The notes under the pieces are model-generated. The model ran no database searches and was not told the DNA's origin. It saw only the letters and a program-made list of their open reading frames with translations. 64,000 nt of DNA from Zygnema cylindricum (taxonomy: Eukaryota; Streptophyta; Zygnematophyceae; Zygnematales; Zygnemataceae), in NCBI GenBank assembly GCA_037447655.1, contig JBBHKE010002493.1, forward strand, positions 109,341-173,340, given 5' to 3'. Every line of letters begins with the position of its first letter. The stretch's first letter is position 1. Shown one piece after another: positions 1-64,000 of the stretch. The position numbers and the translations under genes are program-made.

Positions 1-40
1 GGTACCATGATCAAATCCTGGAGGTGGTACATATATTTTA
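1..40 (+). other. tRNA-like module, B-box half only
   Basis: B-box-like GATCAAATCC at 9-18 and a T run at 36-39. The A-box half is beyond the window edge. It is antisense to the LTR that carries it. Confidence 0.4.
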
Positions 41-245
41 GTAAATATATCATTTATTATAAATAACCTAATATTTATATTTCGTAAACCTCTGGATAGC
101 CTAGGTAGCCATGGCTCTAGCTTTCTCTCCAATTTCTCAGTGACTGCGACAAGTTTGAGAGTTGGAGAGAGAAGTTAGAGGTAGACTTCTTTCTAATTTT
201 CTATTGAGACCTAGAAAATACTTTAAAAGCCAATTTATTTCTACA
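1..245 (-). repeat. 3' LTR of copia-Z, partial
   Basis: The tip is at 245 (TTTCTACA, i.e. TGTAGAAA on the minus strand), directly followed by CTCCCCTTATTTTCT, the complement of the polypurine tract. It aligns with 16462-16739 (5' LTR of Z) and with the LTRs of A and F. The rest lies off-window. Confidence 0.9.
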
Positions 246-275
246 CTCCCCTTATTTTCTAGTCAATCTTTAATT

Positions 276-1821
276 TCATACCACACTTCTCCCGCAGAAA
301 ATTAGCTTAGGGGAAGGCACAGGTTTGGTCATCATATCTGCTACCATCTCACTATCTGGTCGGTACTCTAAACTGATTATGTTGTTTTTTACTTTCTCTC
401 TAACAAAGCTCAGTCTAATGTCCATGTGTTTGGCTTTAAAATGATGTTTAGGATTGGTAAAAATAGCAATTGCTGCCTGATTATCACAAATAAATTTTTG
501 CACACCACTCTTAAGGTGACCAAGCTCACCAAGCAAAGACTTGTCCCACATCAATTCTTTTATAGCAGAGCAAGAGGCCATATACTCAACCTCCATGGTG
601 GACTTAGCAATAACTTTTTGTTGTTTGCTACTCCAACAACAAGCCCCATCACCCACATATAATACATATCCAGAAGTGCATCTCCTCATCGGAGCATCAC
701 CATAACTGGCATCACTCCAAGTAGTGATATCAGTATTCTCCCCACCCAAATGCAACCATAGATCCCTAGTTCCTATCAAATATCTTAGGACTCTTTTAGC
801 TGCCTCCGAATCCCTCTTAGTGGGAGAATTTAGACTTCTACTCAGCACTCATATAGTTGCAGCTAAATCTGGCCGGGTACTATTCATAAAATAGATTAGA
901 CTTCTCTCTACTTGCGTGAAAGGAATATTCTGCATGAACTTCTGTTCATCAGGAGATAATTCCTCGTCTAAGACTATGACTTCTTCTTCCTCACTCCCCT
1001 CACTTCCCTTCTTCAACTCCATTGGAGTTGTACAACTATTAGCTTTATCCATCTAAAATTTTTCAAGCATGTTCCCTATTGCTTCCTTTTGAGTCAATCT
1101 TATAATTTTTCTTTTTCGGTCTCTTTCTACTTGAATTCCCAAAATATATTTTGCTTCCCCCATATCCTTTATTTCAAATCTCCCCTTAAGATCGATTTTT
1201 CAGTTTATTAATTTTTTCCATTGATTTACTTAAAACAAACAAATCATCAACATAAATTGAAATAAATATAAAACCTTCCTCATCTTCGAAAACATAGATT
1301 GAGTGATCTGAGCTGATCCGAATATATCCTAGACCGGTAAGAAACTCATCAAGCTTCTTATTCCACTGTCGCGGCGCTTGTTTCAAACCATAGAGAGATT
1401 TAATTAGCCGACATACCTTACTCTCCTCTCCTTCCTCCACAATCCCTTCAAGTTGTCGCATGAAGATCTCATCTTCCAATTCTCCATGCAAAAAGGCTCT
1501 CTTGATGTCCATCTAGTGCACTTCCATGTCTTCCGCTGCTGCCAGACTAAAAAATATGTGGACGGAGGGAAATTTAATGACCGGGGCAAAGGTTTCCTCG
1601 TAGTCAATTCCCTCCTTTTGTGTAAATCCCTTTGCCACTAATCTGGCCTTGTAGCGCTCGATTGTGTTATTTAGGTTTAGTTCTAATTTGAAAACCCACT
1701 TACAACCGATTGGTTTTCGGTTAGGTGGACAATCCACCAGCTCCCAAGTATCGGCTGCCATAATTGAGGCCATCTCCTCATTGATGGCTGTCTTCCACCG
1801 GTTTCTTTCTGGACAAGTCAT
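276..1821 (-). pseudogene. copia-Z reverse transcriptase and RNase H remnant
   Basis: C-terminal part of the copia polyprotein, which copies element RNA into DNA. RT motifs include IYVDDLFVLSK near 1220-1260 and YGLKQAPRQWNKKLDEF; RNase H shows WSDASYGD, CDNQAAIAI and HFKAKHMDI. Breaks seen: TAG at 1513-1515, where the conserved HQMDIK motif has lost its Gln codon (CAG to TAG); a frame change near 1190; and a stop at the 849 junction. The order matches copia (RT then RNase H at the C-terminus). Not functional. Confidence 0.88.
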
Positions 1822-3024
1822 CGCCTCTCCATAAGTTTGAGATTCATCTTGATGAGATAGTTTTTTTACCTTGCTATTAACTTATTTTTCTTGCAATCTT
1901 TTGCTACTTCTCCTCCCCCCATCAAAATCTGAGGCCGGAATAGATGGTTCTCGTGGATTCTTTCGAACAATCTGGGCTTCTCTCCTATCCCTTGATTCCG
2001 AATCAATTTCCACCACGTCTTGCGCTTCGAGTAGAGTTGTCACTGAAGTTTCCACAGCCGAGTTTTTTTTGGTCTGATTCGTACCCGCAAGAATGTCATC
2101 TTTTCTAAAAGTTGGATAGTTAGGAAGCTCAAAGTCATCAGAATTTTTGACTCAAATCTGATTTTTACTGACTTTGTATATTTGAAGGGATCCACGGACT
2201 TTCCTTCATCCATAACTACTAGATGCTTTACTAAGATTATATCTTCCCCTTTTTTTTTCATTGACTCTATATCGTTTCACATCCTCATGATATCCTAATA
2301 AGTATCCCGGTTTTCCTTTAGGATCTAGCTTCCAATTAGACCGATCTGTATCTAGATTGAATACTTGACTGCCGAAAACCTTTAAATGAGATATGTCTGG
2401 TTTCCGGCCTGTCCATCTCTCATAAGGTGTTTGATCTTTAATAGCTTAAGTAAGAACACTATTTTTGAGGTAATTAGCACAGTTCATTGCTTTTGCCCAA
2501 AACCTTTTTCCTATCTTCTTATCTGACAACATACTTTAAGCAATATATGTCAGTGTTCTATTTAACCTTTCAGCTACCCCATTCTGTTCCGGGTTTTCTG
2601 GAACTGTCTTTTGGTGTTGGACCCTATCTTCCCTCAGAAAACCCTCAAACTGGTTAGAAGTATACTCTCCACCATTGCCACTCCTTATTCTTTTGATTGG
2701 AGTTTCATGGAGTTTTTCGCTCCATTCTTTATATTGTCTAAAAATCCTGAGCTTCGGACTTGTTTTTCAAAAAATACACTCGGGAATACCAAGACCAATC
2801 ATTAGTGATAGTCATCATAAATCTCTTCCCCCTCGGTGAGGGCACTTTAGCCGGTCCCGAAATATCTGTGTGTACTAGATCTAGAATTTTTTCTCCTTTA
2901 TAGGTGGCTGTTTTAGGAAAGGGTAATGTGTGTACTTTACCTTGATCACATCCACTACAATCACTTATATTATCACTCTCATTGAACTGAATCCTTTCCA
3001 CCACTCCCATCTTTTTCATTAAAA
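1822..3024 (-). pseudogene. copia-Z integrase and linker remnant
   Basis: Contains the tail of the HHCC zinc finger (DCSGCDQGK), the first catalytic block LVHTDISGPAKVP (2850-2900) and, further left, the C-terminal block ending VKHLVVMDEGKSVDPFKYTK (2160-2260), which marks the integrase-RT linker in this group. Stops and frameshifts separate the pieces. The N-terminal integrase and protease are missing: integrase sequence joins gag near 3020 at a shared TTCAT, so an internal deletion is inferred. Confidence 0.8.
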
Positions 3025-3589
3025 TCTTTTCCCGCACTCTCTAGCTCCATGAAGAGTGTAGCAAGCTCATTGCAAAAATCCAACATTTTCCCCCATTTGT
3101 ATACATATTCTTTAGCTTTCTGATCAGCCAACTGTTTTTGTTGAATCGTACCACTTCGGTACATCTGTATGAGAGCCATCCACAGATCGGATGCCAATTC
3201 TACCGGCAAATGAGGACATGCAAGTCCTTTAGTAAGATGGCGTAGGATGAAGTGTTTTGCCACCATATTGTTGAAATCCCAGGTTTGAGTATCATTCTTC
3301 TCGTTCCTCGGAATAGGTGACATGAATGCTCAACTAGTTGTTATTGGTGTGGTTGTCTCCTTCTCCGCTCTTTTGTCCACTACCTCTCCTTCCTTTGTCT
3401 CTTCCGTTGAATATAGACCTGGTTTCTTTGTAAATTTGCTTCCTTCAAACCCTGGGGGAACTCGAAGACTTGATGGATGCCCCAATCGTCCACTCACTAT
3501 CCCCAAAACCATTTTTCGCATAGAGCTTCTATCATCATACTTTCCCAGTATATGAAGCCAGTTCCATTAAAGATTGGTACGTTAGAGGG
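3020..3589 (-). pseudogene. copia-Z gag remnant
   Basis: Capsid-like gag region similar to copia-A and copia-F: MSPIPRNEKND block, HFILRHLTKGLACPHL, YRSGTIQQKQLADQK and MLDFCNELATLFMELESAG. The frame breaks near 3322. The ATG in the LTR (complement of CAT in CTCCATAAGTCC near 3620) is still present. The zinc knuckle is lost with the internal deletion. Confidence 0.82.
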
Positions 3590-3602
3590 TGGGCCCATAA
3601 CT
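3590..3602 (-). other. primer-binding site of copia-Z (half-tRNA iMet type)
   Basis: The minus strand reads AGTTATGGGCCCA immediately inside the LTR end. It differs by one base from GGTTATGGGCCCA, which complements the anticodon loop of initiator tRNA-Met. Confidence 0.7.
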
Positions 3603-4359
3603 TGAAACTTTGAGACCTCCATAAGTCCTCAGAGTGGACAGCATCCAAAAAGCCTGTAGGATAACCTTGACCCTTTTGTGTTTCAGTAAGAACAACTGCC
3701 ACCCTAGCAGACAAAAACTCTGACCAACTTCACCTCTGTGAAGTGAAGACTCCTTCGAGTCGATAGCAAAAAGAATCTCTGAATTTGCTCCCCTGAACAG
3801 TAAGTTACGTAGGGTCAAAGTTGACCTTTTGTACAGAAGCTCTTTGGGAGAGAGGGTCCTATCTCCTATTTTTTCTAAGTCCTATCTTTCTCACAGACTC
3901 TATCTACTGATGACCCGAGCCAATCAGATTACTCCTCCATACACAAAAGTACAGCTGCCGGTGTACTTTCTGTATGAACATCGTACGACATGGCCTAAAT
4001 GTCGACACGTGGTATATCCGGATTCTCTCCCTTAATCCTTGGAGATGCCGCGATCCAATGTCATTCCGCCACGTGTCATCCGATGTGGCGATGATCAAAA
4101 AGGTCGAAATTCTCTTCGGCGATCTCGGCGTTTAATTTTGGCCGTCCGAATAAATTCACATTTAATCGTAGCTGTAATAAATAAATGAGCGGTATTCGTT
4201 TTTTATCGTTACCGTAATCTGTACTTTTACATTACTGGATCTATGTCTCCCGTAAAACTATTTAAGTTAAATGAACTATCCTACGTATTAATGTTTAATT
4301 AATTATCAAACTCTATGTTATGTAACACTATCTGTAGACTTAACGGTTAAGGCTACCCG
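3603..4359 (-). repeat. 5' LTR of copia-Z, left part
   Basis: Begins TGAAACTTTGAG (LTR end TTTCA on the minus strand) beside the PBS and runs to the copia-A insertion point. It continues at 16457. The flanks of A are ACCCG (4355-4359) and ACCAG (16457-16461), a one-mismatch TSD. Together the two parts give about 1.04 kb. Confidence 0.88.
4339..4359 (+). other. tRNA-like module of the Z LTR, A-box half, interrupted
   Basis: TAACGGTTAAGGC at 4341-4353 resembles a D-arm/A-box. Copia-A is inserted 6 nt after GGTTAAGGC. The B-box half resumes after 16456. Confidence 0.5.
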
Positions 4360-5413
4360 TGTACAAATTAATGGTCCATTTAAAGTATTTTCTAGGTCTA
4401 AATAGAAATATAAAAAGAAGCTGAGGCAGTCTACCTCTAACTTCACTCTTCAACTCTCAAACTTGTCGTAGTCACTGAGAAATTGGAGAGGGAGCTAGAG
4501 CCATGGCTACCTTGGCTATCTAGAGGTTTACGGGAAATTTATATTAGTTAGGGGTTTATTTAATAAAAGGTATATGCGGACCACAGTATTTGATCCTGAT
4601 ACCTACCGGACGGTAGACAACCGGTAGCCGGTAGCCTTAGCCGTGAAGTCTTTCAATAGAGTTACGTACTATATGGTTTAATATCTAATTAAACATTACC
4701 AAGTAGGATAATTCAATTAACTGTAACTATTTACGGGATGCATAGATCTAGTAATGTAAAAGTACGGATTATGGTACGGATAAGAAACGAATACCGCGCA
4801 GTTATTTCTTTAGCGAAACAAATATCGCGCATGTATTTATTACGACTACGATTTAATATGAATGTGATCCGACGGCCGGAATTAACGCCAAGATCGCGGA
4901 AGGGAATTTTGGCAGTTGTGGTCATCGCCACATCGGATGACACATGGCGGAATTACATTGGATCGCGGCATCTCCGAGGATTAAGGGAGCGAATCCGGAC
5001 ATACCACAAGTCGACATTTAGGCCATGTCGTACAATGTCCGTACAGAAAGTACACCGGCAGCTATACTTTTGTGTACAGAACTGTATTATGATTGGCTCC
5101 GTACATGAGTAGATAGAGTCTATGAGAGAGATATGACTTAGAAAAATTAGGAGATAGGACCCTCTCTCCTAGAGAGCTTCTGTAAAAAAGGTCAACTTTG
5201 ACCCTCCATAACTTACTGCTCAGGGGAGCAAATTCAAAGATTCTTTTTGCTATCGACTCAGTGGAGTCTTGCCTTCACAGGGTAGAAGTTAGTCAGAGTT
5301 ATTGTCTACCAGGGTGGCAGTTGTTTTTCCTAAAACACAAAGGGGTCAGGGTTATCCTAGAGGCTTCATGGAAGGTATCCACTCTGAGGACTTATGGAGG
5401 TCCCTGAGTTTCA
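4360..5413 (+). repeat. 5' LTR of copia-A
   Basis: 1054 bp, from TGTACAAATTAATGG to GAGTTTCA. It matches the 3' LTR at 15406-16456 along its length with scattered substitutions. Confidence 0.92.
4563..4650 (-). other. antisense tRNA-like module in the A 5' LTR
   Basis: On the minus strand: A-box-like block at 4633-4645 (ACGGCTAAGGC, reverse of GCCTTAGCCGT), B-box-like GGATCAAATA at 4587-4596, T run at 4565-4568. The B-box is slightly decayed. Confidence 0.45.
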
Positions 5414-6230
5414 GGTTATTGGCCCACCCTTTAGGGTACCAATCTTTAATGGAAATGGCTTCATATACTGGGAAAGTATGATGATAGGAGCTCTATGCGA
5501 ATAAAGGTTTTGGGTGATAGTGAGTGGACGGTTAGGGCGTCCATCAAGTCTAAGAATCCCTCCAGGGTTAGGAGGAAGCTGATTTTACCAGGAAAGAGGA
5601 TCCACCTTCAACGGAAGAGACAAAGGAGGGAGAGGTGGTGGATAAAGGAAAGGAGAAAGAGGCAACACACCAATAGCAACTGGTTCGGCATTCATGTCAC
5701 CTATTCCGAGGAACGAGGAGAATGATACTAAAACCAGGGATTTCAACAATATGGCGGCAAAGCACTTCATCCTACGCCATCTCACTCAAGGACTTGCTTG
5801 TCCTCATTTGCAAGTAGAAAGGGCATCCGATCTTTGGATGGCTCTCATAGAGATGTACCGAAGTGGTACGATTCAGCAACAACAGTTGGCTGATCAGAAA
5901 GTTAAGGAGTATGTATACAAAGGGGGGAAGATGTTGGATTTTTGCAATGAGCTTGCTACGCACTTCGTGGAGCTAGAGAGTATGGGAAAAGATTTTAGTG
6001 AAAAAGAAAAGGTTAACTGTTTACTGATGAAGTTACCCGATGAGTTCGAGAACATAGTCAACAGTGTGCAAGACTTGCTGGACTCAAGGTGGATAGGAAA
6101 CTGAGTGGTAGGGATGATTTTCGTTCGAGAGAATACGATTGAGATCCGAAGGGGAGGAAAAAGTGGCCAAGCCTTGGCAATTGCGACCGACTGGAGGAAC
6201 AAGGATTCGCAAAAACCTGTGAGAAACTAT
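5394..6230 (+). pseudogene. copia-A gag, N-terminal part
   Basis: The ATG at 5394 lies 20 nt inside the LTR; translation would run through the PBS as QVIGPPFRVPIFNG. The capsid-like region (5694-6104) has HFILRHLTQGLACPHL, QQQLADQKVKEYVYKGGKM and LLMKLPDEFENIVNSVQ. In-frame stops occur near 5500 (TGCGAATAA), near 5580 and at 6102-6104. After 6104 the frame continues as VGMIFVRENTIEIRRGG until copia-B enters at ACTAT (6226-6230). The zinc knuckle follows B at about 11930. Confidence 0.85.
5414..5426 (+). other. primer-binding site of copia-A
   Basis: GGTTATTGGCCCA follows the LTR end TTTCA directly. It has one mismatch to the iMet anticodon-loop complement. Confidence 0.7.
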
Positions 6231-6244
6231 TGTAATATCTGTGA

Positions 6245-7149
6245 GAAAAATAGCAAAGCCCTTTCGGAGCCCTTGGTCCAGATCTGTCATGGTTTCCTCT
6301 TCTTCCTCCACCAAAGTTACCATAAGGTTTCTTGGAATCTTTAACCCCCCCAGTCAGTACCAGTAGCCAATGCTTGAACACTCATTCCTCCCCTACGAAT
6401 CTCAATTGTGCTTTCCCGAACCAAAATCATCCCCATAATAGAATTCCAAATCCAAAGTGACCTGACAAATCCTGGACACTGTTGACAATATTCTCATAAT
6501 CATCTGGGAGTTTCATTAGCAAAGTGTTCACCTTTTCTTTCTCGGTCTCCGTTTTTCTTGCACTTTCTAACTCCATGAATAACCCAGCCAAATCATTACG
6601 GAAATCTACCATCATTCCCCCTTTGTACACATACGCTTGTACCCTCTGATCTGCTAGCTTCTGCTGCTGAATTGTAATGCTCTTGTAAATGTCGACAAGA
6701 GTTTCCCACAACTCGTCTGCCCTCTCCACATGAAGATGAGGTGTAGCCACTCCCTCAGTGAGACGCCCGAGAATAAAATGAGTCGCCACGGTATTGTTGA
6801 AATCCCAGATTTGAATAACATTCGCCTCTGTTTTTTGAACAGGTGTTATTGGAGCCGATCCACTAGCCATCAGTGTGATTTTCTCCTTTCCTTTGTCGGA
6901 CATGGTGCTTTTTGGAACATCCTCCGCCCCCTCTGCCCTTGCAGATCCTCCAGTGAACCGAGATCCTCCAAACCGTAGTGGAACTCCTAATTTAGCGGAT
7001 GCCCGACGCACACAGTCACTCACAATGCCCCATAGTCGTTTTTCAAACAATGCACCCCTCATCATGGTTTCCCTATAAATAAACCCTGTTCCATTAAAAA
7101 TGGGCACCCTAGAGGGTGGGCTTATAACCTGTAATTCTGTGACCTCCAT
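6245..7149 (-). pseudogene. copia-B gag, second copy (truncated at the zinc knuckle)
   Basis: Starts at the ATG at 7149, 20 nt inside the LTR, and reads through the PBS as ELQVISPPSRVPIFNG. An open frame of 240 codons contains FILGRLTEGVATPHLHVERADELWETL, QQQKLADQRVQAYVYKGGMM and LLMKLPDDYENIVNSVQDL. The zinc-knuckle start (GLCYF) ends at the junction with the LTR stub near 6244, so the C-terminus is lost. This is the longest clean gag N-terminus in the window. Confidence 0.85.
7117..7129 (-). other. primer-binding site between the two copia-B units
   Basis: The minus strand reads GGTTATAAGCCCA directly inside the LTR end (TTACA). It differs by two G-to-A changes from GGTTATGGGCCCA. Confidence 0.65.
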
Positions 7150-7525
7150 TGGTACACAGAATGTCCAGCTTATATGAAGCCTCTACGATAATATTAGCAA
7201 TTTTGACTTTGGCAATGAATAAGTGCCACCCTGGCATGCAAAAACTCTGACCGACTACACCTTTGTGTAGAGTGGACTCCCCTAAGTCCGCTGCAAAAAG
7301 AATCACAGAATTTGCTCACCTGAGCATTAAGTTATGGCTGTTCAAAGACAACATATTTGTACAGATGGCCTCTAGGAGAGAGGACGTTCTCCAAATTTTG
7401 TCTAAGTCCTGAAAACTCCTAATAACTACTCTAAACCAATCAAAGTGAAATACCCTAATTATTGTACATACAAAGTACAGCAGCCGCCGTACTTTATGTA
7501 CGGATATATTCGGCACCATTCCCAG

Positions 7526-7541
7526 TTTGCCACGTGGCAAA
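7526..7541. promoter_or_regulatory. perfect G-box palindrome in the B LTR
   Basis: TTTGCCACGTGGCAAA is a 16-bp perfect palindrome around CACGTG, a typical bZIP/bHLH site in plants. The copy at about 11151-11164 keeps the TGCCACGTGGCA core. Related ACGTGG/CACGTG motifs recur at the same relative place in the other LTRs. Confidence 0.5.
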
Positions 7542-8017
7542 ATAGGTCAATGACATTTTGTCCATTTTCTCTTCCAACATCTTATAGGATGATGCCACGT
7601 GTAATTTCCTCCTATTTCGCCGTACTTCTCCCAGATAGTCGTTCCGGCATCCCGACACTCTAATGTCGTCTGTTCTTTTCACGGTGATTAATTGCAGCCG
7701 TTTGATATGACGGCGTGCTGAATAAATGTTGACTGTTGAATTTCACCGGTCAAAGTTCCGTGTTGACCGTTGAATTTCGACGGTCAACATTCCGTGTTGA
7801 CCGCTTAAATTTTATTCTTGCTTCGCGAGCCATCGATCGCGACATTTAATTTTGTCCGTCGAAATCAAATGTTTGTTTCATTTATTTTGTGCGGTACTGC
7901 ATTTTGTGCGGTACCACACGTTCCATGTTTCGTTTCGTTTCGTAAGATGTTAAACGGAATATGCTGTATGTTTTCTTTAAATACTTATCTAGTACAATAC
8001 ATGCATCGATTCATGAT

Positions 8018-8106
8018 GACCGAACGGATAAGACGAGCGCCTTTTCTGTACGGCTTTCGCCCAGAGGTTACAGGATCAAATCATGTATGTGGCGACGTAA
8101 ATTTTG
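8018..8106 (+). other. antisense tRNA-like module in the B LTR
   Basis: A-box-like ACCGAACGGATAAGAC at 8019-8034, B-box-like GGATCAAATC at 8073-8082, T run at 8102-8105. Plus strand, antisense to the element. Confidence 0.42.
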
Positions 8107-8253
8107 CAGGAGCTTTGTCTTCTGTCTATCTTCTCATCTGTCCAAGGCAGCCATGGCTGCCTGGCAATTCTCAATGACTACGACAAGTATGAGAACTGGA
8201 AGACTTTAAAAGGTAGAATACAAAATATCACTTTTCAACACTCCCCTTATTTT

Positions 8254-8556
8254 CTAGTCTATCTTTTCTTTCAGTCCACACTTCTCCCTACAAAATTTTA
8301 ATTTGGGATAAGGAACCGGCTTAGTCATCATATCTGCTACCATCTCTGCATCCGGTCTATATTCCAAACTAATTATTGTATTCTCAACCTTCTCTCTAAC
8401 AAAGCTCAAATGAATATCCATATGCTTTGCTTTAAAGTGATGCTTAGGGTTTGCTGCAATTGCAATCGCCGCTTGATTGTCACAAAATACTTTTTGCACT
8501 CCGCTCTTCATATATCCCAATTCTTGAAGCAAAGATTCTACCCACATCAATTTTGA
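8254..8556 (-). pseudogene. copia-B RNase H C-terminal fragment
   Basis: Encodes MWVESLLQELGYMKSG, CDNQAAIAIAANPKHHFKAKHMDI and the terminal MTKPVPYPKLKFCREKCGLKEK, right beside the purine tract. Upstream sequence stops near 8556, where about 130 bp of unrelated or degraded linker (8557-8685) joins integrase sequence. RT and the first half of RNase H are therefore deleted. Confidence 0.82.
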
Positions 8557-8685
8557 TGTCCATCTCTGGTCGTTCATCGTCCATTTCTGGTCTTTCCTCG
8601 TTTTCTTCCTCGGTTTGAACCGGATGTTGTGACTCCAAGAGAGAGTGTTTCATGGTCATTTTTCTTCTTTCTCTGCAAGGTCAGA

Positions 8686-10082
8686 CTAAATTGGAGTTCG
8701 ATTAAAAGAATCTAAATCTAACTCATTGTCGGATTCAATTCTAATTCTCACCGATTTGGTGTACTTAAAGGGATCTATGGACTTTCCCTCATCCATAACT
8801 ACCAAGTGTTTCACTAGAATTATGTCTTCTCCTTCGAGATCATAAACTCTATATCCCTTTACATTTTCATCATACCCAAGTAAGTATCCCGGCTTTCCTC
8901 TAGCATCTAACTTCCAATCAGATTTTTTTGTGTTTAGACTAAACACTTGACTTCTAAACACCTTTAAGTGTGAAATATTAGGTTTTCTTCCGGTCCATCT
9001 TTCATAAGGTGTCTAGTCTTTTATAGCCAAGGTAAGGGCTCTATTTTTGAGATAGTTAGCACAATTCATAGCTTCTGCCCAAAAACTTTTCCTTATATTT
9101 TTATCTGTCAACATACTACGGGCACTATCACTTAAAGTCTGATTTAGTCTCTCGGCTACACCGTTTTGTTCTGGATTCTTTGGGACAGTCTTTTGGTGTT
9201 GAACCCCTTCCTCTTTCAAATAATCCTCAAACTCATTAGAAGTGAATTCCCCCCCATTATCACTCCTCACTCTCTTTATAGGTGTTACATGGAGCTTTTT
9301 AATCCATGCTTTATACTCCTTAAAATAAGCCGAAGCCTCAGATTTGTTTTTCAAGAAATATACTCTAGAGTATCTAGACCAATCATCCGTGATAGTAAGC
9401 ATAAATCTTTTCCCTCCAACTGATGGCACTTTGGCCGGTCCCCATATGTCAATATGAACCAAATCTAAAACCTTTTCACTTTTATATGTTGCGGCTTTCG
9501 GAAAAGGCAATCTCTGGGCCTTTCCTTGAGCACACCCACTACAATCATCCAAAGTCTCATTATCACCAAAATGTATTCCCTCAACTACACTCATCTTCTT
9601 CATTTCCTTTAACCTATCTAGATGCACATGTCCCAATCTTTTATGCCACATCATCAAATCACTTACACTAGCATAGTAAACTCCCGTCTTTCCATTACTC
9701 AAATTCAGCCTAAACATTCCTTGGCTACCCTTTTCAGCTGTGAAGTACACTTCATTCTCATAGCTAGCAACAAAGACTCCTTTCTTGGTACTAGTCTCAA
9801 AACCCTTATCATCTAAGACTGACGTAGAGATAAGATTATTGTTCAACTCTGGAATGAAAAGTACATCAGAGAAAGTGACTATAGATGTCTTACCATCAAC
9901 TAAGACTCTCACATCCACTGATCCCACTGAATTAGTGGTAACTATTCTCCCATCCCCATACTCTATCTCTACAGTAGGGATCTTTCTCATTTTGGTAAAC
10001 AATGGTTTTTCTCTACATATATGCATAGAGGCTCATGAATCAATGATCCATCCTTCTTCAAGAGCTTCTTTCACTCCACCGA
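8686..10082 (-). pseudogene. copia-B protease end and integrase
   Basis: A 337-codon open stretch (10026-9013) is the best preserved integrase here. It has the HHCC finger (WHKRLGHVHLDRL and DCSGCAQGK), catalytic LVHIDIWGP, VRSDNGGEFTSN and the Glu block PEQNGVAERLNQT. A further 91 codons (8961-8686) hold GKPGYLLGYDENVKGYRVYDL and VKHLVVMDEGKS. The protease active site upstream reads DS-stop-ASMH (TGA near 10033), destroying the D-S-G triad. A stop separates the two integrase blocks near 9014. Confidence 0.87.
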
Positions 10083-11117
10083 AAGCACACTTTTGCCTTC
10101 ATGGAATCTCTGGCTCACCTTTCACCTCCAACTCTTCATTGAGGAGAACTTCTCCATCGTCATCATCGAGATCCTCTTCCACGACTTGTGTTGCAACGAA
10201 CGCCTTCTTTTTCCTTCCGGGTGGTTTTCCAATCGATTCCTCCTTCAATCTCAACTCCGTCAACTTAGTGCACTCTACCATGTAGTGTCCCGATTTCTTA
10301 CAAAAATGGCAAATCCCCTTTCGGAGCCCTTGGTCCAGATCCGTCATGGTTTCCTCTTCCTCCTCCACCAAAGTTCCCATAAGGTTTGTTGGAATCTTTA
10401 CCCCCCCAAGTCAATACCAGTAGCCAATGCTTGAACACTCTTTCCTCCCCTACGAATCTCAATTGTGCTTTCCCGAAGGAAAATCATCCTTACAATTGAA
10501 TTCCAAATCCATAGATGATTTGACAAATCCTGGACACAGTTGACAATATTCTCATAATCATCTGGGAGTTTCATTAGCAAAGTGTTCACCTTCTGTTTCT
10601 CGGTCTCCATTTTTCCTGCACTTTCTAACTCCATGAATAACCCAGCCAAATCATTACAGAAATCTAACATCATTCCCCTTTTGTACACATACGCTTCTAC
10701 CTTCTGATCTGCCAGCTTCTGCTGTTGAATCGTACTGCTCTTGTAAATGTCGACAAGAGTTTCCCTCAACTCGTCTGCCCTCTCCACATGAAGATGAGGT
10801 GTAGCCACTCCCTGAGTGAGACGCCGAGAATAAAATGAGTCGCCACGGTATTGTTGAAATCCCAGATTTGAATATCATTCGCCTCTGTTTTCTGAACAGG
10901 TGTTATTGAAGCCGATCCACTAGCCAATGGTGTGATTTTCTCTTTTCTTTTGTCGGACATGTTGCTTTCTACATCATCCTCCGCCCCCTCTGCCCCCTGC
11001 AGATCATCCTGTGAACTGAGATCCTCCAAACCCTATTGGAATTCCCAATTTAGCGGATGGCCGACGCACACAGTCACTCACAATGCCCCATAGCCGTTTT
11101 TGAAACAATGCACCCCT
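10083..11117 (-). pseudogene. copia-B gag, first copy
   Basis: Contains the zinc knuckle CHFCKKSGHYMVEC (about 10260-10310), the RRGGKSVQAL block, LLMKLPDDYENIVNCVQDL and HLHVERADELRETLVDIYKS, with frame changes near 10410 and 10810. The first 25 or so codons, the PBS and the 3' third of the LTR are deleted: gag joins mid-LTR sequence at about 11117. Confidence 0.83.
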
Positions 11118-11866
11118 CCCAGTACGGATATATTCGGCACCATTCCCGGTCTGCCACGTGGCAAAATACGTCAATGATATTCTCTCCATTTTCTCTTCCA
11201 GCATCCTATAAGATGATGCCACGTGTAATTTCCTCCCATTTTGCCGTACTTCTCCCAGATAGTCGTTCCGGCATCCCGGCACACACGCGTGTCGTCCGTT
11301 CTTCTCACGGTGATTAATTGCAGCCGTTCGATCTGACGACGCGCCGAATAAATGTTGACCGTTGAATTTCACCGGTCAAAGTTCTCTGTTGACCGTTGAA
11401 TATCGACGGTCAACATTCCGTGTTGACCGCTTAAATTTTATTCTTGCTTCGCGAGCCGTCGATGGCAACATTTAATTTCGTCCGTCAAAATCAAATGTCT
11501 GTTTCATTTATTTCGTGCGGTATTGCATTTCGTGCGGTACCACGCGTTCCATGTTTCGTTTCGTTTCATAAGATGTTTAACGGAATATGCTGCATGTTTT
11601 CTTTAAATACTTATCAAGTACAATACATGCATTGATTCATCAAGACCTAACGGATAAGACGAGCGCCTTTTCCATACGGCTTTCGCTCGGAGGTTACAAG
11701 ATTAAATCATGTATGTGGCGACGTAACTTTTGCAGGAGCTTTGTCTTCTATCTATCTTCTTATCTGTCCAAGGCAGCCATGGCTGCCTGGCAATTCTCAA
11801 TGACTACGACAAGTATAAGAACTGCAAGACTCAAAAAGGTAGAATACAAAATATCACTTTTCAACA
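11118..11866 (-). repeat. truncated 5' LTR of copia-B
   Basis: Matches 7497-8240 of the complete B LTR. The right tip TTTCAACA ends at 11866 and is followed by the TSD ACTAT. The left part of the LTR is deleted with the PBS. Confidence 0.9.
11644..11735 (+). other. antisense tRNA-like module in the B 5' LTR
   Basis: A-box-like CTAACGGATAAGAC at 11647-11660, weakened B-box AAGATTAAATC near 11698-11708, T run at 11728-11731. Confidence 0.35.
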
Positions 11867-11871
11867 ACTAT

Positions 11872-13436
11872 GGGGGGAGGGAGCAGAAAAATCAGAGCGA
11901 CGAGTTCGGACAAAGGGCTCCCAAAGGTTTATGTCATTTTTGTAAGAAACCAGGGCACTATATGGCAGAGTGCACTAAGCTAACCGAGCTTCGGTTAAAG
12001 GAGGGGCAGACCGGTGGTACCCCGAGAGGAAAGAAAAAGGCCCTTGTCACACAGGTACTTGAGGCGGAATCCGAGGACGAGGACAATGAGCTCCTTTTAG
12101 ATGTGGAGTTGGAGGCGAAAAACGAGGTCGAAATTCCACGAAGGCAGAAATGTGCTTATGGTGGATTCAAAGGTGAAGCAGGCTGGATTGTAGATTCAAG
12201 TTCCTCCATGCATATGTGTAAGGATAGGCACCTGTTCACTAATATAAAAAATATTCCCACCGTAGAGATAAAGTACCGGGATGGGAGGATAGTCACCACT
12301 ACTGTTGTAGGATCGGTAGACTTGAAAGTGTTAGTAGAAGGAAAGACATCCATAGTAACATTCTGCAATGCATTGATTATTCTGGAGCTAAAGAAAAACA
12401 TCATCTCTACATCTATATTAGATGATAAGGGTTTTTTTACTAGCACTAGGGAAGGAGTCTTTACTGCTAGTTTTGAGGAGGATGTCTATTTCATTGCTGA
12501 GAAAGGTAGCCATGGGATGTTTAGGCTGGTTTTAAGTAATAAAACAAAGAAACTTTATTATGGTGGTGTTCATGATATTATGATATGGCATAAGAGGCTA
12601 GGGCATGTGAATCTAGACAAGTTAAGAGAGATGAAAAATATAGGAGTGGTGGAAGGGATTAAGTTCTGTGAGAGTGATACTATAAGTGATTGTAGTGGAT
12701 GTGCTCAAGGTAAAACACATAGATTACCCTTTCCTAAAACAACCACCTATAAGGGAGAAAAAATTCTAGATCTAGTACACACAGATATTGTGGACCAGCT
12801 AAAGTGCCCTCACCGGGGGGGAAGAGATTTATGATGACAATAACTGATGATTGGTCTTGGTATTCTCGAGTGTATTTTTTGAAAAACAAGTCAGAAGCTT
12901 AGGATTGTTTTAGACAATATAAAGCATGGAGGGAAAAACTCCATCAAACTCCAATCAAGAGAATAAGGAGTGACAATGGTGGAGAGTATACTTCTAACTA
13001 GTTTGAGGATTTTGTGAGGGAATATGGAGTCCAACACCAAAAGACAGTTCCAGAAAACCCGTAACATAATGGGGTAGCTGAAAGGTTAAATAGAACACTA
13101 ACATATAGTGCTAGAAGTATGTTGTTTGATAAGAAGATAGGAAAAAGGTTTTGGGCAGAAGCAATGAACTGTGCTAATTACCTCAAAAATAGAGTTCTTA
13201 CTTCAGCTATAAAAGATCAAACACCTTATGAGAGATAGACAGGCCAGAAACCAGACATATCTCACTTAAAGGTTTTCGGCAGTCAAGTATTCAGTCTAGA
13301 TACAGATCGGTCTAATTGGAAGCTAGATCTTAAAGGAAAACCAGGATACTTATTAGGATATGATGAGGATGTTAAAGGATATAGAGTTTATGATCTAAAA
13401 AGGGAAGATATAACCTTAGTAAAGCATCTAGTAGTT
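11872..13436 (+). pseudogene. copia-A zinc knuckle, protease and integrase
   Basis: Resumes the A polyprotein after copia-B. Zinc knuckle CHFCKKPGHYMAEC (about 11932-11975). Protease active site WIVDSSSSMHMC, where the D-S-G triad has become D-S-S. Integrase HHCC finger (WHKRLGHVNLDKL and DCSGCAQGK) is intact. The open frame ends at 12834 after a frameshift near the first catalytic Asp block. Later pieces include RSDNGGEYTSN and AERLNRTLTYSARSM, with TAG codons near 12901, 13000 and 13238. Confidence 0.86.
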
Positions 13437-15390
13437 ATGGATGAAGGAAAGTTTGTGGATCCTTTCAAATATACAAAGTTAGTAAAAATCAGATTTGAGT
13501 TAGAAAATTTCGATGACTTTGAGCTTCCTAACTATCCAGGTTTTAGAGAAGATGACATTCTTGCAGGTACAAATCAGACCGAAAAGGACTCGGCTGTGGA
13601 AACTTCAGTGAGAACTCTACCCAAAGCGGAAGACGTGGTGGAAATTGATTCGGAATCAAGCAATATGGGAAAAGCCGAGTTTGTTCGAAAGAATCCACGA
13701 CAACCATCTATTCCACCCTCAGATTTTGAGGGGGGAAGGAGAAGTAGCAAAAGACTGCAAGAAAAACAGGTTAATAACAAGGTAACTAAACTGTCTTATC
13801 AAGATGAATCTCAAACTTATAGAGAGGCGATGACTTGTCCAGAAAGAAACTAGTGGAAGACAGCCATCAATGAGCAGATGGCCTGAATTATGGCAGCTGA
13901 TAATTGGGAGCAGGTGGATTGTCGACCTAATTAAAAACTAATCGGTTGTAAGTGGGTTTTCAAATTAAAACTGAACCCTGATAACACAATCGAGCGCTAC
14001 AAGGCCCGATTAGTGGCAAAGGGATTAACACAAAAAGAGGGAATTGACTGCGAGGAAACCTTTGCCCCGGTGGTCAGATTTCCCTCCGTCCGCATACTTC
14101 TCAGCCTGGCAGCAGCGGAAGACATGGAAGTGCACCAGATGGACATCAAGCAAACCTTTTTGCATAGAGCATTGGAAAAGGAGATCTTCATGCGACAACC
14201 CGAAGGGTTTGTGGAGAAGGGAGAGGAGAGTAAGGTATGCCGGCTGATTAAATCTCTTTATGGTTTGAAACAAGCGCCTTGACAGTGGATTAACAAGCTT
14301 AATGAGTTTCTTACCGGTCTGGGATATATCCGGATAAGCTCAGATGACTCAATCTATGTTTTCGAAGATGAGGAAGGTTTTATATTTGTTGCAATTTATG
14401 TTGATGATTTGCTTGTTTTAGGTAAATCAATGGAAAAAATTAATAAACTGAAAATCGATCTTAAGGGGAGATTTGAAATGAAGGATATGGGGGAAGCAAA
14501 ATATATTTTGGGAATTCAAGTAGAAAGAGACCGAAAAAGAAAAAATATAAGATTGACTCAAAAGGAAACAATAGGGAACATGCTTGAAAAATTTCAAATG
14601 GATAAAGCTAATAGTTGTACAACTCCAATAGAGTTAAAGTAAGGAAGTGAGGGGAGTGAGGAAGAAAGAGTCATAGTCTTAGACGAGGAACTATCTCCTG
14701 AAGAACAGAAGTTCATGCAGACTATTCCTTACAGGCAACTAGTTGGAAGTCTAATATATTTTATGAATTGTACCCGGCCGTATTTAGCTGCAGCTGTAGG
14801 AGTGCTGAGTAGAAGTCTAAATGCTCCCACTAAGAGGGCTTGGGAGGCAGCTAAGAGAGTCCTTAGATATTTGATAGGAACTAGGGATCTATGGTTGCAT
14901 TTGGGTGGGGAGAATACTGACATCACCACTTGGAGTGATGCCAGTTATGGTAATGCTCCGATGAGGAGATGCACTTCTGGAAATCTATTATATGTGGGTG
15001 ATGGTGCTTGCTTTTGGAGTAGCAAACCAAAAAAAGTTATTGCTCAGTCCACCACGGAGGCTGATTATATGGCCTGTTGCTCTGTTGTAAAATAATTGAT
15101 GTGGGTCAAGTCTTTGCTTTGTGAGCTTTGTCACTTTAAGAGTGGTGTGCAGAATTTTTTTTGTGATAATCAGGCAACAATCGCTATTTCTGCCAATCCT
15201 AAACATCATTTTAAAGCCAAACACATGGACATTAGACTCAGCTTTGTTAGAGAGAAAGTAGAAAACAAAATAATCAGTTTAGAGTATTGACCAGATAGTG
15301 AGATGGTAGCAGATATGATGACCAAACTTGTGCCTTCAACTAAGCTAATTTTCTGCAAGGAAAAGTGTGGTCTAAAATTAATGATTGACT
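13437..15390 (+). pseudogene. copia-A RT and RNase H
   Basis: Linker (13437-13853), RT with RYKARLVAKG-type and VHQMDIKQTFLHRALEKEIFMRQPEG blocks, AIYVDDLLVLGKSM at about 14390-14430, then RNase H with WSDASYGNAPMRRCTSG, CDNQATIAI and HFKAKHMDIRLSF. Stops: TAG near 13850, TGA near 13886, TAA near 13932, TGA at 14280, TAA near 14640, TAA near 15092 and TGA near 15289. Several fit CAG, CAA or CGA to stop by C-to-T. Inactive. Confidence 0.87.
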
Positions 15391-15405
15391 AGAAAATAAG
15401 GGGAG
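15391..15405 (+). other. polypurine tract of copia-A
   Basis: AGAAAATAAGGGGAG directly before the 3' LTR TG. The same tract occurs before every 3' LTR of this group that keeps its junction (246, 8241, 28615, 40711, 49530). Confidence 0.85.
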
Positions 15406-16456
15406 TGTAAAAATTAATAGTCATTTTAAAGTATTTTCTAGGTCTAAATAGAAATATAGAAAGAAGCCGAGGCAGTCTACCTCTAACTTCTTTCTCCAAC
15501 TCTCAAACTTGTCGCAATCATTGAGAAATTGGAGAGGGAGCTAGAGCCATGGCTACATAGGCTATCCAGGTTTACAGGAAATATATATTAGTTAGGGGTT
15601 TATTTACTAAAAGGTATATGCCGGCCACAGGATTTGATCCTGATACCTACCGGACGGAGACAACAAGTTGCTGGTAGCCTTAGCCGTTAAGTCTTTCAAT
15701 AGAGTTAAGTACTATGTGGTTTGATATCTAATTAAACATTATCAAGTAGGATAATTCAATTAACTGAAACTATTTACGGGATGCATAGATCTAGTAATGT
15801 AAAAGTACGGATTATGGTACAGATAAGAAACGAATACCGCGCAGTTATTTCTTTAGCGAAACACATACCGCGAATGTATTTATTACGGCTACGATTTAAT
15901 ATGAATGTGATCCGACGGCCGAAATTAACGTCGAGATCGCGGAAGGGAATTTTGGCAGTTGTGGTCATCGCCACATCGGATGACACATGGCGGAATGACA
16001 TTGGATCGCGGCATCTCCGAGGATTAAGGGAGCGAATCCGGACATACCACGTGTCGACATTTAGGCCATGTCGTACAGTGTCCGTACAGAAAGTACACCG
16101 GCAGCTGTACTTTTGTGTACGGAACTGTAATCTGATTGGCTCCGTACACTAGTAGATAGAGTCTATGAGAGAGATATGACTTAGAAAAATTAGGAGATAG
16201 GACCCTCTCTCCCAAAGAGCTTCTGTACAAAAGGTCAACTTTGACCCTCCATAACTTACTGCTCAAGGGAGCAAATTCAGAGATTCTTTTTGCTATGGAC
16301 TTAGAGGAGTCTTGCCTTCACAAGGGTGAAGTTGGTCAGAGTTATTGTCTACCAAGGTGGCAGTTGTTTTTCCTGAAACACAAAGGGGTCAGGGTTATCC
16401 TAGAGGCTTCATGGAAGTTGTCCACTCTGAGGACTTATGGAGGTCTTAGAGTTTGA
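15406..16456 (+). repeat. 3' LTR of copia-A
   Basis: 1051 bp, from TGTAAAAATTAATAG to GAGTTTGA (terminal CA decayed to GA). The flank ACCAG at 16457-16461 is the TSD partner of 4355-4359. Confidence 0.92.
15608..15695 (-). other. antisense tRNA-like module in the A 3' LTR
   Basis: Minus strand: A-box-like GACTTAACGGCTAAGGC at 15677-15693, B-box-like GGATCAAATC at 15631-15640, T4 at 15609-15612. Better kept than the 5' LTR copy. Confidence 0.48.
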
Positions 16457-16739
16457 ACCAGCTACCGGTTGTTTAACGTGTGGCAGGTACCAAGATCAAA
16501 TCCTGGAGGTGGTACATATATTTTAGTAAATATATCCTTTAGTATAAATAAATTAATATTTATATCCCGTAAACCTTTGAATAGCCTAGGTAGCCACTGC
16601 TTTAGCTTCCTCATCAATTTCTCAGTGACTACGACAAGTTTGAGAGTTGGAGAGAGAAGTTAGAGGTAGACTGCCTCGGCTTCTTTCTATATTTCTATTC
16701 AGACCTAGAAAATACTTAAAAAGACCATTAATTCCTACA
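16457..16739 (-). repeat. 5' LTR of copia-Z, right part
   Basis: Starts with TSD ACCAG, continues the LTR interrupted at 4359 and ends with the tip ATTCCTACA at 16739. Gypsy sequence begins at once. Confidence 0.88.
16462..16524 (+). other. tRNA-like module of the Z LTR, B-box half
   Basis: GATCAAATCC at 16494-16503 and T4 at 16521-16524. Joined with 4339-4359 it would form one module of about 85 nt before copia-A inserted. Confidence 0.48.
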
Positions 16740-17462
16740 CTTGAATGCCCTAGTTTTGTTCGGATCCACTGCGATCCCCTCACGGCTCACCACATGCCCC
16801 TAAAACTCAATTTTCTCTTTCGAAAAATCACATTTACTCCTCATCACGTACAATTTATTTTTCCAAAGGATTTGTAAGACCGTTCAGAGGCGCTCTATAT
16901 GCTCTTCCAATGTCTTGCTGTACACCAAGATGTCACCTAAGAAGACTATTACGAAAGCTTCCAAATATTGTCGAAAGATAGATTTCATTAGATACATAAA
17001 GGTCGTCGGTGCGTTGGTCAATCCAAACGGCATAACCAGAAATTGAAAATGACCGTACCAGGTCCGGAATGCAGTATTTTCCACGTCTTCCTCGGCAATT
17101 TTAATCTAGTGGTAACCACTTCGCAAGTTTATCTTCGAAAAATACTTGGCTTCTCTTAACCGATCTAACAATTCATCTATCTTTGGTGGAGGGTACGCAT
17201 TTTTAACTGTTAACTTGTTTAGCGCTCGGTAGTCCACACACATATGTAAACCTCCATCTTTGTTATTCACGAAGAGGACGAGGGCTCCACACGGTGACTT
17301 GCTCGGTTCGATTGCTCCGACTTCGACCAACTCCGCAAGTTGCTTTTTGAGTTCGTCTAATTCGATGTAACTCATTTTATACATCCGATTAGCCGAAGGT
17401 ATCGCTCCGGGGACAAGTTCTATCATATGGTCTACGTCGCGTTTTGGAGGTAAACCTTTCAA
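16740..17462 (-). pseudogene. gypsy reverse transcriptase, truncated
   Basis: Shows [54 protein letters not shown] and [13 protein letters not shown]. The first catalytic block reads [11 protein letters not shown], where gypsy RTs normally have Asp instead of Asn. The catalytic pair block reads FLGD instead of a DD pair. A stop lies at 17106. The polymerase is therefore dead as well as truncated at 16740. Confidence 0.85.
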
Positions 17463-17953
17463 GAGCTTCGGGGGGAAGACATCAACATACTCCTCGTGAA
17501 GCTTTCTTATGACTTCCGGGGCCTCTACGGAAGTCTTTTCTGGAAGCCACCACTTTTTGAGTCGAAGTCGGGATTTTTTTTACTCCATTCCTCCAGAATC
17601 CCCTCCTTCGTTTTTTCAACGGGTTGGATGACCACCATACCAATTGTCTCCCCTTTTTTGAGTGCCCTCTTTAACTGTAAGGCTGAAAGCAGGCGTCCCT
17701 CTTCCAATCCCTTACCAGCCGCTCCCACATTTACCTCAAACTCTTTTTCGCCTTTTCTCACTTTCATGCTACCGTTTTTCCAATCGATTGTAGCGTTCCA
17801 CTTTCACAGCCACGACTTCCCCAAGATTACTTCATGGTCCCCAAGAGGTATTACATGAAGTGTGTCATAACATAGGAATTTCCCCATTCGGACACGTAAC
17901 CTCGGAGTGCGATGAGTAATTGAGAGGGAACTCCCGTCGGCCAATTGAACCGT
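17463..17953 (-). pseudogene. gypsy protease-RT connecting region
   Basis: Low-similarity spacer with frameshifts. An 80-codon open piece (17767-17525) contains VQPVEKTKEGILEEW-like sequence typical of the region between protease and RT. Its frame relates to neither neighbour without frameshifts. Confidence 0.6.
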
Positions 17954-18907
17954 CTAATTATCCGAAATAGTAATGAGGGGAAGTTTCAACTTTTTCACCG
18001 TCTTCTTGTTGATAAAATTCCCCGACGCGCCTGAATCCACCATGAAGCTAGCTGCGCTCGTACCAATTTGACCTTGAAAAACCAAAGGGTCACCACCTTC
18101 ACCAGCTAACCTCGTGACTGTGAGCTTGCCCTTCTTAGGAACTTTCCTTTTTGGGCAATCCTTGGCAATATGGTCTGAGGAACCGCACTGGAAGCACAAT
18201 TCATTTTGTCTTCCCCGTTGGAGCTCCTCGGGGGACGAGCCATTGGCCTTGGCCTTAACGGTTTTCTTCTTCTTCCGAATTCCATTGACCGCGTCTTTGT
18301 CACCATTTACCGCTCCGAGCTCCATAGGAGTAGGACCATCATCCCTTCGACCTCCCCCGTTGCTGCTCGATCCAAAATAATAGGATCTACAAAGGGTGAA
18401 GTCTTCCGAATCGGTCCATTCCGCAAACTGAATAATTACCGAGAGGCTAGGAGTCACAGTTTCCCGCGCGAGCCACTGTTCCACATCCCTCCGAATGGAT
18501 CCCTTGAGCCCCTTCACATAACGATCCACGGCTTCATCTTCTGTTATCGTAGGTATTTGAACCTTGCCCACCAAGAACCGTTGCGTGTACTCCATAACCG
18601 AAGTACGTTGCTTTAGAATCGATATTTTATCCCTTACAGCCTTGATCGTATTCACGGGTTGCCACGAGTCGCGGAGGAGTTGAACAAAATTGGACCACTC
18701 AGCAGGTATCTCATCGCTTTCTACCAGTGTTCTCCACCATACTTTTGCTGTTCTTTTAAGCAAACCGCCAGCGTAGTGAACCTTTTCACAATCTGACATG
18801 CTGAGGAAATTTTTGAGATAATTCGCCATGGAAAATAACCACGCATCAAGATTCTTGTGACAGGCCGGGTCAAACTCGTCGGGAAGTCTAAGCTTGGGTC
18901 TCCTCAA
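17954..18907 (-). pseudogene. gypsy gag with zinc knuckle and protease start
   Basis: A 317-codon open frame. Gag region (residues 1-150): LDAWLFSMANYLKN, RTAKVWWRTLVES, VMEYTQRFLVGKVQIP. Zinc knuckle CFQCGSSDHIAKDCP at about residues 240-254. Protease-like active site FMVDSGASGNFI at about residues 287-298. Then a stop at 17954. Gag would package element RNA; the zinc knuckle binds it. This is a contiguous gag-protease fusion, as usual in gypsy. Confidence 0.88.
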
Positions 18908-18937
18908 GTCTCTCTCTGTGCCTCCATGAGTTCTTTC

Positions 18938-19086
18938 TGTAGAAACTAATGGTTTTATTAGTATTTTCTAGGTCTGAAAAGAAATATAGAAGTCGAGGCA
19001 GTCTATCTCTAACTTCTCTCTCCAACTCTCAAACTTGTCGCAGTCACTGAGAAATTGGAGACTTTAAAATACCATGAATTTCTACA
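18938..19086. repeat. 149-bp chimeric LTR fragment with inverted tips
   Basis: The left 120 bp match the 5' start of family A LTRs in plus orientation (TGTAGAAACTAATGG). The last 26 bp are an LTR tip in the opposite orientation (ending ATTTCTACA). The two tips form a terminal inverted repeat. The flanks CTTTC and CTCTA do not match, so it is more likely a recombination scar than a transposition unit. It separates the gypsy gag from copia-C. Confidence 0.6.
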
Positions 19087-20559
19087 CTCTACACGTGGAC
19101 CAGCCGGAGTGTCCAAAGTGGGAGTAGAAGAAGTGAGAGGAACACTTTTAAAAATAACATATTCTTTGATTTTGGAATCTTTTTCAAAATCTGTCATACC
19201 AAAAACATCTACTGATTTGCTCTCTTCTTTAACCTGGATTTTTCTAGCAGTTTTAAGAGTATTCTTATCCTTAATAAATAATTTATAGCCATCGGATTCA
19301 TCATCATAACCCATAAAAATTCTTGGAATCGATTTCGGACTAAACTTAGAAATAGGGAGATTATCCAAAATAAAACATTTACTCCCAAAAACCCGGAAGT
19401 GACTAACACTCGGTTTTCTTCCGGTCCACACTTTATATGGTGTTTTCCATTTTACTGCTCTAGTCTCTATTCTATTCCTAATATACGACGCACACGAGAA
19501 CGCCTCACCCCAAAATATGAAATCTATTCGTTTATCTAGTAACATAGACTTTGCACTTTCCGTTAGAGTTCGGTTGAGTCTTTCGGATACTCCATTCTGT
19601 TCTGGAGTATAAGGAACTGTAAATTGCCAAGAAATGCCATTGTCTTTTAAATATTCAGAGAATGTATGAGAAATATATTCCCTTCCGTTGTTGGACCAAA
19701 TGGAAATGATCGGTTTTCCATGAAGTTTTTCGGCCCATACCTGAAAATGCTTGAAGTGAGTGAGCACTTCACTCTTTTCTTTCATAAAGTAAACCTTGCT
19801 ATATCTTGAGAAGTCATCCATAAAAGTGACCAAAAACCGGTTGCCACTGAGTGAAGGAACTTTTGATGGTCCCCACACATCCGAATGAATAATTTGCAGC
19901 AAATCCGTTGCCCGGTTATCCGCTGTCTGAGGTAGTGGCAGCTTATGAAGTTTTCCCAAAGCACATCCATCACATACATGGGACTCTGTTTGTCCTAATT
20001 TAACACCCTCTATCATATTTTGCTTTACCATTTTATCAAGCCTTTCATGATGAACATGACCGAGCCTCTTATGCCACAAAACATTTTCCGGAAAGTCACT
20101 AGAGTATGCAAAGTCAATTTCATTAGCCAAGTCCATCCGGTACAACAAGTTTGGGCCTCTAGTTCCTACCAAAGCTACCTTCTCATCTTTGCTTACTTTC
20201 TTTTTCCCATTTTTTTGTAAAATTTCAAAACCTTTCATTTCTGCTACCGAAGTGGAAAACAATTTTTTTGTAAACTTTGGGATATAGAGAACATCATGCA
20301 AGGTTCTTTTTACAATCAGACCATTGATGTCACATGCTAACTCAACGCTTCCATTTGTCGTAGCCTCCACACCGCTGTCATCCGCGTAATAAATCCGACG
20401 AGTGGAAATGGGAGTCATCGTTTTGAAGTAAGCCCGGTTGCCGCACATGTGGGAGGAGCATCCTGAGTCCCTAATCCATCCGTTCTCTCGAGGTCCCTCC
20501 ATGAGATCTTTTGCAAGAGCAAAGAAATTGTCATCATCCGATTGCGGAAATCTGACCAC
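19087..20559 (-). pseudogene. copia-C protease and integrase
   Basis: A long open stretch of about 490 codons. Protease site WIRDSGCSSHMC at about residues 28-39. HHCC finger LWHKRLGHVHHERL and CDGCALGKLHKLPL. First catalytic Asp in IIHSDVWGPSKVP. The second catalytic block reads WSNNGREY, where the usual Asp is Asn. The Glu block PEQNGVSERLNRT is present. After RNRIETRAVKWKTPYKVW come the GKxY-type C-terminal sequences, then the LTR scar. No frameshift within, so decay is mild, but the catalytic Asp is gone. Confidence 0.87.
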
Positions 20560-20577
20560 ATCTTCTTTTCCTTCCAG

Positions 20578-21469
20578 TCATTCATATTTTGATGTCTCAT
20601 CAAATGCAAGGAACGCCGCATTTTTAATCAGCAGTATTGATGTCTGAAATTTTGGTGATGAATCCTCCGATCGCACCCTCCACCCCGCACGAAAAATTCC
20701 TGTTTCACACGCTTTTATAAATGCCGGACACAGCCGGAAAACATGACTTTGACGTAAGCAATAGACACACCTATCATATTGCCTATAATTCGGATTGGGG
20801 GTAAAGTTTCTGTTTCCAGAAAATCCAGCCGGCTTATATGTCTGTGCATTGTAAGCAACTACTGATTTACCACCATTTAATGCTATCTGAGTTGCCTTTT
20901 CGTCTAAGATATAAGCCTGAGCTACTGCTATATTCCATTTACTCTTCTCTAACCTTCTTAGTTGCTCCGCTGCTCCTTTATATTCAGTATGAAGCACTCT
21001 TATTAGAATCATAGCTTGATGATAAGGAGGAAAACTCCCCCCGGAACATACATTCTTCGTCAATAGAAGTTTCAAGCCATTACAATATGAGTTCATGTCA
21101 CCCCTAGTATATTTTTAGTCCCAAATTTTTCCAGCAGTAACAACCTCATTCTGCTCACTAGCTAAGACATAAGATTCACTCAAAGCCTTCCATATTTCAC
21201 ATGCCGTAGAGATATTTATATATGTCATGTTAAGATCTTCTGACAAAAGTAACTTAAAAACATGCTATGCATCTTCATTTTTCTTTCCAAACTCTACCAG
21301 AAATCACATCATATAATTTCACTTGTTTCAAATAAGACTTAGTCAAATCCGCCCAATAAAGATACTTCTGCCCATTAAACACCGAGATCCGTGAGGGAGG
21401 GCCCGTGACCTGTTGATTTAAGGCAACTGATGCCACTGAAGAAGATGAAGAAGCACCAGCAGTTGCCAT
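20578..21469 (-). pseudogene. copia-C gag
   Basis: Likely start at ATG 21469 (MATAGASSSSSVAS), 59 nt inside the LTR. An upstream in-frame ATG at 21517 is possible. The PBS is translated as QVTGPP. The middle holds SYLKQVKLYDVISG, then a frame break near 21270 and a stop near 21110. The C-terminal piece (21096-20578) has HQAMILIRVLHTEYKG and zinc knuckle CVYCLRQSHVFRLC. It overlaps the following protease frame region near 20578. Confidence 0.8.
21399..21410 (-). other. primer-binding site of copia-C
   Basis: The minus strand reads GGTCACGGGCCC after LTR end TCAACA. It is a variant of GGTTATGGGCCC, so the same half-tRNA iMet priming is inferred. Confidence 0.55.
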
Positions 21470-21792
21470 GTTAATCAATTGTGCAAAGAGGAAACTCTCA
21501 CGAAATCCCACAAACAACCAACTTCACAATGAATCCCCAAGCAAACCAGACACACCCTAGGTCTGCAAATTTGCCACAATATAGAATATACACCAAAGAA
21601 ACCACATGTAGAATTTCACAAAGGTCTGCCAAAAGATCACAATGATCTTATAATTCAAACACACCCAAAAACTGCTTCGCTGTTTTCCTACACAACAATC
21701 CTACTTTTCCTAAAGTAATCTAAGTCCTATATATACAAGTGAGCCTACAGTTGATCACACCATACTACAGCTAGCGTGGTCAATTGGTCCTT
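21411..21792 (-). repeat. 5' LTR of copia-C, 3' part only
   Basis: Encodes the first 20 or so gag codons and a T-rich leader. TATATATAG (about 21729-21737) may be a TATA box. It is truncated at about 21792 by a family III LTR fragment. Confidence 0.65.
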
Positions 21793-22371
21793 TGAGTTCG
21801 TAGCAAAAATAATCACTGAAAACGGCCAACCAACCGATAAGTTACGAGCTAGCAAAAATGCCAATTTCACACAAAGCTCTCTTAGAAAGAGGTGACTACT
21901 TACCACATTTACCCAAGTCCTAAATCCCTCTCACAACTCTTATCTACTGAAGTACGAACCAATCATATGACTGTAAAGTACAGAAAGGTACTACCGCCAA
22001 TGTCCTTTCTATACGGCCTGTGTACGACAAGGCCTTTGAGTGGACGGGTGTCACCCTTCCACTCGTTCGTATGATCCCTAGAATTCCTACGACCAAATGT
22101 TATCCCTCTACGTGGCGCCAGGTCATGCCACGTCTATAAATGCCAAAGTGACTATTCCGCGATCTTGGCAGTGATGTGTGCCATCGGATTAAATCTGACA
22201 TTGAATGTCGGCTGTCGAAACAAATGTCATTTTCACTTGTTTCGTGCGAAATGACGTCCGCACTAAACTTCAACTAGTTCTATGTTCCTTTGTTCATATT
22301 TTAGTTAATCAGTTTCAGTACCATACAATAGTTAAATACATATCAAACCCTATATATCATAACGGACTTCT

Positions 22372-22449
22372 ACGACAGACAGGTTAGAGCTCACGGCAAC
22401 GACGCGCTCTCCCGGTCGGAGGTTCGAGTCCTACCGGACTCAACCTTTT
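22372..22449 (+). ncRNA. tRNA-like Pol III-type module in an LTR fragment
   Basis: D-arm-like ACAGGTTAGAGC at 22379-22390, T-arm-like CGGAGGTTCGAGTCC with B-box GGTTCGAGTCC at 22421-22431, then GGACTCAAC and T4 at 22446-22449 in the loop of a CTCAAC/GTTGAG hairpin. This is one of the best B-boxes here. No full cloverleaf with a paired acceptor stem was found. Transcription is inference. Confidence 0.5.
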
Positions 22450-22454
22450 GTTGA

Positions 22455-22472
22455 GAGTGACTTAAGTCACTC
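22455..22472. promoter_or_regulatory. 18-bp palindrome conserved in D/G-type LTRs
   Basis: GAGTGACTTAAGTCACTC is a perfect palindrome just beyond the tRNA-like module. Perfect or near-perfect copies occur at 23056-23073 and near 34384, 43773, 53934 and 61420. It may be a dimeric factor site (TGACTTAAGTCA core) or a hairpin. Confidence 0.45.
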
Positions 22473-22503
22473 TTTAGTCTTGCTTAGGGAGTTGAGGTAG
22501 TAC

Positions 22504-22873
22504 AAAAAAAAACAATGGCCGATGTACTTTTTGTACGGCTAATGTACGACATGGCCTTTAAGGTGACGCCTATCAAATTTAGAGTCATGATTTCTCCTCC
22601 CATCTTCCCCAGTATCTAATAATTTAGCGCCACGTGGCATTGCGTGACGCTATATCCAAAGGCCGCCAAAAAACTCATTCTGGGTGGCGGCTGCAACGAT
22701 TGTCGTTCGATCAATTAAATTTACCTGGTTCGGATTCGCGTCTGTGCATGAATTGTTTCACAAGCGCCTCTTCGTCAAATTGGTATGTTTCAGCCGACGT
22801 GTTAAACAATAATCACTTATCAAACCTTGTAAGTGTATTTTTTTATCAATGCGTTAATGGTTAAGGCACACGG
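22504..22873 (-). repeat. copia-E 3' LTR, left part
   Basis: Middle of an LTR starting at the GTAC hairpin region; the element-distal third is missing. It ends at TSD CACGG (22869-22873) of the solo LTR. Confidence 0.75.
22847..22873 (+). other. tRNA-like module of the E LTR, A-box half, interrupted
   Basis: GCGTTAATGGTTAAGGC, ending at 22867, is a strong D-arm/A-box-like block. The solo LTR is inserted 6 nt after GGTTAAGGC, the same offset as copia-A in the LTR of Z. Confidence 0.55.
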
Positions 22874-23881
22874 TTTTGAAATAACTAGATTTTTAGGGTA
22901 TTTTCTAGGTTTAAATAGATTAGCGAAAAAAGCTAAAAAAAACACAGGCAGCCTGCCTCCACCTCTTCTCTTTAGCCCCTATACTTATTGTAGTCATTCA
23001 AGAAGAGAGAGAGTGGTGGAGCCATGGTTGCCTCCGCTCCATAGGCACGACTAAAGAGTGACTTAAGTCACTCTCTACAAAAGGCTGAGTCAAGTAGTAC
23101 TCGAACCTCCAATCAGCAGAGCTACGCGTAGCCTTCAGCTCTAACCAATCTATGGTAAGAGTTCGTTAACATACATAGGGTGTGATAATTATTTAAAATG
23201 TGTAATGACCCTGAATCTGACTAACGGAATGACGAATGAAGAGACATACAACTAACTAATATATAAAGTGCGAACCCAATCTCGCACGAAACAAATGAAT
23301 CGAACATTTGTTTCGACGGCTAATATGGAATGTCGGTTTATGATGCGACGGCACATATCGCCGCCAAAATCATAAAATGGTCACTTTGGCGATTTTCGGA
23401 CATGGCGTGACCTAGCGACAGGTGGAGCGATAGCATTCGGTCGCGAGAATTCTGGAGAATATAAGGACGAGTTAAAAGTGGACACGCGTCCACTCAATGG
23501 CATTGTCTTACACTGGGCGTACAGAAAGAACATCGGTGGTAGAACCTTTCTGTACTGTACCGTGATTTGATTGGATCGTACTATAGTAGAAAGGGGTTGT
23601 GAGAGGGGTTTGGGACTTAGAAACTTTTTGTAGAGAGTCACCTCTCTCATTGAGAGTTTGTATGAATTGGCATTTTTGCCAACCCATAACTAATCGACTG
23701 GTTGGCCGTTTTCAGTGTTTCTTTTTGCTGCGGTTTCAGGGGATTCGAAACTGCACAGGAGTGCAGTTAGATTGTCAATTTGTTTGCTTGGGCAGCAGTG
23801 GTTGTGGCTGAAAGTCGGTTAGTTAAAAACTAGTTAGAGGCTTGCTGAATTCTGCAGTCCAATAGAGGACATTGAATTGCA
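22874..23881 (+). mobile_element. solo LTR, D/G family
   Basis: 1008 bp, from TTTTGAAATAACTAG (TG decayed to TT) to GACATTGAATTGCA, with exact TSD CACGG at 22869-22873 and 23882-23886. No internal sequence, so it is a product of LTR-LTR recombination. The gag ATG position reads ATA (CAATAGAGG). It contains the GAAACAAATG inverted repeat and the GTAC hairpin. Confidence 0.92.
23079..23165 (-). ncRNA. antisense tRNA-like module in the solo LTR
   Basis: Minus strand: D-arm-like TTGGTTAGAGC near 23135-23146, B-box GGTTCGAGTAC at 23097-23107, T4 at 23079-23082. Confidence 0.45.
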
Positions 23882-23938
23882 CACGGCTATATTGAGCCCG
23901 CAGGTCATAGGTTCAATCTTGTTTGGGACACCTATTTT
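23882..23938 (+). other. tRNA-like module of the E LTR, B-box half
   Basis: B-box-like GGTTCAATCTT at 23910-23920 and T4 at 23935-23938. Together with 22847-22873 it forms one module once the solo LTR is removed. Confidence 0.5.
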
Positions 23939-24072
23939 GGTAAAATGCTCTCAACTCCAATTTGCCACCTTCTAAATAAGTGGACATCCATGGCCTGTCT
24001 TTGATCCTCTCTCTCTCTCTTTAGAGTATAACTAAAATAAAGAAAAGAGCTATTAATTACCTCTTTTCAACA
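23882..24072 (-). repeat. copia-E 3' LTR, right part
   Basis: Resumes after TSD CACGG and ends with the tip TTTTCAACA at 24072, followed by CTCCCCTTAG, a decayed purine-tract complement. Confidence 0.82.
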
Positions 24073-25522
24073 CTCCCCTTAGAACGTAGTCACTTTTCAA
24101 TTTCAATCCGCAGTTTTTCCTGCAATAAATCAACTTAGGGGAAGGCACTGGTTTTGTCATCATGTCCGCAATCATTTCTTTATCAGTTTTATGAAGCAAT
24201 TTAATGATTTAATTTTCAACCTTCTCTCTGACAAAGCTTAGTCTAATATCCATATGCTTAGCTTTGAAGTGATGTTTTGGGTTAGTTGCAATATATATAG
24301 CAACTTAATCATAAAAAAAAACATTTTGAGTTCCAGATATGATAAACCCAAGTTCCTTAAGACGAGATTTCACCCACATTAATTCTTTGGTGGCAGCACA
24401 TGAAGCCATGTACTCAATCTCCATAATGGACTGAGCAACTAATTTCTGTTGTTTGCTACTGCAAAAGTATGCACCGGATCCAATTTGCAACACATATCTA
24501 GGTGTAACCGCCTTAAAAACACATCCCTATAAAAAGCATCACTCCAAGTAGTGATGTCAGTGTGCTCCCCTCCCAAATGCAACCACAATTCCCTTGTTCC
24601 CACCAAATATCTCATCACCCTTTTGGCTGCTTCCCAGTCTCTCTTCATGGGCTCATTTAGACTCCTACTGAGGTCTCCTACAAGTGCAACTATGTCTGGA
24701 CGAGTACAGTTCCTAAAGTAAATTATACCGCTAAAAATTTGTCGATATGGAATTCTTTCAATAAACCTCTTTTCTTCCTCATCCATCTCATCATTCAATA
24801 TCAATATTCCTCCCTCTTCACTCCCCTTTGATATTTTCTTTAGATCCATGGGAGTAATACATCAATTTGCTTTGTTCATCTGAAACTTTTCTAGCATATT
24901 ACGAATAGCTTCTTTCTGGGTGAGTCTTATAATTTTGTTCCCTCTATCCCTCTCTATTTGAATCCCCAAATTAAACTTAGCTTCACGAAGATCTTTAATG
25001 TCAAACGTGCTTCTTAGATATTGTTTTTGTTTGTTAATCTTTTCTAAAGACTTACTTAAGATTAACAAATCATCCTCATAAATAGCAATAAATATCACTC
25101 CATTCTCATCATTAAATAGATATATAGAAAGATTTGAACTAATTCTGATATACCCCAAACCGGTCATAAATTCATCCAGCTTTATGTTCCATTATCACGA
25201 GGCGTGTTTAAGGCCATAAAATGATTTTATCAGTTTGCATACCTTGCTTTCTTCTCCACTTTCCACGAAACCTCCCGGTTGCTTTATGCAGATTTCTTCT
25301 TCTAACTCTCCGTGTAGGAAGACGGTCTTAATATCTATCTAGTGTATTTCCATATCCTCTGCTGCGGCTTAACTTAAAAAAATTCTGACAGAAGGGAATT
25401 TGACTACGGGTACAAAGATATTTTCATAGTTTATTCATTTTTTTTTAGTATAACCTTTAATTACTAACCTAGCTTTGTATCTTTTAATGGTATTATCTGG
25501 GTTTAGTTTAAGCTTAAAAACC
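24073..25522 (-). pseudogene. copia-E RT and RNase H
   Basis: RNase H pieces with MRYLVGTRELWLHLGGEHTDI, WSDAFYRDV and MEIEYMASCAATKELMW; RT with AIYEDDLLILSKSLEKI (the usual YVDD is YEDD) and IRLTQKEAIRNMLEKFQM. TAG at 25339-25341 replaces the Gln of the HQMDIK motif. Frameshifts lie near 24440 and 24850. The RT N-terminus ends at FKLKLNP near 25520, where the SINE-like insert begins. Confidence 0.83.
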
Positions 25523-25744
25523 CATGGCATGGCGCAGCGGAGGGCTGGTGGCACTTTCGGGAGGCCTCGGGTTTGGCAAGTGACCTATTTGTGGGCGGTG
25601 CTTTTGAAGGCGGAGCTTGGCCGGGAGTGGCTGCTATCTTAGTCCAGCGGTGCAAGCATGGCTTTTGGGGCTGTTGTGTCTTCCTCCCTCCCCTTCTCTT
25701 TTTCCCCCCCATCCTCCTCAGAAAAATGTCCCACCCCCCAGACA
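25523..25744 (+). mobile_element. SINE-like insert in copia-E pol
   Basis: About 220 bp, GC-rich, unlike its AT-rich surroundings. Near its left end TGGCGCAGCGG (about 25529-25539) fits a Pol III A-box and resembles the 5' part of initiator tRNA-Met. GGGTTTGGCAAGTGACC about 40 nt later is a possible decayed B-box. It ends in a pyrimidine-rich tract (CTTCTCTTTTTCCCCCCC). It replaces about 500 bp of the linker and RT start, so insertion was accompanied or followed by deletion. No clear TSD. Confidence 0.42.
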
Positions 25745-26430
25745 ATGGACTTTACTTCATTCATCACCACTATTTGTTTTACCAAAATGATTTCTCTCTT
25801 TTTCAAGTTATACTCTCCGTATCCTTTTGTGCTCTCATCATATCCTACAAGATATCTTAGTTTCCCTCTTCCCTCAAGTTTCTATTTAGTCTTATCGGAA
25901 TCGAAACAGTAGACTTAACCTCCGAACACTCTCAACCTAGACAAATTTGGCTTTTTTCCTGTCCACCTCTCATATGGAGTTTATTCTTTATTTGCTGAAG
26001 TTAGGACTCTATATTTCATGTAGTTAGCATAATTCATTGACTTGACCCAAAATTGCAATCCTATCGTCTTATCAGTTAACATACTTCTGGACATATCCCC
26101 TAGCATTAATCTTTATATTATTTTTATTGGAATAATGGACCCCACCCAAAATCCCATACTTTTATTTTTAAAGGATTTCTGGTCACTCCTCCTCGACATA
26201 TGCTGAGGAATTACACCTTAATGTTCTAGACCAATCATGTGTGATAGTTAGCATCCATCTCTTCTTTCATGTGAAGTATGCTTAGCAGGTCCCCAAACAT
26301 CAGTGTGAATTAGATCCAAGACTTTCTCTCTCATAAAAGTGGTTGCTTTTGGGAATGGAAGTCTATGAATCTTCCCTTGGGCACATCCACTGCAATCATT
26401 TGAGGTCTCCTCATCCTCAAAGGTAGTACC
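25745..26430 (-). pseudogene. copia-E integrase fragment
   Basis: Shows DCSGCAQGKIHRLPFPKATT, DLIHTDVWGPAKHT and, further on, REIILVKQIVVMNEVKS of the linker. The region between is badly degraded, with no DNGGE block that I can recognise. It is cut at 26430 by a plus-strand LTR. Confidence 0.75.
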
Positions 26431-26913
26431 TGTTGAAATAACTAGTTTTTGTGTATTTTCTAGGTCAAATATATTAGCGAAAACAGAAAATAAAAATGCA
26501 AGCAACCTGCCTTCATCTCTTCTCTCTTGCCCCCCTACTTGTTCCAGTCACTCAAAGAGAGAGAGAGTGATGGTGCCATGAATATAGAGTTCCTATTGGA
26601 TTATGGTTTAGTAGTAGGTATAAGTGAGTTGATAGACTAAGTCTTAGTGAAATTTAGGTACCTCGCTCTAAAATAGCTTGTATTTATAAATGTAATTTTT
26701 GACAAACCATAACTAACTGCTTAAGGGAGCAAATTCAGTGATTCTTTTTGCATTTGGCTCAACGGAGTCATGTCCTCATAGGGGTGAAGGTGATCAGAAC
26801 ATTTGTGTGCCTCCATGGTACTTATTCAGTGGGAAAGTGAAAGGGGCAAATATTATCATACAGACTTTACATAGGCTGCCATTCTGTGGGTTAATGGAGA
26901 CCACTGAATTGCA
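26431..26913 (+). repeat. internally deleted LTR, D/G family
   Basis: Starts TGTTGAAATAACTAG and ends CACTGAATTGCA, both typical, but is only 483 bp. About 530 bp in the middle are missing, including the tRNA-like module. The flanks GTACC and ACTAA do not match, so it marks a recombination or deletion boundary between copia-E and the LINE fragment. Confidence 0.8.
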
Positions 26914-27560
26914 ACTAATATGGTAGCCGCCGATGATTTTAAGAATCTCTTTGAGGTGCTCCCTACAGCTGACGCACGGGCTCGAATTTGCTTTTGTTTA
27001 GGTCCAAGTGTTGAGGCTTGGCTCGTCACTACTCCAATTTTTGCCTCACTTCGTTTCTCTTATCAACAAATTTTTTTTGCGCTCCGCTTACGGCTCGGCT
27101 TGCCACATCCCTCTCTCTTGGGCAAGCCTCGTTCTCTTTGTAGCCAAATTATCGACAAGCAAGGTGTTTATTTGCTCCGTTTTTCACACGGTGGAGAGCG
27201 CACCATGGCACGTGATTCATTTCAAGATGCAATAGATTCAGTGGGTTATGAAGCAGAATACACAGTGAAATGCAAAAAGTCTCACATATCTTTCCTCAAC
27301 GCTCTCAATCAAGAGGTGTACATGGCTTTCGTGTGGATCTCGTTTTTCTGCATGGGGTAAATAGAACATTGGGGGACGTAGTTGTCATCGATCCTACAGG
27401 ATCCCATGTTTAGACGTTGTGCGCCACTACATACGGGTGTTGCGTCTCGAGATGCAGCGACCTTGAAAGAACGTGATTACGCTCAACAAGACCCAGCTTA
27501 CAACTTTGTTCCTTTTGCTAGGGAGATATTTGGGACCTTATATTCGTTGCTTGACAACTT
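26914..27560 (+). pseudogene. LINE-like ORF, C-terminal region, first piece
   Basis: Reads ADARARICFCLGPSVEAWL, FALRLRLGLPHPSLL, then a degenerate Cys/His cluster (SLCSQIIDKQGVYLLRFSHGGER) and, after a frame break near 27350, LGDVVVIDPT, VASRDAATLKERDYAQ and FVPFAREIFGTLYSLLDNF. In my knowledge this order matches the part after the RT in plant LINE-like proteins, with a Zn-binding segment and a nuclease-like VDP(T) block. The RT itself is absent. Cut by copia-F at AACTT; it continues at 34019. Confidence 0.6.
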
Positions 27561-28614
27561 TGAAACTTTGAGACCTCCATAAGTCTTTAGAGTGGACAGC
27601 TTCCAAGAAGCTTCTAGGATAACCCTGACCCCTTTGTGTTTCCTCAAGAATTACTGCCACCCTGGCAAACAAAAATCTGACCACCTTCACCCCTGTGAAG
27701 GCAAGACCCCCTTGAGTCAATAACAAAAAGAATCTATGAATTTGCTCCCTTGAGCAGTAAGTTATGGAGGGTCAAAGTTGACCTTTTGTACAGAAGCTCT
27801 CTGGGAGAGAGGGTCCTATCTACCAATTTTTCATAAGTCCTATCTCTCTCAAAAACTCTATCTACTGATGTACGGACCAATCATATTACTCCTACGTACA
27901 CAAAAGTACAAGTGCCGATGTACTTTCTGTATGAATACTGTACGCATGTCCAAAATATCGACACGTGGTATATCCGGATTCGCTGCCTTAATCCCCGGAG
28001 ATGCCGCGATCGAATGTCTTTTTGCCACGTGTCAACCGATGTGGGGATGCCCACAAACCGCCGAAATTCTCTTCTGCGATCTCGGCATTCATTCCAGCCG
28101 TCCGATTAAATGCATATTTAATCGTAGCCGTAATAAATACCTGCGCGGTATTCGTTTCACTATCGAAACAAATGCGCGGTACTTCTTCCTTGTCCGTACC
28201 TTTAATCCGTACTTTTACATAAGTGGATCTATGTATCCCGTACGCAGTTGTAGTTAAATGATTTATCCAACGTAATTATATATAAATAATTATCAAACCC
28301 TGTACTATGTATCGTTGGATTTAGACTTAACGGTTAAGACTACCGGCTACTGGCTATCTACCATTCCTTAGGTACCAAGATCAAATCCTGGTGTCCAATC
28401 CTTTTAGTAAATATACCAGTAAATAAACTAATCTATTTCACGTAAATCTCTGGATAGCCTAGGCAGCCATGGCTCTAGCTTCCACTCCAACTTCCCAGTG
28501 ATTGTGACAAGTGTGAGAGTTGGAGAGAGAAGTTAGAGATAGACTGCCTCGACTTCTTTGTGTATTTTAATTTAGACTTAGTAAACACTGAAAAATAAAC
28601 CATTAATTTCTACA
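27561..28614 (-). repeat. 3' LTR of copia-F
   Basis: 1054 bp, TG...CA ends (TGTAGAAATTAATGG to GAGTTTCA-type end on the minus strand). Pairs with 32958-34018. Confidence 0.93.
28322..28406 (+). ncRNA. antisense tRNA-like module in the F 3' LTR
   Basis: TAACGGTTAAGAC at 28328-28340, GATCAAATCC at 28379-28388, T4 at 28402-28405. The arrangement is the uninterrupted counterpart of the split Z module. Confidence 0.5.
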
Positions 28615-28664
28615 CTCCCCTTATTTTCTAGTCACTCTTAAATTTTAGACCACATTTCTCCCTG

Positions 28665-30632
28665 CAGAAAATTAGCTTAGGGGAAGGCACAGGTTTTGGT
28701 CTTCATATCTGCAACCATCTCCCTATCTGGTCGGTACTCTAAACTGATTATTTTGTTTTCTACTTTCTCTCTAACAAACCTGAGTCTAATGTCCATGTGT
28801 TTGGCTTTAAAATGATGTTTAGGATTGGCAGAAATTGCGATTTCTGCCTGATTATCACAAAAAATTTTCTGCACACCACTCTTAAGATGACCGAGCTCAC
28901 CAAGCAAAGACTTGAACCACATCAATTCTTTTACAGCAGAGCATGATGTCATATACTCAGCCTCCATACAGGACTGAGCAATAACCTTTTGTTGTTTGCT
29001 ACTCCAACAGCAAGCCCCATCACCCACATATAATAGATATCCAGAAGTACATCTCCTCATTGAAGCATCACCATAACTGGCATCACTCCAAGTAGCGATG
29101 GTTGTATTCTCCCCACCCAAATGCAACCATAGATCCCTAGTTCCTATCAAATATCTAAGGACTCTCTTAGCTGCCTCCCAAGCCCTCTTAGTGGGAGCAT
29201 TTAGACTTCTACTCAGCACTCCTACAGCTGCAGCTAAATCTGGCCGGGTACAATTCATAAAATAGATTAGTCTTCTCACTACTTGCCTGTAAGGAATAGT
29301 CTGCATGAACTTCAGTTCTTCAAGAGATAATTCCTCGTCTAAGACTATGACTCCTTCTTCCTCAGTCCCTTGACTTCCTTTCTTAAACTCCAGTGGAGTT
29401 GTACAATTATTAGCTTTATCCATTTGAAATTTTTCAAGCATGTTCCCTATTGCTTCTTTTTGAGTCAATCTTATAATTTTTCTTTTTTGGTCTCTCTCTA
29501 CTTGAATTCCCAAAATATATTTTGCTTCCCCTATATCCTTCATTTCAAATCTCCCCTTAAGATCGATTTTCAGTTTATTAATTTTTTCCATTGATTTACT
29601 TAAAACAAGCAAATCATCAACATAAATTGCAATAAATATAAAACCTTCCTCATCTTCGAAAACATAGATTGAGTCATCTGAGCTGATCCGGGTATATCCT
29701 AGACCGGTAAGAAACTCATCAAGTTTGTTATTTCAGTGTCGAGGCGCCTGTTTCAAACCATAAAGAGATTTAATCAGCCAGCATACCTTACTCTGCTGTC
29801 GTTCCTCCACAAATCCTTCGGGTTGTCGCATGAAGATCTCCTCCTCCAATTCTCTATGCAAAAAGGCTGTCTTGATGTCCATCTGGTGCATTTCCATGTC
29901 TTTCGCTGCTGCTAGACTGAGAAGTATGCGAACGGAGTGAAATTTGACGACCGGGGCAAAGGTTTCCTCGTAATCGATTCCTTCTTTCTGTGTAAATTCT
30001 TTTGCCACTAATTGGGTTTTGTAACGCTTAATGGTGTTATCCAGGTTCAGTTTTAATTTGAAAACCCACTTACAATGGATTGGTTTTTGATTAGGAAGAT
30101 AGTCCACCAGCTCCCAAGTATCGGCTGCCATAATTGAGGCCATCTCCTCATTTATGGCTGTATTCCACCAGTTTCTTTTTGGGCGAGTCATCACCTCTCT
30201 ATAAGTTTGAGGTTCATCTTGATGAGATGGTTTAGTAACCTTGTTATAAACGTGTTTTTCCTGCAACCTTTTGCTACTTCTCCTTCCCCCCTCAAAATCT
30301 GTGGCCGAAATAGATGGTTCTCGTGGGTTCTTTCGAACAATCTCGGCTTCTCCCCTGTCCCTTGATTCCGAAACAGTTTCCACCACGTCTTCCACTTCGG
30401 GTAGAGTTGTCACTAAAGTTTCCGCAGCCGAGTTCTTTTCGGTCGTATTTGTACCTGCAAGAATGTCATCTTCTCTAAAACCAGGATAGTTAGGAAGTTC
30501 AAAGTCATCCGAATTTTTTGACTCAAATCTGATTTTCACTAACTTTGTATACTTGAAGGGATCCACGGACTTTCCTTCATCCATAACTACTAGATGCTTT
30601 ACTAAGATTATATCTTCCCCTTTTTTTTTCAT
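28665..30632 (-). pseudogene. copia-F RT and RNase H
   Basis: RT-RNase H piece of 311 codons (29612-28677) with LVLSKSMEKINKLK, GRFEMKDIGEAKYILGIQ, WSDASYGDASMRRCTSG, CDNQAEIAI and HFKAKHMDIRLRF. The upstream piece (30632-29733, 299 codons) holds the linker and RT with DYEETFAPVVKF, MHQMDIKTAFLHRELEEE and YGLKQAPRH. IYVDDLLVLSK is present across the gap near 29600. A stop at about 29735 separates the pieces. The HQMDIK Gln is intact here, unlike Z, E and J. Confidence 0.9.
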
Positions 30633-32099
30633 TGACTCTATATCGTTTCACATCCTCATCATATCCTAATAAGTATCCCGGTTTTCCTTTAGGATCTAGC
30701 TTCCAATTAGACCGATCTGTATCTAGACTGAATACTTGACTGCCAAAAACCTTTAAGTGAGATATGTCTTGTTTCCGGCCTGTCCATCTCTCATAAGGTG
30801 TTTGATCTTTTATAGCTAAAGTAAGAACTCTATTTTTGAGGTAATTAGCACAGTTCATTGCTTCTGCCCAAAACCTTTTCCCTATCTTTTTATCTAACAA
30901 CATACTTCTAGCACTATCACTTAGTGTTCTATTTAACCTTTCAGCTACCCCATTCTGTTCAGGATTTTATGGAACTGTCTTTTGGTGTTGAACCCCATAT
31001 TCCCTCAGAAAATCCTCAAACTGGTTAGAAGTATACTCTCCACCATTGTCACTCCTTACTCTCTTGATTGGAGTTTCATGAAGTTTTTCGCTCCATGCTT
31101 TATATTGTCTAAAACAATCCTGAGCCTCTAACTTGTTTTTCAAAAAATACACCTTCGAATACCGAGAACAATCATCAGTGATAGTCATCATAAATCTCTT
31201 CCCCCCCGGTGAAGGCACTTTAGTCGGTCCCCAAATATCTGTGTGTACTAAATCTATAATTTTTTCTCCCTTATAGGTGGCTATTTTAGGAAAGGGTAAT
31301 CTATGTGTTTTACCTTGAGCACATCCACTACAATCACTTATATTATCACTCTCACTGAAATGAATCCCTTCCACCACTCCCATCTTTTTCATCTCTCTTA
31401 ACTTATCTGAATTCACATGCCCAAGCCTCGTATGCCAAATCATAATATCATGAACACAAGCATAATAAAGTTTCTTTGTTTCATTACTTTAAATCAGCCT
31501 AAACATCCCTTGGCTACTTTTCTCAGCAATGAAATAGACCTCTTCCTCAAAACTAGCACGAAAGACTCATTCCCTAGTGCTAGTATCAAAACCCTTATCA
31601 TCTAATACAGATGTAGAGATGAGGTTTTTGTTCAGCTCCGGAATAAACAATACATTGGAGAATGTAACTATAGATGTCTTTCTTTCTACTAACACTTTCA
31701 GATCTACCGATTGTACAAGAGTAGTAGTGACTATCTTCCCATCCCCATACACTATCGCTACGGTGGGAATCTTTCTTATCTTATTGAACAGGTGCTTATT
31801 CTTACACATGTGCATGGAGGCACCTAAATCTATAATCTAGCCTGCTTCACCTTTCAATCCACCGCAAGCACATTTCTGCCTTCGTGGAATTTTGACCTCG
31901 TTTTTCGCCTCCAACTCCTCATCTAATAGGAGCTCATTGTCCTTGTCCTCGGATTCTGCCTCATGCACCTGTGTCACAAGGGCCTTTTTCTTTCCTCTCG
32001 GGGTTCCACCGGTCTGCCCCTCTTTTAACCAAAGATCGGTTAGCTTAGAGCACTACGCCATATAGTGCCCCGGTTTCTTACAAAAATGACATGAACCTT
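30577..32099 (-). pseudogene. copia-F protease and integrase
   Basis: Integrase: WHTRLGHVNSDKL and DCSGCAQGK finger, LVHTDIWGPTKVP, RVRSDNGGEYTSN, then TAA near 30968, and LDKKIGKRFWAEAMNCANY with GKPGYLLGYDEDVKRY to 30577. Protease region 31815-31567 has MHMCKNKHLF; the D-S-G site just before it is broken (a stop near 31840). Another stop lies at about 31490. All three integrase catalytic blocks are readable. Confidence 0.87.
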
Positions 32100-32977
32100 T
32101 AGGAGCCCTTGGTCCGAACTCGTCGGTCTGATTTTTCTGCTCCCCCGCCCCATTGTTTCCGACCGGTCTCCGGGAATCCTTGTTCCTCCAATCGGTCACC
32201 GCTGCTTAGGCTTGCCCACTCTTTCCTCCCCTTCGGATCTCAATCGTATTCTCCCGAACAAGAATCATCCCTACCACTGAGTTCTATATCCACCTTGAAT
32301 CCAGCAAGTCCTGCACACGGTTGACTATGTTCTTGAACTCATCTGGTAACTTCATTAGTATGCAGTTAACCTTTTTTTTTCACTTAAATCTTTTCCCGCA
32401 CTCTCTAGCTCTATGAAGAGTGTAGCAAGCTCATTGCAAAAATCCAACATCTTTGCATACATATTTCTTAACTTTCTGATCAACCAACTGTTGTTGCTGA
32501 ATCGTACCACTTCGGTACATCTCTATGAGAGCCATCCACATATCGTATGCCCTTTATACATGCAAATGAGGACATGCAAGTCCTTGAGTAAGATGGCGTA
32601 GGATGAAGTGCTTTGCTGCCATATTGTTAAAGTCATAGGTTTCACTATCATTCTCCTCATTCCTCGGAATAGGTGACATGAATGCTAAACCAGTTGCTAT
32701 TGGTGTGGTCGTCTCCTTTTCTGCTCCTTTGTCCACCACCTCTCCGTGCTTTGTCTCCTTCGTTGAAGATGGACCTCCTTTCTTTGTGAATCAGCTTCCT
32801 TCAAACCCTAGAGGGATTCCAAGACTTGATGGACGCCCCAATTGTCCACTCTATCCCCCAAAACCTTTTTTCACATAGAGCTCCTATCATCATATTTTCC
32901 CAGTATATGAAGCCAGTTCCATTAAAGATGGGTACCCTAGAGGGTGGGCCTATAACCTGAAACTCTAAGACCTCCAT
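32100..32977 (-). pseudogene. copia-F gag
   Basis: ATG at 32977, 20 nt inside the LTR, then EFQVIGPPSRVPIFNG through the PBS. Capsid-like blocks HFILRHLTQGLACPHLHV and a later zinc knuckle beginning CHFCKKPGHYMA (about 32050-32095). A stop at 32554 and frame changes near 32450 and 32380 break it. Confidence 0.82.
32945..32957 (-). other. primer-binding site of copia-F
   Basis: The minus strand reads GGTTATAGGCCCA next to LTR end TTTCA: one mismatch to the iMet anticodon-loop complement. Confidence 0.7.
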
Positions 32978-34018
32978 AAGTCCTCAGAGTGGACAGCTTC
33001 CAAGAAGCCTCTAGAATAACCTTGACCGTTTTGTGTTTCTGCAAGAAATACTATCTTCCTAGTAAACAAAAACTTTGACCACCTCTACCCCTTTGAAGGG
33101 AAGACTCCCCCGAGTCGATAGCAAAAAGAATCTCTGAATTTGCTCCCCTGAGCAATAAGTTATGGAGGGTCAAAGTTGACCTTTTGTATAGAAGCTCTCT
33201 GGGAGAGAGGGTCCTATCTACCAATTTTTCATAAGTCCTATCTCTCTCAAAAACTTTATCTATTGATGTACGGACCAATCATATTAATCCTACGTATACA
33301 AAAGTACAAGTGCTGGTGTACTTTCTGTACGAATACTGTACGACATGTCCGAAATGTCGACACGTGGTATATCCGGATTCGCCCCTTTAATCCCCGGAGA
33401 TGCCGCAATCCAATGTCTTTCTACCACGTGTCATCCGATGTGGCGATGCCCACAAACCGCCGAAATCCTCTTTTGCGATTTCGGCATTCATTCCGGCCGT
33501 CTGATTAAATGCATATTTAATCGTAGCCGTAATAAATACCTGCGTGGTATTCATTTCGCTATCGAAACAAATGCGCGGTACTTGTTCCTTGTCCGAACCT
33601 TTAATCCGTACTTTTACATAAACAGGATCTATGTATCCCGTACGCATTTCTAGTTAAATGATTTATCTAACGTAATTATATATAAATAATTATCAAACCC
33701 TGTACTATGTATCGTTGGATTTAGACTTAACGGTTAGGACTACCGGCTACCGACTATCTACCATTCCGTAGGTACTAGGATCAAATCCTGGTTTTGACTT
33801 TAATCCTTTTAGTAAATAAACTGGTAAATAAACTAATCTATTTCCCGTAAATCTTTGGATAGCCTAGGCATCCATGGCTCTAGCTTCCACTCCATCTTCT
33901 AGTGACTGCGATAAGTATGGGAGTTGGAGAGAGAAGTTAGAGATTGACTGCCTCGGCTTCTTTCTGTATTTTAATTTAGATGTAGATAATACTTAAAAAG
34001 GAACCATTAATTTCTACA
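32958..34018 (-). repeat. 5' LTR of copia-F
   Basis: 1061 bp, tip TTTCTACA at 34018 followed by TSD AACTT. Contains CGACACGTGG and GCCACGTGTC-type ACGT motifs and the GTAC hairpin. Confidence 0.93.
33722..33796 (+). ncRNA. antisense tRNA-like module in the F 5' LTR
   Basis: TAACGGTTAGGAC at 33728-33740, B-box-like GGATCAAATCC at 33778-33788, T4 at 33792-33795. Confidence 0.5.
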
Positions 34019-34198
34019 AACTTCATCCGCGATTGCGCGCGACGGTCGTTTGAAGTTAGGGGACCTATTAGCCCTTCGCAAATACTTATGTCTGCTTTTT
34101 ATCGCCAACGTTTCTCTGTTGCCCGTCAACATTCTCAAGCATTGGCCCTTGTTCTAAATGCTTGGTGGTGACGAATGGTCGTAGGCTATGAGATTTAC
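34019..34198 (+). pseudogene. LINE-like ORF, second piece
   Basis: After TSD AACTT, frame 2 reads FIRDCARRSFEVRGP, then SQILMSAFYRQRFSVARQHSQ and ALALVLNA. This fits directly after the first piece, which ends SLLDNF at 27560. A stop follows near 34168. The piece ends at TSD TTTAC of the solo LTR. Confidence 0.6.
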
Positions 34199-35216
34199 TG
34201 CTGAAATTATAAAATATATAAGGTATTTTCTAGGTCTTAATACATTAGATTTAGCAGGAAAAGTAAAGCGCAAGCAGCCTGCCCCCACCTCTTCCCTCTA
34301 TCCCCCATACTTGTTGTAGTCACTGAAGGATAGAGAGGGTAGTGGAGCCATGGGTGCCTCAGCTCTATAGACAGGACTTAAAAGTGACCTAAGTCACTCT
34401 CAACAAAAGGTTGAGTCCGGCAGGACTCGAGCCTCCGACAGGTAGAGCGTGGCGTAGCTGTCAGCTCTAACTGGTTTGTCGTAGAAGTTCGTTACGAACA
34501 TAGGGTACAATATTTATTTAAACATTGAGTTGAACTTTAATCCGATTAACGTAACTATGAAATAGGAAACATAGAACACATCAGATTCAGTGCATACAAT
34601 CCGCCGCACAAAACAAATGTATCGGACATTTATTTCGACGGCGTAAATTAAATGTTTGTCTATATCCGACGGCGCTAATCGTCGTGGAGGTCTTGGAATG
34701 ATCATTTTGGCGGTTTTCGGACGTGGCGTGACGTGGCGTGACCTAGCGATATGTGGCAGGATTGAACTGAGCAGCGGGGATCCCGAAAGACATAAGGACG
34801 ATTTGGACGGCGACATGCGTCCACTCCATGGCTTTGTCGTATAGAGGCCGTACAGAAAGTACATCGGCCACTGTACTTTTTCGTACTTTACAGTCTCCTG
34901 ATTAGAGCGTACTTCAGTAGATAAGGATTGTAAGAGAGGGTTTGGGACTTAGGAGATTTTGGTAGATAGCACCTCTCTCTTTCAAAGAGCTTGTATAAAC
35001 TTTGCATTTTTTGCCGACTCATAACTTATCGGCTGGTTGGTTATTTTCAGTGATTCTTTTTGCTACGCACTCAGGGGAGTCCAAGATGCACAAGGGTGCA
35101 GTCAAACTATTAGTTTGCCTTCCCAGACAGCAGTGGTTGTGGCTTGAAGTGGGTTAGTTAAATACTATATAGAGGCTTCATGTATTCTGTGGTCCAATGG
35201 CGGACACAGAATTGCA
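34199..35216 (+). mobile_element. solo LTR, D/G family
   Basis: 1018 bp, TGCTGAAATTA to CACAGAATTGCA, exact TSD TTTAC at 34194-34198 and 35217-35221. No internal region. The gag start region reads CAATGGCGG, so its ATG is kept. Confidence 0.93.
34405..34485 (-). ncRNA. antisense tRNA-like module in the solo LTR
   Basis: Minus strand: D-arm-like CCAGTTAGAGC at 34464-34474, B-box GGCTCGAGTCC at 34424-34434, T4 at 34406-34409. The 18-bp palindrome copy precedes it near 34384. Confidence 0.45.
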
Positions 35217-35363
35217 TTTACCTCCTCGCCACCCGCAACATATTGATGATATTTGTTGTTACGACCTTTAATGTGGACTTTTTACAGGTTTTTTGCCAAC
35301 GACCCAGTTTGCTTTTAGAGTTTGTGTGTAGCGTTGTCTTTTGGTGTTAAAGATGTTTGGTTG
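35217..35363 (+). pseudogene. LINE-like 3' end, third piece
   Basis: Once the solo LTR is removed, one frame across the junction reads MRFTSSPPATY and ends in TGATGA near 35250, a plausible ORF terminus. The rest is T-rich untranslated sequence up to TSD GGTTG (35359-35363) of copia-D. Confidence 0.45.
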
Positions 35364-36382
35364 TGTTGAAATTCATAGATTTCTATAGTATTTTCTAGGT
35401 TTAATATGTTAGGAAAAGAAAAGGACAGACGCCCTGCCTCCACCTCCTCTCTCTAGCCCCCATACTTGTTGTAGTCACTGAAGGATAGAGAGGGTGGTTG
35501 ATCCATGGCTACCTTAGTTCAACAGGCAGTTATTTTTAGTAGGTTACTAAATATAGTATTGACGAACCCGAGTTTTTTACCCGGTACCTTCAGTTCATCA
35601 AGTTGGCCGATAGCGGTCAGCTTTATCCTACTAGACTAGGACCAATGCTAAATGCCATAGAGTGTGATAGATATATATATATATATTTAGAGTGTAAGAA
35701 ATCCATTTAACTAAAATTAGATACGACGTTCATAGATACAGTTTTAGTACGACATCATTTCAGAATAAATCCCTCGCATTTGTTCGACAGCGAAACAAAT
35801 ATATCGCAAGTAATTATAACGGCTACGATTACGTCTCATTACGAATCCGACGGCGCACGTCATCGCCAAAATCCCGGAGTGGTCACCTTGGCGTTTTGTG
35901 ACGTGGCATGACCTGGAGCCACGTGGAGAGATGACATTCGGTCATAGGAATTCCGAGGAATGTACGGACAAGTAAAAATCACACACGCGTCCACTTAATA
36001 GCCTTGTCGTACATAGGCCGTACAAAAGGTACACCGGCAGTAGTACCTTTTGGTACGCTACAGTAATTTGATTGGTCCGTACTTCAGTAGATAGAAGTTA
36101 TTAGAAGGAATCAGGACTTAGAAAATTTTGGTAGGTAGTCACCTCTCCCTTTGAGAGTTTGTACAAATTGGCATTTTCAGTGCCTCATAACTTATCGGTT
36201 GGTTGGCTGTTTTCAGTGATTCTTCTTGCTACGGACTCAGGGGAGTCTAGGCTGCACAGGGGTGCAATCAAATTGTCAGTTTGCCTTCTTGGGCAGAAGT
36301 GGTCGTGGCTTAAAGTGGGTTAGTGAAATACTATCTAGAGGCTTCCTGTATTCTGTAGTCCAATGGAGGACACAAAATTGCA
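35364..36382 (+). repeat. 5' LTR of copia-D
   Basis: 1019 bp, TGTTGAAATTCATAG to ACAAAATTGCA. It differs from the 3' LTR at more than 20 positions in the first 640 bp and at none I could see after about 36000. Confidence 0.95.
35560..35645 (-). other. decayed tRNA-like module in the D 5' LTR
   Basis: The A-box-like TAGTCTAGTAGG is kept (about 35626-35637), but the B-box is ruined: where the 3' LTR reads GGATTTGAACC this copy has AGTTTTTTACC. Confidence 0.45.
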
Positions 36383-37430
36383 GGTTATAGGACCACCCTC
36401 TAAGGTGCCCACCTTCAATGGATCTGGGTTCATCTATTGGGAAGCCATGATGATGGGAGATTTGTGTGAAAAACGATTCAGGGGTATCGTCAATGGACAA
36501 GTGAAACGTCCACCTTCGGGAACTCCACCAAGATTTGGGGGAGTCAGGTTTTCTGCAACAATGGCTGCCTCACCGGAGGAGGCACATGATGGGAACAACA
36601 ATGTGTCCAAAAAAGAGAAAGGGAAGGAGACACCCCTCACTCCTATTTCCACAGTATCGGGAGCGGCGACCGTGAAGACCGTGGAGAACGATACTCAAAT
36701 GTGGGAGGATGTAAACATGGCTGCCAAGAACTTCATTCTGAGGCACCTCACTCAAGGTTTGGCCACTCCTCATCTTCACATTTACAAGGCCGAGGAGTTG
36801 TGGGAGAGTTAGGTGGAGATTTATAGAGCTGGAAATATTCAGGAGCTCCAGTTGGGTGAGCAAATGCTATTGAGTTACACTTACAAAGAAGGAAAGATGT
36901 TAGATTACTGTAATGATCTTTCTTGTTTGTATATGGAAATGGAAAGTGCCGGGTGGACAGGTACAATAATAATGAAAGTTAACACCCTTATCATGAAATT
37001 TCCAGATGAGTCGGAAAACATAGTGTACCGAGTACAGGGAATGCCTGATAGTTCATGGAAATGGAACACAGTAGTCAGGATGATACTTGTGCAGGAAAAC
37101 ACAATGGAGATTAGGAGAGGAGGAAAGAGCATTCAAGCTCTAGCAGCAGGAGGGGACCGATGGGGGAAGGACCCGAAGAAACCTTATGGAGGGGAAATAG
37201 ATCATTCTCGGGGACAGAAGCCCCCAAAGGGTCTTTGTCATTATTGCAAAATGCCGGGACACTTTATTGCAGATTGTGTCAAGCTACCAGAGCTGAGGCT
37301 CCAAAGAGAACCGTGGAGGAGGTTCTTCGGAGGGAAGAAAAAGGCACTTGTGGTTACAAAATTGTCAGGAGAAACGGAGGATGAGTCCTCTGAGGAGGAT
37401 GGGGAGCTTCTTCTTGACGAGAGTCTAGAG
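36363..37430 (+). pseudogene. copia-D gag
   Basis: ATG at 36363, 20 nt inside the LTR; reads MEDTKLQVIGPPSKVPTFNG through the PBS. Blocks: NFILRHLTQGLATPHLHIYK, TAG at 36810-36812, QELQLGEQMLLSYTYKEGKM, MKFPDESENIVYRVQGM, RRGGKSIQAL, zinc knuckle CHYCKMPGHFIADC at about 37238-37280. About 350 codons in all. Only one stop, so this is the most readable complete gag of the D type. Confidence 0.88.
36383..36395 (+). other. primer-binding site of copia-D
   Basis: GGTTATAGGACCA right after LTR end TTGCA. Two mismatches to GGTTATGGGCCCA. Confidence 0.7.
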
Positions 37431-38720
37431 GAGAAGGAGATCCCTCAGAGGCAGAAGTGTGCCCTTGGAGCAATTCGGGAAGCTCCACAGGAAGGATGGA
37501 TTATCGACTCAGGTGCATCCATGCATATGTGTCGTGATAAAGAACTCTTCACTTAGCTAAGAAAGATTCCTACTGTAGAGATAGAGTATTGGGATGGGAG
37601 AGTGGTTACTAGAGATCTAGTGGGATCAGTAGATCTGAAAGTCTTAGTGGAGGGTAAGAATTCTATACTAACATTCTCAGATGTACTTTACATTCCTCAG
37701 CTGAGTAAAAATCTTGTCTCTACGTTTGTGTTAGATGACAAAGAGTTTGATACCTTCACGAGAAAGGGAGTGTTTACAGCTAAGTATGGGAATGAAGTTT
37801 ACTTCAGAGCAGATAAGGGTAGCCAAGGAATGTTTAGGCTTAACCAGAGTAATGAAAAGAAGAATGCTTACTATGTTGTTTTTCCTAAGGTGATGATTTG
37901 GCATAAGCGGTTGGGGCATGTGAATTTTGATAGGTTGAGGGAAATGAAAAAGCTTGGGGTAGTAGATGGCATTCAGTTTGAGGATAATGAAATGATGGAT
38001 GATTGTAGTGGTTGTGCTCAAGGTAAGGCTCACAGACTTCCCTTTCCCAAAGCAGCCACATATAGAGGTGAAAAAGTGTTAGATTTGGTCCACACAGATA
38101 TTTCGGGACCCGCAAAAATACCTTCGGTTGGAGGAAAGAGGTTTATGATGACAATAACTGATGACTGGTCTAGATACTTTAGAGTCTACTTTTTGTAAAC
38201 AAAGTCTGAAGCATCAACTTATTTCAAAGAATATAAAGCTTGGAGTGAGAAGTTGCATGAAACCCCCATTAAGAGGATAAGGAGTGATAATGGGGGGGAA
38301 TATACCTCTAACCAGTTTGAGGAATATGTGAGAGATGAGGGAGTGTAGCACCAGAAAACTGTACCATATAACCCAGAACAAAATGGGGTAGCTGAGAGGT
38401 TGAAACGAACACTAGGGGATAGTGTATGCAGTATGTTGGTAGACAAGAAAATACGAAAGAAATTTTGGGCAGAAGAAATGAACTGTGCCAACTACATTAA
38501 GAATAGAGTCCTCACCTCAGCTGTAAAAAGAGTGACACCTTATGAAAGATGGGTTGGAAGGAAACCAGATATCTCACACATTAAATTATTTGGTAGCCAA
38601 GTTTACAGTCTTGACACGGATAGGAAAAACTGGAAACTAGATGCTAAGGGAAAACTTGGATACTTTGTGGGATATGATGAGGATGTTAAGGGATATAGAG
38701 TCTATGACTTAGCAAAGAAA
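37431..38720 (+). pseudogene. copia-D protease and integrase
   Basis: Protease site WIIDSGASMHMC (about 37497-37532) is intact. TAG at 37554-37556. Integrase finger WHKRLGHVNFDRL and DCSGCAQGKAHRLPF, LVHTDISGPAKIP, TAA at 38196-38198, RSDNGGEYTSNQFEEY, TAG near 38346, PEQNGVAERLKRT, then WAEEMNCANYIKNRVLTSA. All three acidic residues of the catalytic triad are readable. Confidence 0.88.
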
Positions 38721-40712
38721 GATATCATTCTAGTCAAACACTTAGTTGTCATGGATGAAGGGAAGTCATTTGACCTCTTCAAATATACAAAGAAGATAAT
38801 GATCAGATTTGAGTCCGAAAGTGATGAGAAGTCGATCGTTCCTGAAAGGGACATGAGTGAAACCGTGGTTATAGATTCAGGGGAGATCGAAGATAAAGGA
38901 GAATCACCTGAAACCTCACATACTCGTATGGACTTCGAGGAGATAGAAGAAGCGAGACAAGAACCGTTTTCCATGGACAGGGGAGCCGATGAGACAGTGA
39001 GAAGAAATCCAAGACTTCCATCCATTCCAGCTTCGGAGTTTGAGGGAGGAAGGAGGAGCAGCAAAAGGATACTGGAAAAACAAGCTGCCCATAAGGTAAC
39101 TAAGCTATCTCACCCAGATGAGCCTCAGTCTTACTTAGAGGCAGTGAATAGTCCACAGAAAGAAAGATGGATTAGAGCCATAAATGATGGGATGGCTTCT
39201 ATCGTGGAAGCAAATACTTGGGAACTAGCGGATTGCCGTCCAGACGTAAAACCTATTGGATGTTAGTGGGTATCTAAACTAAAACTGAACCCAGATAATA
39301 CAATTGAGAGGTATAAGGCTCGATTGGTAGTGAAGGGGCTTCACCCAAAAAGAGTGGATTGACTATGAGGAGACCTTTGCTCCAGTTGTTCGGTTCCCAT
39401 CGGTAAGGTTTCTCCTCAGTCTAACCGCAGCGGAAGACATGGAAATACACCAGATGGACATTAAGACTGCTTTTCTTAATGGTGAGTTAGAGGAAGAAAT
39501 TTTTATGAGGCAACCCGAGGGGTTTGTGGAAGAAGGAGAAGAGAGCAAAGTCTGCAGACTCATAAAGTCCTTATATGGACTGAAACAGGCTCCCCGACAA
39601 TGGAATAAGAAACTAGATGAGTTTCTCACAAATCTGGGATACATCCGGATCAGCTCTGACCATTCTATCTATATGTTTGAAGATGAGAATGGTGTCATTT
39701 TTATTGCAATTTATCTGGATGATCTGGTTGTGTTAAGTAAGTCTTTGGAGAATATCAATAGGCTAAAGAAAGATTTAGGTGCAAATTTGATATGAAAGAT
39801 TTAGGAGAGGCAAAATATATTTTGGGGATCCAAATGGAGAGAGATAGGGGGAAGAAGATTATCAGACTTACTCAGAAAGAAGCAATAGGTAATATGCTTG
39901 AGAAATTCCAGATGGAAAATGCTAACAGTTGTACCACTCCCATGGACTTGAAAAAAGTAAGTGATGCGGGTGTAAAAGGAGGAGTGATGATCTTAGATGA
40001 TCAGATGAGTCTAGAGGAGAGAGAGTTTATGAAGTCTATCCCTTATAGACAGGTCGTAGGAAGTTTAATTTATTTTATGAACTGTACCAGGCCGGACATA
40101 GCGGCAGCAGTTGGATTACTCAGTAGGAGTCTTAATGATCCTAGGAAGAGAGAATAGGAGGCAGCTAAGAGAGTCATGAGATATCTGGTTGGAACCAGAG
40201 AATTATGGTTGCATTTGGGAGGGGAGCACACTGATATCACCACTTGGAGTGATGCCAGTTATGGGGATGCACCTATGAGAAGATGCACTTCTTGATATGT
40301 TTTGTATGTGGGGGAAGGAGCTTGTTGTTAGAGCAGTAAGCAACAAAAGGAGGTTGCTCAGTCTACTATGGAGGTTGAGTATATGGCGTCTTGTTCTGCT
40401 GTAAAAGAACTAATGTGGGTGAAGTCATTGTTGCAAGAACTGGGATATATGAAGGAAGGAGTGCATGAAATCTTTTGCGATAATCAACCTGCAATTGCAA
40501 TTGCAGCCAATCCAAAACACCATTTCAAAGCAAAACATATGGACATAAGATTAAGCTTCATAAGAGAAAAAGTTGAAAATAAAATTTTAAATCTTGTGTA
40601 TAGACCTGATGAAGAAATGGTGGCTGACATGATGACCAAACCTGTGCCCTCTCCTAAATTAAAATATTGTCGGGAGAAATGCGGATTGAAAGAAAAATTA
40701 AATTTAGACTAG
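38721..40712 (+). pseudogene. copia-D RT and RNase H
   Basis: Linker (DIILVKHLVVMDEGKSFDLF to EFEGGRRSSKR), RT with a TAG at 39264-39266, a one-base insertion near 39340, EIHQMDIKTAFLNGELEEE, YGLKQAPRQWNKKLDEF and AIYLDDLVVLSKS (YLDD instead of YVDD), a frameshift near 39790, then RNase H with a TAG near 40155, WSDASYGDAPMRRCTS, a TGA near 40294, a TAG near 40330 and CDNQPAIAIAANPKHHFKAK. It ends MTKPVPSPKLKYCREKCGLKEK beside the purine tract. Confidence 0.9.
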
Positions 40713-40725
40713 AAAATAAGGGGAG
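40711..40725 (+). other. polypurine tract of copia-D
   Basis: AGAAAATAAGGGGAG immediately before the 3' LTR at 40726; the plus-strand primer in reverse transcription of LTR elements. Confidence 0.88.
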
Positions 40726-41740
40726 TGTTGAAATTCATAGATTTTTATAGTATTTTCTAGGTTTTATATGTTAGGAAAAGAAAAGGACAGACAGCCTGCC
40801 TCCACCTCCTCTCTCTAGCCCCCATACTTGTTGTAGTCACTAAAGGATAGAGAGGGTGGTTGATCCATGGCTGCCTTAGTTCAACAGGCAGTTATTTTTA
40901 GTAGGTTACTAAAAATAGTACTGACGGACCCGGGATTTGAACCCGGTACCTTCAGTTCGTCAAGTTGGCGGATAGCGGTCAGCTTTATCCTACTAGACTA
41001 GGACCAATGCTAAATGCCATAGAGAGTGATAGATATATATATATTTAGAGTGTAAGAAATCCATTTAACTAAAACTAGATACGGCGTGCATAGATACAGT
41101 TTTAGTACGACATCATTTCAGAATGAATACCTCGCATTTGTTCGACAGCGAAACAAATATCTCGCAAGTAATTATAACGGCTACGATTACGTCTCATCAC
41201 GAATCCGACGGCGCACGTCATCGCCGAAATCCCGGAGTGGTCACCTTGGCGTTTTGTGACGTGGCATGACCTGGAGCCAGGTGGAGAGATGACATTCGGT
41301 CATAGGAATTCCGAGGAATGTACGGACAAGTAAAAAGCAGACACGCATCCACTTAATAGCCTTGTCGTACATAGGCCGTACAAAAGGTACACCGGCAGTA
41401 GTACCTTTTGGTACGCTACAGTAATTTGATTGGTCCGTACTTCAGTAGATAGAAGTTATTAGAAGGAATCAGGACTTAGAAAATTTTGGTAGGTAGTCAC
41501 CTCTCCCTTTGAGAGTTTGTACAAATTGGCATTTTCAGTGCCTCATAACTTATCGGTTGGTTGGCTGTTTTCAGTGATTCTTCTTGCTACGGACTCAGGG
41601 GAGTCTAGGCTGCACAGGGGTGCAATCAAATTGTCAGTTTGCCTTCTTGGGCAGAAGTGGTCGTGGCTTAAAGTGGGTTAGTGAAATACTATCTAGAGGC
41701 TTCCTGTATTCTGTAGTCCAATGGAGGACACAAAATTGCA
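40726..41740 (+). repeat. 3' LTR of copia-D
   Basis: 1015 bp, followed by TSD GGTTG. It holds a GTAC hairpin: GTACAAAAGGTAC at 41378-41390 and GTACCTTTTGGTAC at 41401-41414. Confidence 0.95.
40911..41007 (-). ncRNA. antisense tRNA-like Pol III-type module in the D 3' LTR (well preserved)
   Basis: Minus strand: A-box TAGTCTAGTAGG (complement of 40989-41000) fits TRGYNNAGTNGG exactly. T-arm CCGGGTTCAAATCCCGG has a 5-bp stem and a 7-nt loop; B-box GGTTCAAATCC at 40933-40943. T5 at 40911-40915 lies within the near-palindrome TTACTAAAAATAGTA. The 5' flank does not pair with the sequence after the T-arm as an acceptor stem, so it is tRNA-like rather than a tRNA gene. Confidence 0.55.
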
Positions 41741-42378
41741 GGTTGTAGTATTTGTTTTAGTTTTTTTTTATTTAGTGGTTTTTTGTTTAGTGTTGCTTAG
41801 CTACTGTAGTTTTTGTTCTTTTAAGTTTTTACAAGTGTAGCCTTTAATGGTGGTAAACTTTTTTATATTTCCAATCACTTTTTGTACTTAAATGGTTTAA
41901 CCATCGCGATTTTGATGATAAAATCTTCTTCTTCTATTTTAATTTCAATGACTCAAAGCCGGCAAAACATTAATGTATCTACACATTCCCGTGGTGTAAG
42001 TGTTGTAGCACGCATTCACATATCGACGTTTGAATATGTGAGAGCAAGTTTGCGCTTTTTTGCTAAGTCTTTATTACCACTTAATAAAATCGGAGGGTTG
42101 TATGCTCGTGTGAACGCTAGTCACTTTCCATGTCGACGCTCTTATCAGATATTCTTTGTGTACTTTATACGAAACAATACACCGCCAATCTCTATTAGTA
42201 TCAAAGAATAAATAGCGTAGAAGACAAATTAGAGTTATTAACGCTAATTGGGAATTTCAAAATTTTAAGGTAAATCATCTACTCTAATTACAAATTAGGG
42301 CTCAATTTTAAATATTATGGATAATCCTTTTTGAAAAAAAAATAGGCGGCACCGAATTAGAGTTATTGACGCTAATAG
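41741..42378 (+). other. AT-rich non-coding stretch, LINE 3' tail then unknown
   Basis: Starts with the second GGTTG and continues the LINE 3' flank (T-rich; CCTTTAATGGTGGTAAAC echoes CCTTTAATGTGGAC before copia-D). From about 41890 I recognise nothing. A 24-bp near repeat (AATTAGAGTTATTAACGCTAAT) occurs near 42224 and again near 42355. A 109-codon open frame at 41882-42211 has no features I recognise and is probably chance. Confidence 0.5.
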
Positions 42379-43581
42379 CGATTAGCAGTGTACAGTATTA
42401 AATACCTCTCGAACTCTTTTATTATAGAGCAGTTGGCATTGGTTGCTATATTACCAAAAAACATTTCAAAATTATCACTAATTTTAGGGAATTGATCATG
42501 GAAGTGACTATTTTGGTTGCGCAGAGTCACTTGCGTCACATTGTCAAAGATTGTACATTTTAGGTACACGCTAGTACAATTTAAGTACCGCTGACTTTTG
42601 ATTTAACGGTCAACCAAGTGCATCGCTTAGACTTTCAAAATGTTGAAACAATCGGTTAAACTTTTGTCGCGCTTGTTAACGTCGACGGTCATATTAAAAT
42701 CAATAATTCACACGGTCGGGAAAGGTTTACGGTAACAAAATTGCTCCAACCACATGTAAATAAAAGTGTTGCAGACAGTGACTTTTTGACTTTACGCGAG
42801 CTCCACTTTGAGAGCACATGTTGGCTTTTTTACTTAGCTGCAAAATTGAAATTTAATCGCGAATGGTTACATTGAACTTAGACGCAAATAAATAAACGAC
42901 ACGAAATCTTTTACGAATAAATTAACTCGTACAAAACGAAATATAATGTAGATTGTTTTATTGATATTTTACATGCGCGTCGTCACACGCGACTAAATGA
43001 AGCAAAACTATTTATTATTCCCGATTAAATTTCAATTTATATGATATTTTTATGCGAGGTCCGTTTTATTTTAGTGTACAAAGTATATTTCGTTACGTGG
43101 GAGTTATTTTATCCGTATAAGAGTTCTCAACGTTCATTAATTTCCATCTAAGTTCAATGTAAAGATTTACGATTAAATTTTATTTTTTGTGGCTAAGTTA
43201 AAAGCCAATATGTGCTCTCAAAGTGGATCTCGCATAAAGTCAAAAAGTGACTATCTGCAACATTTTTATTTACATGTGGTTGTCGCGGTTTTGTTACCGT
43301 AAACCTTTGCCGACCGTTTGAATTTTTGATTTTACTATGACGGTCAACGTTCACAAGCGCGGCAAAAGTTTAACCGTTTGTTACAACATTTTGAAAGTTG
43401 AAACACTTCAATTGATTGACCATTAAATCTATGGCAAGCAATAGTTAAATTATACCAGCGTGCACTTAAAATGTACAATGTTTGACAAAGTGACGTAACT
43501 AATTGTGCGCAACCAAAATAGTCACTGCTTTGATCAATTCCCTAATTTTATTTTAGGTCAAAGGTAGTAATGTACACCGTG
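42379..43581. mobile_element. long inverted-repeat (foldback/MITE-like) element
   Basis: The left arm (about 42379-42905) and right arm (about 43121-43581) are inverted copies with substitutions and small indels. Matching pairs include AATTTTAGGGAATTGATCA, CTTTGAGAGCACAT, ACATGTAAATAAAA and TACATTGAACTTAGA with their complements. The loop is about 215 bp. No ORF. The outermost match AGCGATT (42379-42385) has its complement AATCGCT at 61106-61112, on the far side of copia-G, so G inserted near the right tip. The superfamily is unknown; arms this long suggest a Mutator-like or foldback type. Confidence 0.7.
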
Positions 43582-43708
43582 TGTTGAAATAACTAAAAAG
43601 GTTTAATATAAGTATTTTCTAGGTCTAAAAAGATAAATAAAAAAGAGAGCGAAAGAAGTCTGCCTTCACCTCTCTGTCTCCATCCCCCATATTTGTTGTA
43701 GTCACTGA

Positions 43709-43729
43709 AAGAGAGAGAGAGAGAGAGAG
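43709..43729 (+). repeat. (GA)n microsatellite in the G LTR
   Basis: A run of about ten GA units where sister LTRs have only two to five. An expansion within the LTR. Confidence 0.8.
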
Positions 43730-43793
43730 TAGTGGAGCGATAGCTGCCTCACCTCCACTTGTGCAGTACAAGAGTGACCTAAGTCACTCTCGA

Positions 43794-43875
43794 TAAAAGG
43801 TTGAGTCCGACAAGACTCGAACCTCCGACCGGTAGAGAATGGGGTAGCCGTTTCCTTTAACCACATTGTCGTAGA
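43794..43875 (-). ncRNA. antisense tRNA-like module in the G 5' LTR
   Basis: Minus strand: B-box GGTTCGAGTCT at 43813-43823, T4 at 43795-43798. The A-box block near 43856-43871 is degraded (TGTGGTTAAAGG). Confidence 0.42.
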
Positions 43876-44231
43876 AGTTTGCTAGAGTATATTAGGTTTG
43901 ATAAAAAATTAAACAGTGTTACGGTAGCTATTCCGATTAACGGAAATACAAATATAGATTCATAAAACAAGTTAAATACAGTACGGATATGATTCCTCAC
44001 GAAACAAATGAATCAGACATCTGTTTCGACGGTTGAGAATCAAATACTAAATTCTATCCAACGGCGCACATCATCGCCGAGATCCCAGGATTGGTCACTT
44101 CGGCATTTTGTGACGTGGAGTGACCTGGCGACACGTGAAGAGGTAACTTTCGGTCGCGGGATTTTTAAAGAACGTACGGATGAGTGAAAAGTGGACACTT
44201 GTCGGCTTAATGGCCTTGTCGTACGAAGGCC

Positions 44232-44267
44232 GTTCAAAAAGTACATCGACAGTAGTACTTTTTTGTA
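44232..44267 (+). promoter_or_regulatory. GTAC inverted repeat (conserved LTR hairpin)
   Basis: GTTCAAAAAGTAC and GTACTTTTTTGTAC flank a 9-nt loop. The same hairpin sits at the equivalent place in the other copia LTRs, including diverged families A, B, F and J. Its role (promoter site or RNA structure) is unknown. Confidence 0.5.
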
Positions 44268-44595
44268 CTGTACAGTGTTCTGATTGGTTCGTACAGTCAG
44301 TAGATAGGGGTTGTGAGAGGGAGCTAGGACTTAGAAAAATCTGGTAGATGGTCTTCTCTCTTTTTGAGAGTTTCTATATATTGGCATCTTTGCCACCCTA
44401 TAACTAATCGTCTGGTTGGGCGTTTTCAAAGATTTTTTTTCTTACGCACTCAAAGAAGTCTACGTTGCACGGGGTTGCAGTCAGATTGTCAACTTGTTTG
44501 CTTGGGCAGCAGTGGTTGCCATTGAAAGTGGATTAGTTAACAACTATCTACAAGCTTCCTGAATTCTGTAGTCCACTAGAGGACACGTAATTGGA

Positions 44596-44608
44596 GGTTA
44601 TGGGCCCA
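44596..44608 (+). other. primer-binding site of copia-G, exact half-tRNA iMet match
   Basis: GGTTATGGGCCCA, extending to GGTTATGGGCCCACC, complements 15 nt around the CAT anticodon of plant-type initiator tRNA-Met as I recall it. It follows the LTR end directly. Confidence 0.75.
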
Positions 44609-45571
44609 CCCTCTAGGGTGCCCATCTTCAATGGATCAAGGTTTATCTATTGGAAAGCCATGATGACAAGGGCTTTGAGTGAAAAACGATACGGGGGTAT
44701 TGTTAGTGGACAAGTGAAACGTCCACCTCAAGGAACCCCACTAGGGTTTAGTGGAGTATGGTTTTCTGTAGCAGCATCTACTGAAGCAAAGAAGGCAGAT
44801 GATAGGGACAACAGTGTGTCCGAAAAGGGGAAAGAAAAAGAGACACCTCCTACTCCTATTGCCCCTATTCCCACGACACCCGGAGTGGCGATCGTGAAGA
44901 CCGTGAAGACCGACACTCAAATGTGGGAAGACACCAACATGGCTGCCAAGAACTTCATTCTGAGACACCTCACTCAAGCTTTGGCAATTCCCCATCTTCA
45001 CGTTTACAAGGCCGAGGAGTTGTGGGTGAGTTTGATTGAGATCTATAGAGCAGGTACGATTCACGAGCTCCAATTGGCAGAGTAGAAGTTGGGAAATTAT
45101 ACTTACAAAGGGAGAAAGATGTTAGACTACTGTAATGATCTTTCTTCTTTGTATATGGAGATGGAGGGTGTCGGATCGACAGGTATAATGAAAATGAAAG
45201 TTAACACTCTCATCATGAAGTTACCCAACGAGTATGAGAACATAATGTACCGAGTACAAGAAATGAATGATAGTTCATGGATGTGGAATACAGTGGTCCG
45301 CATGATACTTGTGCAAGAGAACATGATTCAGATCAGGAGAGGATGAAAGAGCGTTCAAGCTCTAGCCGCCGGAGGGGACACATGGAGACAGGACTCGAAA
45401 AAGCCATACAAAGGAGAAAGAGTTCAGCCTGGAGGACCAAGGACCCCAAAGGGCCTTTGTCATTTTTGCAAAAAGTAGGGACACTTTACGGCAAATTGTG
45501 TCAAGCTGTCCAAGCTGAGGCTCCAAGAGAGACGTGGAGGGGAACCTTCCGGAGGGAAGAAAAAGGCACTT
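44596..45571 (+). pseudogene. copia-G gag
   Basis: Begins VMGPPSRVPIFNGSRFIYW with no ATG upstream. Then NFILRHLTQALAIPHLHVYK, TAG at 45083-45085, MLDYCNDLSSLYMEME, LIMKLPNEYENIMYRVQEM, RMILVQENMIQIRRG, TGA near 45345 and zinc knuckle CHFCKK-stop-GHFTANC (TAG near 45477, inside the knuckle). The N-terminal 160 codons are clean. Confidence 0.87.
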
Positions 45572-46404
45572 GTGGTCATAAAAGTGATAGGAGAAACCGA
45601 GGACGAGCCCTCTGAGGAGGATGGGGAGCTTCTTCTTGACGAGAGTTTGGAGAAGAATGAGATCCCTCGGAGACAGAAGTGTGCCCTTGGAGCAATTCGG
45701 GAAGCTCCAGAGGAAGGATGGATCATCGACTCAGGTGCATCCATGCATATGTGTCGTGATAAAGAACTCTTCACTAAGTTAAGAAAGATTCCTACTGTAG
45801 AGATAGAGTATGGGGATGGGAGAGTGGTTACTACAGAATCTAGTGGGATCAATAGATTTGAAAGTCTTAGTGGAGGGTAAGACTTTTATACTCACTTTCT
45901 CAGATGTGCTCTATAATCCTTAGCTGAATAAAAATCTTGTCTCTACATCTGTGTTAGATGACAAAGAGTTTGATACCTTCGCTAGAAAGGGAGTCTTTAC
46001 AAATTAGTATGGGGATGAAGTTTACTTCACTGCTGATAAGGGTGGCCAAGGAATGTTTAGGCTTAACCTGAGTAATGAAAAGAAGAATGCTTATTATGTT
46101 GGTGTCCCAAAATTGAAGATTTGGCATAAGCGGTTGGGGCTTGTGCACTTTGATAGGTTGAGGAAAATGAAGAAGTTTGGTGTAGTTAAGGGCATTCACT
46201 ACAATGATAATGATATGGTGGATGATTGTAGTGGCTGTGCCCAAGGTAAGGCTAACAGACTTCCTTTTTCTAAAGCTGCCACATTTAGAGGGGAAAAGGT
46301 CCAAGATTTAATCCACACAGATATTTGGGGACCAGCAAAGGTACCCTTAGTTGGAGGAAAAATGTATATGTTCACAATTACTAATGACTCGTCTTGGTAC
46401 TCTA
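45572..46404 (+). pseudogene. copia-G protease and integrase N-terminus
   Basis: Protease WIIDSGASMHMC is intact (about 45719-45754). A frameshift follows near 45850, a TAG near 45921 and a TAG near 46005. Integrase finger WHKRLGLVHFDRL (second His region altered) and DCSGCAQGKANRLPF, then DLIHTDIWGPAKVP. Interrupted by solo LTR H at CTCTA. Confidence 0.86.
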
Positions 46405-47408
46405 TGTTGAAATAAGAAATCTTAATACTCACTAAACAGAGCTGTGAGGGAAGACCAAGTACTTAGAATATTTTTGGTCTAGATAAGTTGTAATACTTAC
46501 CTCATTTAGTGTGACAGGTACAGTAGCAATAGTACTTTTGAGTGTATTGTACTTTTGCAGGGACACGCGTCAGAAATATAAACATCATACGGGTTTTTCG
46601 GGAAAGCGCCGACACACTTTACCACGCATCACACATCGAACGAATATTGTTGAACAATCGGACGGATGGAGACTCAAACGATTGTCCGCGAAGATAGTGG
46701 TACAACATTCAACGATGACCGTAAATGCGAATCGAGTGAACGGATGAGATTCACGTGGGACCACAAATGACTCATCACTTTGTACGATCTCAGGTGACTT
46801 GGAGCACTTCATCAAGAGTCAGCTAGACGCTAGCATTCACTGCTGACTAAGCACCCTGAACACTATTGTACGGGAATCTATTTGCATATCCGAAACACAA
46901 TATTTTTTACTTAGCAGATTAGAATGTAGTGTTCCACTAAGTATATTTTTGTTTGGTTTTCAAATAGGGTTTGGACGTACTCACAGTACAAATAGAGTAC
47001 TGATTCGGTACCTTGTCGTAGTGTAGTACAATACTGTTGTTCCAGGTGTAGACATCGGATTAATTAGTTTTAAGTAGATACACTTTGTGAGTATAAAGTT
47101 AGGACTTAGCCAAAATTGTAATTATCCAGTATTGATATCTAACTCTCTAAAGGAAAATTTTTGGGAAACTTCTGAGTGTTGTATCTTATGGTATACTAGT
47201 TCAATTTAACTACAATTTTGGGAATCGGCAGACTACATGTGATACTGTATTATTGTGGATTTTGGTGATATTTGGAAACTGTGAGCACCTTTTGTGTTAT
47301 ATCAAAGTTGGTTTTTTGATAGGATTTCTAGTAGCTTTTGCTGAAGTCTATCTCTACATCCACTACTACTGGTGGACCTCCACCTGCAACTGTGGTTGTA
47401 GAACAACA
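46405..47408 (+). mobile_element. solo LTR H, copia-C lineage
   Basis: 1004 bp, TGTTGAAATAAG to GTAGAACAACA, exact TSD CTCTA (46400-46404 and 47409-47413). Sequence is unlike the other LTRs and I see no tRNA-like module. Its last 70 nt read KSISTSTTTGGPPPATVV then VEQ plus CA, a Ser/Thr-rich stretch in the same place as the gag start of copia-C (SSSSSVAS to NQ plus CA). It is therefore assigned to that lineage. No ATG remains at the expected start. Confidence 0.88.
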
Positions 47409-47413
47409 CTCTA

Positions 47414-48363
47414 GAGTTTACTTTCTAAAAACAAAGTTTGAAACACCAACTTACTTCAAAGAATATAACGCTTGGAGTGACAAGCTGCATGGAACCCACA
47501 TTAAGAGAATAAAGAGTGATAATGGGGGAGAATAAACCAATTACCAGTTTGACGAATCCGTGAGAGATGAGGGAGTTCAGCACCAAAAAACTGTACAACA
47601 TAATCCAGAACAAATGGGGTAGCAGAGAGGTTAAACGGAACAGTAGGAGATAGTGTATGCAGTATGTTGACTGAGAAAAAATGGGAAAGAGATTTTAGGT
47701 AGAAGTCATGAACTGTGCCAACAACATTAAGAATAGAGTCCTTACCTCACCAATCAAAGGTGTGACACCTTATTAGAGATGGGTTGGAAGGAAACCAAAT
47801 ATCTCTCACCTTAAAGTATTCGGTAGCCTAGTTTACAGTCTTGATACAGATAGGAAAAACTGGAAACTAAATGCTAAAGGAAAACCTAGATACTTTGTAG
47901 GATATGATAAAGATGTAAAGGGATATAGAAGCTATGACTTAGGAAACCAAGATATCATTCTGGTCAAACACGTAGATGTCATGGATGAAGGAAAGTCAAT
48001 TGACTCCTCCAAATATACCAAGAAGATAAGAATTAGGTTTGAGTCTGAAAGTGAAGAGAACTCTGTTTTTCCCGAAAAAGACATGAGTGGGACGGTGATA
48101 GCAGATTCAAGCGAGATCCAAGATACAGGAGATTTACCAGATACCTCACATATTTTTATAGAATTCGAGGAGACAGAAGAGGAGGAACTCGAATCATCTT
48201 CTATGGATAGGGGAGGGAATGAGACAGTAGGGAGAAACCCAAGACTTCCCTTTATTCCAGCGTCAGAGTTTTAAGGGGGGGAAAGAAGCAAAAAAAGGAT
48301 ACAAGAGAAACAAGCTGCTCAGAAGGTAACGAAGCTATCTCATCCTGATGAGCCTCAGTCATA
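47414..48363 (+). pseudogene. copia-G integrase C-terminus and linker
   Basis: Continues after TSD CTCTA: SRVYFLKTKFETPTYFKEY, IKSDNGGE (second catalytic Asp kept), TAA after it, a frameshift in the EQNG block (a base missing near 47608), then GRKPNISHLKVFGSLVYSLD, GKPRYFVGYDKDVKGY, VKHVDVMDEGKS and an acidic linker to 48274. Interrupted by element I at CTTGC. Confidence 0.85.
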
Positions 48364-48368
48364 CTTGC

Positions 48369-49529
48369 TGTAACTCTGAGACCTCCATTGGTACTCAAAG
48401 TGAGCAGATCACAAAAAAACTTAATTAGGTAGTGCCGACTCAAAGTTGATACAAACCTAAATGACCGACCCTTTGACAATTTGAACCCCATAAAAGCTTC
48501 ACCCTTGTGAAATAAGAATTTCTGTGTGCTCAGTTCCATCGCAGAATGCAAAGTTAGAATATGACTTTTTGGATAACATTCCCTTTTTTGACTTTCCCTT
48601 AGAAATGCAGCCACCTTGGCAAGAAAATATTCTAAATGACTACACCTTTGTGTAGCTTAGACTACCCTGAGTCCGTAGCAAAAAAGAATCTTTGAATTTG
48701 CTTCTCTGAGCTGTTAGTTATGGCTGGCCAAAGCCGGCCTATAAATACAGAAGCTCTCTAAGAAAGAGGCGGCAACCTAAGAATTGTCTAAGTCCTCATG
48801 CCCTCTCTAAACCCTTTATTACTACTCTTCCTAGCAAATCCTACGACTGAAAAGTACAAGAAAGTAGAGGTGTCGGTGTACATATTCTACTGCCATGTAC
48901 AGCATGGCCGTCCCGCTAACGTATGTCATTTCCAAAGCCATCGTCGCATCCTCCACGATATTCGCTCTCCATTAGTGGCCTACGACGTGTCATCCAATGA
49001 CGTCTCACCCATAAACCGCCAGCTGACCACTCCAGGGCTTCGGCTCTATTGTGAGCAGTCTGATCAACGCAACATTTAATATCGTCCGTTGAAATTGCAT
49101 GTCGACTTCATTTAGTGCGTTCTGATTTCTTTTAGTGCGTCAATGGTAGTTTTCTGTATTTCCGGGGATGTAATGTGTGAAATGCATTCCGCGACGTGTT
49201 AATTTATAAATACCTTACGTACCCTATATACTTCAGCATGTTTTAGACTACAGGATAAGACTAACGACTACTTTTACGAATGGCAGGTGCCAAGATCAAA
49301 TCTTGGGTCCGTGAATGTTTTTTGATAAAACTACCAACTTCTCCTTCCTGTCGCCTTAAAACAACCTAGACATCCATGGCTCTAACTCCCTCTCCAGTAT
49401 TTAGTGACTGCGACAAGTGTGGGGACTTGAGAGAGGAGTTAGAGGCAGACTGTTTATGCTACTTTTCTGCCTTTTATTTTACATTCTTCAGACCTTAAAA
49501 ATACGCAAAGAAAACCACTAATATCTACA
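48369..49529 (-). repeat. 3' LTR of element I
   Basis: 1161 bp, among the longest here. Tip ATATCTACA, followed by the purine-tract complement CTCCCCTTATTTTCT (49530-49544). The gag ATG position is intact (CAATGGAGG) in this copy. Confidence 0.92.
49243..49323 (+). other. antisense tRNA-like module in the I 3' LTR
   Basis: GACTACAGGATAAGAC near 49246-49261, B-box-like GATCAAATCT at 49294-49303, T6 at 49318-49323. Confidence 0.42.
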
Positions 49530-49678
49530 CTCCCCTTATTTTCTAGTCTACTTTTCTTTCAACTCACACTTAATAAAAAAAAAACATATATATATATTTA
49601 TGTATTTTCTTTTTCTTTATCTTTTTCTTTTTCCTTTCATAAAACTTTAAGTGAATTCCCCTGTGTTTAAAGAGTGTA

Positions 49679-49915
49679 TTAGATGAGCCGAAAAAATAAC
49701 ATTTGTTGATCACGCATTTTATTTTGCATGCGATTTTTCATAAACCCGAGCTCATAGAACAAGGATTTTAGCTTGCAATTCCTACAGCCAGACCCATCCC
49801 CAATCTGCAACACAAACCTAGATTTTAACCCTTTTACAGGCACATCTTCATAAGTGACATCACACAATGTAGTGATGTCAAATCCACCCCCCCCCAAAAT
49901 TTTCCCAAAAACCAC
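49679..49915 (-). pseudogene. element I RNase H scrap
   Basis: Recognisable only as FDITTLCDVTYEDVPVKGLK and LKSLFYELGFMKN, matching the DITTWSDASYGDAPMRR and LGYMK regions of other copies. Heavily degraded. The neighbouring 49930-50390 is pyrimidine-rich and I recognise nothing there. Confidence 0.55.
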
Positions 49916-50389
49916 TAGTCCCTATTAAAGTTTTAATAACCCCTACATCTTCTCAACTTAAATGATTATCTATGATTATTAACCCATTTTTTGAACTTTC
50001 CTCACTCTCTCCTATGGAATTCTTTCCACTATCATTTTCTGATTTTATTCCCAATAGATATTTCTCCTCCCCTAAACCTTTCAGTTAATATTTCTCTTCT
50101 CCCCTATCCTTTAAAACCCCCTCTAGTTTTATTTCTTCCCTTTCCCCGGAATCCATTGAAGTCTCCCTATCGGACCAGTTTTTTGTTTCCCACATATCTA
50201 TAAAATAAACCTCGTTATTTCTAACTCCCTCAAGTATCTCCCTTCCCTTTACTTCCCTTATACCTCTAAAATCACACTGTTGTTTTCGTGGAATTTCTGT
50301 GTACTTTTCTCTCTTCGTCGTTCTACCGATGTGAAAAAGCTCCAAATTTTCTTCATCCTCTTTCTCCTCTTCCCATTCTTCCTCCTCAT

Positions 50390-51398
50390 TCATATACCAA
50401 CTTCTAAGTTCTTCCAAACAAGGTCACTCCTCCAAATAGTTACCCGGTTTCCTACAAGAGAAGTAAACCCTTTTTTCAAAGCTCCCCTTTCTTTTCCTCT
50501 CCCTCTTTTTCCACCGAAGTTCCGATAAGGTTTACCTTTGTCTTCCTTCCTCTTATCACGCTTCCGCTCGTCACTGCTGTTACCCACACCACGCTTCTGC
50601 CAGTCACCACCAGTTGTAAATGCAGTCTCCCTGTCACTTCCCCTACGAAGCTCCAAAGTGCTTTCCCTCACAAGAATCATCCCCATGGTAATGCTCCAAG
50701 TCCATGACGAGCAATACATTGCCTCCATACGATAAATTATGTTTTCGTACTCATCTGGAAGTTTCATGATTAGTGTGTTAATCTTTCTCACCTCAGATTC
50801 TACATAACTTGCACTAGCAAACTCAACATATAATGTAGCAATATTATTGCAAAACTTGATCATGCTACCGCCTTTATAAACATAGGCCATGATTTCTTGT
50901 TTTACTAACTGTGTTCTCTGTATAGTCTCACTCTTAAAAATCTGAATTAGTGTTTTCCATATTTCCGAAGATTTGCTTAGATGTAAAAGAGTGATAACTA
51001 TGGACTTAGACACATATCTAAGTATGAGATGTTTTGCTATAGTGTTTTTATATTCCCAAATTTTTATGTCAATTTCTTCAAGTTTAGGTTTAGTTATAAT
51101 CCGAATAAGTGGAAAAGTAGCCGAGAGCCTAGATCCCCTCACCATCATTGTCCATTTATCCTTCTCCCCTTTTCCCCCTTCCATTGTAATGATTTTCCCT
51201 TCAACTTCCGTTGCATCTTTACTCCGGTTGGTTCTCTAGAAAGCCCTAGGCGATTCTCCATAGTAAGCACCTCCAAAACCAGGTGGCAGACACTTCACTT
51301 GTCCCGAAACAATTTCCCACAAGTGCTTTTCGAAAAGCAATCCGTCCATTGTAAATTCCCAATATGTGAAGTCCGTCAAACATAGGCACCCTAGATGG
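50390..51398 (-). pseudogene. element I gag
   Basis: A 264-codon clean frame (51184-50390) holds KHLILRYVSKSIVITLLHL, MAYVYKGGSMIKFCNNIATL, INTLIMKLPDEYENIIYRME and MILVRESTLELRRG. The N-terminal part (51398-51185) carries frame breaks. The knuckle region is frame-shifted (GFTSLVGNRVTIWRSD), so the CCHC motif is lost. The LTR start codon in the 5' copy has become ATA. Gag has decayed less than the rest, as might be expected if it was the last part under use. Confidence 0.78.
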
Positions 51399-51410
51399 TG
51401 GGCCATAACT
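51399..51410 (-). other. primer-binding site of element I
   Basis: The minus strand reads AGTTATGGCCCA after LTR end TTACA: a one-base deletion and one substitution relative to GGTTATGGGCCCA. Confidence 0.6.
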
Positions 51411-52572
51411 TGTAACTCTAAAACCTCTATTGGTACTCAGAGTGAGCAGATCACAAAGAAGCTTATCTTGGTATTGCCGACTCCAAGTTGATAAAAACCC
51501 AATTGACTTACCCCTTGACAATCAAGACCCCATTATAGCTTGACACCTATGATATAAGACTTTCTGTGTGCTCAAATCCACTGCAGAATGCAAAGTTAGA
51601 ATATGAGTTTTTAGATAACATTCCCCACTTTGACTTTCCCTTAGAAATGCAGCCACCCTGGCAGGAAAAAACTCTGACCGACTACACCCTTGTGTAGCTT
51701 GGACTCCCTTGAGTCCGCAGCAAAAAGAATCTCTGAATTTGCTCCCCTAAGTAGTTAGTTATGGCTGGCCAAAGTCGGCCTATAAATACAAAAGCTCTCT
51801 AGGAGAGAGGCGGCAACCTAAGAATTGTCTTAGTCCTCATCCCCTCTCTAAACCCCTTACTAATGTTGTACCTAGCTAATCCTACGATTGTAAAGTACAA
51901 GAAGGTATAGGTGTCGCTGTACTTCTTGTATGGCCATGTACGGCATGGCCATCCCGCTGACGTATGCATTTTTTGAGCCGTAGTTGCATCCTCCGCGATA
52001 TTTGCTCTCCATTAGTGGCCTGCCACGTGTCATCCGGCGACGTCTCCCCCATAAATCGCGAAACGACCGCTCCGACACTTTGGCTCTATTGTGAGGTATC
52101 TGATCAACACAACATTTAATTGCGTTCGTTGAAATTACATGTGGACTTGATTTAGTGCGTTCTGATTTCTTTTAATGCGTCAGTGGTAGTTCTATGTATT
52201 TCCTGGGCTGTAATGTGTTAAATGCATTCCGCGACATGTTAATTTAGAAATACCTAACGTACCCTATATACTTTTGCACTGGTCTTAGACAACAGGATAA
52301 GACTAACAGCTACTTTCACGGACGGTAAGTGCCAAGATCAAATCCTAAGTCCGTGAATGTTTTTTGATAAAACTACCAACTTCTCTTTCTTGTCTCCTTC
52401 ATACCAACCTAAACAACCATGGCTTTAACACCCTTTCCAGTCTTTAGTGATTGCAACAAGTTGGAGGACTTGAGAGAGGAGTTAGAGGCAAACTGTTTGT
52501 GCTACTTTTGTGCCATTTATTTTACATCCTGCAGACCAAGAAAATGTTCAAAGGAAACCACTAATTTCTATA
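51411..52572 (-). repeat. 5' LTR of element I
   Basis: 1162 bp, tip decayed to TTTCTATA. The gag ATG reads ATA (CAATAGAGG). It contains GCCACGTGTC and a GTAC hairpin. Confidence 0.9.
52280..52366 (+). other. antisense tRNA-like module in the I 5' LTR
   Basis: ACAACAGGATAAGAC near 52289-52303, B-box-like GATCAAATCC at 52336-52345, T6 at 52360-52365. Confidence 0.45.
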
Positions 52573-52893
52573 CTTAGAGGCACTAAACAGCCCTGAAAAG
52601 GACAGATGGATTAGAGCCATAAATGATGAGATAGCTTTGATCATGGAAGCAAATACTTGGGAGCTAACGGATTGTCCTCCGGGTAGAAAACCTATTAGCT
52701 TTAAATGGGTATTTAAGCTAAAAATGACCCCAGATAATACCATTGAAAGATATATGGCTCGGTTAGAAGCAAAGGGGTTCACCCAAAAGGAGGGGGTTGA
52801 CTATGAGGAGAAATTTGCTCATGTTGTTCGTTTCTCATCAGTAAGGATTCTCCTCAGTCTAGCAGCAGAGGAAGACATGGAAATCCATCAAAT
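52573..52893 (+). pseudogene. copia-G RT, N-terminal part
   Basis: Continues after TSD CTTAG: RWIRAINDEIALIMEANTWEL, FKWVFKLKMTPDNTIERYMARL, KGFTQKEGVDYEEKFAHVVRF, LSLAAEEDMEIHQ. It stops at the HQMDIK motif where an LTR fragment begins. Confidence 0.85.
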
Positions 52894-53170
52894 AGAGAAA
52901 AATTAGAAGATAGGACCCTCTCTCCCAGAGAGCTTCTGTACAAAAGGTCAACTTTGACCCTCCATAACTTACTGCTCAGGGGAGCAAATTCAGAGATTCT
53001 TTTTGCTATCGACTCAGGGGAGGCTTGTCTTCACAGGGGTGAAGTTGGTCAGAGTTTTTGTCTGCCAGGGTGGCAGTTACTTTTTGCTTAAACACAAAGG
53101 GGTCAGGATTATCCTACAGGCTTCTTGGAAGCTGTCCACTTTGAGGAATTGTGGAGGTCTCCGAGTTTCA
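52894..53170 (+). repeat. LTR fragment (3' end, family A) replacing the copia-G RT core
   Basis: Matches the last 275 bp of the copia-A LTR, ending GAGTTTCA at 53170. It lacks the LTR start, a TSD and any internal sequence. About 290 bp of RT, including the YVDD motif, are missing at the site, so it looks like a filler joined during break repair. Confidence 0.75.
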
Positions 53171-53757
53171 TTAAGTAAGTATTTGGAAAAGATCAATAAG
53201 TTAAAGAAAGATCTTAGAAGCAGATTTGACATGAAAGATTTAGGGGAGGCAAGATTTATTTTGGGAATTTAAATGGAAAAAGATAGGGGGGAAAGGATCA
53301 TTAGACTCACTCAAAAAGAAGCAATAGGTAATATATTTGAGAAATTCCAGATGGAGAAAGCAAACAGTTGTAACACTCCAATAGACTTGAAGAAAGTAAG
53401 CGATAGGAGTGTAGTAGGAGTGATAATCTTAGATGATCAGATGAGTCTACAAGAGAGAGAATATATGAAGTCTATTCTTTATAGACAGGTCGTAGTAAGT
53501 TGATCTACTTTATGAACTGTACAAGACCGGACATAGCGGTAGCTGTAGGAGTCCTCAGTAGGAATCTTAACGATCCTAACAAGAGAGATTGGAAGGCAGC
53601 AAAGAGAGTCATGAGATATCTGGTGGGAACAAGGCAATTGTGGTTGCATTTGGGAGCGGAGCACACTAACATCACTTCTTGGAGTGATGCCAGTCATGGG
53701 GATGCACCTATGAGAAAATGCACTTTTGGGTATGTGTTTTATGTAGGAGAAGGTGCT
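53171..53757 (+). pseudogene. copia-G RT end and RNase H start
   Basis: LSKYLEKINKLKKDLRSRF, DLGEARFILGI-stop, IIRLTQKEAIGNIFEKFQM, then a frameshift near 53500, MIYFMNCTRPDIAVAVGVLS, WSDASHGDAPMRKCTFGYVF, ending at YVGEG, where a truncated LTR begins. The RNase H C-terminus, purine tract and LTR tip are deleted. Confidence 0.85.
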
Positions 53758-54684
53758 AAAGGTTAAATATAAGTATTCTCTAGGTCTAAATAGATAAATA
53801 GAAAAGAGAGCGAAAGCAGTCTGCCTTCACCTCTCTCTCTCCATCCCCCATACTTGTTGTAGTCACTAAAGAAGAGAGAAAGAGTAGTGGAGCCATGGCT
53901 GCCTCAGATCCACCTGTGCACTACAAGAGTGACCTAAGTCACTCTCAACAAAAGGTTGGGTCTGGCAAGACTCGAACCTCCGACCGGTAAAGCATGACGT
54001 AGCTGTTCGCTCTAACTAGTCTGTCGTAAAAGTTCACTAAAGTATATAGGGTTTGATAAAAATTTAAACAGTGTTACGGTAGCTATTCCGATTAACGGGA
54101 ATACACACATAGATACATAGAATGAGTTAAATACAGTACGGATATAATTCCGCACGAAACAAATGAATCAAACATTTGTTTCGTCGATTGAGATTAAATA
54201 CTAAATTCTATCCAACGGCGCACATCATCGCCTAGATCCCAAAATGGTCACTTCGGCATTTTGTGACGTGGCGTGACCGGGCGCCACGTGGAGAGGTAAC
54301 ATTCGGTCGCGGGAATACCAAGGAACGTAGGGACGAGTGAAAAGTGGACACGCGTTAGCTTAATAGCCTTGTCGTACAAAGGCCGTACAAACACAACATC
54401 AGCAGTACGACTTTCTTGTACAGTACACTATCGTGATTGGTTCATACAGTCAGTAGATAGGGGTTGTGAGAGGGAGCTAGGACTTAGAAAAATCTGGTAG
54501 ATGGTCTTCTCTCTCTTTGAGAGTTTGTAAATATTGGCATCTTTGCCACCCTGTAACTAATTGCTTGGTTGGGCGTTTTCAAAGATTTTTTTTCCTACGG
54601 ACTTAAAAGAGTCCAAGTAACATAAGAGTGCATTCAAATTGTCAACTTGTTTGCTTGAGGCAGTGGTTGCCATTGAAAGTGGGT
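53758..54684 (+). repeat. 3' LTR of copia-G, first part
   Basis: Starts about 13 bp into the LTR (GGTTAAATATAAGTATTC) and runs to TSD TGGGT (54680-54684), where copia-J enters. It continues at 61034. Confidence 0.87.
53950..54028 (-). ncRNA. antisense tRNA-like module in the G 3' LTR
   Basis: Minus strand: D-arm-like CTAGTTAGAGC near 54010-54020, B-box GGTTCGAGTCT at 53968-53978, T4 at 53950-53953. Confidence 0.45.
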
Positions 54685-55714
54685 TGAAACTTTGTGTCCT
54701 CCATTGGACTACACAGTACACGTAGCCTCTAGATAGTTATTAACTAACCCACTTTCAATGGCAACCACTGCTACCTAAGCAGACAAGCAGACAATTTGAC
54801 TACACCACTGTGCAGCTTAAACTCCCCTGAGTCCATAGGAAAAAGAATCTCTAAAAACACTGAACCAGGCGATAACTTATAAGCTGGCGAAAATGCAAAT
54901 TTATACAACCTCTCAAAGAGAGAGTAGACCATTTACCAAATTTTTTTAAGTGCTAGTTCCATCTCACAACCCCTATCTACAAACTGTACGAACCAATCAG
55001 AATACTTTACAGTACATAAAAGTACTACTGCCGATGTACTTTTTGTACGACCTTTGTACGACAAGGCCATTAAGCGGACGTGTGTCTATTTTCCACTTGT
55101 TCGTACGTTCCTCGGAATTCCCGCGACCGAATGTTATCTCTCCACGTGGCGCAAAGTCATGCCGCATCACTAAATGCCAAAATGACCATTCCGGGATATC
55201 GGAGATGATGTGCGCCGTTGGATTTGACTCGAAATGCAATCTCGGCCGTTATAAATACTTGCGCGATATTTGTTTCGCTGTCGAAACAAAATGGACGGTA
55301 TCCGTTTCAAAGTAGTATCGTACTTCGTACTTTATAAAACTGTATCTATACATGTCGTATAGAGTTCCAAATAAATGAATTTGTTCACTTCTAAATACAT
55401 ATATATTTATCACATACTATAGCATTTAGCATTGGTCCTAGTCTAATAAGATAAAGCTGACCGCTATCGGCCAACTTGACGTACGGCCGGTACCGGGATA
55501 AAATCATGGGTCCGTATATTTTTGTAACCTACTAAAAATAACTTCTTGTTGAACTAAGGCAGCCATGGATCAACCACCCTCTTTATCATTAAGTGACTAC
55601 AATAAGTATGGGGGCTAGAGAGAGGAGGTGGAGGCACGCTGTCCGTTCTTTTTTTTTTTTTATACTAACATATTTAAACCTAGAAAATACTCTAGAAATC
55701 TATGAATTTCAACA
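54685..55714 (-). repeat. 3' LTR of copia-J
   Basis: 1030 bp, tip TTTCAACA at 55714, then CTCCCTTTATTTTCT (purine-tract complement with one change). The gag ATG is intact (CAATGGAGG). Confidence 0.93.
55433..55524 (+). other. antisense tRNA-like module in the J 3' LTR
   Basis: A-box-like TAGTCTAATAAG at 55439-55450, decayed B-box GGGATAAAATC at 55495-55505, T5 at 55519-55523. Confidence 0.42.
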
Positions 55715-55729
55715 CTCCCTTTATTTTCT

Positions 55730-57330
55730 AGTCTAATTTTACCTTCATTTTTAATCCACATTTTTTTCTACAATATTTCAATTTAGGAGTGGGCATTGGT
55801 TTTGTCATCATATCAACAACCATTTCCTAATAAGTATATACAAGATTCCCAATCTTATTCTCAACTTTTTCCTTCACAAAACTCAATTTTATGTCCATAT
55901 GCTTAGCTTTAAAATGATGTTTTGGATTAGCTGCAATTGCAATGGCAGCTTCATTATCACAAAACACTTGATGCACTCCCTCATTCATATACCCCAGATC
56001 TTGCAGCAAGGATTTGACCCACATCAACTCTTTCACAGCAGAACAAGATGCCATGTACTCTGCCTCCATAGTAGACTGAGCAACCACCTTTTGTTGCTTA
56101 CTGCTCCAACAACAAGCACCTTCCCCCACATACAACACATACCAAGAAGTGCATCTTCTCATAGGTGCGTCCCCATAACTGGCATCACTCCAAGTAGGGA
56201 TATCAGTGTGCTCCCTCCCAAATGCAACCACAACTCCCTTGTTCCCATTAGATATCTCATGACTCTCTTGGCTGCCTCCCAGTCTCTCTTTGTAGGATCA
56301 TTAAGACTCCTACTGAGTACTCCAACTGTTGCCGGTATGTCTGGCCTAGTACAGTTAATAAAATAGATTAAACTTCCTATGACCTGTCAATAAGGGATAA
56401 ACTTCATAAACTCTCTCTCCTCTGGACTCATTTGATTATCTAAGATTATCACTCCTCCTCGTACACTCCCATAACTTACTTTTTTCAAGTCCAGGGGAGT
56501 GGTACAATTGTTAGCATTTTCCATCTGGAATTTCTCAAGCATATTACCTATTACTTATTTCTGAGTAAGTCGGATAATCTTCTTCCCTCTATCTCTCTCC
56601 ATTTAAATCCCCAAAATATATCTTGCCTCCAGTAAATCCTTTATATCAAATCTGCTTCTAAATTCCTTCTTTAATTTATTGATCTTTTCCACAGATTTAC
56701 TCAACACAAGCACATCATCCACATAAATTGCAATAAAAATGACACCATTTTCATCTTCAAACATATAGATAGAATGGTCAGAGGTGATACGGACATATCC
56801 CATACCATTAACGAACTCATCTAGTTTCTTATTCCAGTGTCGAGGAGCCTGCTTCAGTCCATATAAGGACTTTATGAGCCTGTAGACTTTGCTTTCTTCT
56901 CCTTCTTCCACAAACTCCTCGGGTTATCTCATGAAAATTTATTCCTCTAACTCACCATTAAGAAAAGCAGTCTTAATGCCCATCTAGTGTATTTCCATGT
57001 CTTCCGCTGTTGTCAGACTGAGGAGAATCCTTACTGATGGGAACTGAACAACTGGAGCAAAGGTCTCCTCATACTCAATCCTCTCTTTTTGGGTGAAACC
57101 CTTCGCTACCAATCGAGCCTTATATCTCTACATGGTATTATATGGGTTGAGTTTTAGTTTAAATACCCATTTAAACCCTATAGGTTTTCTGTCTGGAGGA
57201 CAATCCGCTAGTTCCCAAGTATTTGGTTCCATGATAGATGCCATTTCATCATTTATGGTTCTAATCCATCTTTCTTTCTCTGGCCTATTCACTGCCTCCG
57301 AGTAAGACAGAGGCTCGTCTGATAAGATAG
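55730..57330 (-). pseudogene. copia-J RT and RNase H
   Basis: RNase H: TWSDASYGDAPMRRCTS, MEAEYMASCSAVKELMW, CDNEAAIAIAANPKHHFKAK. RT: AIYVDDVLVLSKSVEKI, YGLKQAPRHWNKKLDEF. TAG at 56984-56986 replaces the Gln of the HQMDIK motif, the same change as in Z and E. Other stops near 56390, 56557, 56605 and 57131; a frameshift near 56215. Confidence 0.88.
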
Positions 57331-58707
57331 CTTAGTTACCTTATGAGTGGCTTGTTTTTCCTGTATCCTTTTGCTGCTCCTCCTTCCTCCCTCAAACTCC
57401 GAAGCTGGAATGGATGGAAGTCATGGATTTCTTCTCACTGTCTCATCGGCTCCCTTTTTCGTGGAAGCCGGTTCTTGTCCCGCTTCTACTATCTCCTCGA
57501 AGTCCATAGGAGAATATGAGGTTTCCGCAGAGTCTCTTATATCTTGGATCTCCCCTGAATCTGCAATCACGGTTTCACTCATGTCCTTTTCGGGAACGAC
57601 CGAGTTCTCCTTACTTTCGGACTCAAATCTGATTCTTATCTTCTTTGTATATTTGAAGGGGTCAAACGACTTCCCTTCATCCAAGACAACAAAGTGTTTG
57701 ACCAGAATGATATCTTTTTTTGTTAAGTCATAGACTCTATATCCCTTAACATCCTAATTATATCCTACAAAGCATCCTGGTTTTCCCTTAGCATCTACTT
57801 TCACGTTTTTCCTATCCGTGTCGAGACTGTAAACTTGGCTACCGAATACTTTAAGGTGTGAGATATCTGGTTTCTTTCCATCCCATCTCTCATAAGGTGT
57901 CACTCCCTTTACATCTGAGGTAACGACTATATTCCTAATGTAGTTGGCACAATTCCTTGCTTCTGCCCAAAATCTCTTTCATATTTTCTTGTCTGACAAC
58001 ATACTGCATGTTGTATCTCCTAGTGTTCAATTCAATCTCTCAGCTACACCATTTTGTTTCGTGTTATATGTTAGAGTTTTCTAGTGCTGCACTCCCTCAT
58101 CTCTTAGTTATTCCTCAAACTAGTTAGAGGTATTTTCCCCACCATTATCACTTTTTATCCTCTTAATGGGGGTTTCATTCAACTTCTCACTCCAGGCTTT
58201 ATATTCTTTGAAGTAAGTTGATGCTTCTAACTTTGTTTTCAGAAAGTATATTCTAGAGTATCTAGACCAGTCATCAATTATTGTCATCATAAACCTCTTT
58301 CCTCCAACCGAAGGTACTTTTGCACGTTCCCAAATATCTGTGTGGACGAAATCTAACACTTTATCACCTCTATATGTGGCAGCTTTGGGAAAGGGAATTC
58401 GGAGAGCCTTACCTTGAGCACAGCCACAACAATTATGCATTAGTTTATTATCCCAAAACTGAATGCCTTCTACTACCCCAAGCTTTTTCAATTCCCTCAA
58501 CCTATCAAAATGCACATGCCCCAACCACTTATGCCAAATCATCAACTTAGGATTACCAACATAGTAAGCATTCTTCTTTTCATTACTCAGGTTAAGCCTA
58601 AACATTCCTTCGTTACCCTTATCTGTCGTGAAGTAAACTTCATCCCCATACTTGGCTATAAAGACTCGCTTTTTGGTGAAGGTATCAAACTTTTTGTCAT
58701 CTAACAC
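57331..58707 (-). pseudogene. copia-J integrase and linker
   Basis: Linker DEGKSFDPFKYTKKIRIRFE with an acidic stretch (57684-57421). Integrase (58707-58120): WHKWLGHVHFDRL, NCCGCAQGKALRIPF, FVHTDIWERAKVP (the usual GP after the catalytic block is ER), IKSDNGGENTSN. A stop follows at 58120 and the PEQNG block is degraded (near 58050-58080). Confidence 0.86.
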
Positions 58708-59157
58708 AGAAGTAGAGACAAGATTTTTATTCAGCTGAGGAATTTAGAGTACATCTGAGAATGTAAGTATAGAAGTCTTACCCTCCACTAAGACTTTCAG
58801 ATCTACTGATCCCACTAGATCTGTAGTAACCACTCTCCCATCCCCATACTCTTTCTATACAGTAGGAATCTTTCTTTGCTAAGTGAAGAGTTCTTTATCA
58901 CGACATATATGCATGGATGCACCTGAGTCGATAATCCATCCTTCCTGTGGAGCTTCCCGAATTGCTCCAAGGGCACACTTCTGTCTCCGACGGATCTCCT
59001 TCTCCTCCTGAGTCTTCTCAAGAAGAAGCTCCATATCCTCCTCACATGACTCATCCTCTGTTTCTCCTGTCACTTTGGTAACCACAAGTGTTTTTTTCTT
59101 TGCTCCGGAAGAACCCCCTCCATGGTTGTCTTGGAGCCTCAGCTCCGACAGCTTCAC
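58708..59157 (-). pseudogene. copia-J protease region
   Basis: WIIDSGASMHICRDKELFT has the D-S-G triad. It is preceded by an acidic segment (SCEEDMELLLEKTQEEKEI) and RQKCALGAIREAP, both shared with D, G and K. A TAG near 58878 and a TAA near 58745 follow. Confidence 0.83.
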
Positions 59158-59981
59158 ATAATCTGCAATGAAGTGTCTCGACTTTTTGCAAAAATGTCAA
59201 AGACCCTTTGGGGGCCTCGGTCCCCCAGAATGATCTCTTTCCCCTTTGTAAGGTTTTTTCGAGTTCTTCCCCCATTGGTCCCCTCGTGCTGCTAAAGCTT
59301 GAATTCTCTTTCCTCCTCTCCTTACCTCTATTGTGTTTTCCTACAAAGTATCATCTTGACCACTGTGTTCTATTTACATGAACTATCAGGCATATCTTGT
59401 ACTCGGTACACTATGTTCTCGAACTCATCTGGTAACTTCATGATAAGGGTGTTAACTTTAATTTTCGTTGTACCTGTCCACCCGCCACTTTCCATCTCGA
59501 TATACAAACAAGAAAGATCATTACAGTAATCTAACATCTTTCCTCCTTTGTAACTGTAACTCACTAGCTTTTGTTCAGCCAATTGGAGCTCTTGAATAGT
59601 TCCAGCCCTATAAACCTCCACCAAACTCAACCACTACTCCTCGGCCTTGTAAATGTGAAGATGAGGGGTGGCCAAGGCTTGAGTGAGGTGCCTCAGAATG
59701 AAGTTCTTGGCAGCCATGTTTACATCCCCACATGATACTTCTTCTCACTATTGCCGCTGGTACTGTGGCAGATAGGAGTGTGGGGCGCCTCCTTCCCTTT
59801 CCCCTTTTCGAACACATTGCTGTAGGAAACCTTACTCCTCCAAATTTTGGTGGAGTTCCTAAAGGTGGACGTTTCACTTGTCCACTAACGATACCCCAGT
59901 ATCGTTTTTCGCACAAAGCTCCCATCATCAATGCTTCCTAATAGATGAACCCAAATCCATTGAAGGTAGGCACCCTAGAGG
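59158..59981 (-). pseudogene. copia-J gag
   Basis: GPPSRVPTFNGFGF-type start read from the PBS, a stop at about 59940, then MSLVEVYRAGTIQELQLAEQ, MLDYCNDLSCLYIEME, LIMKLPDEFENIVYRVQDM and a damaged zinc knuckle near 59190. About 60 bp of the middle segment is rearranged near 59720-59740. Frameshifts throughout. Confidence 0.8.
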
Positions 59982-59994
59982 GTGGGCCCATAAC
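59982..59994 (-). other. primer-binding site of copia-J, exact
   Basis: The minus strand reads GGTTATGGGCCCA, continuing CCC, right after LTR end TTTCA: an exact half-tRNA iMet match. Confidence 0.75.
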
Positions 59995-61033
59995 CTGAAA
60001 CTTTGTGTCCTCTATTGGACTACACAATATAAGAAGCCTCTAGATAGTTATTAACTAACCCACTTTCAATGGAAACCAGTGCTACCTAAGCAAAAAAGCA
60101 GACAATGTAACTATACCCTTGTGCAGCTTGGACTCCATTGAGTCTGTAGGAAAAAGAATCTCTGAAAACGCCCAACCACGGGATAAGTTATAAGCTGGCA
60201 AAAATGCCAATTTATACAACCTCTGAAAGAGAAAGTAGACCATCTACCAGATTTTTTTAAGTCCTAGCTCCCTCTCACAACCCCTATCTACTAACTGTAC
60301 GAACCAATCAGAATAGTGTACACTACATAAAAGTACTACTGCCGATGTACTTTTTGTACGACCTTTGTACGACAAGGCCATTAAGCGGACCCGTATCCAT
60401 TTTCCACTTGTCCGTACGTTCCTCATAATTCCTGCGACCAAATGATATCTCTCCATGTGGCGCCAGGTCATACCACGTCACTAAATGCCAAAGTGACCAT
60501 TCCGGGATTTCAGCGATGATGTGCGCTGTTGGATTTGACTCAAAATGCAATCTCAACCATTATAAATACTTGCGCGATATTTGTTTCTCTGTCGAAACAA
60601 AATGCGCATTATCCGTTTCAAAATAGTATCATACTTCATACTTTATAAAACTGTATCTATGCATGCCGTATAGAGTTTCTGTTAAATGAATTTGTTCCCT
60701 CCTAAATACATATATATTTATCACATACTATAGCATTTAGCATTGGTCCTAGTCTTATAGGATAAAGCTGACCGCTATCGGCCAACTTGACGAACGGCAT
60801 GTACTGGGATCAAATCCCGGGTCCATCACGTATATTTTTAGTAACCTACTAAAAATAACTTCTTGTTGAACTAAGGCAGCCATGGATCAACCACCCTCTC
60901 TATCGTTCAGTGACTAAAACAAGTATGGGGGCTAAAGAGAGGAGGTGGAGGCAGGCTGTCCGTCCTTTTTATTTTTTTTTATACTAACATAATTAAACCT
61001 AGAGAATACTCTAGAAATCTATGAATTTCAACA
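59995..61033 (-). repeat. 5' LTR of copia-J
   Basis: 1039 bp, tip TTTCAACA at 61033. The gag ATG has become ATA (CAATAGAGG), unlike the 3' LTR copy. Confidence 0.93.
60743..60840 (+). ncRNA. antisense tRNA-like module in the J 5' LTR
   Basis: A-box TAGTCTTATAGG at 60750-60761, T-arm-like GGGATCAAATCCC at 60806-60818, T5 at 60835-60839. One of the best kept copies. Confidence 0.52.
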
Positions 61034-61100
61034 TGGGTTAGTGAACAACTATCTAGAGGATTCTTGAATTCTGTAGTCTAATGGAGGACATAGAATTGCC
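61034..61100 (+). repeat. 3' LTR of copia-G, last part
   Basis: Resumes with TGGGT and ends GAATTGCC (CA decayed to CC) before TSD CTGTG. Confidence 0.85.
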
Positions 61101-61236
61101 CTGTGAATCGCTCTTACCGTTATAAGAGAAAACATCATGACACAATAAAAGTCCACTAATCTGCATAGTAGTGATGTTTATGGTACGGTAATATGATTAT
61201 AATACTATACTGGAGCGCGAAAAGTGACGCGTGTAT
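61101..61236. other. right tip and flank of the foldback element
   Basis: TSD CTGTG, then AATCGCTCTTACCG, whose complement lies at the left outer edge of the inverted repeat (about 42372-42385). The rest up to 61236 is AT-rich with nothing I recognise. Confidence 0.5.
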
Positions 61237-62241
61237 TATTGAAATAACTAGATTTAAAGAGTATTTTATAGGTCTTAGTATATTAGTGAAAAAAGAAAAG
61301 AAAAGCGTAGAAAGTTCGCCTCCACCTCTTGTCTCTAGCCCCCATACTTGTTGTATTCACTGAACGAGAGAAAAAAAAGAAGCCATGGCTCTCTTAGCTC
61401 AATATGTAGAACTAAAGAGTGACATAAGTCACTCTCAACAAAAGGTTGAGTCCGGCAAGACTTGAACCTGCGACCGGCAGAGCGAGGCATAGCGGTCTGC
61501 TCTAACCGGTCTATCGTAAGATTTCGTTTAATTACATAGGGTGTGATATTTATTTAAACTATATTGTGATCTCTAATCCGATTAACGAAAATATGAATGA
61601 ATGGACATAAAACTAGTTTATATATAGTGCGAACATGATCTCGCACGTAACAAATGAATCGGACATTTGTTTCAAACAGCTAACATTAAAAGTCGTTTTT
61701 GATCCAACAACACATCACGCCGCTAAGATCCCGGAATGGTCACTTTAGCAGTTTTCGGACGCGGCATGACCGGGCGGCACGTGGAGGAAAAACATTTGGA
61801 AGCGGAAATCGTGAGGATATAAGGACAATTTAAGTGAAGACACGCGTCCACTCAATGGCCTTGTCGTACACATGTCGTACAGAAAAGACATCGGCCGTAA
61901 TACCTTTCTTTACAATACAGTCATATGATTAAATCATAATCCTGTAGATAGGGGTTGTGGGAGGGGTTTGGGACTTAGCGTTTTTAGTAGGCAGCAGCCT
62001 CTCTCATTGAGGGTTTTTCTATAAATTGGCATTTTTGCCTCTTCATAATTTATCGGCTGGTTGGCCATTTTCAGTGATTTTTTTTTGCTACAGACTCAGG
62101 GGAGTCCATACCACACAAGGGTGCATTTAAATTTTCAACTTGTCATCTTGGGCAGCAGTGGTTGTAGTAGAAAGTGGGTTAGCTAAAAACTTCCTAGAGG
62201 CTTCCTAAATACTAGAGTTTAATAGAGGACACAGAATTGCA
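61237..62241 (+). repeat. 5' LTR of copia-K
   Basis: 1005 bp, from TATTGAAATAACTAG (TG decayed to TA) to CACAGAATTGCA. The gag ATG has become ATA (TAATAGAGG). Confidence 0.9.
61440..61516 (-). ncRNA. antisense tRNA-like module in the K 5' LTR
   Basis: Minus strand: D-arm-like CCGGTTAGAGC near 61496-61508, B-box GGTTCAAGTCT at 61458-61468, T4 at 61440-61443. Confidence 0.47.
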
Positions 62242-63205
62242 GGTTATAGGCCAACCCTCTATGGTGCCCAATCTTTAATGGATTTGGGCCCGTCTATTGG
62301 GAAGCCATGATGATAGGGGCTTTGTGCAAAAAACAATACTGGGATATTGTCAGTGGAAAAGTGAGATGTCCACCTCAAGGAACTCCACTAGGGTTTAGCG
62401 GAATAAAGTTTTTTGGAGCAGCATCTGCTGCAGCAAATAAGGCAGATGACGAGGACTGCAGTGTGCCCGAAAAAACGAAAGAGAAGAAACACCTCTTACT
62501 CCTATTGCTCCTATTCCCTCGGCACTCGGAGCGGCGACCAGGAACAACGCGCAAAACGATACCCAAACGTGGGAAGACACCAACATAGCTACCAAAAACG
62601 TCATTCTAAGACACTTCACTTAGGCTTTCGTAACCCCCCACCTTCACACTTATAAAGCCAAGGAGTTGTGGTTGAGTTTTATTAAGATTTATAGAGCTGG
62701 TAAGATTCACGAGCTCTAGTTGGTCGAGCAATAGTTAGGGAATTATACTTACAATAGGGGTAAGATGTAGGACTACTGTCATGATCTCTCTTGTTTGTAT
62801 ATGGCGATGGAGAGTGCCCGGTGGACAGGTCCAATGAAGATCAAAGTTAACACTCTCAATATGAAGTTACCCGACAAATATGAAAACAAGGTATACTCAG
62901 TAGAAGAAATGATTAAAAGTTCATAGAAGTGGAACACAATGGTCCGGATGATACTTTTGTAGGAGAATAGAATTCAGATTAGGAGAGGGGGAAAGAGCAT
63001 CCAAGCTCTAGCTGCAGGAGCAAATTGATGGGGGAAGGATCCAAAGAAACTGTACAAAGGAGAGAGAGAATAGTCTGGAGGACCAAGGCCCTCAAAGGAT
63101 CTTTGTCACTTTTGAAAAAAGGTAGGACACTTCATAGCGGATTGTGTCAAGCTGTAAGAGCTAAGGCTCCAAGAGAACCATGGAGGGGGTTCTTCGATAA
63201 CGAAA
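62242..63205 (+). pseudogene. copia-K PBS and gag
   Basis: The PBS reads GGTTATAGGCCAA (62242-62254). Gag fragments: MMIGALCKKQYWDIVSGKV, PPQGTPLGFSG, a TAG near 62621, YRAGKIHEL-like and KLPDKYENKVYSVEEM-like pieces and a damaged zinc knuckle near 63100-63145. At least five stops. Very degraded. Confidence 0.78.
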
Positions 63206-64000
63206 ATGAAGGCACTTGTGGTCACAAAAGTGAAAAGAGACACCGAGGACGAGTCCTCTAACGAAGAGGATGGGGAGCTTCTTCTTCACGAGAGTCTAGA
63301 GGAGAAAGAGATCCCTTGGAAACAAAAGTGTGCTCTCGGAGCAATTCGAGAAGCTCCACAAGAAAGATGGATCATCGAATCAGGTGCATCCATGCATATG
63401 TGTCTTGAAAAGCACTTCTTTACTAAGATAAGTTAGATCCTTACTGTAAAGATAGAGTATGGGGATGGGAGAGTGGTTACTACAGATATAGTGGGATCAG
63501 TAGATCTGAAAGTCTTAGTGGAGTGTAAGAATTTTATACTCACCTTCTCAGATGTACTCTACATTGCCCAACTGAGTAAAAATCTTGTCTCTACGTCTGT
63601 GTTAGATGACAAAGAGTTTGATACCTTCACTAGCAAGGGAGTCTTTACTGCTAAGTATGGAGATGAAGTCTATTTCACGGCACATAAGGGTAGCGAAGGA
63701 ATGTTTAAGCTTAATATGAGTAATGAAAAGAAAAATACTTACTATGTTGGTGTTCCAAAGTTGATGATTTAGCATAAGCGGTTGGGGCATGTGCATTTTC
63801 ATAGGGTGAGGGAAATTAAGAATCTTGGTGGAGTAGAAGGCATTAAGTTTGAGGATAATGAAATGGTGGATGATTCTAGTGGTTTTGCTCAAGGTAAGGC
63901 TCATAGACTTCCCTTTCCTAAAGCCGCCACATATAGGGGTGATAAAGTACTAGATTTGGTCCACATAGATATCTTGAGACTTGCAAAAGTACCTATGTCG
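63206..64000 (+). pseudogene. copia-K protease and integrase start
   Basis: The protease active site reads WIIESGASMHMC: the catalytic Asp is Glu. TAG near 63433. Integrase N-terminus: VPKLMI-stop-HKRLGHVHFHRV; the Cys pair block reads DSSGFAQGKAHRLPF, losing both zinc-binding Cys. LVHIDILRLAKVP follows at the window end. Confidence 0.84.

Follow-up and report, generated by a model that had tools for sequence, protein, structure and literature searches.

A candidate antisense TFIIIC/Pol III-type element in the LTRs of Ty1/copia retrotransposons of Zygnema cylindricum

The LTRs of Ty1/copia elements in Zygnema cylindricum carry, in U3, a block that runs antisense to the element and combines a box B, a weaker box A and a T-run in the manner of a tRNA-type promoter. 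The letters that matter most in it evolve more slowly than the sequence around them, and the block is therefore probably in use in these LTRs. We read it as a resident antisense TFIIIC/Pol III-type element in the U3 of an autonomous Ty1/copia lineage, a reading that we regard, from the letters of the DNA, as roughly an even call. A bolder proposal is an active antisense Pol III unit in U3 that autonomous copia elements both retain and exchange as a cassette; its small RNA would be complementary to the 3' end of the genomic RNA of the same elements. This proposal is tentative, and on balance we doubt it. The analysis centers on a window of 64,000 nucleotides (contig JBBHKE010002493.1, positions 109,341 to 173,340), together with further stretches of the same genome.

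Nested Ty1/copia elements make up the window, along with one gypsy-type gag. Copia-type Pfam domains (RVT_2, rve, gag_pre-integrs and Retrotran_gag_2) were found in seven of the eight window frames tested, and the eighth is the gypsy-type gag, with a zinc knuckle and the start of a protease (17954-18964, minus strand). The best protein matches are some 30-50% identical, their named sources including oomycetes, plants and the alga Closterium and the others being metagenomic; one further protein had no match in the protein search. The LTRs are about 1 kb long and the elements about 6.4 kb, with pol frames. In elements D and E the Ty1/copia hallmarks are all present, namely a TG...CA LTR pair, a primer-binding site (PBS), a PPT and a target-site duplication. 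Both LTRs of D (5' LTR 35364-36382, 3' LTR 40726-41740, plus strand) are 96.8% identical across the BLAST match and bear the 5-bp repeat GGTTG at their outer sides, while ACCCA stands at both outer sides of E (5' LTR 59996-61033, 3' LTR 54685-55714, minus strand); the LTRs of the two elements start with TGTTG and end with CA. Directly after 5' LTR copies comes GGTTATGGGCCCACC or a close variant, as at 59981-59995 in E (minus strand), 36383-36397 in D and 44596-44610 in C4, and this makes the orientation of the LTRs certain. The tRNA part to which the PBS is complementary is the anticodon arm of the host initiator tRNA-Met rather than its 3' end, and the match is exact in E and C4; this tRNA, which we take to be green-plant-like, was found at five places in the same genome. 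Anticodon-arm priming has been reported for Drosophila copia and Ty5 (available part of PMC10886601). Adjoining the C4 LTR lie inverted repeats of about 460 bp that are 83% alike (42484-42945 and 43084-43545).

In the D 3' LTR the block, hereafter also called the module, occupies 40911-41007 on the minus strand. It consists of box A, TAGTCTAGTAGG (40989-41000), box B, GGTTCAAATCC (40933-40943), and a T5 run (40911-40915). Box A is perfect there, the gap between the boxes is 45 nt, and box B lies within a stem in which five of five pairs form, so that the A-box, B-box, perfect T-arm and T5 named in an initial sequence-only reading are all borne out. The A-B spacing needed, as cited, is 30-60 bp (available part of PMC5391098). 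Elsewhere the parts are kept unequally. Box A is imperfect in families other than D/E, and the T-run follows 13-19 nt past box B in most copies. Box B has decayed in the D 5' (D5) and E 3' (E3) modules, in D5 together with the T-run, and both parts are intact in the D 3' (D3) and E 5' (E5) modules. The box B consensus is GWTCRANNC; among 47 distinct modules, a set that includes 20 C copies retrieved through similarity to the whole module, it is matched exactly in 35 and with at most one mismatch in 45, and T4 is present in 46. Two features of a type 2 Pol III promoter are thus in place, a box B and a T-run terminator. The window contains 31 box-B-like 11-mers (at most one mismatch); 100 shuffles averaged 13.8 (sd 3.6) and in no case reached 31. 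Of the 31, 16 are inside blocks, and the 15 elsewhere are about the number expected by chance. C-type LTRs have, in addition, a conserved near-palindrome directly past the T-run, AGAGTGACTTAAGTCACTCT in several copies (for example 61416-61435 in C2), which is about as conserved as the boxes across 30 C-type rows.

Antisense modules had been claimed for nearly every LTR, in about 20 copies, and an iterated nhmmer profile agrees, with 22 window copies at E < 0.01 out of 25 listed at E <= 1. On the plus strand of the window lie the modules of the E 5' LTR (60741-60844), E 3' LTR (55430-55526), B 3' LTR (28313-28411) and B 5' LTR (33713-33816), two F-type modules (49237-49328 and 52277-52370), two G-type modules (8007-8108 and 11635-11735), the C-type module C0 (22364-22455) and one module truncated at the window edge (1-45). 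Two other plus-strand modules belong to interrupted LTRs, one split by element A into 16439-16530 and 4327-4359, the other a remnant in the LTR interrupted by C1 (23880-23944). On the minus strand are the module of the D 5' LTR (35543-35647), those of the A LTRs (4559-4658 in the LTR at 4360-5417, and 15603-15702 in the LTR at 15406-16457) and the C-type modules of C1 (23073-23165), C3 (34399-34491), C4 (43790-43881), C5 (53944-54035) and C2 (61434-61526).

Position and orientation are as constant across families as had been proposed. All 17 window LTRs that have both the U3 head and the following "mid" part carry the block between them, antisense, and so do all 11 sampled LTRs in which both neighbours of the block survive. 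With a whole-LTR profile and a cutoff of E < 0.01, the block was found in every one of the 18 window LTRs spanning the place and in 11 of 13 from the genome sample, the two exceptions being badly decayed (L035:1119-1727, no block; L048:1646-2010, E 0.18); the same profile gave 36 of 36 in D-type loci, a set retrieved through their likeness to the block itself. Two window LTRs are without it, one consisting of the head only (18938-19061) and one with a deletion (26431-26916). None of the 71 matches at E < 0.01 in the window, L001-L048, L069 and L070 falls outside an LTR. The genome sample, 20 stretches totaling 195 kb that were chosen arbitrarily but not at random from the 353-Mb genome, yielded 11 block matches at E < 1e-6, and an additional 20 kb held neither block nor LTR parts. 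Genome-wide searches with the D-type and the C-type block returned at least 40 scored matches each. In a copia copy of L041 (2098-8544), the LTR heads and modules are identical, the downstream parts are 99% alike, and an open frame of 1312 codons lies between; the pair is young, and the block is therefore present in recently mobile copies.

Nested insertions bear on another suggestion of the sequence-only reading, that the block attracts integrase. Leaving aside ambiguous junctions (L007, L011 and the second one in L017), we counted seven clear insertions into LTRs. Two copia insertions fell within another LTR's module, at 4359/16457 and 23882, with about 0.7 expected by length, and two, those of L004 and L017/L018, hit the same head position (model 146-152). 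The seven show no clear preference for the module, and the suggestion is left without clear support.

How fast the boxes change bears on the strongest rival, in which the block is a functionless fossil, inherited from an ancestral LTR into which a tRNA-derived piece, a SINE or a tRNA half, was inserted antisense. We consider this rather unlikely. In 19 copies compared between families, mean column identity is 0.95 for the T-run, 0.71 for box B, 0.53 for box A and 0.37 for the module remainder; when the mask was rotated, the value observed for both boxes and the T-run was reached by 1 of 109 placements, and that for the boxes alone by 10 of 109. Parsimony changes were counted on trees built from the LTR part downstream of the module. 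In clade C (9 LTRs), changes per site amount to 0.455 in box B, 0 in the T-run, 1.06 in box A, 1.28 in the other module positions and 1.23 in the LTR outside. In clade ABF (10 LTRs), where the T-run columns of the LTR alignment were lost to gaps, the values are 0.364 for box B, 0.72 for box A, 1.27 for the other module positions and 1.12 outside. Within-module permutation gave p 0.016 (C) and 0.0029 (ABF). The ranks are modest when the whole mask is slid along the LTR, 26 of 843 placements being as slow in C and 14 of 735 in ABF. A module-only alignment of ABF gives 0 changes per site in the T-run, 0.22 in the box-B core, 1.11 in its tRNA-like flanks and 1.09 in the rest. Box A is weakly constrained, barely in clade C and moderately in ABF.

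The comparison of boxes with their surroundings, proposed at the outset as a refuting test, came out divided: box B and the T-run are slower between families, which makes a pure fossil less likely, whereas box A is so only slightly and the D-type copies give no significant difference. In the latter, box A shows 0.019 and box B 0.042 against 0.049 for flanking LTR (12.9% of placements as low), in a set of 27 fetched copies, picked by module similarity, and three window LTRs (E5 and E3 included), with the query copy left out. This is as expected for post-insertion decay; the copies are mostly recent and belong to one family. The absence of significant excess constraint there nevertheless fits a fossil, as does the fast evolution of the module overall, which is among the least conserved LTR parts between families. 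On the other hand, in two clades the remaining sequence changes faster than box B and the T-run, and these two parts are conspicuous in comparisons between families whose divergence is otherwise close to saturation.

The history of the D/E lineage is also relevant. In the LTR downstream of the module D/E groups with s34 (97/100), whereas in the module it groups with A/B/F (100/100), and D/E LTRs are C-like both before and after the module. E5 and s34a are 82% identical outside the module and 47% inside, against 55% outside and 73% inside for E5 and s39b. A clade of D/E with s34 is rejected for the module (p 7e-84). AU tests left two other arrangements unrejected, D/E held with A/B/F and C alone on the other side (p 0.255 for the rest, p 0.296 for the head) and, for the module, D/E with C (p 0.288); D/E as sister of all C is therefore formally possible. 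It appears likely, if unproven, that the D/E lineage exchanged its block for one of another type at the same place and in the same orientation. A fossil sits poorly with D3 and E5, which keep box B and the T-run intact even though their lineage seems to have swapped the block; the decay of box B in D5 and E3 tells against this argument.

The tRNA likeness itself, which the sequence-only reading had ascribed to the whole block, holds for the 3' half and not for the 5' half. Searched with the Rfam tRNA model RF00005, the window, L034 and L041 gave nothing at E values up to 10, and the same model does detect two tRNA-Lys genes in L033; a tRNA gene, with a cloverleaf that the covariance model would match, is accordingly rejected for the window, L034 and L041. 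ARAGORN is uninformative at relaxed thresholds, where it called 108-175 "tRNAs" in the window. We compared modules with host tRNAs from 30 loci, drawn from at least 63 Rfam matches and four of the five initiator places, of which ARAGORN read 29 as tRNA; class II tRNAs (Ser, Leu) were absent from this set, and one pattern search found none. Against the 29 distinct host tRNAs, seven of eight ABF modules are nearest the initiator tRNA-Met and the eighth is a tie, D3 and E5 are nearest tRNA-Gln, and three of four C modules are nearest tRNA-Asn, the fourth having no clear best. From variable loop to acceptor, the initiator and each of ten ABF modules agree at 17-23 of 28 positions. The resemblance past box B in five ABF modules was reached by 1, 1, 0, 3 and 7 of 200 box-preserving shuffles, and the 5' halves of seven modules gave nothing above shuffles. 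The block thus probably derives from the 3' half of a tRNA rather than from an intact one. That tRNA likeness is left in the 3' half only, that Rfam finds no tRNA and that 19 modules lack a consensus structure are all points in favor of a fossil. A separate tRNA-pseudogene- or SINE-like sequence with a T-run lies at L029:9637-9721, with a weak module match (E 7).

Folding bears on a second rival, improbable in our view, in which U3 has at this place a conserved DNA- or RNA-protein site, an enhancer or a hairpin, whose likeness to box B is accidental. U3 commonly contains factor-binding sites, two single modules, C2 and D3, beat their shuffles in folding (z -2.45 and -2.40), RNAalifold finds hairpins when C-type modules are aligned by themselves, and the conserved palindrome lies beside these same modules. 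Against this, the z-scores of B3, F1, E5 and L041 are 0.32, -0.46, -0.76 and -1.35. RNAalifold placed no pairs over the 19 modules and single folds vary among families, so a conserved RNA fold or cloverleaf is rejected. The true register of the T-arm pairs best in all three groups, marginally so in C (3.83 of 5 pairs vs 3.72 one base off); the tests speak against a conserved T-stem, its positions outside box B being unconstrained in ABF (1.125 changes per site). This counts against a chance U3 site, as does the tRNA likeness, which continues past box B. Moreover, the fixed differences in box B between families, at positions 54 (A/T), 57 (A/G) and 59 (A/G), are ones that GWTCRANNC permits, although single-copy changes also hit fixed positions.

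The primer tRNA offers a last rival. In Ty3, the 3'-end part of the primer-binding site lies in U3. That the block is likewise the second half of a bipartite PBS, in which U3 pairs with the initiator tRNA primer, is very unlikely: the PBS does fit the anticodon arm of the initiator, and this is the tRNA that ABF modules resemble best, but primer complementarity is absent from all six modules tested from C and D/E (their initiator scores of 9-13 compare with about 11-12 for shuffles), which resemble other tRNAs although E5 and C4 keep the same PBS, the ABF positions that are complementary to the tRNA but lie outside box B are unconstrained (1.11 vs 1.09), and 18 of 19 modules have a T at position 60, mismatching the A of the initiator.

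Under the reading that we prefer, a resident antisense TFIIIC/Pol III-type element, box B would bind TFIIIC, and box B with the weak box A would most likely direct Pol III to make an RNA of about 100 nt that is antisense to U3 and stops at the T-run. The element's own RNA has U3 as its 3' untranslated part, where the antisense RNA could pair. In a close alternative within this same reading, TFIIIC would dock without transcription, and the block would act as an ETC-like site that shapes chromatin or a nearby Pol II promoter.

LTR elements are taken to be driven by Pol II, and an active antisense Pol III unit, if true, would be a second polymerase system built into the LTR. The sequence-only reading knew of no precedent, which needs qualification. 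Pol III-type LTR sequences have been described for non-autonomous elements (PMC10886601); our search of the openly accessible literature turned up no description of an antisense unit of tRNA type in the LTRs of autonomous copia elements. According to the available part of PMC10886601, the TRIMp3 elements Helenus, Ajax and Cassandra are non-autonomous and have small-RNA promoter sequences in their LTRs, and its Discussion argues that autonomous partners need Pol II and would hardly have a long LTR stretch in common with such TRIMs; the term "antisense" is absent from its text. Helenus (Kojima, 2024) is like the copia block, so far as that source was available, in having tRNA-derived LTR sequence with boxes A and B, in conserving the boxes mostly without a working tRNA and, in most fungal families, in copia-like anticodon-arm priming (PMC10886601). 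It differs, in the same available part, in being short and non-autonomous with a Pol III unit thought to drive the element (PMC10886601), whereas the copia block is antisense and sits in protein-coding elements. Cassandra and Ajax share Pol III promoter-type LTR sequence, but theirs is derived from 5S rRNA and they too are non-autonomous (available part of PMC10886601). Set against the description of Helenus and TRIMp3 as short and non-coding, the elements here have LTRs of about 1 kb, a length of about 6.4 kb and pol frames; of the tRNA-derived LTR sequence, box B and the 3' half are present, and box A and the 5' half are weak.

The miRNA genes of foamy viruses are in sense orientation. These viruses resemble the proposed unit in that they are autonomous retroelements with Pol III-directed miRNAs (bovine and simian) that are LTR-encoded in the simian case, and they differ in being vertebrate viruses (available parts of PMC7693620 and PMC7104284). 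The bipartite PBS of Ty3, the precedent for the last rival, places sequence complementary to a tRNA close to the 3' end of the genomic RNA (available part of PMC4974528); in the copia block such complementarity is missing or unconstrained as described above. Dictyostelium rDNA A/B-box loci and ETC sites, like the copia block, have tRNA-type boxes without a tRNA, but lie outside mobile elements (available part of PMC5391098). If true, a constrained antisense tRNA-type promoter would give the elements, or the host, a route to antisense RNA, TFIIIC recruitment and the setting of chromatin at very many sites. The Pol III-type LTRs that we found described belong to tiny non-autonomous elements; those considered here are the LTRs of coding elements.
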